A stretch of 64,000 bases of DNA from Victivallis vadensis (lineage in GTDB: Bacteria; Verrucomicrobiota; Lentisphaeria; Victivallales; Victivallaceae), in assembly GCF_003096415.1 (NCBI RefSeq), contig NZ_QEKH01000004.1:62001-126000 (forward strand), in the 5' to 3' direction. A program made the translations under genes and the position numbers. Of the stretch, positions 1-64,000 are shown piece by piece. The notes beneath the pieces were generated by a model that saw nothing but the letters and a program-made list of their open reading frames with translations, searched no databases and was not told where the DNA came from. Position 1 is the first letter of the stretch. Each line of letters starts with the position of its first letter.

Positions 1-2
1 TC

Positions 3-1865
3 TGGCCCTACCGCTACGGGCAACTGCTGCGCGGCGACCTCGTCAAAAACTATGTGGAACGCCCCGCCCCCGGCCATATGTGGATGCAGTTCATGGGCCA
101 TTACACGCCCGACGCCGGATTGCTCTGGTATGTGGAGGATGCGCTCGGCTTTTTGAAATTCGCCTCCCACGGCAAAGAACGCGACGGCAAACTCGTGCTG
201 GGCTGGCGCGAAAGGCCCTGGCTCGACGGCTCCGGGCGCTACGAACTGCCCTTCCCCTACGTATTCGTCCCGTTCGGCAAATGCGACTACCACGACTTCG
301 CGGCGGTCTACGCCGACTGGGCGCGCCAACAGCCGTGGGCGCAGGTTTCCGCCGCGGAAAAGCTCGCCGCCCGCCCCGCCCTCGCCAACGCGGTCTTCGA
401 CGGCAAAGTCAAAATCGCCGGATTTGAAGCGTTCGGCGGCAATAAACATGTGCCGCTGGCGGTCAAAAAAGAGCGGGCCAAACTCTCCGTCGGCTTCGCT
501 GACGCGGAGAAATTCATCCGCAGCCTCGAAACCCAGTACGGTGTGAAACCCGCCTACCGTTACGACGGCTGGTGGGGGGCCTTCGACGTCGGTTACCCGG
601 ATCTTTTCCCGGTCTCGGAACGCAACGGCGGCAACGCGGCCTTTGAAAAGTTCGCGGCGTTCACCCGCGCCAACCGCAGCCCGGTCACCTACTATATGAA
701 TCCGATCAACTTCGACGAGGAGTCCGACACCTACCGGATCACCCAGTCGGTCCGCCAGCTCAACGGCGAAATCCAGCCCTTCAGCTTCTGGAGCGGTTCG
801 CGGCTGCGGATGGTTTCGCCGCAGTTCATCCTGCCGGGCAATCGGAACACCTTCGACCACTTCAAGAAATACGCGATCTACGGCGGCGTTTTCGTCGACC
901 AGATCGGCGGCTCCAGCCCCTATCTCGACTTCAACGACCTCGCCGGGTATGAATATTACGGCAAGGACAGCAACTCCCGCGCCTGCAAGGAGGCGTTCCG
1001 GCAAATCCGCGCCGAAGACCCCGCGTGGATGATCGGCACCGAGGACGGGCAGGAGCAGTATCTCGACAGCTACGACTTCGCCGAAGCCTATCCGCGCGGC
1101 TTCTCCGACGCCGAAAACCTCAAGCTCGGCAAAGGCGCCACCTACATTCCGCTGAACGAACTGGTCTACGGCGACAAGTTCTTCAACCTGATGGGCATCG
1201 ACGGCAACAACCGCCTGACTTTCGACAGTATGCGCGTGATGCGCCGGCTCTACGGAACCAGTCAGGGGTACACGATGCGCGGCGAACTGCCCTACTGGCC
1301 GCTGCTTCAGCAGGAGTTTGAGGCCAACGACGTGATCGGCGAAGCCGCAACCGAGCGGATGCTCCACCACCGGATCGATCCGATCGGATTCCGCGCCAGC
1401 GTGTGGCCCTCCGTCGTCGTGATCGGCAACACCGATTCCGGCCGCCCGCTCGACATCGCCTTTGACGCGCCGAACGGCATGAAAGTCGAGGTCAAAGCAC
1501 TGCGTCCCGACGGTTTCGCCGCGGTCACCCGTTCCGGCAAATGGATTCTCTGGGGCGGCAGGGAGCTGAAGCTCGACGGGAAACTGCTGGCCGCCGTCTC
1601 CAATCCCGATTCGATCCTCGTCGCCAACCGGCGCGGCGTCACCGCCGCAAGCTACGGCTTCGTCGGCAAGGCGGGACTCGCCAATCCGAACGGCGGGGCT
1701 TCCGCCGAACCGTGGAGCGTCCGGCTGCCGGGCGTAACCGGCAACGCCGAAGCCCTGCCCTCCCACCGCCCCTATCCGGTCGAAGCTGCCGGAGACGGCA
1801 GTTTCCGCTTCGCCGCTCCCGGAGCGGAACAGTCGATCCGGTTCGCCGTGGAGAAGCGGCCGTGA
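3..1865 (+). CDS. Glycoside hydrolase-like protein, 5' end outside window
   Basis: The frame is open to the left edge with no stop before position 54, so the gene starts upstream; a GTG at 54 is only an internal codon. About 620 residues are visible. The sequence has the look of a TIM-barrel glycosidase: aromatic-rich strands (YRYDGWWGAFDVGYPDLFP near residue 190, GVFVDQIGGSSPYLDF near 300) and acidic segments such as WMIGTEDGQEQYLD near 350, followed by a beta-rich C-terminal part. I read it as a DUF6259/GH101-related family member typical of Lentisphaerota and Planctomycetota; substrate unknown and catalytic residues not assigned. The stop overlaps the next gene's GTG start (GTGA), so the two are co-translated. 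Confidence 0.6.
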   Translation, partial: WPYRYGQLLRGDLVKNYVERPAPGHMWMQFMGHYTPDAGLLWYVEDALGFLKFASHGKERDGKLVLGWRERPWLDGSGRYELPFPYVFVPFGKCDYHDFAAVYADWARQQPWAQVSAAEKLAARPALANAVFDGKVKIAGFEAFGGNKHVPLAVKKERAKLSVGFADAEKFIRSLETQYGVKPAYRYDGWWGAFDVGYPDLFPVSERNGGNAAFEKFAAFTRANRSPVTYYMNPINFDEESDTYRITQSVRQLNGEIQPFSFWSGSRLRMVSPQFILPGNRNTFDHFKKYAIYGGVFVDQIGGSSPYLDFNDLAGYEYYGKDSNSRACKEAFRQIRAEDPAWMIGTEDGQEQYLDSYDFAEAYPRGFSDAENLKLGKGATYIPLNELVYGDKFFNLMGIDGNNRLTFDSMRVMRRLYGTSQGYTMRGELPYWPLLQQEFEANDVIGEAATERMLHHRIDPIGFRASVWPSVVVIGNTDSGRPLDIAFDAPNGMKVEVKALRPDGFAAVTRSGKWILWGGRELKLDGKLLAAVSNPDSILVANRRGVTAASYGFVGKAGLANPNGGASAEPWSVRLPGVTGNAEALPSHRPYPVEAAGDGSFRFAAPGAEQSIRFAVEKRP

Positions 1866-2614
1866 AAAATCTGTTTTTGCTATTGCTGTTCTGCGCCGCC
1901 ACGGTTTCGGGCGCGCGGCTCTTCGAGGAGGCGGAACTGCGCCGCACCGCCGTTCCGCCGGCCATCGACGGCCAACTCGAAGCCCTGTGGTTTGACCGCG
2001 CCGTACCGTACAACCTCGGCGACCACAACGGCAAGCTCAACAACCTGATCGTCGAAAACTACCTGACGATCGTGCGGCTGCTGTGGGATGAAGAGTACCT
2101 CTACGCCGCCTTCGTCTGTTCCACCGACGCGGTCGAAACCCGCTTTGCCAAACGCGATGATCCGCTCTACGAAAGCGAGCTTTGCGAACTGATGCTCGCC
2201 TTTCCCGGCGGCAGCCGCCTGCTCGAACTCTCCATCGCGCCCAATGGCGTGATCTACGACGCGCTCGTGCGCTGGAACCGGGACAACCGCATCGAAGCCG
2301 ACGCTTCATACGACATTCACGGCCTCAAATCCGCCGTTTCCCTCCGGCAGTCCGCTCCCGGCCGGCTGGTCTGGACCGCCGAACTGGCGATTCCGTGGAA
2401 AGCCCTTGCGCCGTTCCGCCCCGGCAACGGCAAACTCCTGCGCGGCAACCTGCTCCGCTACGAGCGGCTCTCCGATCCGGAGCTTCGCTCGCGGAACGTT
2501 CCCGCAGCCGGCACCGGCGATCCCGCCTATTTGCCGCTCTCCCTTTTCCCCACTCAAGTCCGGGGCTGGGCCGCCGCCCCCTCCAGTCTCGGCCCCCTGC
2601 GCCTGACTGAATAG
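1862..2614 (+). CDS. Secreted CBM9-like carbohydrate-binding protein
   Basis: 250 residues starting at GTG, which overlaps the TGA of the preceding glycosidase-like gene by 4 nt, a sign of translational coupling. Residues 1-17 form a short hydrophobic signal peptide ending near VSGA. The rest resembles the carbohydrate-binding family 9-like fold: an opening IDGQLEALWFDRA segment, a middle LLWDEEYLYAAFVCSTDA strand pair, then ELCELMLAF and a late WTAELAIPWKALAPF segment, which is the usual order of conserved blocks in this family. It has no catalytic domain. I infer that it binds polysaccharide or anchors the partner enzyme; ligand unknown. Confidence 0.6.
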   Translation: MKNLFLLLLFCAATVSGARLFEEAELRRTAVPPAIDGQLEALWFDRAVPYNLGDHNGKLNNLIVENYLTIVRLLWDEEYLYAAFVCSTDAVETRFAKRDDPLYESELCELMLAFPGGSRLLELSIAPNGVIYDALVRWNRDNRIEADASYDIHGLKSAVSLRQSAPGRLVWTAELAIPWKALAPFRPGNGKLLRGNLLRYERLSDPELRSRNVPAAGTGDPAYLPLSLFPTQVRGWAAAPSSLGPLRLTE

Positions 2615-2624
2615 TCATGCTTAC

Positions 2625-2662
2625 CCGGAGATTTCGCTCCCGCCGGAGCGAAATCCCGGTTT
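2625..2662. terminator. Bidirectional hairpin terminator between convergent genes
   Basis: An 11-bp stem (GATTTCGCTCC / GGAGCGAAATC, 4-nt loop) is extended by CCGG/CCGG and followed by TTT. It lies between the stop of the CBM9-like gene and the stop of the minus-strand EF-G-like gene. The same 11-mer GATTTCGCTCC forms the outer end of the large inverted repeat at 28496-29212. Confidence 0.6.
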
Positions 2663-2666
2663 CCGG

Positions 2667-4682
2667 TTACTGTTCCTCGGCGGATTCCGCCTGATGTTTT
2701 GCGGAGATTTCGGCCGCGAGATTCGGCGGAACCGGTTCGTAACGCACGAAGTTCATATCGAAGGAGCCGCGCCCCTGCGTCATGCTGCGCAGTTCGGTGG
2801 CGTACTTGTGCATTTCGGCCAGCGGGACTTCCGCCTGAACGACCTGCATGCCCTCCTCCACCTCCATCCCGAGGATGCGGCCGCGCTTGTGGTTCAGATC
2901 GCCGGTGATGTCGCCCATGTAGGTATCGGGGATATGGATATTCACGCGCATGATCGGCTCCAGCAACACCGGGCTGGCCTTGCCCATCGCCTCCTTGAAC
3001 GCCATGCGCCCGGCGATGCGGAACGCCATTTCGTTGGAGTCGACCGGATGGTACTTGCCGTCGTACACGGAAACCCTGACCCGTTCGACCGGACAGCCGA
3101 CCAGCGGCCCGCGTTCGAGCATGTCGTTGATCCCCTTTTCCACCGCCGGAATGAAGTTCTTCGGAATCGCTCCGCCGACCACGTCGTTGGAAAACTCGTA
3201 ACCGGAATCGTTGTAGGAGATTTTCAGGCTGACTTCGGCGAACTGCCCGGCGCCGCCGGTCTGCTTTTTATGGCGGTAATGGCCGTCGCCCGCGCCGGTG
3301 ATGGTTTCACGGTAGGGCACGCGCGGCGTGGAGAGCACCGCCTCGACCTTGAACTGGTCCTTGAGCCGCTTCGCGACGATCGCCAGCTGCTGGTCGCCCA
3401 TGCCGGAGAGCAGCACTTCGTGGGTCTGCTCGTCGCGCCCGAGCCGGACGGTCGGAATGCACTCGATGATCTTGTGCAGCCCGGCGGCGATCTTCTCGTC
3501 GTCGCCGGATTTCTGCGCCGAAACCGCATAGGACATCACGGGGGCGGGGAACGTGATTCCCGGCAGCGCCTTTTCATTCTGGTTCGCCGAAATGGTGTCG
3601 CCGACGTGGGTGTCCTTGAGTTTGGCGATCGCAAAAATGCTGCCCGGCCCGGCCTCGTGAACGGCGGTCTGGCTCTTGCCGTTCATGAAGAACATCGAGC
3701 CGATGCGCTCCTTCACGCCGGGACGCGAGAGGTTCCAGACGTCGGAATCCCCCTTGAAAATGCCGGAAACCACCCTTACGAAAGTAAGCTGGCCGATAAA
3801 CGGGTCATTGATGCTCTTAAAGACGATGCCGATCGCGTCGGCGTCTTCGCTGATCTTGCGCTTGGCGCCGTCGACGGTCACGTAGCTGAGCGGAGTCGGG
3901 AAAAGCTCGATGATCGCATCCATCAGTTCGGTGATGCCGACATCTTTGACCGAGCTGCCCGCGAATACCGGAATCGTATGGCCGAGCTTGATCGACTTCT
4001 TGAGGCCCGCGAGCACCTCCTCGTCGCCGAGCTGTTCGCCGTCGAGGTAACGCATCATCAGTTCGTCGTCGGTTTCGGCGATCGCGTCGAGCCACAACCC
4101 GCGGCATTCGGCGACGTCGTCGGCGATTTCCGCCGGAATATCCCTGTCGAAAAGCACGTTCACCACGCGGTTGAACGAGTCGCCCGAACCGACCGGCCAG
4201 TAAAGGGGGATGATCACCGATCTGCCGTGGTTGCCGCGCATCACTTCGAGAGTCGCCTTGAAGTCGGCGCGCTCCTTGTCGAGGCGGTTCACCAGAGCGA
4301 AGCGGGGAATCCGGCGCTCCTTGGTCATCTTCCAGGCGCGGGCGGTGCCGACCTGCGGGCCGTCGATCGCGTCGATCACCACCAGCGCGGCGTCGGCGGC
4401 GCGGACGGCGGCGGCGGCCTGTCCGATGAATTCGCCGTATCCGGGAGTGTCCACGAAAAAGAACTGATTGTTTTTCCACATGCAGTTCATGCACGTGGAG
4501 TAGATGCTCGCGCGCCGTTCCTGCTCGTCCGCCATGAAGTCGGAGACGGTGTTCTTCGCGTCGACCGTTCCGGGGCGGCCGATGGCGCCCGCCTTGTAGA
4601 GCATCAGTTCGGAGAGGGTGCTTTTGCCGCTGCCGGCGTGGCCCGCGATCACGAAATTCCTGCACTCGGTTGCTCTGGTCAT
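2667..4682 (-). CDS. Elongation factor G-like translational GTPase
   Basis: 671 residues, close to EF-G length. The P-loop is AGHAGSGKST (residues 13-22), G3 is DTPGY (78-82) and G4 is NRLD (133-136) instead of the canonical NKxD. The switch I region reads DEQERRASI (52-60) where true EF-G has E-R-G-I-T-I, as seen in the EF-G-2 type paralogues. EF-G domains II-V follow, with a domain IV-like VPYRETITG near residue 460. A clear SD (AAGGGGA) precedes the ATG. It stands alone without rpsL, rpsG or tuf, so it is probably a paralogue rather than the main translocase. Its role is uncertain; EF-G-2 proteins bind ribosomes but their task is not settled. Confidence 0.85.
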   Translation of the reverse strand: MTRATECRNFVIAGHAGSGKSTLSELMLYKAGAIGRPGTVDAKNTVSDFMADEQERRASIYSTCMNCMWKNNQFFFVDTPGYGEFIGQAAAAVRAADAALVVIDAIDGPQVGTARAWKMTKERRIPRFALVNRLDKERADFKATLEVMRGNHGRSVIIPLYWPVGSGDSFNRVVNVLFDRDIPAEIADDVAECRGLWLDAIAETDDELMMRYLDGEQLGDEEVLAGLKKSIKLGHTIPVFAGSSVKDVGITELMDAIIELFPTPLSYVTVDGAKRKISEDADAIGIVFKSINDPFIGQLTFVRVVSGIFKGDSDVWNLSRPGVKERIGSMFFMNGKSQTAVHEAGPGSIFAIAKLKDTHVGDTISANQNEKALPGITFPAPVMSYAVSAQKSGDDEKIAAGLHKIIECIPTVRLGRDEQTHEVLLSGMGDQQLAIVAKRLKDQFKVEAVLSTPRVPYRETITGAGDGHYRHKKQTGGAGQFAEVSLKISYNDSGYEFSNDVVGGAIPKNFIPAVEKGINDMLERGPLVGCPVERVRVSVYDGKYHPVDSNEMAFRIAGRMAFKEAMGKASPVLLEPIMRVNIHIPDTYMGDITGDLNHKRGRILGMEVEEGMQVVQAEVPLAEMHKYATELRSMTQGRGSFDMNFVRYEPVPPNLAAEISAKHQAESAEEQ

Positions 4683-4751
4683 ATGATTCCCCTTCTTTAT
4701 GTTGAAAGTTGAACTATGAAACTTGAACCTCGGTATCAGCTCCTGATATGG

Positions 4752-4780
4752 ATAATAGCACCGCCGTTTTCGTTTTGCAA
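4752..4780 (-). promoter_or_regulatory. Predicted sigma70 promoter for the EF-G-like gene
   Basis: On the minus strand, TTGCAA and TATTAT are separated by 17 nt, about 70 nt upstream of the EF-G-like start. It abuts the plus-strand promoter at 4782. Confidence 0.5.
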
Positions 4781-4781
4781 G

Positions 4782-4809
4782 TGGACAATTCCGGTTTTCG
4801 CACTATATT
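4782..4809 (+). promoter_or_regulatory. Predicted sigma70 promoter for the DUF218 gene
   Basis: TGGACA and TATATT with a 16-nt spacer, divergent from the promoter at 4752-4780. The leader to the ATG at 4935 is about 120 nt; nothing structured was recognised in it. Confidence 0.45.
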
Positions 4810-4934
4810 TAACAGGAATCTTCCCGCACAACCATCAACTCGGAGGCAGAAATGCTGCTCAACTTACAGTCAGGCATATCGCGGAATGCCGAAGCAAGCC
4901 GTATCACTTTCCGCCCGCAATCACCGCGAATGCC

Positions 4935-5717
4935 ATGATTCTGCTGCTGAAAAAACTGCTCGCCCGGCTTCTGTTCCCGGCGCCTCTGCTGCTGATGCTG
5001 CTGGTTGCGGCGGCCATCCTGCTGCTGCATCCGAAAGGCGGCGCGCGCTGCCGGAAGTGGGGGAAAATCCTGCTGGTCGCGGCGATCGCGCTGTTTCTGG
5101 TCGCCGGAATCTTCGGCCAGGTATTCCGGGAAACGCTGACTGGACGGTATCCGCCGCTCGATCCGGCCCTGCTGCCGCCGGAGGAGTACACGCTCGTGGT
5201 CGCCGGCAGCGGCTTCTCCGGCGCGCCGGGACTGGCTCCTGAACTGCGCTTCAACGACGCGATGCGAATCCGGCTGCACGAGGCGGGCAGGATCGCCGCC
5301 GCGCTGCGGAAACGCGGCATCGGCTGCTCCATCGCCGCCGGAATCCACCCTTCGGACGGGCAGTGGGAACTCAAACACCGGGCGCTCGCCGCTTTTTTCG
5401 CCCCTTACGGGATCGCGCCGGAGCGGCTCATCCCCATCGAAGGAGCCGCCAACTCCCGGCAGGAAGTAATCGCCTTCTCCCAACTGCCCGGCTGCAAAAT
5501 CCTGATTTCGGAGGCCTACCACCTGCCCCGGCTGATGCTGCTGGCCCGGAAATACCGGCTCGATGCGATTCCCGCCCCCGCCGGCAATATCGAAGGCCCT
5601 TTCGGTGGTTCGCCGCTCGACTTTCTCCCCAACGCCGAGAGTTTCGCCCACACTGAGCGGACCGTCTACGAATATCTCGGCATCGCCGAAGCCTTTCTGC
5701 TCCCCGCAACGAAGTAA
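4935..5717 (+). CDS. YdcF/ElyC-type DUF218 membrane protein
   Basis: 260 residues. I chose ATG 4935 because it places two hydrophobic segments at the N-terminus (about residues 5-30 and 38-58), as in E. coli YdcF/ElyC; the frame is open further upstream but reads as non-coding. After the membrane anchors comes the DUF218 domain: YTLVVAGSGF, a central GCSIAAGIHPSDGQWE, then an IPIEGAANSRQEVIAF block and ILISEAYHLPRLMLLARKY, which correspond to the family's conserved Gly, Asn-Thr/Ser and His-containing segments. DUF218 proteins act in envelope biogenesis; the exact reaction is unknown. A second, SanA-type member is at 18903. Confidence 0.75.
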   Translation: MILLLKKLLARLLFPAPLLLMLLVAAAILLLHPKGGARCRKWGKILLVAAIALFLVAGIFGQVFRETLTGRYPPLDPALLPPEEYTLVVAGSGFSGAPGLAPELRFNDAMRIRLHEAGRIAAALRKRGIGCSIAAGIHPSDGQWELKHRALAAFFAPYGIAPERLIPIEGAANSRQEVIAFSQLPGCKILISEAYHLPRLMLLARKYRLDAIPAPAGNIEGPFGGSPLDFLPNAESFAHTERTVYEYLGIAEAFLLPATK

Positions 5718-5724
5718 GCCGCAC

Positions 5725-5753
5725 TTGAAAATTTCCGCAATCCGACTTATAGT
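5725..5753 (+). promoter_or_regulatory. Strong sigma70-type promoter for the duplicated-domain secreted protein
   Basis: TTGAAA, 17-nt spacer, TATAGT, 35 nt upstream of a start codon preceded by a near-perfect SD (GAGGAGG at 5777-5783). Confidence 0.6.
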
Positions 5754-5788
5754 ATCGTCAGTTTTAACTTTCCAACGAGGAGGTTCTT

Positions 5789-7156
5789 ATGCGAATTCAC
5801 CGTTTTCTGACCGCCGCCTCACTGACTTTGACCGCAGCAGGCTATGCCGAAGTCCCTGAGCTGACGGCTCTGGTCCCCGAAGCAACCGGCTACGAGCTGA
5901 TCGCCAGGTGCGACCCGCGCACCTGGGCCAAGACCGGTTACCGGACCGACAACACCGAAACGCTCGCCGGAGACCTGAAGCGCGTCGGTTATCTGCTGAA
6001 GCTGACCGATCAGGAGGGCAATCTCTCGTGGGTGTTCGCCGCGATGGACCCCTTCACCGATGCGATCGCCGATATCGCAGTCCCCGCGAGCGGCGGCAAC
6101 GCCTTTCAGGATTACGTCAACAACCTTGAGGTGTTCAGCAACGTCCCCGGCGTGAAGACCGGAAAATTTGAAAAGGGAAACATCGAATTCTGGGCCACCA
6201 ACTATGTGGCGGCCAATGCGAAACAGATTCCCGGCGCCAGCGACAAAACTTTCGACTTCGGCGACCGGAAAAGCGCCGACGGCTCCTACGGTTCCATGCA
6301 ACTGCACAACTATCCGGAAAAGCAGACCGTGTTCTCCTTCAGCAATCTCCGGGCCGGTGCGAACTGCGACCTCGGCATCGGCAACAACCCTTCCGGGAAT
6401 CCGGACTGGACCTTTTCCAAGAGCGCCAACAAATACAAAAACGCCGAGCTCCTCGTCGTCGCGCAGATCGACAATATGAAAACCGTCACGCCGTTCCGTT
6501 ACGATGAGAAAACCGTGATGGAAAAAGCCGCGTCCCTCGTCCCCGAAACCACCGGAAAGAAGCTGCTCTACGCCTACAATCTGCGCACCGGCTCCGGCTT
6601 CGGCGACAAGAGCCGGGTCAACTACCAGGTCGACAACTCCGCGCAGTTCACCGCCAGGCCGGCGCGGGTCGGCTACCTGATGGTGCTGACCGACAAGAGC
6701 GGCAAGGAGAACTGGGTGTATGCGGAGATGGACAACTTCGCCGAAAACGTCCGCCAGCTGGGCGTTCCGGTCAAATCCGCCGGAGCCAGATTCCAGCAGC
6801 CGGTGGCCAACCTCGCGGTCAAGTCGAATGTGGATTCCGTCAAGACCGGCAGCTTCCCCGCCGGAAACATCGAATTCTGGCCGAACGACTACAAACCGCA
6901 GAATAACACGGGCGTCGAAGGGGCCTCCGATGATCAGTTCGATTTCGGCGATCAGGTCAACCCCGGCGGCGGCTACGGTTCGATGCAGGTTCACAACACC
7001 GCCGAAAAGCAGACCGTATTCGCCTACAACAACTTCTCAGCCGGAGCCAACTCCGACGCGGGAATCGGCAACCGGCCCGGACGGCACCCGGACTGGACCT
7101 TCTCGCAGAACCTCAAGAACTACAAGAGCGGCTGGCTTTTCGTGATCGCCGACTGA
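5789..7156 (+). CDS. Secreted protein of two tandem copies of one domain
   Basis: 455 residues. Residues 1-20 are a signal peptide (ends AAGYAEVP). The mature part is two copies of a ~215-residue domain, roughly 25-235 and 245-455. Each copy contains in order ALVPE(A/T)T, a YxVDN-like strand, VGYLLKLTD/VGYLMVLTD, MDxF, GNIEFW, GASDxxFDFGD, GYGSMQ(L/V)HN, EKQTVF, GANxDxGIGN and PDWTFS. This domain occurs, as I recall it, at the C-terminus of planctomycete sialate O-acetylesterases; here it stands alone without an esterase. It has its own strong promoter, perfect SD and terminator, so it is probably abundant. Function unknown; carbohydrate binding or surface role is inference. Confidence 0.7.
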   Translation: MRIHRFLTAASLTLTAAGYAEVPELTALVPEATGYELIARCDPRTWAKTGYRTDNTETLAGDLKRVGYLLKLTDQEGNLSWVFAAMDPFTDAIADIAVPASGGNAFQDYVNNLEVFSNVPGVKTGKFEKGNIEFWATNYVAANAKQIPGASDKTFDFGDRKSADGSYGSMQLHNYPEKQTVFSFSNLRAGANCDLGIGNNPSGNPDWTFSKSANKYKNAELLVVAQIDNMKTVTPFRYDEKTVMEKAASLVPETTGKKLLYAYNLRTGSGFGDKSRVNYQVDNSAQFTARPARVGYLMVLTDKSGKENWVYAEMDNFAENVRQLGVPVKSAGARFQQPVANLAVKSNVDSVKTGSFPAGNIEFWPNDYKPQNNTGVEGASDDQFDFGDQVNPGGGYGSMQVHNTAEKQTVFAYNNFSAGANSDAGIGNRPGRHPDWTFSQNLKNYKSGWLFVIAD

Positions 7157-7187
7157 CAAATCCTCAAACCGGATAAGCGCCGGAAAT

Positions 7188-7228
7188 ACGGGGTGCGGAG
7201 AGCGATCGGCCCTTCCGCACCCCGTTTG
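7188..7228. terminator. Rho-independent terminator, 12-bp perfect stem
   Basis: ACGGGGTGCGGA (7188-7199) pairs fully with TCCGCACCCCGT (7214-7225), followed by TT. It separates the convergent genes ending at 7156 and 7249. Confidence 0.75.
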
Positions 7229-7248
7229 CATGATGTACTTGCGTTGCG

Positions 7249-8289
7249 TTACCTGCCGCCGTTTAGCATAGCTTCCCGGTAAATCGCATAATTTTCGTAA
7301 AGCGCCGCCGCGCGCTCCCCTCCGACCGGAACCGGATGGCGGGGATTGTGCATCAGTCCGGGATACTGATAGATGATCTGTTTCTCCACAAACGGAGCGG
7401 TCAGATCAAGCTGGGCGGTGATCCGTGAAAATTCGGCGGGCTGCAGAACGCCCCGGTGATCGAACTCCCAGATTTCAAGGTCATTCCACAGACGGGTGCG
7501 GCCGCGGGGCCGGACATACTGGTTCCACGGATTGCCGGATTTCCAGGCGTCATGAGCATAGCTCAGCTCCTCGTAGACAAACGGCAGCCGCGCCAGGCTG
7601 CGAAACCGGTCGGCGCGCGCATACCGCCCGAAAATATCCGGTTCCACGCCGAGGCCGACCGTGTCCTGATAAGCGATGATGTCGACGTCGATATCCTGCA
7701 GGAGGGTGGCGCTCATCCCCCGGTCGCAATTGGGAGCGATCAGCAAGGGCGCGTCGGAAAGCTCCCGCAGGGCGGGAACGATCCGGCGCAGCGAGTCGCG
7801 TCCGGCGGGTGTTGACGGCGGATATTCGTAAGTCCAGTACCATCCCGCAAAGCTGGGACGGCCGCCATACCGTTCGAGCAGCTCCGCCAGAAGCCGCCTT
7901 CCCCACCCGATCGCTTCGTCAAGCCGTTCCGCCGGATTGGGCAGGTGCATGCCGTAGACCGCATGAAAGATCTTCATGCCCAGCCGGTCGGCTTCATCGA
8001 CGACTTCGGTGTAAAGGTCCGGCTTGCCCTTCATCCATTCGGGAACCGGCAGGGAACTGCCCGGATAATAAACTCTCACATCATCCAGACCGCCGCGCGC
8101 ATCCGCCGCCTGCTGGAAAACCAGCGTATCGATGCCGATCGCCGCCATATCATGAAGCATCTGCCGCCAGTGATCCGGAGTGAGCGAACGCAGTTCCCGC
8201 TGGAATCGCTCCCCCTCCCGGTCATCCCAGTGATCGAGCTGCAGAAAAGTCCCGCTGATCAGGCGGGTATCCGAAACGGCTGCGTTCAT
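7249..8289 (-). CDS. DUF4434-type glycosidase-like protein
   Basis: 346 residues, no signal peptide. The sequence opens with LISGTFLQLDHWDD and continues with WRQMLHDMAAIGIDTLVFQQ, AGWYWTYEYPPS (about residue 148) and DIIAYQDTVGLG (about 205), the block order of DUF4434, a TIM-barrel family related to glycoside hydrolases. The ATG overlaps the stop of the upstream glycosidase by 4 nt (ATGA), so it is the last gene of the operon starting at 11148. A cytoplasmic or non-classically located sugar hydrolase acting on the product of its secreted partner is the likeliest role; no substrate can be named. Confidence 0.7.
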   Translation of the reverse strand: MNAAVSDTRLISGTFLQLDHWDDREGERFQRELRSLTPDHWRQMLHDMAAIGIDTLVFQQAADARGGLDDVRVYYPGSSLPVPEWMKGKPDLYTEVVDEADRLGMKIFHAVYGMHLPNPAERLDEAIGWGRRLLAELLERYGGRPSFAGWYWTYEYPPSTPAGRDSLRRIVPALRELSDAPLLIAPNCDRGMSATLLQDIDVDIIAYQDTVGLGVEPDIFGRYARADRFRSLARLPFVYEELSYAHDAWKSGNPWNQYVRPRGRTRLWNDLEIWEFDHRGVLQPAEFSRITAQLDLTAPFVEKQIIYQYPGLMHNPRHPVPVGGERAAALYENYAIYREAMLNGGR

Positions 8290-10406
8290 TGTCCCCTCCC
8301 TTCCCCGGCGCGGATTTCGTAAAGGCGGCTGCTCAGTTCGCGGATTCCCTCGACCATCTCCCGGTAAGGCGTATCAGTGACGGTCACGAGGCCGGTCTGC
8401 ATGTTCTCGCAGTCGAAAGAGCGGCCGGTCGCCATCTCGTCGGCGAACCGGAAGTAATGGGCGCCGACGATCAGTGGATTATAGAGGGCGCTTTCGACAT
8501 AACGTTCGAGAGCGCGGACACGATCCGCCTGACTGGCGACGGCGCAGAGTCCGGGATGGGGCGGCCCGTAGCCGGGAACGCCGAAGTGAAACTCTCCGAT
8601 GATGATCGGTTTGTCGATCCCCTCCGGCAGCGTGATATTGCCGACCGAATAAAGGTAATGATTGAAACTCAGCACATCGGCATATTTCGCCGCATGGCGA
8701 ACGGCGACGGGATGGCCGCCGAAAGCGAAACGGCAACCGAGATAGAGTTTTCCCGGCGCAACCGCTTTAACCGCATCGCGGCAGAGTTTGAAATAGCGGT
8801 CCACCAGCATATTGTTGAATTCGCGCATATCCTTCCCGGCGAATCTTACATCAGGCAGGACGGTGCTTTCCAACAGGTCGTCCCAACTCCTGAAATCGGT
8901 TTTCCACACCAGATTCAACTTGCTGACGGAGCCGTGCGTCTCCTTCAGGAACCGCATGAAAGCGATTTTGGAGGGCTGCTTTGCCGGAGAGAGCAGTACG
9001 CTACGGCTCAAGCCGGTTTCACCGCCCCAACTGATTTCGTTGTCGACAAAGAAACCGATGCAATAAGGGTCGTCGAGCATCTCCACATTCCGACGCAGAT
9101 TTTCCTCGATCGCTTTCTGGAAATCCGGGCTGAACACTTCATGGAACTTGTACCAGAATCCATCATCCCCTTCCAGATGCGGCGCTCCGTAAGCATAAAC
9201 CTGTGCGACATACGGAATGCGGCTTTCTCGAACGATCTCATCGCAGCTCCAGCCGCCGAGCGTGTTGAATCCCCAGCTTTCGAGGCGGCGGTTCGTCCGT
9301 TCGGTCCATTTTTCGATGTAGCGGTCCCCATATTTGCGAATCAGGTTGGCACGGTAGAAATCAAAGGTCTTCGGGCGAAGCCCGCGTTCCTTGTAGAAAC
9401 GGGCAGCAGGGTTGCCGATGTCATAAAGGGTGCCGAAACGCGGATCATCCCTGCCCGGCAGCCATTCAAAATAACGCTCCCGCAGGTCCAGCCCGGTGTC
9501 ATACCGGTAGGTGATGCAGTTGAGTCCGAACGACCAGAACAGCTTCCCGGAGGGGTCCACCAGATACCATTTCCCTTTGTATCTGGCCGGATAGAAATGG
9601 CCGGTCGCGCGCAGCGTCGGCCCGTCGGCCCAGCCGCCGTAGACGGTACGCCCGGAGATCTTCGGTTGGGCGTCGAGTTCGGCGGCTTCCTCCGCCGCGC
9701 CCTTTTGCAAGTCGGATTCGTTCTTCAGCTTTCCGGGCCAGTCGGCATGCTTGTACTGGCCGAAACGGTCGATGCAGGGATAAAAAGCCGCAGCGCTCGC
9801 GAGAGCGGCCGGCAACGGAGCGGACGGTTCCTCAAGCCGGAAGCCGGAAAGCTCGAATTTCTGCTCAAATTCGTTATTGTGAATGAAAAAGCGAAGTTGT
9901 TCGACCTTAGTGACATCCAGATGGTGAAGCCGTTCGTCGAAACCGTCAAATGTCGCCATCAGCCCGGCAGGCGCCCAGCCGGCCCCGAAATTTCCGGCCC
10001 GGAGGTAAGGAAGCCGCAGCGTGGCGGTTTCGCCAGGGTTGAGCGCGATGCCGCCGGGAACCTGATACTCGAACTCCCGGCCCGGACGGTTGCTGAGCGT
10101 AACTGCTTCAACCTGAAGCCGGGTCGGCCGGTTGCTCAGATTGCGGACGTCAACCGCGACAACCGAACCGCCGGAAAAATCGAAGCAGCGTCCCTTCTGC
10201 GGCTTCACGATGATGCCGGGCCAGGGAGTGTCGACGGCGGGCGGAATGGTGACAAGCAGTTTGTCGCCGCGGATTTCATAAGCGGTCTTTCCCGTGCCGA
10301 GCGGCTGATAATGTTCCGGCCTGCTGCGGGCAATGTCGAACAGCGGCTCCGCCGCAGAGACAGCCATCCCCATGACGAAAGCGCTCAAAACCCAAAGATA
10401 CTTCAT
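8286..10406 (-). CDS. Secreted clan-A glycoside hydrolase (GH50/GH42-like)
   Basis: 706 residues from ATG 10406, chosen because it begins a clean signal peptide (MKYLWVLSAFVMGMAVSAAE); upstream in-frame ATGs would bury it. Residues ~20-200 form a beta-sandwich module, then the catalytic barrel starts at YLVDPSGKLFWSFGLNC, a phrase typical of GH50 agarase-like enzymes. Candidate acid/base Glu457 lies in FFVDNEISWG and candidate nucleophile Glu605 in IIGEFHFG. It starts 10 nt after the pseudopilin gene's stop and overlaps the DUF4434 gene by 4 nt. The export route is probably Sec plus the type II system at 40.8-51.8 kb (inference). Beta-galactosidase or beta-agarase type activity is likely but the substrate is not settled. 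Confidence 0.7.
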   Translation of the reverse strand: MKYLWVLSAFVMGMAVSAAEPLFDIARSRPEHYQPLGTGKTAYEIRGDKLLVTIPPAVDTPWPGIIVKPQKGRCFDFSGGSVVAVDVRNLSNRPTRLQVEAVTLSNRPGREFEYQVPGGIALNPGETATLRLPYLRAGNFGAGWAPAGLMATFDGFDERLHHLDVTKVEQLRFFIHNNEFEQKFELSGFRLEEPSAPLPAALASAAAFYPCIDRFGQYKHADWPGKLKNESDLQKGAAEEAAELDAQPKISGRTVYGGWADGPTLRATGHFYPARYKGKWYLVDPSGKLFWSFGLNCITYRYDTGLDLRERYFEWLPGRDDPRFGTLYDIGNPAARFYKERGLRPKTFDFYRANLIRKYGDRYIEKWTERTNRRLESWGFNTLGGWSCDEIVRESRIPYVAQVYAYGAPHLEGDDGFWYKFHEVFSPDFQKAIEENLRRNVEMLDDPYCIGFFVDNEISWGGETGLSRSVLLSPAKQPSKIAFMRFLKETHGSVSKLNLVWKTDFRSWDDLLESTVLPDVRFAGKDMREFNNMLVDRYFKLCRDAVKAVAPGKLYLGCRFAFGGHPVAVRHAAKYADVLSFNHYLYSVGNITLPEGIDKPIIIGEFHFGVPGYGPPHPGLCAVASQADRVRALERYVESALYNPLIVGAHYFRFADEMATGRSFDCENMQTGLVTVTDTPYREMVEGIRELSSRLYEIRAGEGRGQ

Positions 10407-10416
10407 ATTAACTGCC

Positions 10417-11148
10417 TTAAGGTACATAATGATAAAATCTCTCCTTGTGCACATCCCCATCCGCCACTACCCCGTCAAGGCTGGCCAACAGCGATGTGCG
10501 ACTGAACGACTCGACGTGGGCATCTCCGAGCAGCGCGGTCATATTCTGTGCCCCATTATGGGAGAAGCAAGGCCAGTTGCCGCCTGTCCCCACAATACGG
10601 ACAGCAAAAGCAGGGTTATCCCAGTCCTTCTCAACTCCCTCCCCGATCACAATTTGGCGGGACGGATTCCGAAGTTCGACAAGATTCCAATAACTCCCGT
10701 AAGTTCCATCCCACCCCGGGTAGTAGTGATAACCGCGCGGGCGATCATTGACGGAGTCGTAATCATTATAGGAATAGGTACACCATGAATTTGTCCAAAC
10801 TCCTTTGATCTTCGGCGTATCCGGGCAAACTAACAGCGCTTTGGAACCGTATGCCGGTTCGGCGACATAGCCGGCACGGTATAAAATCTCCGCCCAAGGC
10901 TTGGCATCCCCGCCGATGTAGGAATGCATCGGGGTCATCATGCCGTTGAAATCGCCGGAATATTGCGTTTGCGCCATCCCGATCTGCTTGAGATTGTTCA
11001 CACATGTGATTTCCCGCGCCTTCGAACGGGCCTTGTTGAGAGTCGGCAGCAACATGCCGGCCAGAATCGCGATAATCGCGATCACAACGAGCAACTCAAT
11101 CAAAGTAAATGAGTTGCAAATCCGGCGAAATCTTTGTTTTTCTTTCAC
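10417..11148 (-). CDS. Orphan pseudopilin-like protein of a sugar module
   Basis: 243 residues with a GTG start preceded by AAGGAG. The N-terminus has a class III signal, [19 protein letters not shown], with Ser rather than Gly before the Phe, then [21 protein letters not shown]. The C-terminal part contains [19 protein letters not shown], a relative of the H-x9-DG motif of DUF1559-type proteins. The first 50 residues are almost identical to those of the second orphan pseudopilin at 31787, while the rest diverges. First gene of an operon with a secreted glycosidase and a DUF4434 protein, divergent from a XylR-type regulator. A role as an exchangeable pseudopilus tip or substrate receptor is my inference. 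Confidence 0.8.
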
Positions 11149-11189
11149 GTTTTAACTCCTTTCGCGTTGAAAGTTTTGAAACTGTATTA

Positions 11190-11218
11190 ATTATACTTGA
11201 TTTCGGCATGATTGAAAA
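11190..11218 (-). promoter_or_regulatory. Predicted promoter of the pseudopilin-glycosidase operon
   Basis: Minus strand TTTTCA, 17-nt spacer, TATAAT; overlaps the divergent regulator promoter, so one bound regulator could control both directions. Confidence 0.5.
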
Positions 11219-11240
11219 TATATTAAACGAAGAATATTAC
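11212..11240 (+). promoter_or_regulatory. Predicted promoter of the XylR-type regulator
   Basis: TTGAAA, 17-nt spacer, TATTAC; the -35 box overlaps the -35 box of the divergent operon promoter. Confidence 0.45.
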
Positions 11241-11269
11241 ATATATTTTCTGAACTTCATGGAGGGCCG

Positions 11270-12436
11270 ATGCGCCAGATACTCTGTGCAATGATGTCGC
11301 CGAACGATCAGATCGTGCGGGAAATCCACCGGTTCGGCCGCGATCACGACTGGCAGGTCGAACTCTGCGGCGGACGCATCCCGCCCGGCTGGTCCGGCGA
11401 CGGCGTGCTGACCGACTGCCTCCCGCTGGAGGAATTGAAGAAAATCCGCAACTTTGAACGCACCCCGGTCGTCTCCCATACGCTGACGCCGGGCGGCAAC
11501 GTCCGCACCGTGGCGGGGGATACCCGGAGGATAGCGGAGATGATTGCGGACTATTTTCTGGACCGGGGATTCCGCAACTTCGCCGCGATCGACGCCCGCG
11601 ACTGGAACCGGCAGGGATGCATCCACGGCATCGACCCGGTGGTATCGCTCCGGGAAGAACTGGAGCGGCGCGGCTTCCGGCTGGAAGTCTGCCACTGGAA
11701 GGAGGACCTCCGCCCGGAGGAACTGGCGGACTACGGAAGCGTACTCGCCCGGCTTGCCGAATTCTTTTCGGAAATGCCGCGTCCCCTCGCACTCTTCATC
11801 CCCAACGGCCGTCACCTGACGGTGGCCTACCGGGTCATCCATCAACTGGGCATCCGGGTACCGGAGGAGTTCGCGGTGCTCTGCAACACCGATGAACCGT
11901 TTTTCACCGAAAACGCCTCGATTCCGACCACGCACATCAGCGGCGAACCGCTCAAACTGGGCCGCATGAGCGCCGAACTGCTGGAGCGGATGATGAACGC
12001 AGAGACGGTGCCGGAAGCCCCCGTATGGGTGCCCCCCGCGTCGATCGTCTCCAGCCGCAGCACCGACGTGCTGGCAATTTCCAACCCGAAACTGGCGGCG
12101 GCAGTCGACTTCTTTCTCGGGAATTTCATGAATTTCATCAGCGTCGAGGATGCGGCGGCGGCGGCGGGGCTTTCGCCGTCCATGCTGGTCCGGCTCTTCC
12201 GGAAACACCTGCGCAAGAGTCCGTCGGAGTTCCTGCGCGGATTGCGCTTCAACCGGATCCGCCATTTTCTGGATAAAAGCGATCTGCCGCTCCCGGAGAT
12301 CGCGCGGCGGACGGGATACGGCTCGGCGATGTCGCTTTCAATCGCTTTCCGCCGGGAGTACGGCATCGCTCCGGGAGAATACCGCCGCACCCGCCGCCGG
12401 AAAAATTCCGATCTGCCGCCGCCGGATCAATGGTGA
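11270..12436 (+). CDS. XylR-type regulator: LacI-like sensor plus AraC DNA-binding domain
   Basis: 388 residues, the size of E. coli XylR (392). Residues ~1-270 are a periplasmic-binding-protein-like sensor (GVLTDCLPLEEL, FLDRGFRNFAAIDARD, RVPEEFAVLCNTDEPF, TTHISGEPLKLGRMSAELL). Residues ~285-385 are a double helix-turn-helix AraC domain (ISVEDAAAAAGLSPSMLVRLFRK, then LPLPEIARRTGYGSAMSLSIAF, ending PGEYRR). SD GGAGGG precedes the ATG. Divergent from the pseudopilin-glycosidase-DUF4434 operon with overlapping promoters, so it is very probably the local sugar-responsive regulator of that operon. The inducer is unknown. Confidence 0.85.
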   Translation: MRQILCAMMSPNDQIVREIHRFGRDHDWQVELCGGRIPPGWSGDGVLTDCLPLEELKKIRNFERTPVVSHTLTPGGNVRTVAGDTRRIAEMIADYFLDRGFRNFAAIDARDWNRQGCIHGIDPVVSLREELERRGFRLEVCHWKEDLRPEELADYGSVLARLAEFFSEMPRPLALFIPNGRHLTVAYRVIHQLGIRVPEEFAVLCNTDEPFFTENASIPTTHISGEPLKLGRMSAELLERMMNAETVPEAPVWVPPASIVSSRSTDVLAISNPKLAAAVDFFLGNFMNFISVEDAAAAAGLSPSMLVRLFRKHLRKSPSEFLRGLRFNRIRHFLDKSDLPLPEIARRTGYGSAMSLSIAFRREYGIAPGEYRRTRRRKNSDLPPPDQW

Positions 12437-12442
12437 ATCCGG

Positions 12443-13408
12443 TCACACACCGGGCAGCCTGAAATCCGGCGGCAGAGGAGATTCGACCGCGACCGTCTCG
12501 CCGGTGTCCGGGTGACGGAACGCCAGTTTCGCCGAGTGCAGCGCCTGCCTCAGCAGGATCAGCCGCTCCCGGTCGGCGGCGGTGATCGCGTTGGAACGGA
12601 TTTTCAGGAAGATTCCGTCGTCCGGCCCGTAGAGCTTGTCGCCGAGCAGCGGGAAGCCGAGTGAAAACAGCGTCGCGCGAATCTGGTGGAGCCGCCCCGT
12701 CTCCGGCAGCGCCCGCACCAGCGAATACCGTTCGCCGCTCCGCGCCGGCAGCAGCACCGTGCGGGCGGATTCGGGGCGGACCGCCCCCTCCGGCGGCCGC
12801 TCTCCGGCCACGAAACGCCGCTTCTTGCGCACCACGCTGGCAAGGTCCGGGACCAGGAAGCCGTATGCCTCGATCCGATCCGCAAAGTTCCCGAACACCA
12901 GCGCCAGATACTCCTTTCGCATCGGCCAGCCGGGCTTGCCCAGTTTCGCGGCGGCTTTCGGATTCTTCGCGGCGACCAGCAGCCCGGAGGTTTCGCGGTC
13001 GAGCCGGTTCACCAGGTGGATTTTCCCGTACTTCGAGGACAAAAGGTGCCACAGCGTATGCTTGAAAAACGGCCCGGACGGGTGGACGCAGAGGTTGCCC
13101 GGCTTGTCCACGACCAGCAGCGCGTCGTCCTCGTAGGCGATCCGGTAATCCAGGTCGGCCTCCGGTTCGGCGATGTCGGCGGGGAAGTATTCGATGCGGT
13201 CGTGGAGTTCGAGCCTGCGTTCCGGGTCGGAAAGTTCGCCGTTCAGCATGATCTCGCCCGCCGCGATCCGGTCGCGCCACTCATCGATGGCCCGGTAGGT
13301 GAAGCGCCCCGCCAGATATTCCGCCAGCGTGAAACCGGCCCCCGACCAGTCCACCGAGCTGCGGATCACCCGCCGTTCCAGATTTTCATACTCCTCTTTC
13401 ACCGTCAT
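12443..13408 (-). CDS. RluA-family pseudouridine synthase
   Basis: 321 residues from ATG 13408 (alternatives in frame at 13438 and 13537 are less likely because they overlap the hpt promoter). An S4-like RNA-binding part (about 10-80, RIAAGEIMLNGELSDPERRL) precedes the catalytic domain. The active-site block is HLVNRLDRETSGLLVAAK with the catalytic Asp in RLDRETSG, near residue 160, and a later LHQIRATLFSLGFPLLGDKLYG is the family's second signature. It isomerises uridine in rRNA or tRNA; which site cannot be told. Convergent with the XylR-type gene, 6 nt apart. Confidence 0.85.
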   Translation of the reverse strand: MTVKEEYENLERRVIRSSVDWSGAGFTLAEYLAGRFTYRAIDEWRDRIAAGEIMLNGELSDPERRLELHDRIEYFPADIAEPEADLDYRIAYEDDALLVVDKPGNLCVHPSGPFFKHTLWHLLSSKYGKIHLVNRLDRETSGLLVAAKNPKAAAKLGKPGWPMRKEYLALVFGNFADRIEAYGFLVPDLASVVRKKRRFVAGERPPEGAVRPESARTVLLPARSGERYSLVRALPETGRLHQIRATLFSLGFPLLGDKLYGPDDGIFLKIRSNAITAADRERLILLRQALHSAKLAFRHPDTGETVAVESPLPPDFRLPGV

Positions 13409-13477
13409 ACACCCCGCGTTTCGGCTGAATCTCAACATCACGCCCCATAATTTACTCCGGCGGCGCGAATATTCAAT

Positions 13478-13506
13478 TTGCATTCCAAGAAAAAAAGAAC
13501 TATATT
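13478..13506 (+). promoter_or_regulatory. Predicted promoter of the hpt-GH3 operon
   Basis: TTGCAT, 17-nt spacer, TATATT, 39 nt before the hpt ATG. Confidence 0.55.
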
Positions 13507-13544
13507 CAACCATTGCGACTATCGAACGAGGAATCATATTTTCT

Positions 13545-14051
13545 ATGGATATTATTTATTCCGCCGGTGAAATCGCGAACCGGATCGCGCAGCTCGGCCG
13601 TGAAATCACCGAATTTTACCGGGGCGAAGAATTGACCGTGGTCGCGCTGATGAACGGGGCGCTGCCTTTCGCCGCCGACCTGATCCGGGCCATCGGCCTC
13701 GACTGCTACGTGGATACCGTCAGCGTCGCCAGCTACCGCAACTGCCGCAGCACCGGGGAACCGGAGTTCCGCTCCACGCTGAAAATCCCCCCGTCGGGGC
13801 GGCATATCCTGCTGGCCGACGAGGTGCTCGACAGCGGCGTGACGCTGCAATGCGTGGCCGAATACTTCCGCCGCCGCGGCGCCGCGAGCGTCCGGACCGT
13901 AGTGATGGTGGAAAAGGAGCTGCCGCGCCCGAACGGTCTCGCCCATGCCGACTGGACCGGCTTCACCGCTCCTGACCGCTATCTGGTCGGCTACGGACTC
14001 GACGCCGATGAGCATTACCGGAATCTGCCTTATATCGCAGCCTTGAATTAG
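13545..14051 (+). CDS. hpt: Hypoxanthine phosphoribosyltransferase
   Basis: 168 residues from ATG 13545, the size of bacterial Hpt (~178). It transfers the phosphoribosyl group of PRPP to hypoxanthine or guanine in purine salvage, in the cytoplasm. The VVALMNGALPFAADL block is near residue 32, the PRPP-binding motif ILLADEVLDSGVTL is at 88-101, and the C-terminal signature YLVGYGLDADEHYRNLPYI is diagnostic of the HPRT family. SD is weak (GAGG about 12 nt upstream). It is followed after 25 nt by the GH3 gene, presumably on the same transcript, although the functions are unrelated. Confidence 0.9.
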   Translation: MDIIYSAGEIANRIAQLGREITEFYRGEELTVVALMNGALPFAADLIRAIGLDCYVDTVSVASYRNCRSTGEPEFRSTLKIPPSGRHILLADEVLDSGVTLQCVAEYFRRRGAASVRTVVMVEKELPRPNGLAHADWTGFTAPDRYLVGYGLDADEHYRNLPYIAALN

Positions 14052-14076
14052 CGAATTATCATGGAGGAATTGCAGT

Positions 14077-16173
14077 ATGGAGAAGTTCCCTTATCAGGAT
14101 GCGTCGCTCCCGGTGGAGCGGCGGGTTGAAGACTTGCTCGGCCGGATGACCCTTGAGGAAAAAGTCGGCCAGATGTGCCAGCTTGACGGCCGCGTCAATC
14201 TCGAACAGGAGTTTCAGGAGAAACATCCCGGCTCGCTGCTCCAGATTCTCGGCGAGGACTGCAAAAAGGCGATCGAACTCGCCCGCAGCTCCCGCCTCGG
14301 CATCCCGCTGCTGCTCGGCGTCGATGCGATCCACGGCCACTCGTTCTGGCCGGGCGCCACGATCTTCCCGACCCAGCTCGGCATCAGTTCCAGCTGGAAC
14401 GCCGAACTGATCGAGGAAATGGGCCGCGTGACCGCCCGCGAAATGCGCAACACCGGCGTCGCCTGGACCTTCTCCCCCGTGCTCTGCATCGCCCGCGACC
14501 TGCGCTGGGGCCGGGTCGGCGAAACCTTCGGCGAGGACCCGCTGCTGATCGGCGATTTCGCAATCGCGCTGATCCGCGGGCTTCAGGGCGAGAATCTGAG
14601 CAGCCCGGACAAGGTGCTCGCCTGCGCCAAGCACTTCACCGGTTACTCCGAAACCCAGGGAGGCCGCGACGCCTCCGAGGCGGATATCTCCATGCGCAAG
14701 CTGCGCAGCTACTTCCTGCCGCCCTTCGAGCGGGCCGCGCGCGCCGGAGTCGGCTCCTTCATGACCGGCTACCAGTCGATGGAGGGCGTGCCGATGACCG
14801 CCAACAGGACCCTGCTGCGCAAAGTGCTGAAAGAGGAGTGGGGATTCGAGGGACTGCTGGTCACCGACTGGAACAACGTCGGAACCCTCGTCACCGGCCA
14901 GAAGATCGCCCCGGATTACAAGCACGCCGCCAAGATCGCGGTCGAGGCCGGAAACGACCTCATCATGTCCACCCCGCAGTTCTATCAGGGCTGTCTCGAC
15001 GCGGTCCGCGAGGGAATGCTCGACGAAGCCCTGATCGACGAGGCGGTCCGCCGCATCCTGTCGGTCAAGTTCCGGCTCGGCCTGTTCGAGGACGACCGCT
15101 ATCCCGATCCGGACGCCGCCGACCGCGCCGCCGGGACGCCGGAACACCGCGCCGCCGCGCTGACCGCCGCCCGCGAGTCGCTGATCCTGCTCAAAAACGA
15201 CGGGCTGCTGCCGGTCCGCAACGCGAAACAGGTCAAGGTCTGCCTGGTCGGGCCGAATGCCGACAATCCGATCAACCAGTGCGGAGACTGGAGCCTCGGC
15301 ACCGGTCAGGCCAACGTCCCGAAACAGCATCCGCGCCGCTGCACCGTCACGCCGAAAGACGCGCTCGCGGAGAAGTTCATCCTCGTCGACAACCCCGGCG
15401 AAGCCGACATGATCGTCGCCGCCGTCGGGGACCAGCCGAAATACTGGGGCGAATTCAAATCCACCGCGACCCTCGAACTTCAGGACGGGCAGAACCAGCT
15501 GCTCACCGAAGTCGCCGACACCAACAAGCCTTTCGTGATCGCGGTGATCTCCAGCAAGCCCGTGCTGCTGCCCGCCGCCGTCCGGGAGAAGGCCAACGCG
15601 ATCATCCAGCAGTTCTCGCCGGGAATGCTCGGCGGGCAGGCGCTGGCGGAAGCGCTGGCCGGAGAGCTGAACCCCTCCGGCCGCCTGACGGTGTCGATTC
15701 CGTACCACGTCGGCCAGCAGCCGATCTACTACATGCAGCCGCGCGGCCAGCACGGCGACCGGTACGCCGACCTGACCCAGCAGCCGCTCTACCCCTTCGG
15801 CTACGGCCTGGGCTACTCCGAATTCGAATACGAATCGGTCACCACCGACCGCACCGTCTACGGGCCGGAGGATTTCATCAAGGTGCTGGTTTCGGTGCGC
15901 AACACCGGGAAACGGGACGGCGTCGAGGTGGTTCAGGCCTACGTCAGCGATGAGGTAACCTCCGCCACCTGGGTGGACCAGGAGCTGAAAGGGTATGCCC
16001 GAATCCGCATCCCGGCAGGAGAAAACCGCACGGCGGTGATCGTGATCCCGGCTTCCTCCTGCTCGATCGTCAACGCCGCCGGCGAGCGGGTGGTCGAACC
16101 GGGCGAATTCGAGCTGCGGATCGGCAAATCCAGCCGGAACATCCTGCACCGCGTCAAATTCGTGATCCGCTGA
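14077..16173 (+). CDS. GH3 family beta-glucosidase-like enzyme
   Basis: 698 residues, with SD GGAGGA. Family 3 architecture: an N-terminal TIM barrel starting VEDLLGRMTLEEKVGQMCQ, LLLGVDAIHGHSFWPGAT (~90), AKHFTGYSETQGG (~190), the nucleophile Asp264 in GLLVTDWNNV, then the alpha/beta sandwich (GPNADNPINQCGDW, FSPGMLGGQALAEALAGELNPSGRLTVSIP) and a C-terminal FnIII-like domain (FGYGLGYSEFEYE to the end). There is no signal peptide, so it is probably cytoplasmic and hydrolyses imported oligosaccharides, unlike periplasmic BglX. Glucoside versus xyloside specificity cannot be decided from sequence. Confidence 0.9.
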   Translation: MEKFPYQDASLPVERRVEDLLGRMTLEEKVGQMCQLDGRVNLEQEFQEKHPGSLLQILGEDCKKAIELARSSRLGIPLLLGVDAIHGHSFWPGATIFPTQLGISSSWNAELIEEMGRVTAREMRNTGVAWTFSPVLCIARDLRWGRVGETFGEDPLLIGDFAIALIRGLQGENLSSPDKVLACAKHFTGYSETQGGRDASEADISMRKLRSYFLPPFERAARAGVGSFMTGYQSMEGVPMTANRTLLRKVLKEEWGFEGLLVTDWNNVGTLVTGQKIAPDYKHAAKIAVEAGNDLIMSTPQFYQGCLDAVREGMLDEALIDEAVRRILSVKFRLGLFEDDRYPDPDAADRAAGTPEHRAAALTAARESLILLKNDGLLPVRNAKQVKVCLVGPNADNPINQCGDWSLGTGQANVPKQHPRRCTVTPKDALAEKFILVDNPGEADMIVAAVGDQPKYWGEFKSTATLELQDGQNQLLTEVADTNKPFVIAVISSKPVLLPAAVREKANAIIQQFSPGMLGGQALAEALAGELNPSGRLTVSIPYHVGQQPIYYMQPRGQHGDRYADLTQQPLYPFGYGLGYSEFEYESVTTDRTVYGPEDFIKVLVSVRNTGKRDGVEVVQAYVSDEVTSATWVDQELKGYARIRIPAGENRTAVIVIPASSCSIVNAAGERVVEPGEFELRIGKSSRNILHRVKFVIR

Positions 16174-16219
16174 ACACGGCCGCGATCGTTTTCCGTGATT
16201 TCAACGCGGAACAGGCGTC

Positions 16220-16247
16220 TTGACATTTGGGAAACGTGTGTTATATT
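16220..16247 (+). promoter_or_regulatory. Strong promoter of the ferredoxin gene
   Basis: A perfect TTGACA -35 box, 16-nt spacer and TATATT -10 box, 51 nt before the ferredoxin ATG. Confidence 0.65.
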
Positions 16248-16297
16248 AGCCGTATACCCGTTTCTTAAAGTCATCATCCACAACCAAGGAGTATAAA

Positions 16298-16468
16298 ATG
16301 GCGGCGAAAGTCAATACGGATGCGTGCAGCGGCTGCGAAACCTGCGTCGGTTCCTGCCCGGTGAGCGCGATTTCCATGGCCGACGGCAAGGCGGTTGTCA
16401 ACGAGGCGGATTGCATCGAGTGCGGTGCCTGCGTCGGCGAATGCCCCTGCGAAGCGATCTCCCTCTAA
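16298..16468 (+). CDS. Small 2[4Fe-4S] ferredoxin
   Basis: 56 residues, the length of clostridial-type 8Fe ferredoxins. Two CxxCxxCxxxCP cluster motifs are visible: Cys10-13-16-20 and Cys39-42-45-49, each followed by Pro. An extra Cys51 follows the second motif (CPCEAISL). An AAGGAG SD sits 7 nt before the ATG. Low-potential electron carrier for anaerobic metabolism, for example with hydrogenase or pyruvate:ferredoxin oxidoreductase; no partner lies in the window. Its own strong promoter and a terminator make it monocistronic. Confidence 0.92.
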   Translation: MAAKVNTDACSGCETCVGSCPVSAISMADGKAVVNEADCIECGACVGECPCEAISL

Positions 16469-16500
16469 ACAGACGGAGCGATTCTTCAGGAGTCAGGAAG

Positions 16501-16535
16501 CCGGAGCCGGTACATACCGGTTCCGGTTTTTTCTT
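16501..16535 (+). terminator. Rho-independent terminator of the ferredoxin gene
   Basis: An 11-bp stem (CCGGAGCCGGT / ACCGGTTCCGG, one G-T pair) with loop ACAT, followed by TTTTTTCTT. Confidence 0.8.
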
Positions 16536-16574
16536 CCGAAGTCACCGGTAGTTCGACAGGGGGAGGAATCCACG

Positions 16575-18020
16575 TTGGCCAAAAAGCGGAATCACTTTTT
16601 GCCGCTGCTGATCATTCTCGGGGCGTACATGTGGTTCGTCCGCGGTTTCCTGTTCCGTCCCCTCTGGTTCGATGAAGCGCTCACGGTACTCAATTTCGCG
16701 CTGGCCCCGAATCCGGCGGCGATCTACCTCAATTATTCCATCCCAAACAACCAGATCTGCTATACGTTCCTGCTGCGTCTCTGGATCGAATTCCAGCCCG
16801 CCTTTCTCGACACCACCGTCTGGCTGCGGCTCCTCTCCGTATTGCTTGGAGCAGGAACGCTTTCCGCACTTTATTTGCTGTTCCGCACCCGGTTCGGCAA
16901 CGGCAGGCTCCTGCTGCCCGTGCTGGTCGCGCTCGGAATATCCGTACCCTTCCTGATCTATGCGACCGCACTGCGCGGTTACATGCTCAGCGCGCTGCTG
17001 GTCACCCTGACGCTGCATTTCGCACTGCGCTTCGCCAGGTGCCGCGAGTGGAAAAGCTGGCTCTGCTACGCAGCCGGTTCACTGCTGACCGTCGGCACCA
17101 TCCCCAGCAATCTGGTGATGCTGGCCGGAGTCGTGCTCTATGCCCTGCCGCTCTTTCAGGCCGATTTCTACCGCAAACGGAGCTTCTGGCTGATGTTTTT
17201 CACGCCGCCGGCCATGCTGCTCTTTTTTTATCTGCCGGTCATGCGCCAATTCATCGGGGTGGTCAACCTCGGCGAAGGGTGGAACAGCGGCGGCAAGGTG
17301 CTGCTCGCGGTCCTGGCCGCATTCAGCTACAGCTTTGCGATGCTGCTGATTCCGGCGACCGGTTCGCTGCTCGCCTTCGACCGGCGCAGATACAACTGGC
17401 TCTGGTCCGCGCGGGCCGCGATCTGGCTGCTGCCCATCCCGATGGCGCTGCTGCTCAAGGTGGCCCCCTTCCCGCGCGTGTTCTTTCCCTTCTGGCCGCT
17501 CTGGGCGCTGCTGCTGGCGGGGGGGCTGCGCGACCTGAGCGCCCTGAACTGCCGCTGGCGCCGCCGCTGGCAGCCCGCCGTCTGGATCGCCGCGCTGACC
17601 GCCGCAGTGCTGTTGTGGGGATGGCTGGCGCAGTGGCCGGAGCTGCGGCTCGCATTCTCCCGCCGCAACGGCGGCAACGGTTCCGACGACTACTTCTTCG
17701 GCTACTACCTGCGGAATGAACATACGCCGGACAAGACCGTCGCCGAACTGAAGAAACGTTATCCAAACGGCACTCCGCCCATCTACCTGAGCTTTTCCGC
17801 CGATCCGTGGGCCGTGATGTTCTACGGCAACCTGAACGGCCTGACCGATCCGGCCAACTACCGTTTCGACGGGCCGCGCGGCATCGTCGGTTCGATCCCG
17901 CGCGGCAGCCTGGCGATCCTGCGCGACGACGAATCCGCACTTGCGCTCGGGCAGCGTTTCCACGTCCGGCTGAAAGAGCTTTTCCGCACTCCCAACCACG
18001 GGGTGTACCGTGTCGAATGA
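16575..18020 (+). CDS. GT39/ArnT-like polytopic membrane glycosyltransferase
   Basis: 481 residues. I chose the TTG at 16575 because GGGAGGA lies 8 nt upstream and the first transmembrane segment starts just after it; the next in-frame ATG (16629) would cut that segment. The first periplasmic loop has FRPLWFDEALTVLNFAL, the acidic WxDEA motif of GT-C enzymes of the GT39/ArnT type that use polyprenyl-phosphate sugars. About ten hydrophobic segments follow, then a soluble C-terminal part from ~400. The acceptor (protein, lipid A or glycan) is unknown. The 3' end overlaps miaA by 11 nt. Confidence 0.7.
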   Translation: MAKKRNHFLPLLIILGAYMWFVRGFLFRPLWFDEALTVLNFALAPNPAAIYLNYSIPNNQICYTFLLRLWIEFQPAFLDTTVWLRLLSVLLGAGTLSALYLLFRTRFGNGRLLLPVLVALGISVPFLIYATALRGYMLSALLVTLTLHFALRFARCREWKSWLCYAAGSLLTVGTIPSNLVMLAGVVLYALPLFQADFYRKRSFWLMFFTPPAMLLFFYLPVMRQFIGVVNLGEGWNSGGKVLLAVLAAFSYSFAMLLIPATGSLLAFDRRRYNWLWSARAAIWLLPIPMALLLKVAPFPRVFFPFWPLWALLLAGGLRDLSALNCRWRRRWQPAVWIAALTAAVLLWGWLAQWPELRLAFSRRNGGNGSDDYFFGYYLRNEHTPDKTVAELKKRYPNGTPPIYLSFSADPWAVMFYGNLNGLTDPANYRFDGPRGIVGSIPRGSLAILRDDESALALGQRFHVRLKELFRTPNHGVYRVE

Positions 18021-18912
18021 TGCCCCCCTGCCGGTTTTCATGGGGCCGACCGCATCCGGCAAAAGCGCGCTGGCGCTTGAAGCGGCCCGGCAACTCAACG
18101 GCGAAATCGTCTCCGTCGACTCCATGCAGCTCTACCGGGGGCTGGAAATCGGCACAGCGCAGCCGACCGCAGCTGAACAGGCCGAAATCCCGCACCATCT
18201 GGTCGGCTGCTTCGATTTTCATCACAAAATCGATGTGTTCCAATTCCGGAAGCTCGCCGACCGGGCCATCGCGGAGATCCGGGCGCGGGGGCGGCGGCCG
18301 ATTCTGGCCGGAGGGACCGGCATGTATCTGCGCGCGCTGCTCTACGGGATCGACGACCTGCCCGCCGATCCCGAACTGCGCAAACGGCTGGACGCCGAAT
18401 TCGACCACGACGCGGGGGAACCGGCGTTGCTTGAAAAGATGGCGAAGCTCGATCCGGCGGCGTTCGACCGCTGGCACGCCTGCCGCCGCCGGCTGATCCG
18501 CGCCCTTGAGGTCAGGCTGCTGACCGGCAAATCCATTCTCGAACTGCAGCAGAATCCGATGGACCGCCTCCGCTATCCGGTCATCGCCTGGAAGTTGGAA
18601 ACCCCGACGGAAATCCTGCGCAAGCGCATCAGCGACCGTGCCGCCGCGATGCTGGATTCCGGCTGGATCGAGGAGGCGCGCCGCGCCATCGCCGCCGGGC
18701 TGCTCGAATCGCCGACCGCCCATCAGGCACTCGGCTACAAGCTGATCGCGGAGCATCTGGCAGGCAACCTCACGCGCGAACAGCTTCACGAACGGATTTC
18801 CACCGCCACCTGGCAGCTGGCCCGCCGCCAGCGCACCTGGTTCCGCCACCAGCATCCGGAAGCGCAGCCGCTCACGATGCCGCCCGCCGCCCCGCTGGTC
18901 TTTCACTCCTGA
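18010..18912 (+). CDS. miaA: tRNA dimethylallyltransferase MiaA
   Basis: 300 residues, GTG start inside the end of the preceding gene. Transfers the dimethylallyl group to N6 of A37 in tRNAs reading UNN codons. The P-loop FMGPTASGKSALALEA is at residues 10-25, followed by EIVSVDSMQLYRGLEIGTAQPT with the conserved Asp-Ser-x-Gln, HHLVG, ILAGGTGMYLRALLYG near 100, and the late RRQRTWFRHQ segment that is diagnostic of MiaA. Length and motif order are those of the family. It ends 10 nt inside the convergent sanA-like gene. Confidence 0.95.
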   Translation: MSNDAPLPVFMGPTASGKSALALEAARQLNGEIVSVDSMQLYRGLEIGTAQPTAAEQAEIPHHLVGCFDFHHKIDVFQFRKLADRAIAEIRARGRRPILAGGTGMYLRALLYGIDDLPADPELRKRLDAEFDHDAGEPALLEKMAKLDPAAFDRWHACRRRLIRALEVRLLTGKSILELQQNPMDRLRYPVIAWKLETPTEILRKRISDRAAAMLDSGWIEEARRAIAAGLLESPTAHQALGYKLIAEHLAGNLTREQLHERISTATWQLARRQRTWFRHQHPEAQPLTMPPAAPLVFHS

Positions 18913-19580
18913 AACTCGATCGGCACCGGCGGCCCGAGATGACGCGGAGCGCGGTGCAGCAGTTTCACGTCAACCACCGCAAGCACGCGGGCAAACGCTT
19001 CCCGCCACCGCTGTTTCAGCCGGAAACGGCGCAAGCTCACATCCCGCGCCGCAAAGCCGACCGCATCGATCCCGTGATTCCGCGCGATGTACAACGCGCG
19101 TTCGCAGTGATCCTTCTGCGAAACCACCGTAATGCGCGTCTGTCCGAAAATCTTCTTCGCCCGGATCACCGAATCGAGCGTGCGCAATCCGGCATAGTCG
19201 GCGTAGATATCCTCCGGGGCGACGCCGCGTTCGATCAGCGCCGCGCGCATGTCCTCCGGCTCGTTATAGTCGCGGCGGCGGTTGTCGCCGGAGACGATCA
19301 GCTTGCGGACCTTTCCGGCATGGTAGAGCCGCGCCGCCGCATCCATACGATACCGGAAGTACAGATTGGGGCCGTATTTCGCCTGTTTGCTGGTGCCGAG
19401 CACCAGAGCGACGTCGCGCGGCGGAATCAGCTCCGGCGCGGAGAAAATCCGTCCCCGTGCGGCCGCCACCGCCCGGTCGGCTCCCCACAGGAACAGCACT
19501 CCCGCAATCAGGCAGAATCCGGCCGCAATCATCAGGCGTTTTCTGAATTTGAATATTGTTTTGAATCCGACGAATTTCAT
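18903..19580 (-). CDS. sanA: SanA-type DUF218 envelope protein
   Basis: 225 residues from ATG 19580; a GTG 45 nt upstream (19625) with GGAG is a possible alternative. A single membrane anchor lies at about residues 15-35, followed by a periplasmic DUF218 domain with VALVLGTSKQAKYGPNLYFRYRMDAA, KLIVSGDNRRRDYNEPEDMR, DYAGLRTLDSVIRAKKIF and ITVVSQKDHCERALYIA, all matching E. coli SanA closely in order and wording. SanA contributes to the outer-membrane permeability barrier (vancomycin exclusion at high temperature in E. coli); its biochemical activity is unknown. Convergent and slightly overlapping with miaA. Confidence 0.85.
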   Translation of the reverse strand: MKFVGFKTIFKFRKRLMIAAGFCLIAGVLFLWGADRAVAAARGRIFSAPELIPPRDVALVLGTSKQAKYGPNLYFRYRMDAAARLYHAGKVRKLIVSGDNRRRDYNEPEDMRAALIERGVAPEDIYADYAGLRTLDSVIRAKKIFGQTRITVVSQKDHCERALYIARNHGIDAVGFAARDVSLRRFRLKQRWREAFARVLAVVDVKLLHRAPRHLGPPVPIEFQE

Positions 19581-19656
19581 GAACGGCAGTTTCCTTCCGA
19601 TTTGGCGATGAAGGAAAAATATCACGTTCCACTCCAGGAATCAAGCGCCGTATCGC

Positions 19657-21087
19657 TCAATCTTCCGGAAAAAGTTCCACCATCAGGATCGCTTCGATCT
19701 GCGCCAGCGCTTTGTTCAGCAGATTGATCTCGGTGGCGTACCGCACTTCGGTATCGATGTAATAGGTCTGCACCTTGTCGATCCGGTCCACCGAAGCCTC
19801 CCGTTTCAGATAGCGGTCGTACACCAGATCGCGCTGACGCCGGGCGGCGGCAAGCAGATCGCGGTAGACCCGGGCCTGCCGCGCATGGTTCTGATAGTTG
19901 GCGCAGGCGGCGCGGACATCGTTCACCAGCTGCAGATAGGTTTCGGCCATGCCGTACTGCGCCATCGCATACATCGCCTGCATCTCCCGCATCCGGTTGT
20001 AGCGGCTCAGTCCGTTGAAGATCAGGTAGTTCGCCTGAATCCCGTACTCGAACGAGGGAGTATCCTGCGAACCGTGCGAATACATATAATCCCGGTATCG
20101 GGAACTCATCACATTATAGGAAAAGCGGGCATGGGCGGTCACGGTCGGAGCGTAGGAACTGTAGCTTTTGAACTTGTTGTACTCGGCGATCTTCAGCGTC
20201 TGCTGCATGATGTGCATCTGCGGATTGTTGGAGAGCGCCAGGTCGATCGTGGCCTCCATGCTGAACGGCAGCGGACGGATTCGGGTATCGGCCGGCGGCA
20301 ATTCGGGGGGACCGGGCAGCCGTCCCTCCGGCAATCCCAGCAACTGTGCCAATGCGAAATCCGACACCTCAAGCTGGTAGACCGCCGCGATCCGGGAAGC
20401 GTCGGCATAGCCGGCCAGCACCTGAAAGTTGAGCACCTCATCCTCCGGGCGCAGATTTCTCTGCGCCTCCGGCTCCACGATCCCGTGCAGCTTCAGCTGG
20501 AACTCCCGGTTCTGCTGTGCGATCTCCCCGAGCCGGGCCGCGAGCTGCATGTCGTCGAACGCATAGGCCACCGCCTGCCTGACCATGCAGATCACCCTCA
20601 TGCGGACCGCCTTTTCCCGCTCGATTTCACGTTTCTGGATCAATACATTGAGCTCACGCGCCAAGCCGTCAAAGATCAGATAGCTGGCCGTCACGTTGGT
20701 GGTGCTGTCGAAGCGGAAATTCCGGGCGGGCGTATGCGGCATCGGGTTGACCAGATGATTGTTCCACTCCAGCGTCTGGCCGACTCCGGTTCCGGCGGTG
20801 ATCTCGGGAGCGTAAGCGCCGAGCGACTGGTAGTAGCGCATCCGGGCGGCATTGACCGCGTGATAGGTGGCCAGAAAGCTCTGGTTGTTCTCCTCCGCGA
20901 TCCTCTGCGCCAGCCGGAGCGTCAACACCTTGATCCCTTCCAGCCGCCGCCGCGACGCTTCCCGGTTGGCCTCGTCGAAAACCGTTCCCTCCAGCACCGC
21001 CTCCGGCGGCTTGTAGGTATAACACCCACCTGACAGCAGCAGGAGCGCAACCGGAACCAGCCAGCATCGACTGCATAAAATGGACAT
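19657..21087 (-). CDS. TolC-family outer membrane lipoprotein
   Basis: 476 residues from the ATG at 21087, which is preceded by GGAGGGAG. A lipoprotein signal with LLLLSGGC places a lipidated Cys near residue 22. The body is two OEP repeats rich in coiled coil (for example YHAVNAARMRYYQSLGAYAPEI, a middle TIDLALSNNPQMHIMQQTLK, and the late VNDVRAACANYQNHARQARVYRDL), the pattern of outer-membrane channel proteins of RND or type I export systems. No inner-membrane or adaptor partner lies beside it, so the transport partner must be encoded elsewhere. Substrate unknown. Confidence 0.85.
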   Translation of the reverse strand: MSILCSRCWLVPVALLLLSGGCYTYKPPEAVLEGTVFDEANREASRRRLEGIKVLTLRLAQRIAEENNQSFLATYHAVNAARMRYYQSLGAYAPEITAGTGVGQTLEWNNHLVNPMPHTPARNFRFDSTTNVTASYLIFDGLARELNVLIQKREIEREKAVRMRVICMVRQAVAYAFDDMQLAARLGEIAQQNREFQLKLHGIVEPEAQRNLRPEDEVLNFQVLAGYADASRIAAVYQLEVSDFALAQLLGLPEGRLPGPPELPPADTRIRPLPFSMEATIDLALSNNPQMHIMQQTLKIAEYNKFKSYSSYAPTVTAHARFSYNVMSSRYRDYMYSHGSQDTPSFEYGIQANYLIFNGLSRYNRMREMQAMYAMAQYGMAETYLQLVNDVRAACANYQNHARQARVYRDLLAAARRQRDLVYDRYLKREASVDRIDKVQTYYIDTEVRYATEINLLNKALAQIEAILMVELFPED

Positions 21088-21132
21088 ATTCTCCCTCCAT
21101 AAACCAAAAAACAGCAATTCTCCTCTGAAAAT

Positions 21133-21160
21133 AATATAATCACTTCACATAAAAAGGCAA
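21133..21160 (-). promoter_or_regulatory. Predicted promoter of the TolC-like gene
   Basis: Minus strand TTGCCT, 16-nt spacer, TATATT, 46 nt upstream of the ATG. Confidence 0.45.
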
Positions 21161-21246
21161 ATTCAAAACCATTTTATCACATTACAAACAAGAGAAGCTC
21201 ATCATCTTTACCCGTGGTACAGCCGCCGGAGAAGTTATCTCCGGGT

Positions 21247-21283
21247 AAAAAAAAAGCGCCCCCGTCTCCGGGACGGGAACGCT
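21247..21283 (-). terminator. Rho-independent terminator of the small CBM-like gene
   Basis: On the minus strand a 12-bp stem (AGCGTTCCCGTC / GACGGGGGCGCT, two G-T pairs) with a 5-nt loop is followed by nine T. It lies 15 nt after the stop of the gene at 21299. Confidence 0.85.
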
Positions 21284-21298
21284 TCCGATGGGTTGGAA

Positions 21299-21847
21299 TC
21301 ACTTTTCAGCTTTTTTGGCGGAAATCTTGATTTCATAGTTTTTTCCGGCCTCCGCCTTCAATGTCAGGCAAGCACGGTTATCGTGGTTGACCTTCACGGA
21401 AGCCTTGCCGGTTTTCGCATCATCGCTGAGTGTGACGGATTTACCGCTGAAATACCAGTTTTTAGCCTTCTTGCCGTCGTTTTCCTCGAAGCTGCCGTTG
21501 GCGACCGGCTCGCCGTTCACGGTCACATCGTCGATCAGTACGAATTCGCGGTCGCCGGGTTCCTTGCTCCACTCGCCGCCGATATTGAGCCGGATATCGC
21601 CGGATTTCTCCGGTACGACAGTAAAGATGAAATCACTCCATTCGTCCGTAACCGGCTTGGAGAGGTACAAATAACAGTTCTGCTTTTCCGCCGGCAACCA
21701 ATGTCCCTTGCTGAGTTTGCCTTCTCCGGCTGTCTTCTTGATCGGAATCAGCTGTTTGGTCGCATCGACATCCACCCGGATGGCGGCGGGACCGGCAAAC
21801 AGCGGCAGGGTCAGGGCGGCGAGGGCGGGGATCATCAGAGTCTTCAT
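21299..21847 (-). CDS. Small secreted carbohydrate-binding-like protein
   Basis: 182 residues. A signal peptide of ~18 residues (MKTLMIPALAALTLPLFAGP) is followed by one beta-sandwich domain with WSDFIFTVVPEKSGDIRLNIGGEW, FVLIDDVTVNGEPVANGSFEEN and KNWYFSGKSV. The VxVNGxxVxNGSFE and late alternating strands match galactose-binding-like (CBM4/22-style) domains. No catalytic part. It has its own consensus promoter, SD (AGGAGAA) and a strong terminator, so it is probably expressed well on its own. I infer binding of a sugar polymer at the surface; ligand unknown. Confidence 0.6.
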   Translation of the reverse strand: MKTLMIPALAALTLPLFAGPAAIRVDVDATKQLIPIKKTAGEGKLSKGHWLPAEKQNCYLYLSKPVTDEWSDFIFTVVPEKSGDIRLNIGGEWSKEPGDREFVLIDDVTVNGEPVANGSFEENDGKKAKNWYFSGKSVTLSDDAKTGKASVKVNHDNRACLTLKAEAGKNYEIKISAKKAEK

Positions 21848-21890
21848 GGTAATTCTCCTGTTTGGTGAATCTTTTCAAGACGACATCCGC

Positions 21891-21919
21891 AATATAATGC
21901 AATTCCCTTCCTTTGTCAA
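21891..21919 (-). promoter_or_regulatory. Consensus promoter of the small CBM-like gene
   Basis: Minus strand perfect TTGACA, 17-nt spacer and TATATT. The spacer contains AATTGCAT (21897-21904), the same 8-mer repeated upstream of the regulator gene at 29382. The -35 box overlaps the end of the AraC gene. Confidence 0.65.
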
Positions 21920-22737
21920 ATTTCTGATCTGCCGCCTGGCCGGAGCCGGCGGAACTCGCGCGGAGAATAGCCGGTCCGCCGCCGGAAAAAACGCGAAAAA
22001 TAAAATTCATTCGCAAAGCCCAGCCGGTCCGCAATCTCCTTGATGCTCCGACAACCGGAGAGCAGTTCAAATTCGGCGCGCCGCCCCAGCTCCCGGCCGA
22101 TGAACTCCTTCAGCGGGACTCCGAAATCGCGGCTGAACTCCCGGCTCAGGCGGTCCCGGCTGCGGCAGGCAACTCCGGCCAACTCGTCGAGCCGGGTGCG
22201 TGCGGAGAGGGTGCGGGCCATGTAATCCAGCAAGACGCCGTAGCGGCGGCGCACCGCCAGATGCCGTTCCAACTCCTCCGGCAGATGCTCCGTCAGCTCC
22301 CCGGCCAGCTCGAAGATCAGCGCTTTCAGCCGGAACAGCTCCCGCCAGCTTCCCGCCGGGGCCGCCGCCTCGCGGCAGCGCCTCCGCAGCTCCTCATCCA
22401 GCCGATGCCGCGAACAGCGGCGCGACTCCCCGAATACGTCGCATCCGGCCAGCAGTTCAAGCTGGAAGTGCAGCGAATAGAACGCCAGCTGCGGGCCGAA
22501 ATCGAATTCGAGGTCGAGTCCGGTCGGCATGAAATACCAGTACCCCGCCTCCAAGGTGAACCGCTGATTCCCGGTATGGTTGACCAGTTCACCCGTTCCG
22601 GCCGTGACCAGGAAAATCCGGTTGAAGCTGTAGCAGTTCCGCCCGCGCCAGCGGAATTCGGCCTCGCCGAACTCCGCGATCCGGCAATTCAGCTGCCCGG
22701 CCAGCGCCGCCAGCGCGTCGTGTCGCGTCATTCCCAT
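21916..22737 (-). CDS. AraC-family transcriptional regulator
   Basis: 273 residues from ATG 22737 (a second ATG is at 22731); starting further upstream would overlap the divergent gene's start. The N-terminal cupin-like sensor has FRWRGRNCYSFNRIFLVTAGTGELV and YWYFMPTGLDLEFDFG. The C-terminal AraC domain (~175-270) has TRLDELAGVACRSRDRLSREFS, then SIKEIADRLGFANEFYFSRFF and FRRRTGYSPREFRRLR, the second helix-turn-helix signature. It is divergent from the GH116 gene at 22847 and probably activates it in response to a sugar; effector unknown. It could also act on the small CBM-like gene just downstream. Confidence 0.85.
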   Translation of the reverse strand: MGMTRHDALAALAGQLNCRIAEFGEAEFRWRGRNCYSFNRIFLVTAGTGELVNHTGNQRFTLEAGYWYFMPTGLDLEFDFGPQLAFYSLHFQLELLAGCDVFGESRRCSRHRLDEELRRRCREAAAPAGSWRELFRLKALIFELAGELTEHLPEELERHLAVRRRYGVLLDYMARTLSARTRLDELAGVACRSRDRLSREFSRDFGVPLKEFIGRELGRRAEFELLSGCRSIKEIADRLGFANEFYFSRFFRRRTGYSPREFRRLRPGGRSEI

Positions 22738-22846
22738 GAAAGTATATGTTTCCGCACTGTTATTGAATTTGAAGAATCTTCTGACGGCATATAACTTATA
22801 CCGTATCACCGGAATTTCAACGATCGGAAAAGGGAGATTTTGAATC

Positions 22847-25402
22847 ATGAAGTATCCGAATGGTCACAACAGCGCGATTTCATTTCCGTTGGGCGGCATC
22901 GGCACCGGCAGCATCGGGCTTTCCGGCGCCGGGCAGCTGATCGACTGGGAGATCATGAACCGCCCGGACAAAGGCAGCCACAACGGCTACAGCCATCTGG
23001 CGGTCAAGGCCGAACGCGGCGGCGAGCTGGTCGACGTGCGCGTGCTGAACGGCGACATGGCCCCTCCTTACACCGGAACCTCCTCCTTCGGCGAGGCCGG
23101 CAACCGCTTCGCCGGATACGGCTTCGGCGCAAACAAATGCCTGCTGCCCGGCCTGCCGCACTTCCGCGAAGTGGAGTTCGACGGCGAGTTTCCGTTCGCC
23201 CGGCTGACCTTCCGCAATGAAACCTTCCCCGGCGAAGTCGTGCTGCGCGCCTTCAACCCGCTGATTCCGCTGAACGACTTCGACTCCTCGCTGCCGGCGG
23301 CGGCGTTTGAAATCGAATTCCATAACGATACCGCCGGGGAACTGCGCTATACCGCCGCGCTTTCGGTCCGCAATCCGGTCGAACGTTCCTGCCACACTTT
23401 GACGGGACGGCTTCTGGAGATGAAGCAAAAGCAGCACCACGCCGCTTCACCCCGCTACGGCGAACTCGCGCTCGTCACCGATGCGGAGGAGTACTCCGGC
23501 CAGAGCTGCTGGTACCGCGGCGAATGGCAGGACGACATCAATATGTTCTGGAACGATTTCGCCCGCCCCGGCGCACTGAAACCGCGCGACTACCCGGCGG
23601 AAAACGGCCGGCACCGGCACGACACCGGCACCCTCGCCGCCCATCTGACGCTGCCGCCCGGCGGACGCGGAAAGATCCGCTTCGTCCTCGCCTGGTACTG
23701 GCCGAACGTCAGGAACTTCTGGAACGAGGGCGAACGCGAGTATCCCGGCTGGCGCAACTGGTACGCCACGCAGTTCGGCAGCGCGGCGGAGGTGGCGGAC
23801 TATTTCATGGCGAACTACGACCGGCTGCTCAATGAGACCCGGCTTTTCCACGACGCGCTGTTCTCGTCCACCCTGCCGGAGGCGGTGATCGACGCCGTTT
23901 CCGCCAATCTCGCGGTGCTGAAGAGCGCGGCCTGCCTGCGGCTGGAGAACGGCGAATTCTACGCTTTCGAAGGAACCTCCAGTCTGTACGGCAGCTGCGA
24001 GGGAAGCTGCACCCACGTCTGGAACTACGCCTACGCGCTGCCTTTCCTGTTTCCGGCGCTGGAGCGGTCGATGCGGGAATTGGACTACACCTGGAACTTC
24101 CAGCCGGACGGCGGGCTCGGCTTCCGGTTGCAGCTGCCGCTGGGGCGCGAGGCCACCGGCTTCCGCGCCTGCGTCGACGGGCAGATGGGCGGCGTGATCA
24201 AGATGTACCGGGAGTGGAAGATTTCCGGCGACACCGGCTGGCTGCGCCGCTGGTTCCCGCAGGCCAGACGGGCGCTGGAATACGCGTGGAGCCCGGAAAA
24301 CCCGGACCGGTGGGACCCGGAACAGTCCGGCGTGCTGACCGGCCGCCAGCATCACACGCTGGACGTCGAACTCTTCGGCCCGAATCCGTGGCTGACCGGG
24401 TTCTATCACGCCGCGCTTGACGCCGCCGCCCGGATGGCCGACGCCGTCGGTGAACCGGAGAGCGCCGCGCTGTACCGGAGCATCCGCGCCCGGGGCCGCA
24501 AGTTCGTCGAGGAACAGCTTTTCAACGGCGAATATTATGTCCAGAAGCTCGACCTCGCCGACGACGCCGTGCTGGCCCCCTTCCGCGACGCCCGCCGCTG
24601 CTACTGGAATGAGGAGTCGCGCCAGATCAAATACCAGCTCGGCAACGGCTGCCTGACCGATCAATTGCTCGCCCAGTGGCACGCCTCGCTGGCGGGGCTG
24701 GACGACGTGTTCGACCCGGCGCGGATTCCGGCCGCCCTGCGGGCGATCCACCGATACAACTTCCTGCGCAGTTTCCGCGACTACGCGAACTTCTGGCGGG
24801 TCTACGCGCTGAACGACGAGGCCGGAACCATCATCTGCAGCTGGCCGCACCGCGACATGCCCGCGATCCCGATTCCGTATGCGACCGAGGTGTTCACCGG
24901 CTACGAATACCACTTCGCCGCCCAGCTGGTGATGCACGGCATGGTCGCGGAAGGGACCGAAGTGGTCGAAGCGGCCCGCGCCCGCTATGACGGCGTGAAG
25001 CGCAATCCGTGGAGCGAAATCGAGTGCGGCAGCAACTACGCCCGCTCCATGTCCAGCTATTCGCTGCTGAACGCCTACGGCGGCTTCCGGTTCGACCTTG
25101 CGGCGGGGATGATCGGCTTCGCCCCCGCCGCCCGGCGTCCCGGCGAATGTTTCCGCTCTTTCTGGAGCCTCGGCACCGGCTGGGGCAGCGTCGAAATCAC
25201 CGACGACTCCTGCACGCTCCGGGTGCTGTACGGGAGCTTGAAGGTGAATACGCTGCAGTTCCCGCTCGAACCGGCCTCCGTGCGGCTCGGCGGCCGGGAG
25301 CTGCGCTTCACCCGGTGCGAGAGCGGAATTGAGCTGGCCGAACCGGCGGAGCTCACCCCCGCCGTCGAACTGACCTGCTTCCGGCAGTGTGCTACTCCGT
25401 AA
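22847..25402 (+). CDS. GH116 (DUF608) family glycosidase
   Basis: 851 residues, no signal peptide. Starts with the family phrase ISFPLGGIGTGSIGLSGAGQL; an N-terminal beta-sandwich of ~330 residues leads into an (alpha/alpha)6 barrel. Segments typical of GH116 (bile acid beta-glucosidase GBA2 relatives) are CEGSCTHVWNYAYALPFLFP near 385, CVDGQMGGVIKMYREWK near 444 and HTLDVELFGPNPWLTGFYHAAL near 506. By position I propose Glu385 as nucleophile and Asp506 as acid/base, but this needs a structural alignment. Divergent from an AraC regulator. Beta-glucosidase or beta-xylosidase activity is likely. The 3' end overlaps ilvB by 11 nt. Confidence 0.8.
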   Translation: MKYPNGHNSAISFPLGGIGTGSIGLSGAGQLIDWEIMNRPDKGSHNGYSHLAVKAERGGELVDVRVLNGDMAPPYTGTSSFGEAGNRFAGYGFGANKCLLPGLPHFREVEFDGEFPFARLTFRNETFPGEVVLRAFNPLIPLNDFDSSLPAAAFEIEFHNDTAGELRYTAALSVRNPVERSCHTLTGRLLEMKQKQHHAASPRYGELALVTDAEEYSGQSCWYRGEWQDDINMFWNDFARPGALKPRDYPAENGRHRHDTGTLAAHLTLPPGGRGKIRFVLAWYWPNVRNFWNEGEREYPGWRNWYATQFGSAAEVADYFMANYDRLLNETRLFHDALFSSTLPEAVIDAVSANLAVLKSAACLRLENGEFYAFEGTSSLYGSCEGSCTHVWNYAYALPFLFPALERSMRELDYTWNFQPDGGLGFRLQLPLGREATGFRACVDGQMGGVIKMYREWKISGDTGWLRRWFPQARRALEYAWSPENPDRWDPEQSGVLTGRQHHTLDVELFGPNPWLTGFYHAALDAAARMADAVGEPESAALYRSIRARGRKFVEEQLFNGEYYVQKLDLADDAVLAPFRDARRCYWNEESRQIKYQLGNGCLTDQLLAQWHASLAGLDDVFDPARIPAALRAIHRYNFLRSFRDYANFWRVYALNDEAGTIICSWPHRDMPAIPIPYATEVFTGYEYHFAAQLVMHGMVAEGTEVVEAARARYDGVKRNPWSEIECGSNYARSMSSYSLLNAYGGFRFDLAAGMIGFAPAARRPGECFRSFWSLGTGWGSVEITDDSCTLRVLYGSLKVNTLQFPLEPASVRLGGRELRFTRCESGIELAEPAELTPAVELTCFRQCATP

Positions 25403-27077
25403 TGATCTCCCGGTAGCTCTTGCCGCCGGGAATCATCGGGAGCACGTGGTCGAGATAGACGGTGTGGCAGTCCAGCAGGAAGGGACCGGGAGTTTCGAGC
25501 ATCTCCCGGATCGCGTCCTCAAGTTCCGCCGGATCGTACACCTCGCGCGACGGAATGCCGTAGCAGCGGGCGATCCCGGCGAAATCCGGGAAAGGCCGCT
25601 CCCCCCTGACCCGCAGATCGGTGTTGCCCCGGCGGCTGTGGTAGAAACGGTCCTCCAGCTGCGCGACCATGCCGAGGTGCTGGTTGTTCAGGATCACCAT
25701 CTTGACCGCGATCTCCTCGGTCGCGATCGTGCCCAGTTCCTGAATATTCATCTGGAACGAGCCGTCGCCGTCGATATTGATCACGGTCGCTTCGGGCCGG
25801 GCCAGCTTCGCCCCCATCGCGGCAGGCAGGCCGAACCCCATCGAACCGAGTCCGCCGGAAGTCAGCAGCTGCCGCGGCTGGGTGAACGTGTAGAACTGCG
25901 CGCTCCACATCTGGTGCTGCCCCACGCCGGGCACGATCACCGCGTCGCCCGCCATCCGGCAGATCGTTTCGATCACCCTCTGCGGCTGCACCTTGCCCGG
26001 CTCGTCGCGGTATGCCAATGGATGCGCCCGCTTCCAGCCGGCGATGCGGTTGTGCCATTCGGCGTATTCGCGGAAGCGGGGAGTGCGGTTCAGCCGCTCC
26101 AGAAACTCCCGGATGTCGGCGGTGATGCCGAGGTCGGCGCGCACGTTTTTGTTGATCTCCGACGGGTCGATATCGATGTGGATGATCCGGGCCGGACGCG
26201 CAAACTCATCCGGATTGCCGGTCGAACGGTCCGCGAAACGGGCGCCGAACGCCAGCAGGAGATCGCACTCGTTCGCCGCGTAATTCGCATAGTAGCTGCC
26301 GTGCATGCCGAGCCATTTCAGCGACAGCGGATGATCCTCCGGGAACGCGCCGATCCCCATCAGACTGGTGGCGACCGGGATATTGAAACCCTCCGCAAAC
26401 CGGGTCAGCTCCTCCGCCGCCCCGGCGGCGATCACACCGCCCCCGGCGTAAATGCACGGGCGCCTCGAACGGGCGATCGCGGCGAGCACCGCTTCGCAAT
26501 CCTGCTCCGTCACCGCCGGAGGCTTCCGTATCAGCTCCGGCGACGGCTCCGGGCAGAACCGGAACTCCAGCCGCCGCTGTTGGACATCTTTGGGAATGTC
26601 GATCCAGACCGGCCCGGGACGGCCGCTGTTCGCGAGGTAAAACGCATCCGTGACGGTCTGCGAAAGTTCCTCCGGCTTCATCACCAGATAGCTGTGCTTC
26701 ACGATCGGGCGGGTCATGCCGATGATGTCGGTCTCCTGGAACGCGTTCCGGCCGATCAGCTTCGACTCCACCTGCCCGGTGATGATCACCAGCGGCACCG
26801 AATCCATATAGGCGTCGGCGATCCCGGTCAGCAGATTGGTCGCGCCGGGGCCGCTGGTGGCCATGCAGACACCGGTTCTGCCGGTGGCGCGGGCGTATCC
26901 GCAGGCGGCGAATGCGCCTCCCTGCTCGTGGCGCGGCAGGATCACCCGGATCGGGGAGTCCGCCAGCGCCTGATGAAATTCGATCGCGGAGCCGCCCGGA
27001 TACGCGAACACCAGTTCGATGCCGAGGCGCTCCAGAGTTCTGATGGTGATCTCAGCACCTTTCAAAAGCTTATTCAT
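25392..27077 (-). CDS. ilvB: Acetolactate synthase large subunit
   Basis: 561 residues, the length of biosynthetic AHAS catalytic subunits. Makes 2-acetolactate or 2-aceto-2-hydroxybutyrate for valine, leucine and isoleucine, using thiamine diphosphate, Mg and FAD. Seen: VFAYPGGSAIEFHQAL, LPRHEQGGAFAACGYARATG with the ThDP-activating Glu, GPGATNLLTGIADAYMDSVPLV, the FQETD segment, and the ThDP motif INIDGDGSFQMNIQELGTI. The regulatory subunit ilvN and other ilv genes are absent from the neighbourhood. A consensus promoter and a 250-nt leader carrying a Val-rich short ORF precede it, suggesting attenuation. Confidence 0.93.
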   Translation of the reverse strand: MNKLLKGAEITIRTLERLGIELVFAYPGGSAIEFHQALADSPIRVILPRHEQGGAFAACGYARATGRTGVCMATSGPGATNLLTGIADAYMDSVPLVIITGQVESKLIGRNAFQETDIIGMTRPIVKHSYLVMKPEELSQTVTDAFYLANSGRPGPVWIDIPKDVQQRRLEFRFCPEPSPELIRKPPAVTEQDCEAVLAAIARSRRPCIYAGGGVIAAGAAEELTRFAEGFNIPVATSLMGIGAFPEDHPLSLKWLGMHGSYYANYAANECDLLLAFGARFADRSTGNPDEFARPARIIHIDIDPSEINKNVRADLGITADIREFLERLNRTPRFREYAEWHNRIAGWKRAHPLAYRDEPGKVQPQRVIETICRMAGDAVIVPGVGQHQMWSAQFYTFTQPRQLLTSGGLGSMGFGLPAAMGAKLARPEATVINIDGDGSFQMNIQELGTIATEEIAVKMVILNNQHLGMVAQLEDRFYHSRRGNTDLRVRGERPFPDFAGIARCYGIPSREVYDPAELEDAIREMLETPGPFLLDCHTVYLDHVLPMIPGGKSYREIITE

Positions 27078-27176
27078 ATATGGAAATCTTTCACGGTAAA
27101 ATTATTACGGATCAAAACGGCACAGTCGCACGACTGCACAGACGCCTCCCGGAAAGAAGAAGAAAGAGGAAAAACA

Positions 27177-27238
27177 GCGAAGATCACTCCGCGCAGATAC
27201 AGCCCGGACGCACTACCGGGAGACCGGTGCGGCCGGGC
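27177..27238 (-). promoter_or_regulatory. Candidate attenuator hairpins upstream of ilvB
   Basis: Read on the minus strand, a GC-rich hairpin (27238 to 27202, GCCCGG pairing with CCGGGC and inner ACCGG/CCGGT) overlaps the end of the leader ORF. A smaller stem (GCGGAG/CTTCGC, 27192 to 27177) is directly followed by TGTTTTT. Ribosome position on the Val codons could choose between them. The pairing is visible; the regulatory logic is inferred. Confidence 0.45.
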
Positions 27239-27308
27239 GGCTAACAACGACTGCCGTCGCCGAAAATCTGCCTGCAAAGTGATTCATTGTGATAAGTTCC
27301 ATTGCCAT
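27213..27308 (-). CDS. Predicted valine-rich leader peptide of ilvB
   Basis: A 31-codon ORF that starts about 13 nt after the expected transcription start of the ilvB promoter and ends at TAG 27213-27215. Near its end it contains SATAVVVSRP, with three consecutive Val codons (GTC GTT GTT), then PAAPVSR. Met3 (27302) or Met8 (27287) are alternative starts; an AGG lies 7 nt before Met3. Val-rich leader peptides of this form (ivbL, ilvL) control branched-chain amino acid genes by attenuation in other bacteria. The peptide is too short for statistics, so the call rests on position, the Val run and the overlapping hairpin. Confidence 0.55.
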   Translation of the reverse strand: MAMELITMNHFAGRFSATAVVVSRPAAPVSR

Positions 27309-27327
27309 ACCTGAATGGCTGGCGCTT

Positions 27328-27356
27328 AGTATAGCCGCCCGGCCCGGTTTTGTCAA
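27328..27356 (-). promoter_or_regulatory. Consensus promoter of ilvB
   Basis: Minus strand perfect TTGACA, 17-nt spacer and TATACT. The ilvB start codon is 250 nt downstream, leaving room for the leader ORF and hairpins. Confidence 0.7.
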
Positions 27357-27447
27357 GCCGTTTCCCGCGCGTTCCCATACCGATTTTTTCATAAAAAGTC
27401 CGAAAATGACTGGAAATGGCGCAACGGAGTGTTACATTAAATTAAGC

Positions 27448-27460
27448 TGAAACGGTTTCA
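27448..27460. promoter_or_regulatory. LacI-type operator upstream of the GH130 gene
   Basis: TGAAACGGTTTCA is a 13-bp palindrome around a central base, the form bound by many LacI-family regulators. It is 36 nt before the GH130 start and just after a weak -10-like TACATT (27433-27438), so binding would block transcription. No LacI gene is adjacent. Confidence 0.5.
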
Positions 27461-27496
27461 AGGTTCGTTTCATCATAAAAATCAAGGAACAAAGAC

Positions 27497-28492
27497 ATGG
27501 CCCTGGTTCGTCACCCTTCCAATCCGGTCCTTTCGGCGAAGGACATCCCGTTCGACGCGTCGCTGATCTTCAACGCGGGCGTCTGCAAATTCAACGGACG
27601 CTATGTGATGGTGTTCCGGAACGACGTCGGCTTCGGCCCGAACGGCTACGGCAAAACCTACACCAACCTCGGTATCGCCTACAGCAGCGACGGCGTGAAA
27701 TGGGAAGTCCAGCCCCGGCCGTGGAAAGTCGCCGCCGATATCGTCGCCGCCGACCCGGAACTCAGCCGCTTCTACGACCCGCGCCTGACGGTGATCGACG
27801 GCCGCTGCTATCTCTGCTTCGCGGTGGACACCATGCACGGCGTGCGCGGCGGCATCGCGGTCACGGACGACTTCGACCACTTTGAAGTGCTGTCGATGTC
27901 CGCCCCCGACAACCGCAACATGGTGCTGTTCCCCGAAAAGTTCGACGGCAAATTCGTACGCCTCGAACGCCCCTTCCCCGAATACAGCCGCGGCTATCAG
28001 GAGAAGTTCGACATCTGGTCGAGCATGTCCCCCGACTGCCGCTACTGGGGCGACACCCGGCTGGTCCTCGGCATGGAGGACGTCCCCTACGCCAACGCCA
28101 AAATCGGCCCCGCCGCGCCGCCGATCAAGACTCCGAAAGGCTGGCTCTGCACCTTCCACGCCACCTACAAGGACATGAGCCGCAATCTCTTCGGCTGGGA
28201 AAACGCCAACAATCCCGACGTCACCTGGAACAAGGAGTACTTCGGCGGCCTGATGCTGCTCGCTCTCGACGACCCGCAGAAAGTGATCGGCCTCGCCCCC
28301 GAACCTCTTCTCAAAGCCACCGAAAAGTATGAACTCGAAGGTTTCCGCGGCAGCGTGATCTTCCCCGGCGGCATGCTGCTCGAAGACGACGGCGAAGTCA
28401 AGATCTATTACGGCGGCGCCGACACCGTCGAGTGTCTCGCCACCGCCTCGGTCGACGACCTCCTCGCCCTGATCAAACCCTTCTCCCGCTGA
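27497..28492 (+). CDS. GH130 family glycoside phosphorylase
   Basis: 331 residues with SD AAGGA. The five-bladed propeller of GH130 is indicated by HPSNPVLSAKDIPFDASLIFNAGVCKF at the N-terminus, YVMVFRNDVGFG, a Tyr-Asp-Pro-Arg (YDPRLTVID) near 95 with the family's catalytic-type Asp, KIGPAAPPIKTPKGWLCTFHAT near 195, and GGMLLEDDGEVKIYYGGADT near 295. GH130 enzymes phosphorolyse beta-mannosidic bonds such as Man-beta-1,4-Glc or mannobiose, giving mannose 1-phosphate in the cytoplasm. Exact substrate is undecided. Likely repressed through the palindrome at 27448. Confidence 0.85.
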   Translation: MALVRHPSNPVLSAKDIPFDASLIFNAGVCKFNGRYVMVFRNDVGFGPNGYGKTYTNLGIAYSSDGVKWEVQPRPWKVAADIVAADPELSRFYDPRLTVIDGRCYLCFAVDTMHGVRGGIAVTDDFDHFEVLSMSAPDNRNMVLFPEKFDGKFVRLERPFPEYSRGYQEKFDIWSSMSPDCRYWGDTRLVLGMEDVPYANAKIGPAAPPIKTPKGWLCTFHATYKDMSRNLFGWENANNPDVTWNKEYFGGLMLLALDDPQKVIGLAPEPLLKATEKYELEGFRGSVIFPGGMLLEDDGEVKIYYGGADTVECLATASVDDLLALIKPFSR

Positions 28493-28495
28493 CCT

Positions 28496-28760
28496 CCGGG
28501 ATTTCGCTCCTTTCGGAGCGACCAAGGCGCTTCGCCCTTGGAACCCGACCGGCAAGGTGCCGGTGCCGAATACTTGAGAGCCGGGAAAACCGTTCCGGTT
28601 TTCCCTCCGGGTGGGGGAACTCTGATGGAGACAGGCAAGGAGCGTACAGGAGCGGCACACCGCTCCGGTCGGCGCAAAGCCTGCTTTTTTGCAGGCTTTA
28701 GGCACTCCCTGCGCCTGCTGCCGCCGGAGGCCACGCGCGGAACGGCCAGATGCTGACCGG
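28496..28760 (+). repeat. Left arm of a 717-bp nested inverted repeat
   Basis: 265 nt that match the reverse complement of 28947-29212. The outer ~97 nt differ at one base. Further in, two internal hairpins keep their pairing while their sequence changes: 28583-28605 (stem GGGAAAACCG) and 28676-28699 (stem AAAGCCTGC, T6 loop). The outermost part contains CCAAGGCGCTTCGCCCTTGG and GCTCC/GGAGC palindromes. Starts 4 nt after the GH130 stop. Confidence 0.85.
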
Positions 28761-28946
28761 GTAATAGACAGATACCCTGATGGAGGCTGATAAGAGTTTA
28801 TCTGCCGATATACGAAAGGCGAGGTCAGGCAACAATACAATTACCATATCACAGGCAAGCATATCTTTGAGTACGAGCCTTACTGAACCTTACCTGTATA
28901 AAAAGGTAGGGAGAGTTCAGCCTCCATGAGTGTAACTTCACATCAT
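28761..28946. other. Central spacer of the nested inverted repeat
   Basis: 186 nt without a coding frame. It holds its own nested pairing: TGGAGGCTGA (28781-28790) with TCAGCCTCCA (28917-28926), GATAA/TTATC (28789-28802), and CTGAAC/GTTCAG (28883-28888, 28915-28920) enclosing ACCT/AGGT. The pairings partly exclude each other, so alternative folds are possible. Confidence 0.5.
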
Positions 28947-29212
28947 CCGGTCAGCATCTGGAGGTTCCGCGCGTGACCTCCGGCGGCAGCAGGTGCAGGG
29001 AGTGCCCGGCGTCGGCAAAAAAGCCGACGCGGTCGCCGACCGGAGCGGTGTGCCGCTCAGGTACCCGCCTGCCTGTCCACAGTAGAGCCTCCCCTCCCCG
29101 GAGGGAAAGGCGGTACGCCTTTCCCGGCTCTCAAGTATTCGGCGCCGGCACCTTGCCGGTCGGGTTCCAAGGGCGAAGCGCCTTGGTCGCTCCGAAAGGA
29201 GCGAAATCCCGG
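28947..29212 (-). repeat. Right arm of the nested inverted repeat
   Basis: 266 nt, inverted relative to 28496-28760. The hairpins corresponding to those of the left arm are at 29103-29125 (stem GGGAAAGGCG) and 29009-29030 (stem GCGTCGGC, A6 loop on this strand). Their stems differ in sequence from the left arm but pair perfectly, so base changes are compensated. Confidence 0.85.
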
Positions 29213-29281
29213 AACCTCTTTCCTGACGATTCACGCATGTCACAAATTGTCACAAATTTTCATTTTTTTCTTTCCGGACAC

Positions 29282-29364
29282 TTGACATTTTCTCTTTTTT
29301 CGGTCATAATATAACAGAAATTGCATCTTAAAACAATGCAATTTTTTATTTCAACCAATTGCAT
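29282..29364 (+). promoter_or_regulatory. Promoter with AATTGCAT operator repeats before a GntR/LacI-type gene
   Basis: TTGACA (29282-29287) and CATAAT (29305-29310) are 17 nt apart. Just downstream AAATTGCAT (29318-29326) and ATGCAATTT (29336-29344) form an inverted repeat, and a third AATTGCAT is at 29357-29364. The arrangement suggests autorepression by the regulator encoded at 29382. Confidence 0.6.
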
Positions 29365-29381
29365 CGGAAAACGATTCAAAC

Positions 29382-30440
29382 ATGAATAAAACCAGTAAAT
29401 CGGATCAACTGTACCGGCTGCTGCTGGAAAGAATTTCCCGGCTTTCGGACGGCGACAACTTTCCCACGCTGCGTGAGATCATGAGGGAATACCGTGTCAG
29501 CCAGTTCACCGCGGCTCCGGCCCTGAAGCGGTTGCAGGAGAAGGGGTTGATCGCGTCGCATGTCGGGCGCGGCAGCGTCGTCACCCGCACGGCCGGGCGC
29601 AGGCACGGGGCCACGATCCTCTATCTGCGCCCCGACTGGCCCTCGTTTTCCATTCAGGCGATGGAGGAAGCGATGACCGGCGAAGCGGCCGCGCGGGGAT
29701 ACCATTGTGAAATCCTGCGATACGATATTGCGGCGGACATCTACCGGCAGCTTCCCGGTTTCGAGGCGGATGCGGTGATTCTCGACCCGATTCAATTCGA
29801 CCACTTCACCGCCGAACAGCTCCAGATCCTGACCAGTTCGGTGCGGCCGGTGGTGCTCTGCCGTTCGACGCTGCCGGTATTCAATATCAAATGCGTCGGT
29901 TCCCACCTGATGGAAACCGGCATCACCGCCGCCAATTACTTATACCGCAATGGACACCGCAAAATCGGCGTCCTCTTCAGCGAAGGGCGCTCCTACACGA
30001 TGACCACCGTGGTCGACACGCTGCTGCTGTGCGCCCGGACCCTCGGCTGCGAAGTGACGGTGCTCGACGCGAACATCCGGCGCGGAGTCGATTCCTGCCG
30101 CCAGACCCGGGAGTTTCTGGAACGGGAGTTCAAGCCGGATTTCACCGCGCTTTTCGTATGCAGCTACGCGACCGCCCGCGAAACCCTCGCCTTCCTGCGC
30201 TCGCGCGACGTCGCCGTACCGGAGGAACTCAGTCTGCTCAGCTACGGTTTCGACACGGTGCCGGACGAAGCGCCGTTCATCAGTTCCGTGGATGCGCCGC
30301 TCCCCAGACAGGCGAAGGCGGTGCTGGACATCATCGACCACCAGCTTTCCGGCGATCTCTCCTTTCCGGGGCAGATCAATATCCCCCCGGAAATCCGTGA
30401 ATACCAGAGTGTACAACATTTATCGGGAAACATCCTATGA
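29382..30440 (+). CDS. GntR-type DNA-binding plus LacI-like sensor regulator
   Basis: 352 residues. Residues ~1-70 are a winged helix of the GntR type (YRLLLERISRL, FPTLREIMREYRVSQFTAAPALKRLQEKGLI, GRGSVV). Residues ~75-335 are a periplasmic-binding-protein-like sensor (GATILYLRPDWP, ADAVILDPIQF, AANYLYRNGHRKIGVLF, VPEELSLLSYGF, FISSVDAPLPRQ), the same fusion as in the arabinose regulator AraR. It overlaps the FAD oxidoreductase gene by 4 nt and heads that operon, so it is its probable regulator. The AATTGCAT repeats in its leader are the likely operator. Confidence 0.85.
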   Translation: MNKTSKSDQLYRLLLERISRLSDGDNFPTLREIMREYRVSQFTAAPALKRLQEKGLIASHVGRGSVVTRTAGRRHGATILYLRPDWPSFSIQAMEEAMTGEAAARGYHCEILRYDIAADIYRQLPGFEADAVILDPIQFDHFTAEQLQILTSSVRPVVLCRSTLPVFNIKCVGSHLMETGITAANYLYRNGHRKIGVLFSEGRSYTMTTVVDTLLLCARTLGCEVTVLDANIRRGVDSCRQTREFLEREFKPDFTALFVCSYATARETLAFLRSRDVAVPEELSLLSYGFDTVPDEAPFISSVDAPLPRQAKAVLDIIDHQLSGDLSFPGQINIPPEIREYQSVQHLSGNIL

Positions 30441-31762
30441 AACAATCCTATGACCTGATCGTCGCCGGCGGCGGCCCGGCCGGAGTCGCCGCCGCCGTCG
30501 CCGCCGCGCGCGGCGGAGCCGACACGCTGCTGATCGAACACACCGGCTGCCTCGGCGGCATGGGCACTTCCGGGCTGGTCGGCGCCTGGTGCCCCTTTAC
30601 CGACGGCAAGCGGCTGCTCCACGGCGGAATCGGCGCGGAAGTCGTGCGGCGCACCACCCGGCAGCTCGCCTGTCTGGAAAGCACGGAAATTCCGCACGGC
30701 CACATCCCGTTCGACCCGGAATACCTCAAGCTGGTGCTCGACGAGCTCGTCCGGTCCGCCGGCGTGCAGGTGCTGTTCCACACCGTCGTCGCCGGTGCCG
30801 AAACCGAAGGCCGGAAGCTCCGCCGCGTCACCGCCGCCAACAAATCCGGCATTCACAAGTTCGAGGCCCGCTGTTACATCGACTGTACCGGCGACGGCGA
30901 CCTCGCCGGCTTTGCCGGGGCGGAATTCATCGAACCGCAGCCAGACGAGGAGACGATGCCCGGCTCGCTCTGCTTCGTGCTCTCCAACATCGACAGTTAC
31001 AGCTACACCCACGTCACGCGCGGCACCTTCGGCGGCAATCCGGCCAGCCCGATCTGGACGATCATGGCCGATCCGCGCTACGCCGACATCGAATCGATGC
31101 ACCTGACCAGTAATCTGGTCGGCCCCGCGACCGCCGCCTTCAACGCCGGGCACCTCTACTTCGACGCGACCGACCCGGAATCGGTCACGCAGGCCATGTT
31201 CCAGGGGCGCAAGCTGGCGAACCGCCTCACCGAGGCGCTGCACGACTGCGGCGGCGCGGCTTTCGCGGCGGCCCATCTCGCCCAGACCGCTTCGCTCGCC
31301 GGAGTGCGCGAATCGCGCCGCATCCGGGGGCGCTACGAACTCACGCTGGCGGATTACCGCGCCCGCCGCGACTTCCCTGATTCGATCGGGCGCAACTGTT
31401 ACTATGTGGACGTCCACCAGGGTAAGCACAAGCAGAAACAGTGCCGCACCTACGAGGGCTGGCAGGCTTACATGCGCGAAATGCCCAACGCCGACTGGAA
31501 CTGCGGTCCGGGGGAGTCCCACGGAATTCCGTTCCGCATACTGCAGCCGGAAAAGCTGGACAACCTGCTCGTGGCGGGCCGCTGCGTCTGCTGCGACAAG
31601 GCGGTCTTCGGCAGTCTGCGGGTGATGCCGAACGCATTCACCACCGGGGAAGCCGCCGGAACCGCCGCCGCGCTGATGATTCGCGACAACATCGATGATT
31701 CCGGGAAACTGAACATAGAGGAATTACGGACCGAATTGATTCAAAACGGAGCCATTCTATAA
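30437..31762 (+). CDS. FAD-dependent oxidoreductase
   Basis: 441 residues, ATG overlapping the regulator's stop. Residues 4-40 are a Rossmann fold: YDLIVAGGGPAGVAAAVAAA with GxGxxG, then LLIEHTGCLGGMGTSGLV. A second family block, DCTGDGDLAGFAGAEF, is near 155 and the C-terminal FAD segment VMPNAFTTGEAAGTAAALMI is near 400. This is the FAD_oxidored group (PF12831-like) often placed beside glycosidase genes in Bacteroidota, Planctomycetota and Lentisphaerota. I infer oxidation or reduction of a sugar or sugar-derived ring released by the glycosidase downstream. No signal peptide; cytoplasmic. Confidence 0.8.
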   Translation: MKQSYDLIVAGGGPAGVAAAVAAARGGADTLLIEHTGCLGGMGTSGLVGAWCPFTDGKRLLHGGIGAEVVRRTTRQLACLESTEIPHGHIPFDPEYLKLVLDELVRSAGVQVLFHTVVAGAETEGRKLRRVTAANKSGIHKFEARCYIDCTGDGDLAGFAGAEFIEPQPDEETMPGSLCFVLSNIDSYSYTHVTRGTFGGNPASPIWTIMADPRYADIESMHLTSNLVGPATAAFNAGHLYFDATDPESVTQAMFQGRKLANRLTEALHDCGGAAFAAAHLAQTASLAGVRESRRIRGRYELTLADYRARRDFPDSIGRNCYYVDVHQGKHKQKQCRTYEGWQAYMREMPNADWNCGPGESHGIPFRILQPEKLDNLLVAGRCVCCDKAVFGSLRVMPNAFTTGEAAGTAAALMIRDNIDDSGKLNIEELRTELIQNGAIL

Positions 31763-31786
31763 CCAACGGCAAAGGAGAATTGCAGG

Positions 31787-32512
31787 ATGAAACAAAAATT
31801 CACCTTAATTGAGCTGCTCGTCGTGATTGCCATCATCGCAATCCTCGCGGCCATGCTGCTTCCGTCGCTGAACAAAGCGCGGGAGTCGGCCAAAAAGATC
31901 AGTTGCGTCAACAATCTCAAGCAGATCGGCACCGCCCTCTCGCTTTACAGCGGCGACCACGGCGTCTATCCCGCCGCGACTTCTCCGGTGGTGGAGGGAC
32001 GCAACCAGCAGTACTGGTATCACCGCATCCGCCCCTATCTCGGCAGCCCCGAGGTGCCGACCAGCTGGGAACAGGCGACGGAGCTGGCCCGGAAGGGAGT
32101 GCTTTTCTGCCCGTCCACCGAAGTGGTTTACGGCCCGAGCGGACTCTCCGACACGGTCAGCTACGCGATGAATGCGTTCAGCTACCTCGCGCAGCATAAG
32201 AAATTCGGCCCGGCTGTCTGCACCGACAGTTCGCCGACCACGACTTCACCGTACATGATCAAGCCGGAAAGCCGTGCGCCGGGGATCCCGCCGAGCAAGA
32301 TCATCTTCATCAGCGAACTCGGACGCAACCCCGGCAGCGCCACCGGCGGCGTCCATCCGGCAATCCGCAACCGCGATTACTATGTCGGAAATGCGGGGGA
32401 TACCCTGCCCGCCTTCCGCCACAACGACGGTAAAACCTCGCTGCAGCTCGACCTTCATGTCGAATCGGCGGTCACTCCCCAGCGGGTCGCATGGGAACTT
32501 TACTTGTATTGA
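31787..32512 (+). CDS. Orphan pseudopilin-like protein of the second sugar module
   Basis: 241 residues with a good SD (AAAGGAG). N-terminus [20 protein letters not shown], with Lys instead of Gly at the -1 cleavage position, then [21 protein letters not shown]. The globular part contains [15 protein letters not shown] and ends with [20 protein letters not shown], resembling the other orphan's H-N...D-x-H-V-E-S end. It sits 24 nt after the oxidoreductase and 17 nt before a large secreted glycosidase. As with the copy at 10417, an accessory role in type II secretion or substrate capture is inferred from the N-terminus and the neighbours. Confidence 0.8.
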
Positions 32513-32529
32513 ACATAAGGAAAACCGCA

Positions 32530-35445
32530 ATGAAGCATCTTCAACCTCTCTATGCCGTCTCCGCGCTGCTGCTCGCCACGGCCTGTCCGGCGGCGGAGCT
32601 GGCGGCCCCGCGCCCGTGGCTCGCATTCGACCGGTATGAACAATACCGCCCCTCCTTCTATTCCGGCAAGGGAAAGCTGGAAAACGTCTCCGGCGGCGTC
32701 CGCCTGACCGGCGACACCCGCACTTTCGTGCTGCGGGACCGGAAGTTCCTGATCCACAGCCATAATTCACCGGAGGCGGCGCTGTTCGACTGCGAGCTGG
32801 CCTCCTCCAACCCGGTCAAGGTCGTGATCTCCGGCACCGCCGACGGCAAGCCCTTCCGCAGCGCTCCCGCCGAACTCCGCCCCGGCATGAAGCAGCTCCG
32901 GGTGGAACTCGGCAAACCGGGACTTCTGGCCGTTTCCGGGCTGGAAATCCTCAATCCGGGCGGCAAACTCGACCTGACGCTCCGCCGCGCCGCACTGGAA
33001 TACGCGACGAATCCGGCACAGGCGCTGCTGGTCGCCCCCGCCCTCCCCTCCCGGCTGGCGATCCTGAATCCCGGCGAACCGGTACGGCTCAGCGTGACCA
33101 ATCCGACCGCTGAAACCATCAGCTTCACGATCGACGGCAAACTGACCCACTTCTACGGGAAAGCCCTTCCCTTCCGGGCGGAGCAGAAACTCGCACCGGG
33201 CCAAAGCGCCACCGTGTCCGTCCCGGAGCTGCCCGCCCTGAACGGACACTGGCAGCTCGACTGGACCGTCCGCTCCGGCAGCGACGCCGCGACCGGCAAG
33301 GCGGGACTTGCGATCCTGCCCGCCCTGCCCGCCTATCAGGCGAAGCCGGACGACTTCAAGTTCGGCGTCTGCTCCCATCCCGGACGCTGGGCGGAGGGGG
33401 AACGCGAACTTGAAGCGCAGGCGACCGCCCGTATCGGCGCGGCATACGTGCGTACCGGCGTCGACTGGAGCAACATCCAGCCGACCGCAGCCCCGCCGGA
33501 CTACCGGCTCTTCGATTCGGTCGTCGACCTGTTCGCCCGGCACGGCATCGAAACGCAGGGCATGTTCGGCTTCTGCGCCCGCTGGGCCGCGCCGGAATCC
33601 ACCCGCAACGCCCCAAAGTGGCAGGAGTGGAACCGCGCCAAACCCGACCTCGACGCGTGGAAAAGCTATGTGGAGGCCACCGCCCGTCATTTTCAGGGAC
33701 GCATCCGCATCTGGGAGATCTGGAACGAACCCGATCTTCATGCGTTCAGCCACTTCAGCGCCGCCGACTACGTCGACCTCGCCCGGGTGGCCCACGCCAC
33801 GGTCAAGGCGGTCGATCCCGGCCTGACCGTATTCTCCGCCGGTTTCGCGGGGCTCAGCCCCCATCCCGGGCGGCGCGACCCGGACTATCAGTATAAAGTG
33901 ATGCGCGACGGCAAGCAGTATTTCGACGTGCACGCCTATCACGGCCACAGCAACTACGCGACCTACGCCCGGCAGATCGACGAGCGACTGCTGCCGCTGC
34001 GGGAAAAGGCCGGCGTCACGATTCCGTGGTACGCCAATGAAACCGCGGTCAGCGCGATCGGCGGCACCGAGCGCGAACAGGCTTCGGCGCTGTTCAAGAA
34101 GCTGCTCTTTTCGTGGAGCCGGGGCGCGATCGGCTACAACTGGTACGACCTGCGCAACGACGGCTTCACCGCCACCGACCCGGAACACCATTTCGGACTC
34201 CTGACCCACGATTTTCAGGCCAAGCCGGTGCTGAGCGTCTATCATACGCTGGCCCGCTGTTTCCGGGGCGCGCGGTTCGAGCGCAACCTCGAACTGCCCG
34301 AAGGGTGCGTCGGCTTTGAATTCAGCAACGGCCCCGACCGGCTGCTGGCGGTCTGGAACGAGGCCGATACCGCGACCGGCCCCATTCCGGTACTCACCGA
34401 CGCCCGCCGCGCCGAACGCATCGACCTGATGGGCAACGCCGTCAACCAGCCGCTCGCCGCCGGGCTGACGCTGCTCGACCTGACCGCCGCGCCCGCGATT
34501 CTCCGGCTCGAAAACGCGAAGCGGGCCGAACTCAAGCCGGAGCTGATCAGCTTTGAATCCGGCGCCGTCGTGCCCGGCCAGCCTTTCGCGTTGACGCTGA
34601 CGCTCGCCAATCCGACCGGCAAAGCCGCCGATTTCAAACTCGCATTCCGGCCGAAAAAGGGCATCACGCTGACCCCGGCCGAAACCACGGTACATGCCGC
34701 TCCGGGGCAGAAGCAGGTAGTGACCGTGAACGGGAAAGCCGCCGCTGACAGCCGCCCGGACCGGGTACGGCTTGCCTACAGCCTCGCCGGGACTCCGTTC
34801 CACGGTGAATTCGACGTGCCGCTCCGGGCCGCGACCCGCATTCCCGCCGGTGACGGCAACTACCGCCGGAAGCCGGACTTCCGGCTGGACCGTCCCGCTC
34901 AGGTGGTTTCCTATTGCGAGGGTGATCCGAGCAAGCGTCATCTGGTCTGGCAGGGACCGGAGGACCTCAGCGCGGGCGTATATCTGCGCAAGGACGCCGA
35001 AGAGCTGGAAATCTACACTGCCGTCACCGACGACGTGCATGTCCAGCCCGCGACCGGCACCGACATCTGGCAGGGCGACAGCATCCAGTTCGCGCTCTCC
35101 ATCCCCGGACAGAACGGCTCCTGGAAGATCGGATTGGCCCGCCTCGCGAACGGCAGGGCGCAGACTTTCGTATGGGAAGCCCCGACCGGATTCGATCCGG
35201 CGGCCGCCACCGATGCGATCCGGCTGACCACCTTCCGCGACGACAAGGCGCACCGCACCGCCTACCGCGCCAGGCTGAAGCTCGACGCCTTCGGCCTCAC
35301 CGAACAGAGACTGCGCGACGGCATCCGCTTCAATCTGCTGATCAACGACAACGACGGTGAACTCCGGGAAGGCTTCATCCAGATCGCCCCCGGAATCAGC
35401 GAATGGAAGAACTTCGAGAAATTCCCGCTGATCGTCTTTGAATAA
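32530..35445 (+). CDS. Large secreted clan-A glycosidase with C-terminal CBM9-like domain
   Basis: 971 residues from ATG 32530, which has AAGGA upstream and begins a signal peptide (VSALLLATACPAAE). Residues ~25-270 are beta-sandwich modules. A GH39/GH5-like barrel starts at FKFGVCSHPGRW (~277); acid/base candidate Glu400 lies in IWEIWNEPD and nucleophile candidate Glu504 in WYANETAVS. A bacterial NEW3-type linker domain (~675-770) leads to a C-terminal CBM9/DOMON-like domain (~780-971, FRLDRPAQVV, WQGDSIQFALSIP). Last gene of the operon from 29382, closed by a strong terminator. Likely exported by Sec and the type II system. Substrate not determinable. Confidence 0.75.
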   Translation: MKHLQPLYAVSALLLATACPAAELAAPRPWLAFDRYEQYRPSFYSGKGKLENVSGGVRLTGDTRTFVLRDRKFLIHSHNSPEAALFDCELASSNPVKVVISGTADGKPFRSAPAELRPGMKQLRVELGKPGLLAVSGLEILNPGGKLDLTLRRAALEYATNPAQALLVAPALPSRLAILNPGEPVRLSVTNPTAETISFTIDGKLTHFYGKALPFRAEQKLAPGQSATVSVPELPALNGHWQLDWTVRSGSDAATGKAGLAILPALPAYQAKPDDFKFGVCSHPGRWAEGERELEAQATARIGAAYVRTGVDWSNIQPTAAPPDYRLFDSVVDLFARHGIETQGMFGFCARWAAPESTRNAPKWQEWNRAKPDLDAWKSYVEATARHFQGRIRIWEIWNEPDLHAFSHFSAADYVDLARVAHATVKAVDPGLTVFSAGFAGLSPHPGRRDPDYQYKVMRDGKQYFDVHAYHGHSNYATYARQIDERLLPLREKAGVTIPWYANETAVSAIGGTEREQASALFKKLLFSWSRGAIGYNWYDLRNDGFTATDPEHHFGLLTHDFQAKPVLSVYHTLARCFRGARFERNLELPEGCVGFEFSNGPDRLLAVWNEADTATGPIPVLTDARRAERIDLMGNAVNQPLAAGLTLLDLTAAPAILRLENAKRAELKPELISFESGAVVPGQPFALTLTLANPTGKAADFKLAFRPKKGITLTPAETTVHAAPGQKQVVTVNGKAAADSRPDRVRLAYSLAGTPFHGEFDVPLRAATRIPAGDGNYRRKPDFRLDRPAQVVSYCEGDPSKRHLVWQGPEDLSAGVYLRKDAEELEIYTAVTDDVHVQPATGTDIWQGDSIQFALSIPGQNGSWKIGLARLANGRAQTFVWEAPTGFDPAAATDAIRLTTFRDDKAHRTAYRARLKLDAFGLTEQRLRDGIRFNLLINDNDGELREGFIQIAPGISEWKNFEKFPLIVFE

Positions 35446-35460
35446 TTTCCCATGACAGCG

Positions 35461-35501
35461 GGACCGCCTGCCGATAACTCCGGCAGGCGGTCCTGTTTTT
35501 T
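35461..35501 (+). terminator. Rho-independent terminator of the second sugar module
   Basis: A perfect 13-bp stem (GGACCGCCTGCCG / CGGCAGGCGGTCC), 7-nt loop, then TGTTTTTT, 15 nt after the glycosidase stop. Confidence 0.9.
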
Positions 35502-35523
35502 CAAGAGAAAATCGGCAGCAGAC

Positions 35524-36273
35524 TCACTTGTCGCGCAGACGGCGGCGGGTGTCGGCGGCGATCCGCCAGAATTCCAGCAGAATCCGGGGCGCGCACCACA
35601 CTGTCAGGGTCGAACCGGAAACGTCCCGCCACTCCGGCAGCGGATACTCGTAAATCCGCCGCAGCGCCGCCCTCCGCCCGAAATACTGGATGAAACGCGA
35701 AAAAAGCTCCACATCGAAAATCCACCGCGTGACCAGCGGCTCCCGGAACAGGATTTTCGCAGTGCGAACCCGCAGCAGTTTCGCACCGCACTGCGTGTCG
35801 TAAACCGGCAGCCTCAGAAAGAGCGATGCCAGCGTCGCAAAACAGCGCCCGACCAGATGGCGGAACACCGAGCGGCGGATATCCGCGCCGAGCCGCTGCA
35901 GCCGGCAGCCGCACACGATCTCCAGCCGCGGCTTCCCCTCGAACAGCTCCGCCATCACCGGAATCAGCCGCAACGGGGTCGAAAAGTCGGCGTCCCAGTA
36001 TCCGACCAGCGGCGCTTCACTCTCAACGGCGGCCGCCATTCCGGCGCGCACCGCTTCGGCCTTGCCTCCGTTGCGCTCCAGCGTCACCACGCGGATCTGC
36101 CACGGGAAACGCTTCACCAGCTCCTCCAGCATCACTCCGGTCCCATCCCGGCTTCCGTCGTCGACGAAAACCAGCATCAGCTTCGGCTGTTCGGAGAGGA
36201 AGGCCGAAACCGCAGGCACATTCAACCGCTTCTCTTCATTGTAACAGGGAATCACGACACAGATATCCGGCAT
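35524..36273 (-). CDS. GT2 polyprenyl-phosphate sugar synthase-like glycosyltransferase
   Basis: 249 residues from ATG 36273, preceded by GGAGG at ideal spacing, inside the end of the upstream methyltransferase gene. GT-A fold: ICVVIPCYNEEKRL at the N-terminus, LVFVDDGSRDGTG near 35, ERNGGKAEAVRAGM near 70 and the metal-binding YWDADFSTPLRLI near 95. The wording matches dolichyl-phosphate glucosyl/mannosyltransferases (ALG5/DPM1 relatives), which charge a polyprenyl phosphate with a hexose. No C-terminal membrane helices. It would supply donor for the GT-C enzymes encoded just upstream in the same operon. Confidence 0.8.
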   Translation of the reverse strand: MPDICVVIPCYNEEKRLNVPAVSAFLSEQPKLMLVFVDDGSRDGTGVMLEELVKRFPWQIRVVTLERNGGKAEAVRAGMAAAVESEAPLVGYWDADFSTPLRLIPVMAELFEGKPRLEIVCGCRLQRLGADIRRSVFRHLVGRCFATLASLFLRLPVYDTQCGAKLLRVRTAKILFREPLVTRWIFDVELFSRFIQYFGRRAALRRIYEYPLPEWRDVSGSTLTVWCAPRILLEFWRIAADTRRRLRDK

Positions 36274-37004
36274 ACCGCCTCCAATGACAATCCGGGCAGA
36301 TGGAGCCCGCACGCCGCGGGAACTCCCTCCAGCACCGCTTCACAATAAAACAACCGGTGCAGCAGCGCATTCAGCCATCCGGGCGAAATCGCGCCGCCGC
36401 CGATCCCGCCGCCCGCCGATCCCCGCGCCAGTTCCAGCAGCCGCACCGGATACAGCGAACAGAAAAACGAACGGCATTCCAACACCTCCAAACCGCTCCG
36501 CTCCAGCACCGCCGCCAGATCGGCGCGGTCGTAGCGCCGGAAATGGCGCAGCCGCCGATCATGTTCCCCATACAGGCGGCTTCCGGCCGGAACCGTGATC
36601 AGCAGCACGGCTCCGCGCGGAAGCCCGCCGGCCAGCATTTTCAGGAACCCGGCATCATCCTCCAGGTGTTCGAGCACATCGAACAGCGTCACGCAGGAAA
36701 CCTCCGGCAGGATCGCGGCGTCCAGCGCCCGTTCCGCCCGGATCCGCCCCGGCGCCGCCGTTTCCAGCTCCCGCATGGTTCCGGCATCGAACGCGGCGTC
36801 CACCGCCCGGAATCTCCAGCGCGGCAGCTCTGCAGCCATCCGCCTGAGCAGATACCCGTCACCGCAGCCGAAGTCCAGCAGCGTCCCTTCCCCGCCCCCG
36901 ATCCGCCTGCGGAGCAGCCGCATCAGGAAATCCGCGCGCGCCAGCTCCCAGAAGTGGCGCGTTTGAACCGGCGTTCCGGTTCTTCCTTGTTCATTGAGAT
37001 CCAA
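36252..37004 (-). CDS. SAM-dependent methyltransferase
   Basis: 250 residues, class I fold. Motif I is LLDFGCGDGYLLRRM (~43-57); VSCVTLFDVLEHLEDDAGFLKML (~105-127) is the motif II-like DVLEH typical of methyltransferase-11/23 proteins, and EHDRRLRHFRRYDRADL follows near 148. It is translationally coupled on both sides: its start overlaps the upstream membrane gene and its end overlaps the GT2 gene by 22 nt. A role in methylating a glycan or polyprenyl-linked sugar is likely from context but unproven. Confidence 0.75.
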   Translation of the reverse strand: MDLNEQGRTGTPVQTRHFWELARADFLMRLLRRRIGGGEGTLLDFGCGDGYLLRRMAAELPRWRFRAVDAAFDAGTMRELETAAPGRIRAERALDAAILPEVSCVTLFDVLEHLEDDAGFLKMLAGGLPRGAVLLITVPAGSRLYGEHDRRLRHFRRYDRADLAAVLERSGLEVLECRSFFCSLYPVRLLELARGSAGGGIGGGAISPGWLNALLHRLFYCEAVLEGVPAACGLHLPGLSLEAVCRISVS

Positions 37005-38676
37005 GCTGCGCCTCCACCAGTTCCAGATTCCGCCGGGTCTGCCCGTCGCGCGGCTTCAGTTCCAGCACCCGCCGCCACTCCCGCGCGGCCCGCTCCCGGT
37101 CCCCGGAAAAATAACCGGCCAATCCCGCCGCGAAGTGGAGCTGGAACTCCACGCCGCTGCCGTCCGCGACCTGCTTTTCCAGCAGCGCCGCCGCTTCGGG
37201 GGCCTTTCCAACCGCCGCCAGCTTCCCCGCCGCCAGCGAATAGGCTGGCGGCAGGAAAATTTCAGGCGCGACAAAAGCATCCCGTCCATTTGAGCGCAGC
37301 ACTCCGGCCAGCTCCTCCGCCGTGGCCGCCATCCCGGCCATCAGCCGGGCGTGGGCCGCCAGCAGCACCGCGGTATTCCTGAACTGCGCATCGCGCGGAG
37401 GCTCCTGCCGGGAGGAGGCGCGGTTGAAAAGTTCGCCGGTCTCGTAGAGCAGCTCCGGCAGCTGCCGGTTGATCGCCACTTCGCCCAGCCCCTCCAGCGC
37501 GCGCTGCGCCGGATTCTCCACCGCCGCCGCGCGCCCGAACAGCAGCCGGGTATCCGAAAAAGTTTCCAGATAGAACCAGTCCGTCAGCAGATAACCGGCC
37601 AGCAGAATCCCCGCCGTCCATGCGGAAACACGCGGCAAACGGCGGAACAGCCCCCGCCCCGCCACTCCGATCCAGCACCACACCGCCGCCGACAGCAGAA
37701 AATTGTACCGTTCCGCATAGTTTGAATTGGTCAGCGCCCCGCTCGACAGCAGCGGCAGAGCAAGAAACACGAATCCGGCGGCGAACGCCATCTGGAAGCG
37801 GTTCGGCACCCGGCTTTTCCGCCCGGCCCATATCACGGCGGCCAGCACCGCCGCCGCCCACAGCAGCTCAGGAAGCATCTCCGGCAGCGTCAGGCGCGGA
37901 TGGATCGGATTCAGTGAAAACGGCCAGACCGCCCCTCCGAAATAGCGCAGCAGATTCGCCGCATCGGCGATGCCGGAGGCGTGCGAGCCGGAGAGTTCAC
38001 TGAACGTCATCGCGCTGACCAGCACCCCTCCGGCAATTCCGGCTGCGCCGACCGGCCACAGCAGCCGGAAAAGTTTTCCCCACTCGCCGGGAAAGCGGCA
38101 CCATGCGTACAGCGCCATCACGCCCGGCAGCGGCAGCGCCGACGGCTTGAACAGGAACGCAGCGAACATCAACAGCACCGTTCCGGCCCCCGCCTTCTCC
38201 CGTCGGCAATCGCGCAGAAAGGACAGGAACGCCGCCAGCGCGAACAAGGTGCACCCCATCCCCTTGCGGTCGGCGATCCACGCGGCCGTTTCGCACTTGC
38301 CCGGATTCCACGCCCAGAGCAGCGTCAGCAGCAGCGCCGCCGACGCCGGGACCCGCAGTTTGCGCAGGATCAGGAACAGCAGCGCCGCGCAGCCGCCCAG
38401 CATCAGCAGCTGCACCGCGTGGTAGCCCGGCGCCCACGTCCCGAACAGGGCGTGGTCGATCATCAGCGAGAATGTGGTCAGCGGCGTGTAGACCGTCTGC
38501 AGATTGGTGGTGAAATTGTGGAGCAGATTCGCCCAGCTCATGCCGATATACGGATTGTCGAGGATGAAGTTCGCGTCATCCCATTCATACAGGAAGCCGT
38601 AATTGAGCGACGGCAGGAAAGGCAAAATCGCCAGCAGCGCCGCCACTGCCGGGCGCCAGGCCCCGCGCCGGCTCAT
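36991..38676 (-). CDS. TMTC-like membrane glycosyltransferase, copy 2
   Basis: 561 residues from ATG 38676, which overlaps the preceding paralogue's TGA (ATGA). About ten hydrophobic segments fill residues 8-380. The first loop has FLYEWDDANFILDN, an acidic DD motif, followed by YTPLTTFSLMIDHALFG and later WAWNPGKCETAAWIADRKGMG; these correspond to the conserved loops of TMTC-type GT-C enzymes. The C-terminus (~400-561) is helical and TPR-like (AAREWRRVLELKPRDGQTRRNLELV). It is a close paralogue of the next gene upstream. Expected to transfer a polyprenyl-phosphate-linked sugar to proteins in the periplasm. Confidence 0.7.
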   Translation of the reverse strand: MSRRGAWRPAVAALLAILPFLPSLNYGFLYEWDDANFILDNPYIGMSWANLLHNFTTNLQTVYTPLTTFSLMIDHALFGTWAPGYHAVQLLMLGGCAALLFLILRKLRVPASAALLLTLLWAWNPGKCETAAWIADRKGMGCTLFALAAFLSFLRDCRREKAGAGTVLLMFAAFLFKPSALPLPGVMALYAWCRFPGEWGKLFRLLWPVGAAGIAGGVLVSAMTFSELSGSHASGIADAANLLRYFGGAVWPFSLNPIHPRLTLPEMLPELLWAAAVLAAVIWAGRKSRVPNRFQMAFAAGFVFLALPLLSSGALTNSNYAERYNFLLSAAVWCWIGVAGRGLFRRLPRVSAWTAGILLAGYLLTDWFYLETFSDTRLLFGRAAAVENPAQRALEGLGEVAINRQLPELLYETGELFNRASSRQEPPRDAQFRNTAVLLAAHARLMAGMAATAEELAGVLRSNGRDAFVAPEIFLPPAYSLAAGKLAAVGKAPEAAALLEKQVADGSGVEFQLHFAAGLAGYFSGDRERAAREWRRVLELKPRDGQTRRNLELVEAQLGSQ

Positions 38677-40385
38677 GGCATCGCCTCCGCCCGCTTCAGG
38701 TTTTCGCGCAGCCTCGCATCGCCGGGACGCAGTTCCAGAGCGGCGCGCCACTCCCGGCGCGCCCGTTCAAAATCTTTCGTCAGGAATCCGGCCAGCCCGG
38801 AAGAGAAATGCAGCTGGTATGCGTCGCCCGCCTTGCGCTTCAGCTGAAGTTCAAGAAGAGCTGCCGCTTCCGCCGCGTTGCCGTCCTGAATCAGCCGCCC
38901 CGCCGCCAGCGAATAGGCCGGCGGCAGGAACGCCTCCGGCGTGTAATAGTCGCGCGGCACGTCGGCCGCCAGATATGCCGCCAACTCCCGCCCGGCGGCG
39001 GCCTCTCCGGCCATGCTCCGGGCCAGCCGGGTCAGCAAAGTTCCCATGTCGAAATACGTTTTGCGCCGACTTTCCGGCTGAAAAGGCTGCTGCGCCAGAA
39101 AAAGCGCGCCCGCCTGATGCAGCAACCCGGGATCGCTCCGGTTCACCGCAACCAGCGCCAGCCCCTCCAGCGCCTTCGGCGCGGGGCGGTCGGCCGCGGC
39201 GGCCCTTCCGAACAGCAGCCGCGTATCCGAAAAGGTCTCCAGATACACCAGATCCGTCAGCAGGCAGCCGGCCAGCAGAATACCGGCCGCCCATGCGGAA
39301 ACGCGCGGGAAACGGCGGAAATATCTCCCGCCTGCCACGCCGATCCAGCACCACGCCACCGCCGAAAGCAGGAAGTTGTAGCGGTCGCAGTAATCCGCGT
39401 TGGTGAAGCCCCCGCTGGTCAGCACCGGCAGCGCGGTTCCCAGAAACGCCAGCGTGAACAGCAGTGAAACCCGGAGCCGCTCCCGGGAACGCCCGGCGGC
39501 GCACCACAGCCCCGCCGCCAGAACCGCTCCCCACGCCAGCTCCGGCAGCAGCGATCCCCACACGGGGCGCGGATGGATCGGATTCAGCGAAAACGGCCAG
39601 ACCGCCGCCCCGAAGTAACGCAGCACATACCGGAAATCGGGCGCACCGCCTCCGCCGGAAACCGACAAATCCCGGAACGTCATTCCCATCACCAGCAGCG
39701 CGCCCGCGCAGCCCGCCGCCATGACCGGCCACAGCAGCTTCAGCAGTTTCCGGTACTCTCCCGGATGACGGCTCCACGCGTAGAGGCACATCACGCCGGG
39801 CAGCGGCAGCACCCACGGCTTGAACAAAAAGGCGATCAGCATCAGCACCGGGGCCGCCCACCCCGCCCGCTCCCGGCGGCAGTCCCGCATGAAGCACCAG
39901 AAAGAGGCGAACGCGAAAAACGAACTGGCCAGTCCCTTGCGCTCCGCAATCCACGCGACGCTCTCGCACTTGCCCGGATTCCACGCCCACAGCACCGCCA
40001 GCAGCAGCGCCGCCGATGCCGGAATCCGCAGCCGGCGCATAATCAGGAAAAGCAGCGCACCGCAGCCGCCGTACAACAGTAAATTGACCAGATGATAACC
40101 ACCCGCCCAGTCGCCGAACAGAACATGGTCGGCCATCAGCCATACCGAAGTCAGCGGCGTATAGACGGATTGCAGGGTTGTGGTGAAGGCGTGAACCAGA
40201 TTCGGCCAGTTCAGCGCGATATGTGCGTTTTCGGTCACGAAGCCGCCGTCGTCCCACTCGTACAGGAAACCGTAACCGAGCGACGGCAGGAAAGGCAGCA
40301 CGGCGCAAACCGCCGCGACCAGCGGAAAATACCGCCGGAAACGCCGCACTGATTGCATCCACCCGGAAATTCTACCCGATTCCAT
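38673..40385 (-). CDS. TMTC-like membrane glycosyltransferase, copy 1
   Basis: 570 residues from ATG 40385, preceded by GGGAGAA. Same layout as the gene at 36991: FLYEWDDGGFVTEN, YTPLTSVWLMADHVLFG and WAWNPGKCESVAWIAERKGLA in the membrane part and a TPR-like tail (ARREWRAALELRPGDARLRENLKRAE). The two copies align along their whole length and are translationally coupled, so they arose by tandem duplication and may have diverged in acceptor or donor use. First gene of a four-gene glycosylation operon with its own promoter, directly after the type II secretion operon. Confidence 0.7.
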   Translation of the reverse strand: MESGRISGWMQSVRRFRRYFPLVAAVCAVLPFLPSLGYGFLYEWDDGGFVTENAHIALNWPNLVHAFTTTLQSVYTPLTSVWLMADHVLFGDWAGGYHLVNLLLYGGCGALLFLIMRRLRIPASAALLLAVLWAWNPGKCESVAWIAERKGLASSFFAFASFWCFMRDCRRERAGWAAPVLMLIAFLFKPWVLPLPGVMCLYAWSRHPGEYRKLLKLLWPVMAAGCAGALLVMGMTFRDLSVSGGGGAPDFRYVLRYFGAAVWPFSLNPIHPRPVWGSLLPELAWGAVLAAGLWCAAGRSRERLRVSLLFTLAFLGTALPVLTSGGFTNADYCDRYNFLLSAVAWCWIGVAGGRYFRRFPRVSAWAAGILLAGCLLTDLVYLETFSDTRLLFGRAAAADRPAPKALEGLALVAVNRSDPGLLHQAGALFLAQQPFQPESRRKTYFDMGTLLTRLARSMAGEAAAGRELAAYLAADVPRDYYTPEAFLPPAYSLAAGRLIQDGNAAEAAALLELQLKRKAGDAYQLHFSSGLAGFLTKDFERARREWRAALELRPGDARLRENLKRAEAMP

Positions 40386-40410
40386 CCAGTTCTCCCTGTC
40401 CGATTCGGAT

Positions 40411-40439
40411 AAAGTACATGTTTTCCGGCTGAATTGCAA
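40411..40439 (-). promoter_or_regulatory. Predicted promoter of the glycosylation operon
   Basis: Minus strand TTGCAA, 17-nt spacer, TACTTT, 26 nt upstream of the first TMTC-like gene. Confidence 0.45.
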
Positions 40440-40459
40440 GTTTTTTTCCGCAAATCCGG

Positions 40460-40828
40460 CTACGGACTGAGCCCGCAGAACGCCAGCGGCATGCACAGCA
40501 CGTCGTACACCAGCAGAAACGGCGCGCCGACTCCGTGGATCGCGTGGTCCACGCCGTTGCCGAACATGCCCAGCGGCGCCCCCAGCGTCATCTCCACACA
40601 GCCGAGCGGCAGCAGAAAAATATTCAGCATGTGCTTCCCGGTTTTAAGGAGATGCGCGCTGCCCGCACGCATGCTGCGGATGATGTACGGGCTTGCCTGC
40701 CGCGCCGCCTTGACCGCTATCGGAGTCAGGATCGCAATGGTCACCGGATCGATCGCCTCCGCCCGCTTCGCCGGGAAGCAGAGAAAACCGGCAACCAGCA
40801 CCGGCAGCAACAGTTTACGCGCCGTCAT
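40460..40828 (-). CDS. Small secreted protein at the end of the secretion operon
   Basis: 122 residues. A signal peptide (MTARKLLLPVLVAGFLCFPAKRAEA) is followed by a short mature chain with hydrophobic stretches: AIDPVTIAILTPIAVKAARQASPYII and LNIFLLPLGCVEMTLGAPLG, ending FLLVYDVLCMPLAFCGLSP. The PLG...PLL.YDVLCMPL phrase faintly recalls YceK/YidQ-type lipoproteins, but I do not recognise the family with confidence. It starts 11 nt after the gspK stop, so it is the last gene of the operon. A periplasmic accessory of the secretion system is possible. Confidence 0.6.
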   Translation of the reverse strand: MTARKLLLPVLVAGFLCFPAKRAEAIDPVTIAILTPIAVKAARQASPYIIRSMRAGSAHLLKTGKHMLNIFLLPLGCVEMTLGAPLGMFGNGVDHAIHGVGAPFLLVYDVLCMPLAFCGLSP

Positions 40829-40839
40829 ATCCCGCCTCC

Positions 40840-41826
40840 TCAGAACTTCAGATATTCATAATAGGTTGCGATTTTGTCGGAAGGGCCGGTCACTCCGTCC
40901 GAACGGAAGGAGTAGACCAGCCGCGAGGTCGGACGCCCTTCGGGAGCCGCCTGCCGGACCGTGACCGTATAGTATTCCGGCTCATCCCACGAGAAACTCC
41001 GCTGCAACTGCGGCAGCACCAGTTCATCGAGCTGGTCGCCGAGCGGCGTGCGCTCCTTGCGCCACAGTTCCAGCGCCCGCAGCACCTCTTTGGCCTGCTC
41101 CTCCTCCAACTGCGCCATCGTCCGCAGCATCGTGTAGTTCACGGTGTAGATCGACGGGTTGCCTGACGGAATCCCGAACTGGCGGATCAGCGTCAGCCGG
41201 CCGTCCTTATCCAGCGGCAGCAGCGTTTTCGCGGCCGGAAGCCACAGCAGCTCCTCCCGGAACTGCGGCGAAGCGTTGCGCGGCAACGCGTTCATGTCGA
41301 TTCCCTCATAATCCGCCACCTCGAAGCCGTCGGTACGCGATTCGTCATCAGTGTCGATGTAATCGCTCAACTGATCGGCGAACTCCCCCAGCAGGTCGGT
41401 CACCGCCGATTCGGTATCGCGGTCATACGAAAACACGTCCAGCGCATTCACATTCGTCATCGCAACACCGCTCAGCGCACTGGTGATCACGAATTTCACC
41501 GGAGTTCCGTAGTAGTCGATCTCATGCTCGATGCTGTCGGCCAGATAGCGGTCGGTGTCGTAATCCTCATACTTGATGTCCTCGGCGCGGCTGGTGCCGT
41601 AGAGCTGCCGGTCCGCTTCAATCAGGTAACGCACCCGGTTGCCCGCCCCCTCCGCGATGTAGCCCGAACGCATCAGGTCGGTATACGTCGCCACTCCGAC
41701 CGTGCTGACCCGCGACACGGCGACCAGCGCCAGCACCAGCAGTCCGGCGGTGGCCAGCATCGCCAGCGCGCTGACCAGCGCCGCGCCGCTTTCATGCGAA
41801 CGATCCGGCTGTATCCGAACTCTCAT
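40840..41826 (-). CDS. gspK: Type II secretion minor pseudopilin GspK-like
   Basis: 328 residues from ATG 41826, overlapping the gspJ stop (TGATG). The N-terminal segment ESGAALVSALAMLATAGLLVLALV is the K-type pseudopilin helix: Gly at -1 and, as in other GspK proteins, no Glu at +5. The long insertion with many Asp residues (EDYDTDRYLADSIEHEIDYYG, YIDTDDESRTDGF) and a length above 300 residues are also as expected for GspK, which caps the pseudopilus. Position after G-H-I-J supports the call more than sequence alone does. Confidence 0.75.
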   Translation of the reverse strand: MRVRIQPDRSHESGAALVSALAMLATAGLLVLALVAVSRVSTVGVATYTDLMRSGYIAEGAGNRVRYLIEADRQLYGTSRAEDIKYEDYDTDRYLADSIEHEIDYYGTPVKFVITSALSGVAMTNVNALDVFSYDRDTESAVTDLLGEFADQLSDYIDTDDESRTDGFEVADYEGIDMNALPRNASPQFREELLWLPAAKTLLPLDKDGRLTLIRQFGIPSGNPSIYTVNYTMLRTMAQLEEEQAKEVLRALELWRKERTPLGDQLDELVLPQLQRSFSWDEPEYYTVTVRQAAPEGRPTSRLVYSFRSDGVTGPSDKIATYYEYLKF

Positions 41827-42539
41827 CACCGTCCGCCTCCTCCCCCGCCGCCGCTCTGCTGCAGTGAATTTGCGGAAATCGAACTGGCGGAAACCGCCAG
41901 CGCGGTATTGCCGCTGGTTCCGGCGGTACGGCGCAGCCAGCGTTCCCGCGTGCCGTCCTGCCACTCGATCGTCAGCTGGATCGCCATCGGAATCCCCTCC
42001 AGTTCATCCTCGTTCCAGTCGTCGTACCAGTCGACCGCCGCGTCGGACTGCCCCTCCGCGCCGTATTTGAAATAGATATTCCGCACGCCGGAGGCGAGTT
42101 TTTCGGTTTTGAACTTCTGCGCTTCCAGCTCCAGCCACGGCAGCAGCGGTTCGGTCGACCAGTCGCACAGTAGCTCGTCCCCGTACCGGTACAGCCGCAC
42201 GAAACGGAAAGCATCGCCGCCGCTGCGGGTGCGGCCCAACGCGGTCAGGTAAAGCTCATCCGTTTTCCCCTGAAACACATAGCGATCCTCCCCCTTATCC
42301 TCGTCCGGCCACAGGAACGGCACCGCTCCCCGGAACACGGTTTCCGCCAGCCGGTCGATCGCCTGATTGCGTTCCAATTCGCTGCCGATCTTCTGCGCCT
42401 GCCGCCAGCTCCGCGAAAACGCCGCCAGCGAAGTCCCGATGATCAGGCCCACCAGCGAAAAAATCGCCATCGCCGCCATCATTTCCAGCAGCGAAAAGCC
42501 GCGCCTACTGCGCTGAAGTCGAAGAAGCCGCATTCTCAT
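41826..42539 (-). CDS. gspJ: Type II secretion minor pseudopilin GspJ-like
   Basis: 237 residues. The class III signal is RRGFSLLEMMAAMAIFSLVG with the canonical Gly at -1 and Glu at +5, the only fully canonical site among the GspG-J proteins here. The GspJ style shows in RSWRQAQKIGSELERNQAIDRLAETVF and a beta-rich C-terminal half with YRYGDELLCDWSTEPLLPW. It ends in a run of eight Gly. The start overlaps gspI by 35 nt. Component of the pseudopilus tip with I and K. Confidence 0.8.
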   Translation of the reverse strand: MRMRLLRLQRSRRGFSLLEMMAAMAIFSLVGLIIGTSLAAFSRSWRQAQKIGSELERNQAIDRLAETVFRGAVPFLWPDEDKGEDRYVFQGKTDELYLTALGRTRSGGDAFRFVRLYRYGDELLCDWSTEPLLPWLELEAQKFKTEKLASGVRNIYFKYGAEGQSDAAVDWYDDWNEDELEGIPMAIQLTIEWQDGTRERWLRRTAGTSGNTALAVSASSISANSLQQSGGGGGGGR

Positions 42540-42963
42540 AATCGATCCTGTCTATCGTCACGGAATCCACCACCTGCCCGTCGCTCTCACGAACCAATTC
42601 AATCACACACGCCCGAAGCTGCGCCTGATTTTCCGCCACATTCAGAAAATCGTCCTCCAGCCCCCCCGCATCCTCATAGCGGCAGGTCACCCGGTAGCCG
42701 GGGTAATCGAAGAACTCCGCGGTGGGAGGCTCCGGATTGTCCGAAGTCTGGAGCATGTAGTACTCCACCCCCTGCGAAAGCATGTGGAAATTCGTCCACT
42801 TCTCCTTCGCCTTGAACAGCCTCCGCTGCGCCGAATTCGCCAGCGTCAGATAGGAGACCACCCCCAGCGACAGAATCGCCAGCGCCACCACCACCTCAAT
42901 CAAGGTGAAAACGGCGCGGGCCTCCCCCCTGCCCCGGCAGTAATTGTGACGGTACGGCGGCAT
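42505..42963 (-). CDS. gspI: Type II secretion minor pseudopilin GspI-like
   Basis: 152 residues. The N-terminus AVFTLIEVVVALAILSLGVV follows a 17-residue basic leader; Val replaces the usual Gly at -1. The VALAILSLGVV run and short length fit GspI. The globular part has WTNFHMLSQGVEYYMLQTSDNPEP and ends with VTIDRIDYENAASS. It lies between gspH (2-nt gap) and gspJ (35-nt overlap), which fixes its identity better than similarity does. Confidence 0.75.
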   Translation of the reverse strand: MPPYRHNYCRGRGEARAVFTLIEVVVALAILSLGVVSYLTLANSAQRRLFKAKEKWTNFHMLSQGVEYYMLQTSDNPEPPTAEFFDYPGYRVTCRYEDAGGLEDDFLNVAENQAQLRACVIELVRESDGQVVDSVTIDRIDYENAASSTSAQ

Positions 42964-42964
42964 A

Positions 42965-43519
42965 TCAGAACGCGATTCCTTCCTCGACCATCAGGCGGCC
43001 GGTCAATGGAGAGATGGTCATGACCCGGCTCCAGTCACGAAACTGAAGCCGGAATTCGCGCACACCGGAGGCACTGCCGTCCGGGAAAAAACGGAAAACC
43101 TCAATCCGGTCGCCGACATTGCCCAGCTCCCCGGTCTCGGTATTCATCACAAACTCCTCGGGCAGCAGCCACTTCAGCTCCGCGAAACTGGCCGGAATGT
43201 CAAATTCTTCACTCTCCGGCTCCTGGTCCGGCGGTTCGAGCAGGACCACGGCGTCGCGGTCGACTTCGACCGGTTCGGGATCGCCGGAGCGGAAGGAGCG
43301 GTCCTCCGGCAGGTAACAGATGACCCGATCCCGTCCCAACTCGGCGGCCTGCGCGCGCGCGGCCATGCAGAACTGCCGGAAGGCCAGCACGCTGTTTTCA
43401 AACTGCGCCGGACCGGAACGCTTCCGCAGCATCGACACCGAAATCCCCAGCACCAGCGTCATAATCGCGACGACGGCGACCAGCTCAATCAGAGTGAAGT
43501 TGTTCCGGCGCAACGCCAT
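42965..43519 (-). CDS. gspH: Type II secretion minor pseudopilin GspH-like
   Basis: 184 residues. Class III signal RRNNFTLIELVAVVAIMTLVL with Asn at -1. Downstream it has FENSVLAFRQFCMAARAQAAELGRDRVICYLP, the GspH pattern of a helix followed by a beta-sandwich for one strand-rich domain, and a hydrophobic-acidic FDIPASFAELKWLLPEEFVMN. Six nt separate it from gspG. Minor pseudopilin near the tip of the secretion pseudopilus. Confidence 0.78.
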   Translation of the reverse strand: MALRRNNFTLIELVAVVAIMTLVLGISVSMLRKRSGPAQFENSVLAFRQFCMAARAQAAELGRDRVICYLPEDRSFRSGDPEPVEVDRDAVVLLEPPDQEPESEEFDIPASFAELKWLLPEEFVMNTETGELGNVGDRIEVFRFFPDGSASGVREFRLQFRDWSRVMTISPLTGRLMVEEGIAF

Positions 43520-43525
43520 TTGCTC

Positions 43526-43942
43526 TTATTCCCAGTTGTTGATATCGGCGTTCTCGCCCTCGCCGCCGGGCTGGCCGTCGCCGCCGTAGCTGGAGAGGTC
43601 GAATTCACCGTGTTCGCCGGGGAACACGTAGACGTATTCGTTGCCCCACGGGTCTTTCGGCACATTCGGCTTGATGTAGGGGCCGTCCCACTTCTCGGCC
43701 TGATCGACGTTTTCAGTCAGCGCTTCAAGCGACTCCGGATAGCTGCCGGTGTCGAGCTTCAGGTCCATCAGCGACTGTTCGATCAGCTTGATCTGGGTTT
43801 TGGCGGTGCTGATTTTCGCGTTGCGCACGTGCCGGAAGTAGAGCGGCGTCGCAATCGACGCGAGCATCACCAGGATCACGATCACAACGACCACCTCAAT
43901 GAGGGTAAACCGGCCGCGTTTGAAGTTCTTGTTCTGTTTCAT
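43526..43942 (-). CDS. gspG: Type II secretion major pseudopilin GspG
   Basis: 138 residues, typical for GspG. Signal RGRFTLIEVVVVIVILVMLAS with Arg at -1 and Glu at +5. Diagnostic GspG features follow: LDTGSYPESLEALTEN, VPKDPWGNEYVYVFPGEHG and the calcium-binding C-terminal segment SSYGGDGQPGGEGENADINNW. It forms the body of the pseudopilus that pushes substrates through the secretin. SD is AAGGAG. Lies between gspF (30 nt) and gspH (6 nt). Confidence 0.95.
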   Translation of the reverse strand: MKQNKNFKRGRFTLIEVVVVIVILVMLASIATPLYFRHVRNAKISTAKTQIKLIEQSLMDLKLDTGSYPESLEALTENVDQAEKWDGPYIKPNVPKDPWGNEYVYVFPGEHGEFDLSSYGGDGQPGGEGENADINNWE

Positions 43943-43972
43943 AGTTCAAATCTCCTTAAGGTTGAGTAACGT

Positions 43973-45175
43973 TTAATTGACCTCGTTGATTTCCATGATC
44001 GCCATGAAGATGGAGACCACGACCACCAACACCATCAGCGCCAGAAACACGATCACCACCGGTTCGAAGAGGCTCAGCAGCCGCTTCACCTTGCGGCGGG
44101 TATTCTCCTCAAGGTGGGCGGCGCTCTTGGTCAGCATCGCGCCGACCGCGCCGGACTCCTCGCCCACCCGGATCCGCGCCGCCAGGCCGGGCGGCACAAA
44201 GGGGTTTCCGCTCAGGCCGGCGGAGAGCTTTTCGCCGCCGCGCAGCCGCCCTTCCAGATTGGAAAAGCTCGCGCGGATCACCTGATTCTGGATCACCCGC
44301 GTCGCGATACGCACGGTGCGGATGATGTCGACATGGTTGCTGACCAGAATCGCCAGCGTCCGCATGAATTTTCCCATCTCCATCTCCACAAGCAGCTTGC
44401 CGAAAACCGGCACCCGCGTCGCGATCAGGCTGCGCCATTCGCGCAGCTGGGCGATGCCGTAGCGCCACTTCAGGACCAGCCAGCCGCCGATCAGCGCCGC
44501 CGGAACAATCCAGCAGGCGTGCATGATCACCGTGCTGACCGTCGTCAGGAACACCATCGAACCGGGCTGCTCGCGCCCCATGTCCGCGAAAATCTGCGCA
44601 AAACGGGGCACGAACACCGTAAACATCAGGATCGCGACCATCACCGTGATGCTCAGCACCACCGCCGGGTAGATCGAACTGGAGACCACGAATTCACGCA
44701 TTTCTTTGCTCTCGGACATGAAACGCTGCAGCTCCTCGACCACCTCCGGCAGACAGCCGGTCTCCTCGCCGGTTTCGATCAGGTTCGCATAGAAGCCGGG
44801 GAACACCGAACCGTAGGAGCGCACCAGATCCGAGAACTTCTTGCCCTCGTGCAACCCCTGCCGCAGCGTATTGGCCAGATCGCGCAGTTCGTCGTCCGAC
44901 GCGCTTTCGCTGATGATCGCCAGCGACCGCTCCAGCGGGATGTTCGCCGAAAGCAGCGGAGCGAGCTGACTGGTGAATTCATAGCTGTCCACCTTGCGGT
45001 ACGGCAGCCAGCGGCGCGGCCCCGCCTCCTCGCCGTCGGCTTCGCCGCAGCAGCGGATCGGGGTCATTCCCCGGCTGCGCAGCTTGGCGGCGGCCTCCTG
45101 CATGGAATCGGCTTCGATGTCGATTTCCGTGCCGGACCTGCCGGGAGCTGCGGCGATATATTTATAACGGGGCAT
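43973..45175 (-). CDS. gspF: Type II secretion inner membrane platform protein GspF
   Basis: 400 residues, standard for GspF. An N-terminal cytoplasmic domain (YKYIAAAPGRSGTEIDIEADS) leads to two T2SSF repeats with LAPLLSANIPLERSLAIISESA and FMRTLAILVSNHVDIIRTVRIA, each followed by a Gly-Leu rich helix, and three membrane segments near 165-190, 215-235 and 375-398. It links the ATPase GspE to the pseudopilus. Fifteen nt after gspE. Confidence 0.93.
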   Translation of the reverse strand: MPRYKYIAAAPGRSGTEIDIEADSMQEAAAKLRSRGMTPIRCCGEADGEEAGPRRWLPYRKVDSYEFTSQLAPLLSANIPLERSLAIISESASDDELRDLANTLRQGLHEGKKFSDLVRSYGSVFPGFYANLIETGEETGCLPEVVEELQRFMSESKEMREFVVSSSIYPAVVLSITVMVAILMFTVFVPRFAQIFADMGREQPGSMVFLTTVSTVIMHACWIVPAALIGGWLVLKWRYGIAQLREWRSLIATRVPVFGKLLVEMEMGKFMRTLAILVSNHVDIIRTVRIATRVIQNQVIRASFSNLEGRLRGGEKLSAGLSGNPFVPPGLAARIRVGEESGAVGAMLTKSAAHLEENTRRKVKRLLSLFEPVVIVFLALMVLVVVVSIFMAIMEINEVN

Positions 45176-45190
45176 AAGCGGGTCCCTCCC

Positions 45191-46795
45191 TTATCCTTCC
45201 TGCGCCGAACGGGCCAGTTCCTCGGCGGTCGTGACGCCGGCCCTGACCTTCGCAATGCCGTCCTCGCGCAGCGTGACCATGCCGTTCGCAATCGCCAGCC
45301 GTTCCAGTTCGGAGCTGGGGACGTTTTTGTTGACCGCCTGCCGGATGTCATCGTTCATGCGCAGCAGCTCGAAAATGCCGCACCGCCCCTTGTAGCCGGT
45401 GCCGTTGCAGCGGCGGCATTTGCCGCCGGAGGCATCGGAGCCCGTTCCGCGGCAGGCGGTACAGGTCTTGCGCACCAGCCGCTGCGACAGCACGCCGTAG
45501 AGCGCCGACGCGACCAGAAAGCTTTCCATGCCCATATCGATCAGGCGGGTCACCGCGCCGACCGCGTCGTTGGTGTGAAGCGTCGAGAGCACAAGGTGTC
45601 CGGTCAGCGCCGCATTGATCGCGATGTCGGCGGTTTCGCGGTCGCGGATCTCGCCGACCAGAATGATGTCGGGGTCCTGGCGCACGATCGAGCGCAGTCC
45701 CGAAGCGAACGTCACGCCGATCTTGGAATTCACCTGCATCTGGCAGAGTCCGGCCATCTTGTATTCGACCGGGTCCTCGACGGTGATGATCTTCTTCCTG
45801 TGGTCGTTCAGCTGCGCGATCACGCTGTACAAAGTGGTGGTTTTGCCGGAACCGGTCGGCCCGACCACCAGAATCATCCCGTGCGGAATCTGAATCAGTT
45901 CGTTGAACTGCTCCAGATCCCGGTCGGACATGCCGAGGGTGCGCAGATCGAAAGTGACCGCGTCGTTGTTCAGCAGACGCAGCACGATGCTCTCGCCGGT
46001 CAGGATCGGGATGGTGCTCACGCGCATATCGAGCTTGACCCGCCCGACCTGAAAGTTGGTGCGGCCGTCCTGCGGCAGGCGGCTTTCAGCGATGTTCAGC
46101 CCCGCGATCAGCTTGATGCGCGACGCGATCGCCGGGAACTGGGAACGCGGGACATTCATGATTTCGGCCAGCACGCCATCCACCCGGCAGCGGATCGACA
46201 CCGAATCCTCGCCCGGTTCCACGTGGATGTCCGACGCTCCCAGCTCGATCGCGCGGTTGAACACATCGTTGACCAACCGCACGATCCGCGCTTCGCCGGC
46301 CATCGTGCGCAGGGTGTTTTCATCCTCGGCGCCGGTCACGGAAAGCTCGTCCTCCTCCGGCTCATTCTGGCTGAGACGGCCGAGCAGCCGTTCCAGGAAG
46401 GGGCGGCGAACCAGTTCAAACTCGCAGCGCAGCCCGACCGCGCGGCTGAACAAATAGACCTGTTTATCCAGATCGTAGGGATCGCAGATCAGCAGGCGCA
46501 TCGAATTTTCATCCCAGGCGAAGGGCAGACAGAGATTCGCATTCAGACACTCGGCGGAGAGGCCGGGGTAGACTTCGGGTTCGGTCAACTCTTCTTCGTC
46601 CGCCAGCGGCAGGTGGAACACCTCGCCGTAGAGCGCCAGCAGCTCCGGCTCAGAAACCGCCCCGGCTTCCAGCAGCCGCCGGTCAGCGACACGGCTGCCG
46701 GATTCCGCGAGAAAACCGGCGTAGTCCGGGAAACGCTCAGTCAGCTTCGCCGCGAGCGTTTTCACCAAATCAGTGTGAGTTGCCGCATCCGCCAT
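45191..46795 (-). CDS. gspE: Type II secretion ATPase GspE
   Basis: 534 residues. An N-terminal N1E/MshEN-like domain (~1-150) precedes the motor: VNDVFNRAIELGASDIHVEP, RVDGVLAEI, the Walker A GPTGSGKTTTLYSVI, the Asp box ITVEDPVEYKM, the Walker B-like DPDIILVGEIRDRETADIA and the His box LVLSTLHTNDA. A zinc-type four-Cys region is visible as CTAC and, 12 residues on, CRRC, as in GspE/PilB. Hexameric cytoplasmic ATPase powering pseudopilus assembly. It starts 1 nt after the gspD stop. Confidence 0.96.
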   Translation of the reverse strand: MADAATHTDLVKTLAAKLTERFPDYAGFLAESGSRVADRRLLEAGAVSEPELLALYGEVFHLPLADEEELTEPEVYPGLSAECLNANLCLPFAWDENSMRLLICDPYDLDKQVYLFSRAVGLRCEFELVRRPFLERLLGRLSQNEPEEDELSVTGAEDENTLRTMAGEARIVRLVNDVFNRAIELGASDIHVEPGEDSVSIRCRVDGVLAEIMNVPRSQFPAIASRIKLIAGLNIAESRLPQDGRTNFQVGRVKLDMRVSTIPILTGESIVLRLLNNDAVTFDLRTLGMSDRDLEQFNELIQIPHGMILVVGPTGSGKTTTLYSVIAQLNDHRKKIITVEDPVEYKMAGLCQMQVNSKIGVTFASGLRSIVRQDPDIILVGEIRDRETADIAINAALTGHLVLSTLHTNDAVGAVTRLIDMGMESFLVASALYGVLSQRLVRKTCTACRGTGSDASGGKCRRCNGTGYKGRCGIFELLRMNDDIRQAVNKNVPSSELERLAIANGMVTLREDGIAKVRAGVTTAEELARSAQEG

Positions 46796-46796
46796 T

Positions 46797-49181
46797 TCAG
46801 TTCAACTCCGTTTTGGGGTCGGTGACGCCGGGCTGCTTCGGCACGGCTTCGACCTTCACCTTGAGGCGCTCCGCGTCCTCTTTATCCTTCTTTTCCATAT
46901 CGCTTTCAAAGAGACTCAGCGCCTTGACCGAGCTGTTATAGCGCCGGATCATCTCCTCGACCGGACTTTTCCCGTTTACGATATAGCCGGTCACCAGCAC
47001 CAGCAGCTCGGTCCGCTCGACCGACTGGTTGGTATTGCCGAAGAAACGCCTCAAAAACGGGATATCCGCAATGATCGGCACCGACTGGAGCCTGTCATTA
47101 TTCTTTTCCTGAATCATGCCGCCGATCACCATGGTTTTTCCGTTGGCGATGGTCATAGCGGTATTCAATACGCGCGTGCTGATGACCGGTGTATCCGTCG
47201 CACTGGTAATGGTGTTTTTTATCGCCTCGGAAACCTTCTGTTCGATCTGCATCGAAATCAGGTCGGTACTGGTCACCTGCGGAATCAGGCTCAGGATGAT
47301 GCCGGTTTCCTCATAAGTGTAACTGCGCGTCACATTGCCGGTGGCGGAATCCGAAGTCGTCAGGTCCTGAGTCAGGATCGGCACATCCTGCCCCACCTGA
47401 ATCTTCGCTGTGGTATTGCTGGTGACCAGCAGCTGCGGGCTGGAGATCACCTTGATGTTGTCGCGCCCGGCCAATGCCCGCAGATAGCCGAAGTTTTCTT
47501 CGGGGTTGTCCTTGTCGAAGATACCGAGCTTGAACCCTTCGGAGGAGGAATCGTTCATCCCGATGTCGTTGAAATTGGTTCCGGTGGAGACGCCGGTGCC
47601 GCCGCCGTAACTGACGTTGTTGAACTGAAGCCCGAATTCGTTGCTGTCGGTCAGGGTGATTTCCACGATCAGAATCTGGAACAGCACCTGCGCCGGCACC
47701 ACATCCAGCCGGTCGAGCAGCGCCTTGATCATCGCATAGGTGCGCGGCGTGGTGCGGATCACCAGCCGGTTCTGAACACCGTCAGCGAAAAGCCGCACCG
47801 GAGTATTGAACACGTTGGAAACCAAATCCAGTTCCGTATTGGATTGATTGTTGGTCGAATACCGGTTCTGGCTGTTGGTATTGGTGTTCTGATTCCGGGT
47901 CTGCTGCGTGGTGATCTGCGAAGTCCGGGTCTGCTCGGAGGTGCTGTTGCTGCGGTTGAAGCTCGTGTCCACCGTCAGCGAAGTTCCCTGCGTGGAGAAG
48001 ATCACCGACAGCGCCTGCGCCAAATACTCCGCCTTGTCGTGGGTGACCTTGTACACGTACATCCGTTCCTGCGTGGAGGAGTCGGCGTTATCGAGGATAC
48101 TGATCCAGTTGCGCACCTCTTTGATCGCCTCCTCCGTCGCGGCGGTGACCGCGAGAATCTGAATCCGGTCCACGCCGGTCAACTGCACCGCTCCGGGGAC
48201 TTCGGTCTTATCGGTCGCCAGCACCACCGGGAACCCCAGTACCGGCAGCACCTCCGAAAGCTCCTGCGCGATCGCCGACGGCTTCACATTGCGGCAGTGG
48301 ACCACCGCACGCGGCCAGTTCTGCCTTCCCGGCTGATCCAGCAGCTCGAGCACCTCCTTGAGCTTCGGAATATTTTCCAGCCGGTCGCAGAGCACGATCA
48401 CATTGGAGCGGGTCGCCTCGACCGCCACTCCGGCGGGACTCAGGAAAGGCTTCAACTGCGCGACCGCGTCCTTGGCGGTCACATTGAACAAAGAATACGA
48501 GATCACCTCCGCCCCGCTGGTCAGCCGGTTCCGGTTCCGCAGCGCGGAACGCCCGGGGAGCTTGGCGGCGGGCATGATTTCGAGCAGCTGGCCGTTGCGG
48601 ATCGCGCCCGCTCCGGCAAGCTGCAGCGTCTGGTCGAAGGCTTCCCACAGTTCGCGGCGGGTCATGCGCGAATTCAAATTCAGCGTCACGGTGCTCTTGA
48701 GATCGCTGTCGGCGGTGAAGTTGAAGCCGAGGATGTCCGCGAACGCCGGCAGCGTATCCACCAGCGGCGAACTGTTGAAAACCAGCACCACGTCGAGCAT
48801 CTCGTCCGCATCGAGCGTCATCAGGTCCTCATAGTATGGCGGCGGCGTGGCGGGCCGGCCGGGCGACCGCTCCGGGGACGGCTTCGCCCCGTCGCGGGAG
48901 ACGGCGGCGGCCATCTTGTCGAACTCCGCATCAGTGGGATTCACCTGCTTTTCGCCGACCGCATCGGGCAGCTTTTCCGCGGCTTCGGTGAACTTGCGCT
49001 CCTCGTTGCGCCTGATGAAGTCGAACTTGTCATCCGGCTCCCGGTTCTTCTGCTCCTCGGAACGCTGTTCCGCCTCCATCAGCGACTCGCAGCCGCCGGA
49101 GCAGAGCAGTCCGAACAGCAGCGAAGCCGAACACACCATCGACAGATACCGGCGCTGATTGTAAGAGAGTTTACGCGACAT
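46797..49181 (-). CDS. gspD: Type II secretion outer membrane secretin GspD
   Basis: 794 residues from ATG 49181 (AGGA SD). N-terminal signal with a possible lipobox-like LLCSGGC. N0-N3 repeats follow (FADILGFNFTADSDLKSTVTLNLNS, TSGAEVISYSLFNVTAKDAVAQLK, MYVYKVTHDKAEYLAQAL). The N3 region has an Asn/Gln/Ser/Thr-rich insertion near 420-460. The secretin core shows YEETGIILSLIPQVT, VLNTAMTIANGKTMVIGGMI and VPIIADIPFLRRFFGNTN. C-terminus charged, without an obvious S-domain. It forms the outer membrane channel through which folded substrates leave. Confidence 0.95.
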   Translation of the reverse strand: MSRKLSYNQRRYLSMVCSASLLFGLLCSGGCESLMEAEQRSEEQKNREPDDKFDFIRRNEERKFTEAAEKLPDAVGEKQVNPTDAEFDKMAAAVSRDGAKPSPERSPGRPATPPPYYEDLMTLDADEMLDVVLVFNSSPLVDTLPAFADILGFNFTADSDLKSTVTLNLNSRMTRRELWEAFDQTLQLAGAGAIRNGQLLEIMPAAKLPGRSALRNRNRLTSGAEVISYSLFNVTAKDAVAQLKPFLSPAGVAVEATRSNVIVLCDRLENIPKLKEVLELLDQPGRQNWPRAVVHCRNVKPSAIAQELSEVLPVLGFPVVLATDKTEVPGAVQLTGVDRIQILAVTAATEEAIKEVRNWISILDNADSSTQERMYVYKVTHDKAEYLAQALSVIFSTQGTSLTVDTSFNRSNSTSEQTRTSQITTQQTRNQNTNTNSQNRYSTNNQSNTELDLVSNVFNTPVRLFADGVQNRLVIRTTPRTYAMIKALLDRLDVVPAQVLFQILIVEITLTDSNEFGLQFNNVSYGGGTGVSTGTNFNDIGMNDSSSEGFKLGIFDKDNPEENFGYLRALAGRDNIKVISSPQLLVTSNTTAKIQVGQDVPILTQDLTTSDSATGNVTRSYTYEETGIILSLIPQVTSTDLISMQIEQKVSEAIKNTITSATDTPVISTRVLNTAMTIANGKTMVIGGMIQEKNNDRLQSVPIIADIPFLRRFFGNTNQSVERTELLVLVTGYIVNGKSPVEEMIRRYNSSVKALSLFESDMEKKDKEDAERLKVKVEAVPKQPGVTDPKTELN

Positions 49182-49228
49182 AATCTTTTTTCCTGATCCC
49201 AATTATAAGTTTATGATGCCTGCATCGA

Positions 49229-49969
49229 TTAACGGTTGTTGCGGTTGTTGCCGCGTCCGGGAGCCGCCGGGCGATTGTTGTTCTGGTTCTGCTGGCTGTT
49301 CTGCCGGATCAGCTGCTCCATCACGCGCATCTGCCGCATCATCATGAACTGCTGCATCTGCTGCGCGTTGGGCCGGTTCTGCCGGGCGGCGGCCGCGGCG
49401 GCAGCCACGGTCGAAGGCAGATTCTTGGAAGCGGTTTCCAGCTGCAATTCCAGCTTGCCGCCTCCCCGGCTCAAAGTCACGCTGTCGGAGCCGATCGAAC
49501 TGAGCACATAACCGTTTTCCAGCGCTTCGCCGAGCCGCAGAAACTGCTTCAGCGGCGGCTCGGTGACCTGCTGTGCGGTTCCATTGCGGTTATTGGCAGT
49601 GCGGCGCGGCGGACCGCCCCGGCGGTTGCGTTTCTGCTGGATGATCGCCCCCTCGAAGTTCCCCACCCGGTAGATGCCGAGCAGCGCCATCTGGGCCGAA
49701 CCGCCGCCCCAGCGGCTGTTCAGCGCCTCGGGACAGCGCGCCACATTGAAGATATTATTCGCCAGCAGGATCTGCGCGGCCTCGCTGCCGCCGAGCTGCG
49801 CCGTCTTCGGGGGCGCCGGCTTCACAGCCGCCGGTTTCCCGTTTTTTGCCGAACGGTCTTTCCCGGCGACATACTGCACTTCGGAAGTCCCGCCCCGGAA
49901 AAAGCCCGCCGCCTGATACACGACGCCTCCGGCCAGCAGGAAATTCAACAGAATCAACCAGATTTTCAT
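49229..49969 (-). CDS. gspC: GspC-like inner membrane protein with Gln/Asn-rich tail
   Basis: 246 residues. An N-terminal anchor (IWLILLNFLLAGGVVYQAA) is followed by a Pro/Lys linker and an HR-like domain: ILLANNIFNVARCPE, MALLGIYRVGNFEGAIIQ, then LRLGEALENGYVLSSIGSDSVTLSRGGGKLELQL, the GspC/PilP beta-barrel pattern. In place of the PDZ or coiled-coil end of proteobacterial GspC there is a tail of ~70 residues very rich in Gln, Asn, Met and Arg. It overlaps the gspM-like gene by 4 nt. Expected to connect the inner membrane platform with the secretin. Confidence 0.65.
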   Translation of the reverse strand: MKIWLILLNFLLAGGVVYQAAGFFRGGTSEVQYVAGKDRSAKNGKPAAVKPAPPKTAQLGGSEAAQILLANNIFNVARCPEALNSRWGGGSAQMALLGIYRVGNFEGAIIQQKRNRRGGPPRRTANNRNGTAQQVTEPPLKQFLRLGEALENGYVLSSIGSDSVTLSRGGGKLELQLETASKNLPSTVAAAAAAARQNRPNAQQMQQFMMMRQMRVMEQLIRQNSQQNQNNNRPAAPGRGNNRNNR

Positions 49970-50580
49970 TGCCGCGCCCCCTGTTTTTCACCTTTTGCGG
50001 CCTCCTCCTGAACCGTCTCGCATCCGAGCAGCCTGAGAGTGCCGCTGAAAAAGATCCGTTCGGAGTTCTGAGACTGTTCCGGCCTCAGGTCGACCCGTTT
50101 CCATCCGAGCGGCGGCTTCACCTTGCCCAGCTCACGCCAGAAGACGGTCAAAAGCTCCAGAGGAGCCGCAGTATTCACTTCCACCTCCAGAAAGTAAAGA
50201 TCGTTGTTGAGCCGGCTGCGCCGCGCTGCGCCGATGTTGACCTGTTCCAATTCAGCAGTGCGAGCGGCGGTTTCGATCTTCCGGCGCAATTCGATGTCGG
50301 GCAGCCCGTCGCGTGATTCAACCCAGCACTCCCCGGTCAGTTCTTTGAATTTCGCGGAAACCGCGGCAAACTCCTTCTGCTTCGCTTCCGCCTCCTCAAA
50401 CGCGGCGGCGGCCTTCTTCTGCTCGCGCCGCGCATTCTCCAGCGTATTTTCACTAGGGAACAACCCGGCCAGACTCACGTCGGCGCTGACCAGCAGCACC
50501 ATCGCCGAAAACAACAGCCCGCCGATGCAGAATATGATTTTAGAGCGGGTGGTGCTCAACAGACTCTTTTTCGGACTCAT
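49966..50580 (-). CDS. gspM: GspM/PilO-like inner membrane protein
   Basis: 204 residues. One membrane segment at ~15-35 (IIFCIGGLLFSAMVLLV), a coiled-coil helix (ENARREQKKAAAAFEEAEAKQKEFAAV) and a ferredoxin-like periplasmic domain with LELLTVFWRELGKVKPPLGWK. This single-helix, coiled-coil, ferredoxin-like layout is that of GspM and PilO. Sequence similarity alone would not settle it; the 4-nt overlaps with the GspL-like gene before and the GspC-like gene after do. Confidence 0.65.
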   Translation of the reverse strand: MSPKKSLLSTTRSKIIFCIGGLLFSAMVLLVSADVSLAGLFPSENTLENARREQKKAAAAFEEAEAKQKEFAAVSAKFKELTGECWVESRDGLPDIELRRKIETAARTAELEQVNIGAARRSRLNNDLYFLEVEVNTAAPLELLTVFWRELGKVKPPLGWKRVDLRPEQSQNSERIFFSGTLRLLGCETVQEEAAKGEKQGARQ

Positions 50581-51806
50581 TTCACCTCTCCCGTCCGGTT
50601 CAGTTTCACGGTGATCATGCTCAGCGTATCGTTGACTTTGCGGCTCTGCAGCGTCGCCACCTTGAAGCCGGGCACCTTGCGCAGCGCGGGGCCGATATCG
50701 AGATTCTCCTGTGTGGTATGCAGCGTCAGATCGATCCCGGTGTCGGTGATCCGGAAACTGCTGACCAATACCGCGGCAGGAATCACATTCGCGATGCGCG
50801 CCAATGTAACCGGCATCTCCCGGTCACCGAAATTCTGCTCCAGCACCCGGTTCATCTCCTTGAGCTCCTTGTCGCAGCTGCGCATCCGACGCTGAATTTC
50901 AGTGGTACGGCTCTTGTATCCCGCCGTGCGGGAAGTGATCAAGGAATATTCCGAATGGAACGACAGGATATTTCCTCCGGCATTCCACAGCCACATGCCC
51001 AGCAGCAGCACCAGCAGAATCACCGCCAGCCGCAACTGCGAGCGCAGCCGCTGCGGGCGCAACTGCTTCGGCAGCAGCTCCAGCCCGGCCTTCCGGTGCC
51101 GGAATCCGGGAGCGGCGACAAACCGCGCGATCAGCAGCTCCGGCAGGAACTTGCGAAAATTCTCCTCGCGATAGCCATCGGAGAAATCGAACTCCTTTTT
51201 CAGCAGTTCCACCGCCTCGTCATTGCAGTGAATTCCGGCGGCCGCCGGATGGAATGAACCGTCGGCCCAATAGAAATCCGGTTCGAAAAGCGGCAGGAAC
51301 ACCCTGCTTCCCGCCGGAAGCTCCGGCAACGCCAGAAACGGCGAAATGCAATCGTCCACCTGGAGGCGCAACTCCGCCAGCAGGTCGCAGAACCGGTTCA
51401 ACTCTTCGCGCGGCGTGACCTGTACGCCGACATTCAGCATTCCCTCCTCATCGGCGGGGTCGGCGGTGAACTGCAACGCCCACTCCGGCGGGAGCTTCAA
51501 CACCTGCTGCGGCACCTCGAACTGCAACGCCGACGCCAATTCCCGCGGCGACATCTCCGGCATCCGGCTCCGGAAGAAAACCGCCCCCGGAAACGCCGCG
51601 CCGATCACCAGCGTCATGTCGCGGCGGCGATCCAGCTTCCGGCAGAGATCAGCCAGCCGGTCCGCCGCGCTCCGCTCATCAGGCGGCACCTCCAGCGCAC
51701 GGATCACGGTCAGGCGTTTGTGACGGCGCTGCAGGCGCATGCCGTGCAACGTGCCGTCGTTGCCGACCGTCACGATCAGGTATTCCATCGCTCCAAAAAG
51801 ACGCAT
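50577..51806 (-). CDS. gspL: GspL-like assembly platform protein
   Basis: 409 residues from ATG 51806, preceded by GGAGGAAA; an in-frame GTG six codons upstream is less likely. Residues ~5-250 form an actin-like cytoplasmic domain (EYLIVTVGNDGTLHGMRL, MTLVIGAAFPGAVFFRSRMP, ALQFEVPQQVLKLPPEWALQF). A single membrane segment is at ~265-282 (LAVILLVLLLGMWLWNA). The periplasmic part has a coiled coil and a small ferredoxin-like domain (VSSFRITDTGIDLTLHTTQ). The layout equals a PilM-PilN fusion, as in GspL. It recruits GspE to the membrane. Confidence 0.75.
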   Translation of the reverse strand: MRLFGAMEYLIVTVGNDGTLHGMRLQRRHKRLTVIRALEVPPDERSAADRLADLCRKLDRRRDMTLVIGAAFPGAVFFRSRMPEMSPRELASALQFEVPQQVLKLPPEWALQFTADPADEEGMLNVGVQVTPREELNRFCDLLAELRLQVDDCISPFLALPELPAGSRVFLPLFEPDFYWADGSFHPAAAGIHCNDEAVELLKKEFDFSDGYREENFRKFLPELLIARFVAAPGFRHRKAGLELLPKQLRPQRLRSQLRLAVILLVLLLGMWLWNAGGNILSFHSEYSLITSRTAGYKSRTTEIQRRMRSCDKELKEMNRVLEQNFGDREMPVTLARIANVIPAAVLVSSFRITDTGIDLTLHTTQENLDIGPALRKVPGFKVATLQSRKVNDTLSMITVKLNRTGEVK

Positions 51807-51820
51807 ATCGCTTTCCTCCG

Positions 51821-52744
51821 TCACATGCCCGGGGGCGGCGGCGGCATTCCTCCTCCGAAATCACCGTGAGGCGGGAAGCCGCCCGGATGCCCCCCGCCCC
51901 AACTGCTTCCTGAGGAACGGCGCGAAGAGGAGACCGCAGTGGAATTCACCGCGGAATCGTCCTGCTTGATCACGGTGACGCCGGCATCTTCGCCGGGAGC
52001 CCCCGCCCGAAGCTGCTCAAGGGTGATTCCGGCCTGTTTGACCATGGTGCGGAACTTCTCGCGGGCGGCGTCTTCATCCTCGGAGCGCAATTTTTCCAAT
52101 TCGGCATACGCTTCCGGGTTGAGCCGTTCCAACATGCGGTTGGCGCGCCGGATATAGAGCCGGTTGCTGTTGCGGATCGAAACCAGTCGCTTCCGGGCGG
52201 TCTCCAGCGGAACTTCCGGCAAGGTGATTTCCGCCTTGGCGGCAAGCGCCTGCAATTTCTTCAGCGCGGCGGCGGAATCGGTTTCAAGCAATTTTTCAAT
52301 TTCGGCAAATTCGGTCGGAAACTTCGCTTTGAGCTGCTCAAACACTTTCTGCCATTCGGCGTTGGCGGCGGCCTGCGTATCGGCGCCGCCGTTGTCCCGG
52401 CGACGATTGCCGCCGCGCCCCATCATCGGCAATTCGACGCCGGCCTTGGAAGCGAGTTCGCGGAATTTGCTCATCGCGGCGCGCCGGTCGGAGGACTGGA
52501 GTTTTTCATACTCGGCATATTCGGCAGGCAGCTTGGCCTTGATCTCCTCCTGCGCCTTGCGGAAACTCTCCATCATCGCGCCGCCCATGCCTCCGGGGCC
52601 GGAGCGGCGCGAACCGAAATTCCGCCCGCTGCGCTCGCCGCTGCCCGGAGCGGTATTTTCCTGCGCCTCGTTTTCGGCAGCGGAGGCCAGCATGGCCGCG
52701 GCAAGCACCGCCGGCACCAGTGTCAGAAATCGATGACTGAACAT
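51821..52744 (-). CDS. Secreted three-repeat protein heading the secretion operon
   Basis: 307 residues with a signal peptide (VPAVLAAAMLASAAE). The mature chain has three copies of a ~43-residue helical repeat at about 65-107, 135-177 and 202-244, each reading K-x-P/NP-x-E(Y/F)AE-x-EKL, an acidic D, then aA-x-x-K-(F/L)-x-x-L/M-A-x-x-A-x-(I/V)-x-L. Repeats are joined by Gly/Arg-rich linkers and the end is Gly/His/Pro-rich (GGGMPPPPPGM). I do not recognise the family. It is 14 nt upstream of gspL and is the first gene of the operon, so a periplasmic job linked to secretion is likely. Confidence 0.7.
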   Translation of the reverse strand: MFSHRFLTLVPAVLAAAMLASAAENEAQENTAPGSGERSGRNFGSRRSGPGGMGGAMMESFRKAQEEIKAKLPAEYAEYEKLQSSDRRAAMSKFRELASKAGVELPMMGRGGNRRRDNGGADTQAAANAEWQKVFEQLKAKFPTEFAEIEKLLETDSAAALKKLQALAAKAEITLPEVPLETARKRLVSIRNSNRLYIRRANRMLERLNPEAYAELEKLRSEDEDAAREKFRTMVKQAGITLEQLRAGAPGEDAGVTVIKQDDSAVNSTAVSSSRRSSGSSWGGGHPGGFPPHGDFGGGMPPPPPGM

Positions 52745-52919
52745 GATCGTTTTCCCTGTCGTTTATGAATGAATCTGCCTGAAAAGTCACACTTCAATAA
52801 CGCAGGAAAAAAATCGTTTATTGTCCGTCAGTGCGGATTATTCGGAAAGTAATCGGATTTTTTTAAAAAACGAGGTGGATTTTTCACGATACATCCGCTA
52901 TTTTATCAGAGCATCTCCG

Positions 52920-53004
52920 GCCCGGGTGGCGGAATGGCAGACGCAGCAGACTTAAAATCTGCAACTCATAGAGTGTACGGGTTCAAGTCCCGTCCCGGGT
53001 ACCA
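52920..53004 (+). tRNA. tRNA-Leu (anticodon TAA)
   Basis: 85 nt with encoded CCA. Acceptor GCCCGGG pairs with CCCGGGT (G-U at the end pair), the anticodon arm is GCAGA-CTTAAAA-TCTGC giving anticodon TAA, a long variable arm follows as expected for Leu, and the T arm is ACGGG-TTCAAGT-CCCGT. Its 3' end is the integration site of the element downstream. Confidence 0.95.
52990..53004 (+). repeat. attL: 3' end of tRNA-Leu, left end of the integrated element
   Basis: CCGTCCCGGGTACCA is repeated exactly at 58606-58620 in the same orientation. The left copy completes the tRNA gene. Confidence 0.85.
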
Positions 53005-53031
53005 CTTTTACGCCCGGAAACGCCCTTTGAG

Positions 53032-53048
53032 GTACCACTGAGTACCAC
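53032..53048 (+). repeat. GTACCA direct repeat next to attL
   Basis: GTACCACTGAGTACCAC: two GTACCAC units 10 nt apart, 27 nt inside the left end. The same spaced pair recurs near attR (58354-58370 and 58480-58496). Likely integrase arm-type binding sites. Confidence 0.45.
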
Positions 53049-53168
53049 TCGAAAATTTCTCATCCCCCTGTTTTCGGCTTTCTCCGGCTTCGGACGATAC
53101 CGGCAATTACCGGCACATTTTCTGCAGTTATTCTTTGCCACAGAAACTTTTAACAAAGAGGTTCTTCT

Positions 53169-54464
53169 GTGGCTAAGAAATCGTTACGCTTGAGCGTCGG
53201 GTCGATTTTCACCAAAGGTCCCGGCAAAATCTACTTCTACCGTTATCAACTCGACGGGCACCGCAAGACCGTCAGTCTGCAAACCACCAATCGTGCCGAG
53301 GCGGTCAAAAAAGCCGAAGCTCTGCTGCCGATCATCAAGGCGACTTCAACCGAAGTCATCGCCGCCCACGTACAACAGGCCAGAGGTTTGAGCTCTCCGA
53401 TACGCGAGCTGTCGCTTGACGGCGTCTGGGACTACTATTCCACGCATCCGGAACGCGCCACGCCCGCCACCGTCAACGAACAGATTCAGTATCATACCAC
53501 CCTTGACGAATTCATCCGCTTCATCGGCAATCCTCAGATGGAAGTCGGCAAGATCAGCAGCCAGCACACCGAAAAATTCGCTCAATATCTGAAAAGTACC
53601 GGCATTGCCGTCTGTACTCACAACCGCAAAATCAAACGACTCCGCAAAATCTTCTCCACCCTGGGCGAATTTCGAGACGCGGAAAACCCGTTCCGAACAA
53701 TTCTTTTTCGCCGGGAACGTGAAGAACAGGGCCTCGGGGTCCGCCGCCTTGCTTTCAACCGGGAGCAGGAGCGGCAGCTTCTTGAAGTCCTTGACGATCC
53801 GCAATATCGCGTGATGAACAAACCCGAAATCCGAGTGATCTACCATCTCGGCATGTACACCGGCCAGCGGCTCAAAGACTGTGTCCTGCTGCAATGGCGA
53901 AGCATCGACCTCGAACGGCGGCGGATCTGGGTCAAACAGTTCAAAACCGGCAAGGAAGTCACGATTCCGATTGCGGACAAGCTGCTTTCCGTGCTGCTGG
54001 AGGCCCGCCAATGGCAAAGTAACGATTATGTCTGTCCCCAAACGGCAGAACGCTACAACCACCTCGACAAAACCGGCAAAAACATCGGCAACAATCTGGT
54101 CAATCTCGACGTGCTGCGGGTGATCCGCTGGATCGGCGTAGAGCCTTCGGTTGCCGTTCCTGGACGCAAGCGCAAGGTGACACAGTACGGCTTCCACTCG
54201 CTCAGGCACACCTTCGCCAGCCATTGCGCCGAAGCCGGAGTTCCGAAAGCGGTGTTGCTCTCAATCCTCGGCACCGATTCCGAAATCGCCGACAAATACT
54301 ACACGCACATCGGAGAAGAAGCCCAGTTGAAAGCCATCGAAGCCGTTACCGGAACCGAAGTTTCTTCCGCACAGGAACGAATTCGACAGGCCCTTGCCTT
54401 TCTTGCCGCCCTTCCTCCCTCTCCCGAACGTGAGAAGCTCGAAGCCATCCTGAAACCTGCTTAA
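53169..54464 (+). CDS. Tyrosine recombinase (integrase)
   Basis: 431 residues. An N-terminal SAM-like core-binding domain (~80-175, VWDYYSTHPERATPATVNEQ) precedes the catalytic domain. Catalytic residues seen are Arg234 (MYTGQRLKD), Lys259 in FKTGKEV, His343 and Arg346 (GFHSLRHTFASH) and the nucleophile Tyr378 (KYYTHIG). It lies 164 nt downstream of the tRNA-Leu that serves as attachment site and points away from it. Excision and integration of the element are its expected tasks. The intact catalytic set suggests the gene is still functional. Confidence 0.95.
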   Translation: MAKKSLRLSVGSIFTKGPGKIYFYRYQLDGHRKTVSLQTTNRAEAVKKAEALLPIIKATSTEVIAAHVQQARGLSSPIRELSLDGVWDYYSTHPERATPATVNEQIQYHTTLDEFIRFIGNPQMEVGKISSQHTEKFAQYLKSTGIAVCTHNRKIKRLRKIFSTLGEFRDAENPFRTILFRREREEQGLGVRRLAFNREQERQLLEVLDDPQYRVMNKPEIRVIYHLGMYTGQRLKDCVLLQWRSIDLERRRIWVKQFKTGKEVTIPIADKLLSVLLEARQWQSNDYVCPQTAERYNHLDKTGKNIGNNLVNLDVLRVIRWIGVEPSVAVPGRKRKVTQYGFHSLRHTFASHCAEAGVPKAVLLSILGTDSEIADKYYTHIGEEAQLKAIEAVTGTEVSSAQERIRQALAFLAALPPSPEREKLEAILKPA

Positions 54465-54834
54465 AACTTTTGTTTCAAAGAAAAACATCAACGTTTTCTC
54501 TTTCTTGATTGACCAAAACTACTTTTTTTTGACATTTTCTATAAAAACTGCTACGTTGTGGTTTTCCGAAGCCTTCAAAACTTTCTTCTAGCAAATATAC
54601 ACAAGGATGATTACAACAATGGCTTCGTTAAAAGTAGTTTTTCACGGGAACAAAGAATTTCAAATTCATGATCGGCATTTTTCTGCCCACAACTGTAGCA
54701 GAGGATGTTGGAATGCGGCAAGTACGAGAAATGTAATATTTCTGGTACTGGAATTTTTACATCCTCCATGACACAAAAAGTTTTATTCAGCTCAATCAAA
54801 ATTAGAAAAACAACAATATAAGGATTTTTTAATT
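54465..54834 (+). promoter_or_regulatory. AT-rich gap with a predicted promoter for the helicase gene
   Basis: 370 nt without a convincing gene. TTGACA (54529-54534), a 17-nt spacer and TACGTT (54552-54557) form a plausible promoter. A 54-codon plus-strand frame (54607-54771, AAGGA before its second ATG) shows no recognisable motif and is not called as a gene. Confidence 0.4.
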
Positions 54835-56259
54835 ATGAATAGCACAATTTTGAACAACGAATTGCTTTCTGACCAGTTTTGCGATTTACGTGATAAATAT
54901 GGTCTCCCCTTCGTCTATGACAAAGCGGGGAAAGAGGTTGTCGGTATCAATCAACGCTTCTTTGCGGCCTTGTATTGCCAAGCCAGGAATCTGCTTTTCG
55001 ACAAGGACGAGAAAAAGTTCTTTTTGTATGATCAATCGACTGGTCTGTGGCAGGAACAGAGTTCAAATGCACAGCTTTGTGATGTTGCCCAACTGATCAT
55101 GCAATATGTTCCGAATGATTATATTCGTCTTTCAACTTCTAGAATGATTTCGCAAATTCAGAGTTTCATCAAAGGCTTAGCCGAGAAGCGGGGTGCCTTT
55201 CAGAACAAGAAGAAAAACGTCATTCACGTTGCCAACGGAATTTTGGAATTCATTTCCGGCGGCGGGTGGGAGTTGCGCAATCCCCAGCCTGAAGATTACA
55301 GCCGCAACCGTTCGGAGATTATTTACAATCCCGAATCTCAATGTCCGCAATTTCTCGACCAACTTCTGGGGGAAGCCATGCCGGAGGAAGACATCAGTCT
55401 GCTTCAGCAATATGCCGGATTGGTTCTGCTTGGTTACAATCTTTCCCAAAAGGTTTTGCTGTTGACTGGAAGTGCAGGAGGGGGTAAATCGACTTTGGTC
55501 AATATTCTGGAAGGTCTTATCGGGCGGCACAACTGCTGTGAATTGCGGACGGAACATCTTGATCAGCGATTTGAAATTGCGCGTTTTGTCGGAAAAACGC
55601 TTTTGACGGCCAAAGATGTCAAGAGCAGCTTTCTGAATACCCCGGGAGCAGCCAAAATCAAAGCTCTCACCGGAAAAGATACGTTGACGGCTGATTTTAA
55701 AGGCGTTTCCACCGGTGTCGATGTCATCGGCAATTTCAATGTCGTCATTACTGCCAACACCGAACTGCATGTTGCACTGGATGGCGACAAAGAGGCGTGG
55801 CGGAGGCGGCTGCTTTGGATCAAGTATGAACTTCCGCCGACTTCCACTCCCATTGCCGACTTCGACGAGAAGATTCTCACGGAAGAAGGTGCCGGAGTGT
55901 TGAACTGGGCGTTGGAAGGAGCTCGGAAATTACTTGTCGAAGGCGGGAAAATTAGGATGACCGCAAAGCAGACGGAACGGGTCGATAAGCTGTTGCTTGA
56001 ATCCGACACGGTTGGACAATTCGTCCACAAGTGTATTGTCCTGTCTCCTGGATTGAATGCCACTTCGGAAGAACTTTGGAGCCAGTTCTATCATTATTGC
56101 GACTACCAGGGTTTGACACCGGGATCGAGGAAGCAATTTTTTATCGAATTGAAGAACGCAATGCTTACGAAATTTCATCTTTCCCAAAGCCACCGAATCA
56201 GCCGGGGCAACACACTGAAGCGCGGCTATGAGGGAATCAGAATTCGGAAAGACTGTTGA
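54835..56259 (+). CDS. Phage/plasmid-type SF3 helicase (D5/P4 family)
   Basis: 474 residues. A D5_N-like domain (~70-190: NVIHVANGILEF, WELRNPQPEDY) precedes an SF3 helicase core with Walker A GSAGGGKST (212-220), a KTLLTAKDVKSSF segment near 254 at the Walker B position and the sensor ITANTE (Asn308). The C-terminus (~390-474) is a winged-helix-like domain. The N-terminal archaeo-eukaryotic primase domain of full P4 alpha proteins is missing, so this is helicase only. Such proteins unwind DNA at the replication origin of satellites and plasmids, which suggests that the element can replicate after excision. Confidence 0.9.
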   Translation: MNSTILNNELLSDQFCDLRDKYGLPFVYDKAGKEVVGINQRFFAALYCQARNLLFDKDEKKFFLYDQSTGLWQEQSSNAQLCDVAQLIMQYVPNDYIRLSTSRMISQIQSFIKGLAEKRGAFQNKKKNVIHVANGILEFISGGGWELRNPQPEDYSRNRSEIIYNPESQCPQFLDQLLGEAMPEEDISLLQQYAGLVLLGYNLSQKVLLLTGSAGGGKSTLVNILEGLIGRHNCCELRTEHLDQRFEIARFVGKTLLTAKDVKSSFLNTPGAAKIKALTGKDTLTADFKGVSTGVDVIGNFNVVITANTELHVALDGDKEAWRRRLLWIKYELPPTSTPIADFDEKILTEEGAGVLNWALEGARKLLVEGGKIRMTAKQTERVDKLLLESDTVGQFVHKCIVLSPGLNATSEELWSQFYHYCDYQGLTPGSRKQFFIELKNAMLTKFHLSQSHRISRGNTLKRGYEGIRIRKDC

Positions 56260-56387
56260 TCTCGATTTTTTTGCTTTCTTAAAACGGAAACACTCCATCA
56301 TGACTCTGATGATGATGGACGCCAAACGCAGAAAAGAGTGTCGGGAGTTGCGGGGAAGGCTGCTGGAACTTCTGGAAATTATCTTAT

Positions 56388-56867
56388 ATGAATGGAGAGG
56401 GAGTGGAAAAAAATTTACAGAAAGGAATCCGATGGATTCAAAAAGCAGCTGAACAAGGATATGCCGATGCTCAACTCCGTTTAGGCATTCAGTATTTCTC
56501 TGGAGAAGGTATTGCTCGCAACTTAGAATCAGCGATAAAATGGCTTCAAAAGGCTGTAGATCAAGACAATTTTACAGCGCAATATATTCTCGGTTTATTA
56601 TATATGAGAGGAGAGGGGGGTGATGAAGATTTCTCCCGAGGGATCAAGTTGATCCAAAGATCTGCCGAGCAGGGCTGTGCTCCTGCACAATATGAATTAG
56701 GTACTTGCTATGCCGAAGGTAATGGAATTGAAAAAAATCTAATTCAGGCCCAATATTGGTTGGAACTGGCAGCCACGCAAAATAATATGGATGCTATTTC
56801 TCGCTTGAAAAAACTCAAAAAAGAGCTTGAAGAAGAACTCCAATGGAAAAAAAACGAGAACGCATAG
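56388..56867 (+). CDS. Sel1-repeat protein of the integrated element
   Basis: 159 residues. Four Sel1-type (SLR) units are visible: NGEGVEKNLQKGIRWIQKAAEQG, YADAQLRLGIQYFSGEGIARN, AQYILGLLYMRGEGGDEDFSRG and AQYELGTCYAEGNGIEKN, each with the A-x2-LG-x2-Y-x2-G pattern and ending in a charged coiled tail (LKKLKKELEEELQW). Sel1 repeats mediate protein-protein contacts. The ATG falls inside the first repeat unit, so the N-terminus may be truncated: a short frame at 56300-56452 in another phase runs just before it. It overlaps the next gene by 25 nt. Confidence 0.75.
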   Translation: MNGEGVEKNLQKGIRWIQKAAEQGYADAQLRLGIQYFSGEGIARNLESAIKWLQKAVDQDNFTAQYILGLLYMRGEGGDEDFSRGIKLIQRSAEQGCAPAQYELGTCYAEGNGIEKNLIQAQYWLELAATQNNMDAISRLKKLKKELEEELQWKKNENA

Positions 56868-57400
56868 AGGAAGAGTATAGCCGCTTTAAAAATATTCGTG
56901 ATCCCGAGATTGAAATGGTTAAGAATGGAGTATTTCTCTTCGATCAAAGTCGAACAGTAGAGGAAGCTTTCTCAGCTCAACTGGATAATATTCGTTGGCG
57001 GAAATTCCGTGCTAAGGGGAATCGGACCATTGTCGAGGTTATAGGAACTTGGAATAATGATACTTATGGAGAAGACAAAGTAAAACGTAACTTTGCTTCA
57101 ATTCTTGCCGGAATTGATTTCATCTGGGCGTTTTACCCCAAAAAAGGAGAAGAAATAATGGCACAGTTTGCAATTAATCGCACTTCAGAGTCTCCATTTT
57201 CTTTATACCGGGGAGAAATCCGAGATAGAACAGGAAAAATAAAAATTGTGAATAAATGTCCAGCCATTGCTGATTCAAGCGAACAGTACCTGAAGAAAAG
57301 GGGGTTCTTGGAATTGATGTACGGAAATGAGGAATTACGCGATGGACTCGACGCTATTGATAACCTCATGAAAGATTTAAAAAATATTCGACGGAAATGA
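56843..57400 (+). CDS. Unknown cargo protein of the integrated element
   Basis: 185 residues. A charged N-terminal helix leads to MVKNGVFLFDQSRTVEEAF and WRKFRAKGNRTIVEVIGTW, a pattern (V-x-NG, TV-x2-AF, W-x3-F, G-x-x-hV-x-h-G) seen in several small bacterial proteins of unknown function. The second half has IDFIWAFYPKKGEEIMAQFAINR and a C-terminal helical stretch. No enzyme motif or membrane segment is recognised. It overlaps the Sel1 gene by 25 nt and is probably co-translated with it, so the two products may act together. Confidence 0.6.
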   Translation: MEKKRERIEEEYSRFKNIRDPEIEMVKNGVFLFDQSRTVEEAFSAQLDNIRWRKFRAKGNRTIVEVIGTWNNDTYGEDKVKRNFASILAGIDFIWAFYPKKGEEIMAQFAINRTSESPFSLYRGEIRDRTGKIKIVNKCPAIADSSEQYLKKRGFLELMYGNEELRDGLDAIDNLMKDLKNIRRK

Positions 57401-57705
57401 AAATGCGAGATTAAAAGTCCAGGATCATATTTCCACAATATTGCAGGAACAGCAATTTGATTCCCATTGAGCATCTTTAAGAACAAAGTCTCGACTGTTC
57501 TTGGTTATCAAAGTAAAAAAGCCCTCTTGAAATATCCAACTATTTCAAGAGGATTCTGAGTTATTTCGCCTTTCAACTTCCACCACCCACGCGAAGATTG
57601 TTTGACTTAAAAAATATCAATAATTTTCTGTTTCTCCTTAGTTGCAAAAAACAAAATTTCATGGTATATTTACTCCATAAATTTTATCAGCACAGGAAGT
57701 AAATC
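57401..57705. promoter_or_regulatory. Gap with a hairpin and a predicted promoter
   Basis: 305 nt without a gene. CCTCTTGAAATA (57523-57534) pairs perfectly with TATTTCAAGAGG (57541-57552). On the minus strand the stem is followed by GCTTTTTT, so it would terminate leftward transcription. TTGCAA (57642-57647), a 17-nt spacer and TATATT (57665-57670) form a good promoter for the gene at 57706. Confidence 0.55.
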
Positions 57706-58260
57706 ATGGCCAGAATTAGTTTCCGCGACAGAAAGGATGAAATTAATCTTAACGACACTCTTCCTGATCTAATTTGGGTCGGAAATCTATCTATCGCAGA
57801 GAAGACAAAAATAACTTCAGGATTACCAACAGCTGGAGGATTACTGCGAATTCGCTGGACAAGAAATTCAGCTCTCAAGTTCCCTCGACAAGCCATTATC
57901 AATGTTTCTTATGGATATAGTTCGCAGAAAGAAAAACAACTTGAGATTATCTCTGATGCTATGGAGGATATCTTATATATAGGGAAAGCTTTGGATATCC
58001 GAGAACGTGTTTTCAGAATATTTTCACGCAAGCAAAGCTCAAATTCTACAGCGCGTAAGATTTTAGCTTTGTTGGAAAGCGCCAAAGAGGACTCTATAGG
58101 CCAACAATGTAATGATATCTCTGATGAAGAGTTAATCTTTGTGAAATCAGAAATTGTTTTAGATTATATGATCATTGACAATCCCCTACTACGGGATTTT
58201 ATGAAAGCTTATGCTGTGAGTACAGAAAAATCCTGTTTGAACGTGGGATTGGAGCATTAA
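57706..58260 (+). CDS. Unknown protein with weak GIY-YIG-like segment
   Basis: 184 residues with SD AGGAAG and its own promoter. The middle reads MEDILYIGKALDIRERVFRIF, similar to the second half of GIY-YIG nuclease domains (hhYhGKx-x-x-hxxR), and an upstream GGLLRIRWTRN could be the first strand. The second half has ARKILALLESAKED and DEELIFVKSEIVLDYMIIDNPLLRDFM, where a catalytic Glu could lie. The match is weak and could be accidental. As separately promoted cargo at the end of a satellite-like element it is a candidate for a defence, excision or host-takeover function; none is demonstrated. Confidence 0.55.
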   Translation: MARISFRDRKDEINLNDTLPDLIWVGNLSIAEKTKITSGLPTAGGLLRIRWTRNSALKFPRQAIINVSYGYSSQKEKQLEIISDAMEDILYIGKALDIRERVFRIFSRKQSSNSTARKILALLESAKEDSIGQQCNDISDEELIFVKSEIVLDYMIIDNPLLRDFMKAYAVSTEKSCLNVGLEH

Positions 58261-58647
58261 TTAAAGGTTTTATACGTCACTTATTAAGGAGATTTCAAGG
58301 TACTTCCGTTCTCTACCGAGGTACCACATCCACGCCCGGAAAGGCATCCGGAAGTACCACCGAGTACCATTGGAAATCATTTGGAATTATATGGAACAGA
58401 GTTTCATTGCACAAAAACTTGATATCCACTTGTTGCTTCCTGAAATTCACAACACATTCAATATTTTCATCCGGGCAAAGTACCATCAAGTACCATTGAA
58501 ATATATTCATCGGTACCGTTTGAGATTGGCTACGGGCGATGCCGAAGGCGTTGTTTCGGGCGGGAGAGGTAGCTTTTACGCCCGTTTTTCAGGCGAATTT
58601 TCTTACCGTCCCGGGTACCAGCTCTTGCATCACAGGCGCATCACCGG
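58261..58647 (+). repeat. Degenerate att-proximal repeats before attR
   Basis: 387 nt without a gene. Positions 58314-58376 resemble the DNA just inside attL (52995-53056): GGTACCAC, ACGCCCGGAAA, then two spaced GTACCA. A further copy of the spaced GTACCA pair is at 58480-58496, and CTTTTACGCCCG (58573-58584) matches 53005-53016. These are either integrase arm sites or scars of earlier insertions. Confidence 0.6.
58606..58620 (+). repeat. attR: right end of the integrated element
   Basis: An exact 15-bp copy of the tRNA-Leu 3' end (52990-53004). It lies 27 nt beyond the stop of the histidine kinase gene read from the other strand. Confidence 0.85.
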
Positions 58648-61600
58648 TCAGCAATCGATGGCGGTATGCTTCACCGGCAGTCCGTTCAGCAATTTCCGCA
58701 GGCCGTCCAGAGAAATGGGCTTCAGCAGAACCCCGTCGAACAATCCTTCCAGCTTCGGATCAATCTGGCTGTCGGCCGTAACCGCAATCACCGGTATCTC
58801 CCGGAGCACGGGATCGCCGGCAAGCCGCTCCGCCAGTTCGCCGCCGTTCATGCCGGGCATCCACAGGTCGGTCAGGATCACGCAAGGCAATTCCTTCGCC
58901 GCCAACTCAAGCGCCTCGGCCCCTGAAGCGCAGGCCAGATACGGCACATCCAGTTTCCGCAGCATCGCTTCGAGCACCTTGAGATTCATCGGCACATCGT
59001 CCACCAGCAGCAACGGCCGGGCGAACACCATCGAAGCCTTCTCCTTCCCGGATACGGCGCCCGCCTGCTCCGGCGCTCCTTCCTCATAACGGACATGTTC
59101 GAGAACCACGGTAAAGCAGCTTCCCCGGCCCGGTTCGCTTTCCAGTAAAAGCCGCCCGTCCATTTTCCGGATCAGCCGCTGTGAAATCGAAAGCCCCAGC
59201 CCTGTCCCTTCATAAGCACGATCCCGCACGGCATTGTCCTGTATGAACGGCTGGAACACCTTCTGCTGATACTCCCTGGAAATGCCGATCCCCGTATCGA
59301 TGATTGCAATTTCCAAGGTTCCGGCTTCCGGTCCTTCACGGCGGAACTCCACCTTCAGCGTCACCCCGCCCTCCCCGGTAAACTTAACCGCGTTTCCGAC
59401 CAGATTGAGCAACACCTGCCGCATCTGCTGGCCATCCAGCCACAGAAACGGCAGCCCCGACGGAACTTCCAGCTTGAAATACAGTTTCTTTTCCATCACT
59501 TTCTGGGTGAAAATGGCATTGATTTCGCCGCACAGCGCCGTGAAATCAATTTTCTCCGCTACAATCCTGACCTCACCGGCCTCAATCTTCGACAGGTCGA
59601 GAATATCGTTGATCAGGCGCAGCAAAGCGGTTCCGGCCAGATTGATCGAATGCAGGTATTCCACCTGCTCCTCCGGAGAAAGCGACTGATTCTGAAGCAG
59701 CTCGCTGAAACCGATCACCGCATTCAGAGGAGTGCGGATTTCATGGCTCATCGTGGCCAGAAAAAAGCTTTTGGCACGGTCCGCCGCCTGGGCGCTCTCC
59801 ATCGCCGCCTTCAGCTTTTCACTCTGCTGCCGCGCCTCGGTCATATCCACGAAACTCTGCAGCACATTCACCAGCTTTCCCTCCTCGAAGAGCGGCCGGG
59901 ATGCGACCTGATACGTCTTGCCCAGAATCTGCGCTTCTCCCTGCTGGGGCAAACCGGTCTGCAGCGTCAGGCGGACCATGCAATCCGGCGGCGGGGCTTC
60001 CCGCCGGCAGAAGCTCCGGTAGCAGGGTTCCGCCAGAATCTTCGCCCTGGAACGCCCCGCCAGCTTTTCCGCGGCGGCATTGACCCTGACCACCCGGTTC
60101 TGCGCGTCGAACAGAATCAGCGGAATATCGAGCATATTGAAAACCAGCGTCTTTTCGGACTCGCTGCGCACCAGCGTTTTGCGGCCCAGTTCCCGTTCGA
60201 TCAGAATTTCGATGATCCGGGCGGCAGCCCGTACCATGCGTTCCCCGACCTCATTGAACATACTGCCGGCATCGCTCCATTCCACGCCGAGGTGTCCCCA
60301 GTATTCGCCGCGACACCAGACGCCGATGCAGAAAATCGAACTGAATTTCTGTCCGCGCAAATAGTTCCGCATCTCCCGCTGCACCGGAGTTTCCTCCTCG
60401 CCGTCCTCCCCTTTCAGGGCGACCTTCAGCATCCGTCCGTGGAACAGCTCCTCAAAGCAGGCCGGATAATCCCGCCGGACTAATTCGCGGACCATCAGCT
60501 TCGGGCTCAGCCCCCCGGCGACCCAATACTCCTCCACCGCAAATTTTTCTTTCCCGTCGACCGCCCGGAACACGCCGCAGGTATCGGAGCCCAGCCGCTC
60601 CCCGATCCTCGACACGATATGCTGCAGCGAATCGCGGAAATCGGAGTTCAACACCAGCGTCTCCATGCAGGCGTTCACGGTCTCATCCTGCTCGATACAG
60701 ATTTTCAGCAGGTTATTGCTCTCAAGGAGCCTGTTCCTGTTTTCCGCCAGAGTCTCATTCTGCCGTTGCGCATCGGTCATATCCACCGCCGCCTCGAAAA
60801 TGTGGCGAATTTTGCCGTCCCGGTCGAAAATCGGCTGGCTGGTCAGATGCAGATTGCGTCCTTTCAAGGTGAAATCGACCTGCTCCGACCGCCCCGAAAG
60901 CCGGACACGGGCATGGGGACACCACGACGGCGGCTCCGCACAGCCGCACAGGGACGAATAGCACTTTTTCCCGATCAGCTCCCCGATCGGCACATCTTCG
61001 GCCGCGGCGGAATTAATGCTGATGATGTTGTAATCCAGATCGAAAATCGCCAACGGGATGTCGATATTCTCCACCAGCTGTTTCTGCAGCGCAACCGTGT
61101 CGGCCACCAGCTCCATCTGCCGTTGACGCTCCCGGGCCAGCATGAACAGGTTTCCGGCGCTGCGGAGCGTCTCGCGGTCGGCGGCGGTGATCGCATGGCG
61201 CTCCCGCACGAAATCCAGTCCGAACACTCCCCATAATTGCCCGCCTTCCCGGATTTCACTGATCAGCAGCGACTTCACATCCGGCTCCTTCCCCAGCCAA
61301 GCCGCCAGTTCCTCCCGGATTTCCGGCTCCTGCGCCAGATCGTTCACGGCGATTATCCGGCGTTCGACGATCAGGCGATGCAGTTTTTGCACGCGTTCCA
61401 CTTCGAAATCCCGCAGATCCCGCTTCTGAGGTGCGATCCCCTCGCGCACCCACTCAAAGCAGTTGTCCCCCACACGGTAATTGTCGGAATAACGGAAGAT
61501 GAAGCAGCGGTCCGCCCCCCGATTTTCGCCGACCCGCTTCAGAATCTCATTGACGGCCGTTTCAAAATCATTTTCAACCGTGATGGTCTTCAGGCACCGG

Positions 61601-63204
61601 TTCAGCATCTGTTCATTACGCACAAAATCATTCAGGGCGTCGATCATGCGGTTCTGCTCATTCTCCAGCTTCCACTCCCGGGAGATATCCACGCAGAGAC
61701 CGAGCAGGAAAGTCTTGCCCGGCTCCAGCTCCAGCGGAATCTTGTGGGTATGGTAGACGACGCGGGTATCCCTGACGGTCTGCAAATCCTCCACGAACAC
61801 CTCCGCTTTTCCGGTGGCGACCACCTTGGCATCCTCCCGGCGGAACTGCTCCGCGCAGCCGGGATAAATGTTCGCTTCGAAATCATTCTTCCCCAGCACC
61901 TGCTCAACCGGCACGCCGGAAAACTCCGACAAAGCCCGGTTCCACAATACATACCGGTAGTCGGCGGCGGGATCTTTCAGCAGGATGCCGACCGGCACAT
62001 GGTCGAGGATCGCCTGTAACAGCCGTTTCGACTCCTCCGCGCGCTGCTTGGTTTCCTCCAGTTCCGTGACCTCGGTGGCCATGCCGATCAGCAGCTTCCG
62101 CCCACCGGACTGAGTCACGATCCCTTTGATTCCGTGCAGATAATGCACCTTCCCCTGCGCATCGACCACCCGCTCGACGGACTCCAGGTTCCGCCCCGCC
62201 TCCAACGCTTCACGGTCCGCCTTGCGGAACCGCTCGACATATTCGTGGCCGGGACCGAAAATCTCCGCATCCGTCCTGCCGGCGACCTCTTCGGGAGTGC
62301 GGTTCAGGAGAGCGGCGTGGCTGCGGTTCGACAACAGATAGCGGAAACCATCCGACGCATCCTTGATGAAGATCGGACAGGGAAGCGTGTCGGCCATGAT
62401 TTTCAACAGTTCATCGGTATCGCGGAACTTCCGTTCCCGCTCCCGCAGGTCCGTCACCTCCTGAATGCAGCCGACAATCCGGCGCTCCCCTTCCTCCGCG
62501 ACCCCGCGGGCGCCGGCCTGCAGCCGGAAATAACGTGCGCCCCCCTTGCCGGCGCGGAAAGAGATTTCAATTTCCGGACTCCGTCCCTGCGTCAGCTCCT
62601 GCCAGGAGGCTTCAAAGGAAGCAAGGTCCTCCGGATATACCCATTGCGACGGGGGAACCGCCTTTGAATCCTCCAACGGCCAGTTGCGGTTTGCCCCGGC
62701 ACTGAGCGTCAGCTCCGATCCGTCCGCCCGGCAGCTGAAATAAGCCAGATTCGCCATTTTGGCGGTCTGCTCCAAGGTAAGGAGCGCCTGATTGCTCCGG
62801 TCGCGCTCCAGATAAATGCGGCGCCGGAATTCCCGCTCGTCCTGCCGACGGCGGTGTATGGCGGCCCGAAAACGGATCATATAGACCACCATGCCGATCA
62901 GCAAAAGGAAAAACAGCACGAAAAATCCAATGACCGCCTGACATTCCATCCGGTAATTCCGCCACAGAAAGGCCACATCGGTTGATACGGAGCCGGAAGA
63001 TTCGGCGGCCGACACGGCAAACGGCAGGAGAACTCCGGCCAAACAGCAAATCAGGGCTTTTCTCCCCCTGCTCCAACTTGAATCGGTCATGCTTCCAAAA
63101 TTCCTTTTCCGGAAAGGGGGCGGCCTGATACCGGCGTTGTGCGGGGGGTATTGCATTGAGCTTCGGGAGAAAGGCGCAAGAAAAAACCTGTCCTGACCGC
63201 ACAT
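58648..63204 (-). CDS. Multi-PAS/GAF hybrid sensor histidine kinase
   Basis: 1518 residues from ATG 63204 (AGGAG at ideal spacing); ATG 63090 would start directly at the signal-like segment and is an alternative. Order: hydrophobic segment (~49-67), transmembrane helix (~90-110), three PAS domains (~140-500), GAF (~530-685), Cys-containing PAS (~700-815), GAF (~845-995), second Cys-containing PAS (~1010-1125), HisKA with His1154 in ATMSHEIRTPLN, HATPase (NLVGNAVKFT, DTGIGIS, GTGLGLSIS) and a receiver with Asp1446 (LTDLWMPGMNG). Membrane-anchored but mostly cytoplasmic sensing. No output regulator is adjacent, so phosphotransfer goes elsewhere. Confidence 0.92.
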   Translation of the reverse strand: MCGQDRFFLAPFSRSSMQYPPHNAGIRPPPFRKRNFGSMTDSSWSRGRKALICCLAGVLLPFAVSAAESSGSVSTDVAFLWRNYRMECQAVIGFFVLFFLLLIGMVVYMIRFRAAIHRRRQDEREFRRRIYLERDRSNQALLTLEQTAKMANLAYFSCRADGSELTLSAGANRNWPLEDSKAVPPSQWVYPEDLASFEASWQELTQGRSPEIEISFRAGKGGARYFRLQAGARGVAEEGERRIVGCIQEVTDLRERERKFRDTDELLKIMADTLPCPIFIKDASDGFRYLLSNRSHAALLNRTPEEVAGRTDAEIFGPGHEYVERFRKADREALEAGRNLESVERVVDAQGKVHYLHGIKGIVTQSGGRKLLIGMATEVTELEETKQRAEESKRLLQAILDHVPVGILLKDPAADYRYVLWNRALSEFSGVPVEQVLGKNDFEANIYPGCAEQFRREDAKVVATGKAEVFVEDLQTVRDTRVVYHTHKIPLELEPGKTFLLGLCVDISREWKLENEQNRMIDALNDFVRNEQMLNRCLKTITVENDFETAVNEILKRVGENRGADRCFIFRYSDNYRVGDNCFEWVREGIAPQKRDLRDFEVERVQKLHRLIVERRIIAVNDLAQEPEIREELAAWLGKEPDVKSLLISEIREGGQLWGVFGLDFVRERHAITAADRETLRSAGNLFMLARERQRQMELVADTVALQKQLVENIDIPLAIFDLDYNIISINSAAAEDVPIGELIGKKCYSSLCGCAEPPSWCPHARVRLSGRSEQVDFTLKGRNLHLTSQPIFDRDGKIRHIFEAAVDMTDAQRQNETLAENRNRLLESNNLLKICIEQDETVNACMETLVLNSDFRDSLQHIVSRIGERLGSDTCGVFRAVDGKEKFAVEEYWVAGGLSPKLMVRELVRRDYPACFEELFHGRMLKVALKGEDGEEETPVQREMRNYLRGQKFSSIFCIGVWCRGEYWGHLGVEWSDAGSMFNEVGERMVRAAARIIEILIERELGRKTLVRSESEKTLVFNMLDIPLILFDAQNRVVRVNAAAEKLAGRSRAKILAEPCYRSFCRREAPPPDCMVRLTLQTGLPQQGEAQILGKTYQVASRPLFEEGKLVNVLQSFVDMTEARQQSEKLKAAMESAQAADRAKSFFLATMSHEIRTPLNAVIGFSELLQNQSLSPEEQVEYLHSINLAGTALLRLINDILDLSKIEAGEVRIVAEKIDFTALCGEINAIFTQKVMEKKLYFKLEVPSGLPFLWLDGQQMRQVLLNLVGNAVKFTGEGGVTLKVEFRREGPEAGTLEIAIIDTGIGISREYQQKVFQPFIQDNAVRDRAYEGTGLGLSISQRLIRKMDGRLLLESEPGRGSCFTVVLEHVRYEEGAPEQAGAVSGKEKASMVFARPLLLVDDVPMNLKVLEAMLRKLDVPYLACASGAEALELAAKELPCVILTDLWMPGMNGGELAERLAGDPVLREIPVIAVTADSQIDPKLEGLFDGVLLKPISLDGLRKLLNGLPVKHTAIDC

Positions 63205-63266
63205 CGTCGGCACTCCTCTCTGAAATAAAGCATCAATGTCAACAGGCATAAATTTCCAATTAATAT

Positions 63267-63295
63267 ATTATACCTCAGAGAGAGGTAAAAAGCAA
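63267..63295 (-). promoter_or_regulatory. Predicted promoter of the histidine kinase gene
   Basis: Minus strand TTGCTT, 17-nt spacer, TATAAT. The spacer contains the palindrome ACCTC-AGAGA-GAGGT (63272-63286), a possible operator. Confidence 0.5.
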
Positions 63296-63401
63296 CAAAC
63301 AAATATCCCCTTTCCCCAAAATAGAACAAAAAAATTCCATTATTTTCTCAAACCCCGCTTTTCCGCTTCATCACCCAGCCAAACCGATCGACAGGCGGTT
63401 A

Positions 63402-63425
63402 AGAGCTTATTCAGGGATAAGCTCT
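63402..63425. other. Hairpin upstream of the HAD phosphatase promoter
   Basis: AGAGCTTAT pairs perfectly with ATAAGCTCT around TCAGGG. No T run follows on either strand, so it is not a typical terminator; an operator is possible. The rest of the 63205-63520 gap holds the two divergent promoters and nothing else recognised. Confidence 0.35.
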
Positions 63426-63448
63426 AAGGAAAAGACGATATCGCTTTC

Positions 63449-63477
63449 TTGATTTTTTCAGGGAAAAGCACTATATT
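63449..63477 (+). promoter_or_regulatory. Predicted promoter of the HAD phosphatase gene
   Basis: TTGATT, 17-nt spacer, TATATT, 43 nt before the ATG at 63521. Confidence 0.5.
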
Positions 63478-63520
63478 CTTATGGTTTTGCACAATAAAGA
63501 ATCACAGGAATTTTCAGTAC

Positions 63521-64000
63521 ATGCTCAAGGCCGTTTTGTTCGATTTCGACGGAACCGTCGGAAATACGCTGCCGCTCTGCATCGCCGCTTTCCAAAAGGC
63601 GATCACACCGCTTGCCGGACGGAGCTTTTCCGAACGGGAAATCGTCGCCACTTTCGGGCCGAGCGAGGAAGGTACCATCCGCGCGCTGATTCCGCAATTC
63701 TACGAGCAGGGCGTGGAAGGATATCTGCACTATTACCGCGAACTCCACTCCATGTGCCCGGCACCGTTCCCGGGCATTCCGGAGCTTCTGGGCGACCTGA
63801 AGAAATGGGGCGCCGCCGTCGCCCTCGTGACCGGCAAGGGAGCCCGCAGCTGCCGGATATCGCTCGAACGCTATGGAATCGCGGAATACTTCGACGCCGT
63901 CGAAACCGGTTCGCCCGCCGGTCCGGTAAAGCCGGAGGGCATCCGGGCGGTATTGGAGAAATTCCGCCTCGCCCCGGCGGAAGCCCTCTACATCGGCGAC
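63521..64000 (+). CDS. HAD-family phosphatase (phosphoglycolate phosphatase-like), 3' end outside window
   Basis: 160 codons are visible, open to the right edge. HAD motif I is VLFDFDGTVGNT (residues 5-16) with nucleophile Asp9 and acid Asp11; motif II is ALVTGKGA near 103; Lys of motif III lies in GPVKPEGIRAVL near 142; motif IV begins at ALYIGD at the edge. The cap insert between motifs I and II is of the helical C1 type found in Gph and PgmB proteins. Glycolate phosphate or another small phosphoester is the likely substrate. SD is AGGA about 11 nt upstream of the ATG. Confidence 0.88.
   Translation, partial: MLKAVLFDFDGTVGNTLPLCIAAFQKAITPLAGRSFSEREIVATFGPSEEGTIRALIPQFYEQGVEGYLHYYRELHSMCPAPFPGIPELLGDLKKWGAAVALVTGKGARSCRISLERYGIAEYFDAVETGSPAGPVKPEGIRAVLEKFRLAPAEALYIGD

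Follow-up and report, generated by a model that had tools for sequence, protein, structure and literature searches.

The window analyzed here is a 64,000-nt stretch of the Victivallis vadensis genome, in which a 717-bp inverted repeat at positions 28496-29212 lies between a glycoside hydrolase gene and a gene for a GntR-type regulator (Table 1). The repeat is real and far above chance expectation. Its nested arms of 124, 37 and 108 nt are 94, 89 and 82% complementary, and the single strand of the element folded at -582 kcal/mol as RNA (shuffled sequences, -285 +/- 8; z -37) and at -342 as DNA (shuffled, -135; z -42). The nested arms and the folding scores bear out the description of 28496-28760 and 28947-29212 as inverted arms with further nested pairs, which was made in a first-pass annotation of the locus. 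The statement that the outer ~97 nt of the arms differ at one base holds for the outer 93 nt, while over 97 nt there are three differences. Likewise, the two hairpins said to have changed on both sides of the stem are present as quoted, and their pairing is kept inside each local hairpin and not from arm to arm; the arms mismatch each other at these hairpins. A convincing coding frame is absent from the element, as had been noted, and the open reading frames of 72-113 aa that are present cross the palindrome.

Table 1. Features of the window copy and its neighbours (positions in the window).
Feature	Position	Strand	Remarks
Upstream gene, glycoside hydrolase family 130 (GH130)	27497..28492	+	Pfam PF04041; stop codon ends 5 bp ahead of the element
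Whole fold-back element, window copy 713 bp	28498..29210	.	Ends GGGATTTCG / CGAAATCCC; boundaries common to 34 copies; folding z -37
Left terminal three-hairpin unit	28498..28568	+	Model R1, 90.7 bits
Hairpin H1, CGCTCC-TTTC-GGAGCG	28505..28520	+	Other copies with alternative stems
Hairpin H2, CCAAGG...CCTTGG	28522..28541	+	Other copies with alternative GCAGGG...CCCTGC
Hairpin H3, CCGGC-AAGGT-GCCGG	28549..28563	+	Invariant among full copies of the V. vadensis genome; covaries across the order
Hairpin H4, allele GGGAAAACCG-TTC-CGGTTTTCCC	28583..28605	+	
T6-loop hairpin, AAAGCCTGC-TTTTTT-GCAGGCTTT	28676..28699	+	In L037-L039 a ~130-bp hairpin module takes the place of part of it
Element centre	28770..28940	.	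Size class of ~800-905 bp with part of the centre duplicated
T6 hairpin counterpart, right arm	29009..29030	-	+ strand reads GCGTCGGC-AAAAAA-GCCGACGC
H4 counterpart, right arm	29103..29125	-	+ strand reads GGGAAAGGCG-GTA-CGCCTTTCCC
Right terminal three-hairpin unit, inverted	29140..29210	-	Model R1, 90.2 bits
Promoter-like site TTGACA-17-CATAAT, outside the element, before the downstream gene	29282..29310	+	Consensus match only
Downstream gene, GntR-type regulator with periplasmic-binding domain	29382..30440	+	Pfam PF00392, PF13377

Copies, terminal units and their place at gene ends

The V. vadensis genome (5.2 Mb, 87 contigs) contains 34 full-length copies of the element, 655-961 bp long and bounded by GGGATTTCG and CGAAATCCC or a close variant, together with truncated copies and fragments at contig ends. 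The main size class comprises 24 copies of 655-721 bp with a mean pairwise identity of 88%; the ten larger copies measure 796-961 bp, and in seven of them the centre is partly duplicated. Three of the ten (L037-L039) have a ~130-bp hairpin module in place of a portion of one T6 hairpin or of both. This module was also seen by itself and as a tandem of three partial copies spaced 178 bp apart (G000:C37:31698-31815 and C9:91671-92116). A search with the end-hairpin pattern gave 104 matches in the genome, a few of which look like chance, versus 0 for the control read backwards, and single and tandem three-hairpin units occur too. The many copies at differing sites agree with the earlier suggestion of a dispersed, non-autonomous fold-back element. 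We did not find the full element in congeners. Phage and plasmid records held no sequence related to it, and the exact degenerate pattern of the terminal unit had no match in viral contigs, on which grounds a phage or plasmid origin was rejected.

The unit at each end of the element is ~70 nt long with the layout ATTTCG-H1-CGACCA-H2-TGGA-(linker)-H3. Of 195 genomes of the phylum searched with the covariance model R1, 19 carry it, all belonging to the order of V. vadensis (families f1, f2 and f4), with at least 21 copies in several genomes of the order; these counts are lower bounds, as up to 26 candidates were scored per genome under strict filters. A search of 84,980 species with the exact degenerate pattern gave matches in five contigs, every one from Lentisphaerota. 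The architecture is shared by two genomes (G053 and G058), where related units form the ends of an inverted pair of ~200 bp whose interior differs. Near gene ends in L155 (G005:C8:157000-165000; 3050-4900) and L140 (G026:C1; 1500-2250), the unit is contained in hairpin repeats arranged as long, non-coding tandem arrays, with periods of ~536-552 bp and 223 bp. In L193 (CASFXO010000137.1; 326-1416), two direct ~122-nt repeats bearing the unit flank a pair that, on reading the sequence, we named as AbrB-like/Doc-like toxin-antitoxin. Integron attC sites were considered in view of this pair and of the units following stop codons, and were rejected: no attC-like boxes were seen by eye, and the arrays other than L193, being non-coding tandem repeats, further weaken this reading.

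According to crude gene calling, 22 of the 34 copies in V. vadensis lie between convergent genes and two lie between 5′ ends, and most of the remainder are located behind at least one gene, with the stop codon mostly within ~50 bp. In 60 of 79 cases in other genomes, again by crude gene calling, the gene 3′ of the unit was encoded on the opposite strand. We examined the GH130 orthologues of four congeners, which have 82-87% protein identity. None of the four has the element after the gene, and at least three of these loci have a terminator-like hairpin directly after the stop codon. There is a strong GC-rich hairpin in G005, G002 and G003, followed in G005 by a T run, and a hairpin-like AAAAAAGGGC...GCCCTTTTTT was read by eye in G001. 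To the right of the window copy, synteny with the relatives is lost, and we therefore claim no exact empty site. The location behind stop codons, along with the hairpins at the orthologous position, suggests that the element replaces a two-way terminator or, alternatively, that it is tolerated owing to landing at terminator sites. For the element itself, evidence of a classical intrinsic terminator was not obtained: a T-tract is missing after the outer hairpins, and a terminator scan of the region found 2 versus 1.5 expected, which is no excess.

Covariation within the hairpins

To assess covariation we used a unit alignment of 74 distinct sequences from outside the V. vadensis genome, which was fitted to the model and leans toward structure, although a first, unfitted set agrees. 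In this alignment 95.6% of the cells were paired versus 77% in shuffled alignments, both-sided changes were present in 176 cells versus 53, and the covariation score was 0.378 versus 0.129 when shuffled and at most 0.072 when slid. The covariation pointed out in the first-pass annotation is genuine.

RNA helices are expected to tolerate G-U pairs more than A-C pairs. Among copies of the V. vadensis genome there were 3 G-T and 11 A-C in 1848 cells, and across the order 18 G-T and 8 A-C in 1040 cells, with 11 of the 18 G-T at one boundary pair. In a small control comprising five tRNAs from the same loci, we counted 11 G-T and 0 A-C in 110 cells. Neither orientation of the element or unit showed an enrichment of G-T relative to A-C such as the tRNAs have. 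Furthermore, the loops of H4 occur in both orientations, on one stem as TTC (19) and GAA (8) and on the other as TTT (10) and AAA (4), TAC (6) and GTA (1), and GCA (5) and TGC (3). Whole-stem alleles recur among many copies, and between arms as well as between copies the hairpin alleles for the most part assort freely. The alleles of H4 and T6 are independent between arms (p = 0.20 and 0.46) and along the arm; those of H2 are associated between arms (p = 0.007) and also with H1, which is itself borderline between arms (p = 0.057). Compensation from arm to arm was rejected on the independence of H4 and T6, with the H2 association and the borderline H1 value noted alongside.

Template switching in replication can create multi-base compensatory changes in stems (PMC8794818) and can invert spacers (PMC8604942). 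We infer that DNA template switching, together with exchange between copies, fits the hairpin pattern better than RNA selection does, as the short local hairpins, the free assortment, the flipped loops and a G-T frequency no higher than that of A-C favour maintenance at the DNA level. The conservation of the hairpins across the order could include some selection. A large structured RNA or a 3′-untranslated RNA element selected for its fold would be in keeping with the strong covariation across the order and with the constant location behind stop codons, including the opposite-strand genes 3′ of the unit. However, the G-T counts depart from those of tRNAs, the palindromic element looks alike on both strands, its loops flip and no Rfam family matches it, and we consider such an RNA improbable. 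With G-T as rare as A-C, loops flipped and alleles shuffled, the covariation does not support a large selected RNA, one of the two kinds of selected structure proposed in the first-pass annotation, and the RNA interpretation of the element is weakened.

The Acido-Lenti-1 RNA motif has been reported from Lentisphaerota and had been named as the family to compare. Rfam, Acido-Lenti-1 included, gave no match at the gathering threshold, nor at E <= 5 for the window copy or E <= 1 for the other loci. Acido-Lenti-1 and the other Rfam families were rejected on this result, which is also consistent with the annotation's remark that no described family fits with certainty.

Terminal inverted repeats and modes of movement

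The 17-bp sequence ACGCCGTGTGCAAGTTT, with small variations, is found on both sides of L004, L031, L032, L034 and L038 and on one side of L003, L014, L015, L016, L033 and L036. It is also present at both ends of a multicopy insertion sequence (IS), of which it forms the outer end and which is broken at contig ends. A C-terminal peptide of this IS matches positions 215-243 of 243 of an IS982 transposase (E 3.4e-4), an identification that covers only 29 C-terminal residues. The interior of the IS was not found in the assembly, and the IS982 family search gave only one weak match, in C14; therefore the interior is probably collapsed or absent in the assembly. The C14 transposase gene (G000:C14:148-366, L184), located near a contig end, is weakly IS982-like by model at 23 bits, below the 130-bit cut-off; the terminal inverted repeats (TIRs) are absent around it in the stretch seen. 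Ends of the multicopy IS982-like IS were observed at G000:C35:1-184, C49:1-185, C60:1-184 and other contig ends, and its insertions adjoin AT-rich TTATTATA-like sequence.

Perfect 6-bp target duplications were identified for forms of 854 bp (GAAATA), 113 bp (CAATAC), 98 bp (ATATTC) and 43 bp (ATTTTC), and a fifth (GGATTC) was read by eye at a ~80-bp element. The shortened forms of 43-113 bp end in the 17-bp inverted repeats, and the short TIR-bounded forms retain parts of GGGATTTCG...CGAAATCCC; most simply, they are internal deletions between repeated hairpin arms of the same element. The TIR-bearing subset agrees with what is described for type II MITEs (PMC10969869). Roughly two in three copies, including the window copy, are without the 17-bp TIRs and end exactly at GGGATTTCG/CGAAATCCC. 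At the GGGATTTCG ends of these copies we found no target duplication beyond chance, with one 5-bp match versus 0.93 in shuffles. Given these exact ends and the absence of duplication, IS transposition does not explain the TIR-less copies. Decay of the TIRs should leave ragged ends, none of which were seen, and a second process that sets the boundaries of these copies therefore seems needed.

Several rival explanations may be considered. The inverted pair of hairpin-bearing ends, their precision without target duplication and the many extragenic copies would all agree with a REPIN- or BIME-like repeat whose ends GGGATTTCG are cleaved by a Y1 (HUH) transposase recognising hairpins in single-stranded DNA. 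However, the Y1 transposase (PF01797) is absent from the V. vadensis genome and from five further unit-bearing genomes (draft genomes in which the gene could be missed, and another enzyme could act), it is present in three congeners where the unit was not found, no unit adjoins the four Y1 genes examined in other genomes, and across 17 genomes the presence of Y1 does not track that of the unit. We regard action of such an enzyme as improbable here, and a RAYT/REPIN system in the strict sense was rejected on the absence of the gene and of any association elsewhere. It is also doubtful that the core element inserts at the dyad centre of pre-existing palindromes such as bidirectional terminators: one copy (L022; 1475-1501, 2215-2241) interrupts, at its centre, a 27-bp palindrome that has A/T tails, a second (L010) splits a shorter one and the TIR-bearing copies are located between the arms of a palindrome, but the splitting is clear in only 2 of 29 non-TIR copies, and no TIR palindrome was found without the core, so the arms of the TIR palindrome are probably part of the element. 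L022 looks as though a bidirectional terminator was the target. A fixed, non-mobile site of the host, either a terminator or one for chromosome organisation, that selection had amplified would account for the near-uniform location behind stop codons; it is very unlikely in view of the target duplications on TIR-bearing forms and the lack of the full element in congeners and at the four orthologous loci. Tentatively, a lineage-specific structure-recognising system in Lentisphaerota, neither HUH/RAYT nor classic DDE, might move unit-bounded DNA to sites behind stop codons and leave no target duplication. If this is true, such a mover would give REPIN-like elements of a new kind.

Relation to known repeats and proposed origin

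Type II MITEs share only their terminal inverted repeats with an autonomous IS (PMC10969869). The TIR-bearing subset resembles them in being non-coding and intergenic, with the TIRs of a resident IS, target duplications and tens of copies. However, type II MITEs are typically < 500 bp and AT-rich, whereas the element measures 0.65-0.96 kb with 60% GC, has nested multi-hairpin arms and is without TIRs in most copies. With REPINs and BIMEs (REP doublets; PMC3116915), the element shares many copies, an extragenic location and an inverted pair of hairpin units, the last two being features by which REPs and REPINs are recognised. It differs from them in a unit of three hairpins (~70 nt), an interior of ~570 bp rich in hairpins and no detected association with Y1/RAYT. 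ERIC, Correia and similar sequences are intergenic palindromes, some of them at gene 3′ ends and affecting transcripts (PMC10969869); the element is like them in the first two respects and is set apart by description, being much longer and having swappable hairpin blocks. It can be described as a multi-hairpin fold-back element of very large size whose architecture is REPIN-like and of which one part behaves as a type II MITE. We found nothing on such repeats in Lentisphaerota in the open-access literature, and this family of mobile multi-hairpin DNA at gene ends across a Lentisphaerota order appears to be unreported.

The dispersal of the element, its site preference, its common ends and the subset with TIRs and 6-bp duplications are direct observations. 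The reading we favour, at a probability of roughly two in three, is that the window repeat represents one copy of a mobile fold-back element of Lentisphaerota, neither coding nor autonomous, that spread behind stop codons. Its ends are inverted copies of the three-hairpin unit and its interior is a stack of further hairpins, and the copies have reached sites where terminators are usually located. An IS982-like transposase may move the TIR-bearing subset in trans, while template switching and exchange between copies would repair and swap whole stems, being the main means by which the hairpins stay paired, and the element may serve in place of a two-way transcription end. This would be a naturally occurring example of covariation of the textbook type, usually taken to prove a functional RNA, for which DNA template switching and exchange among copies are the better explanation, and automated searches for RNA motifs could misread such families as ncRNAs.
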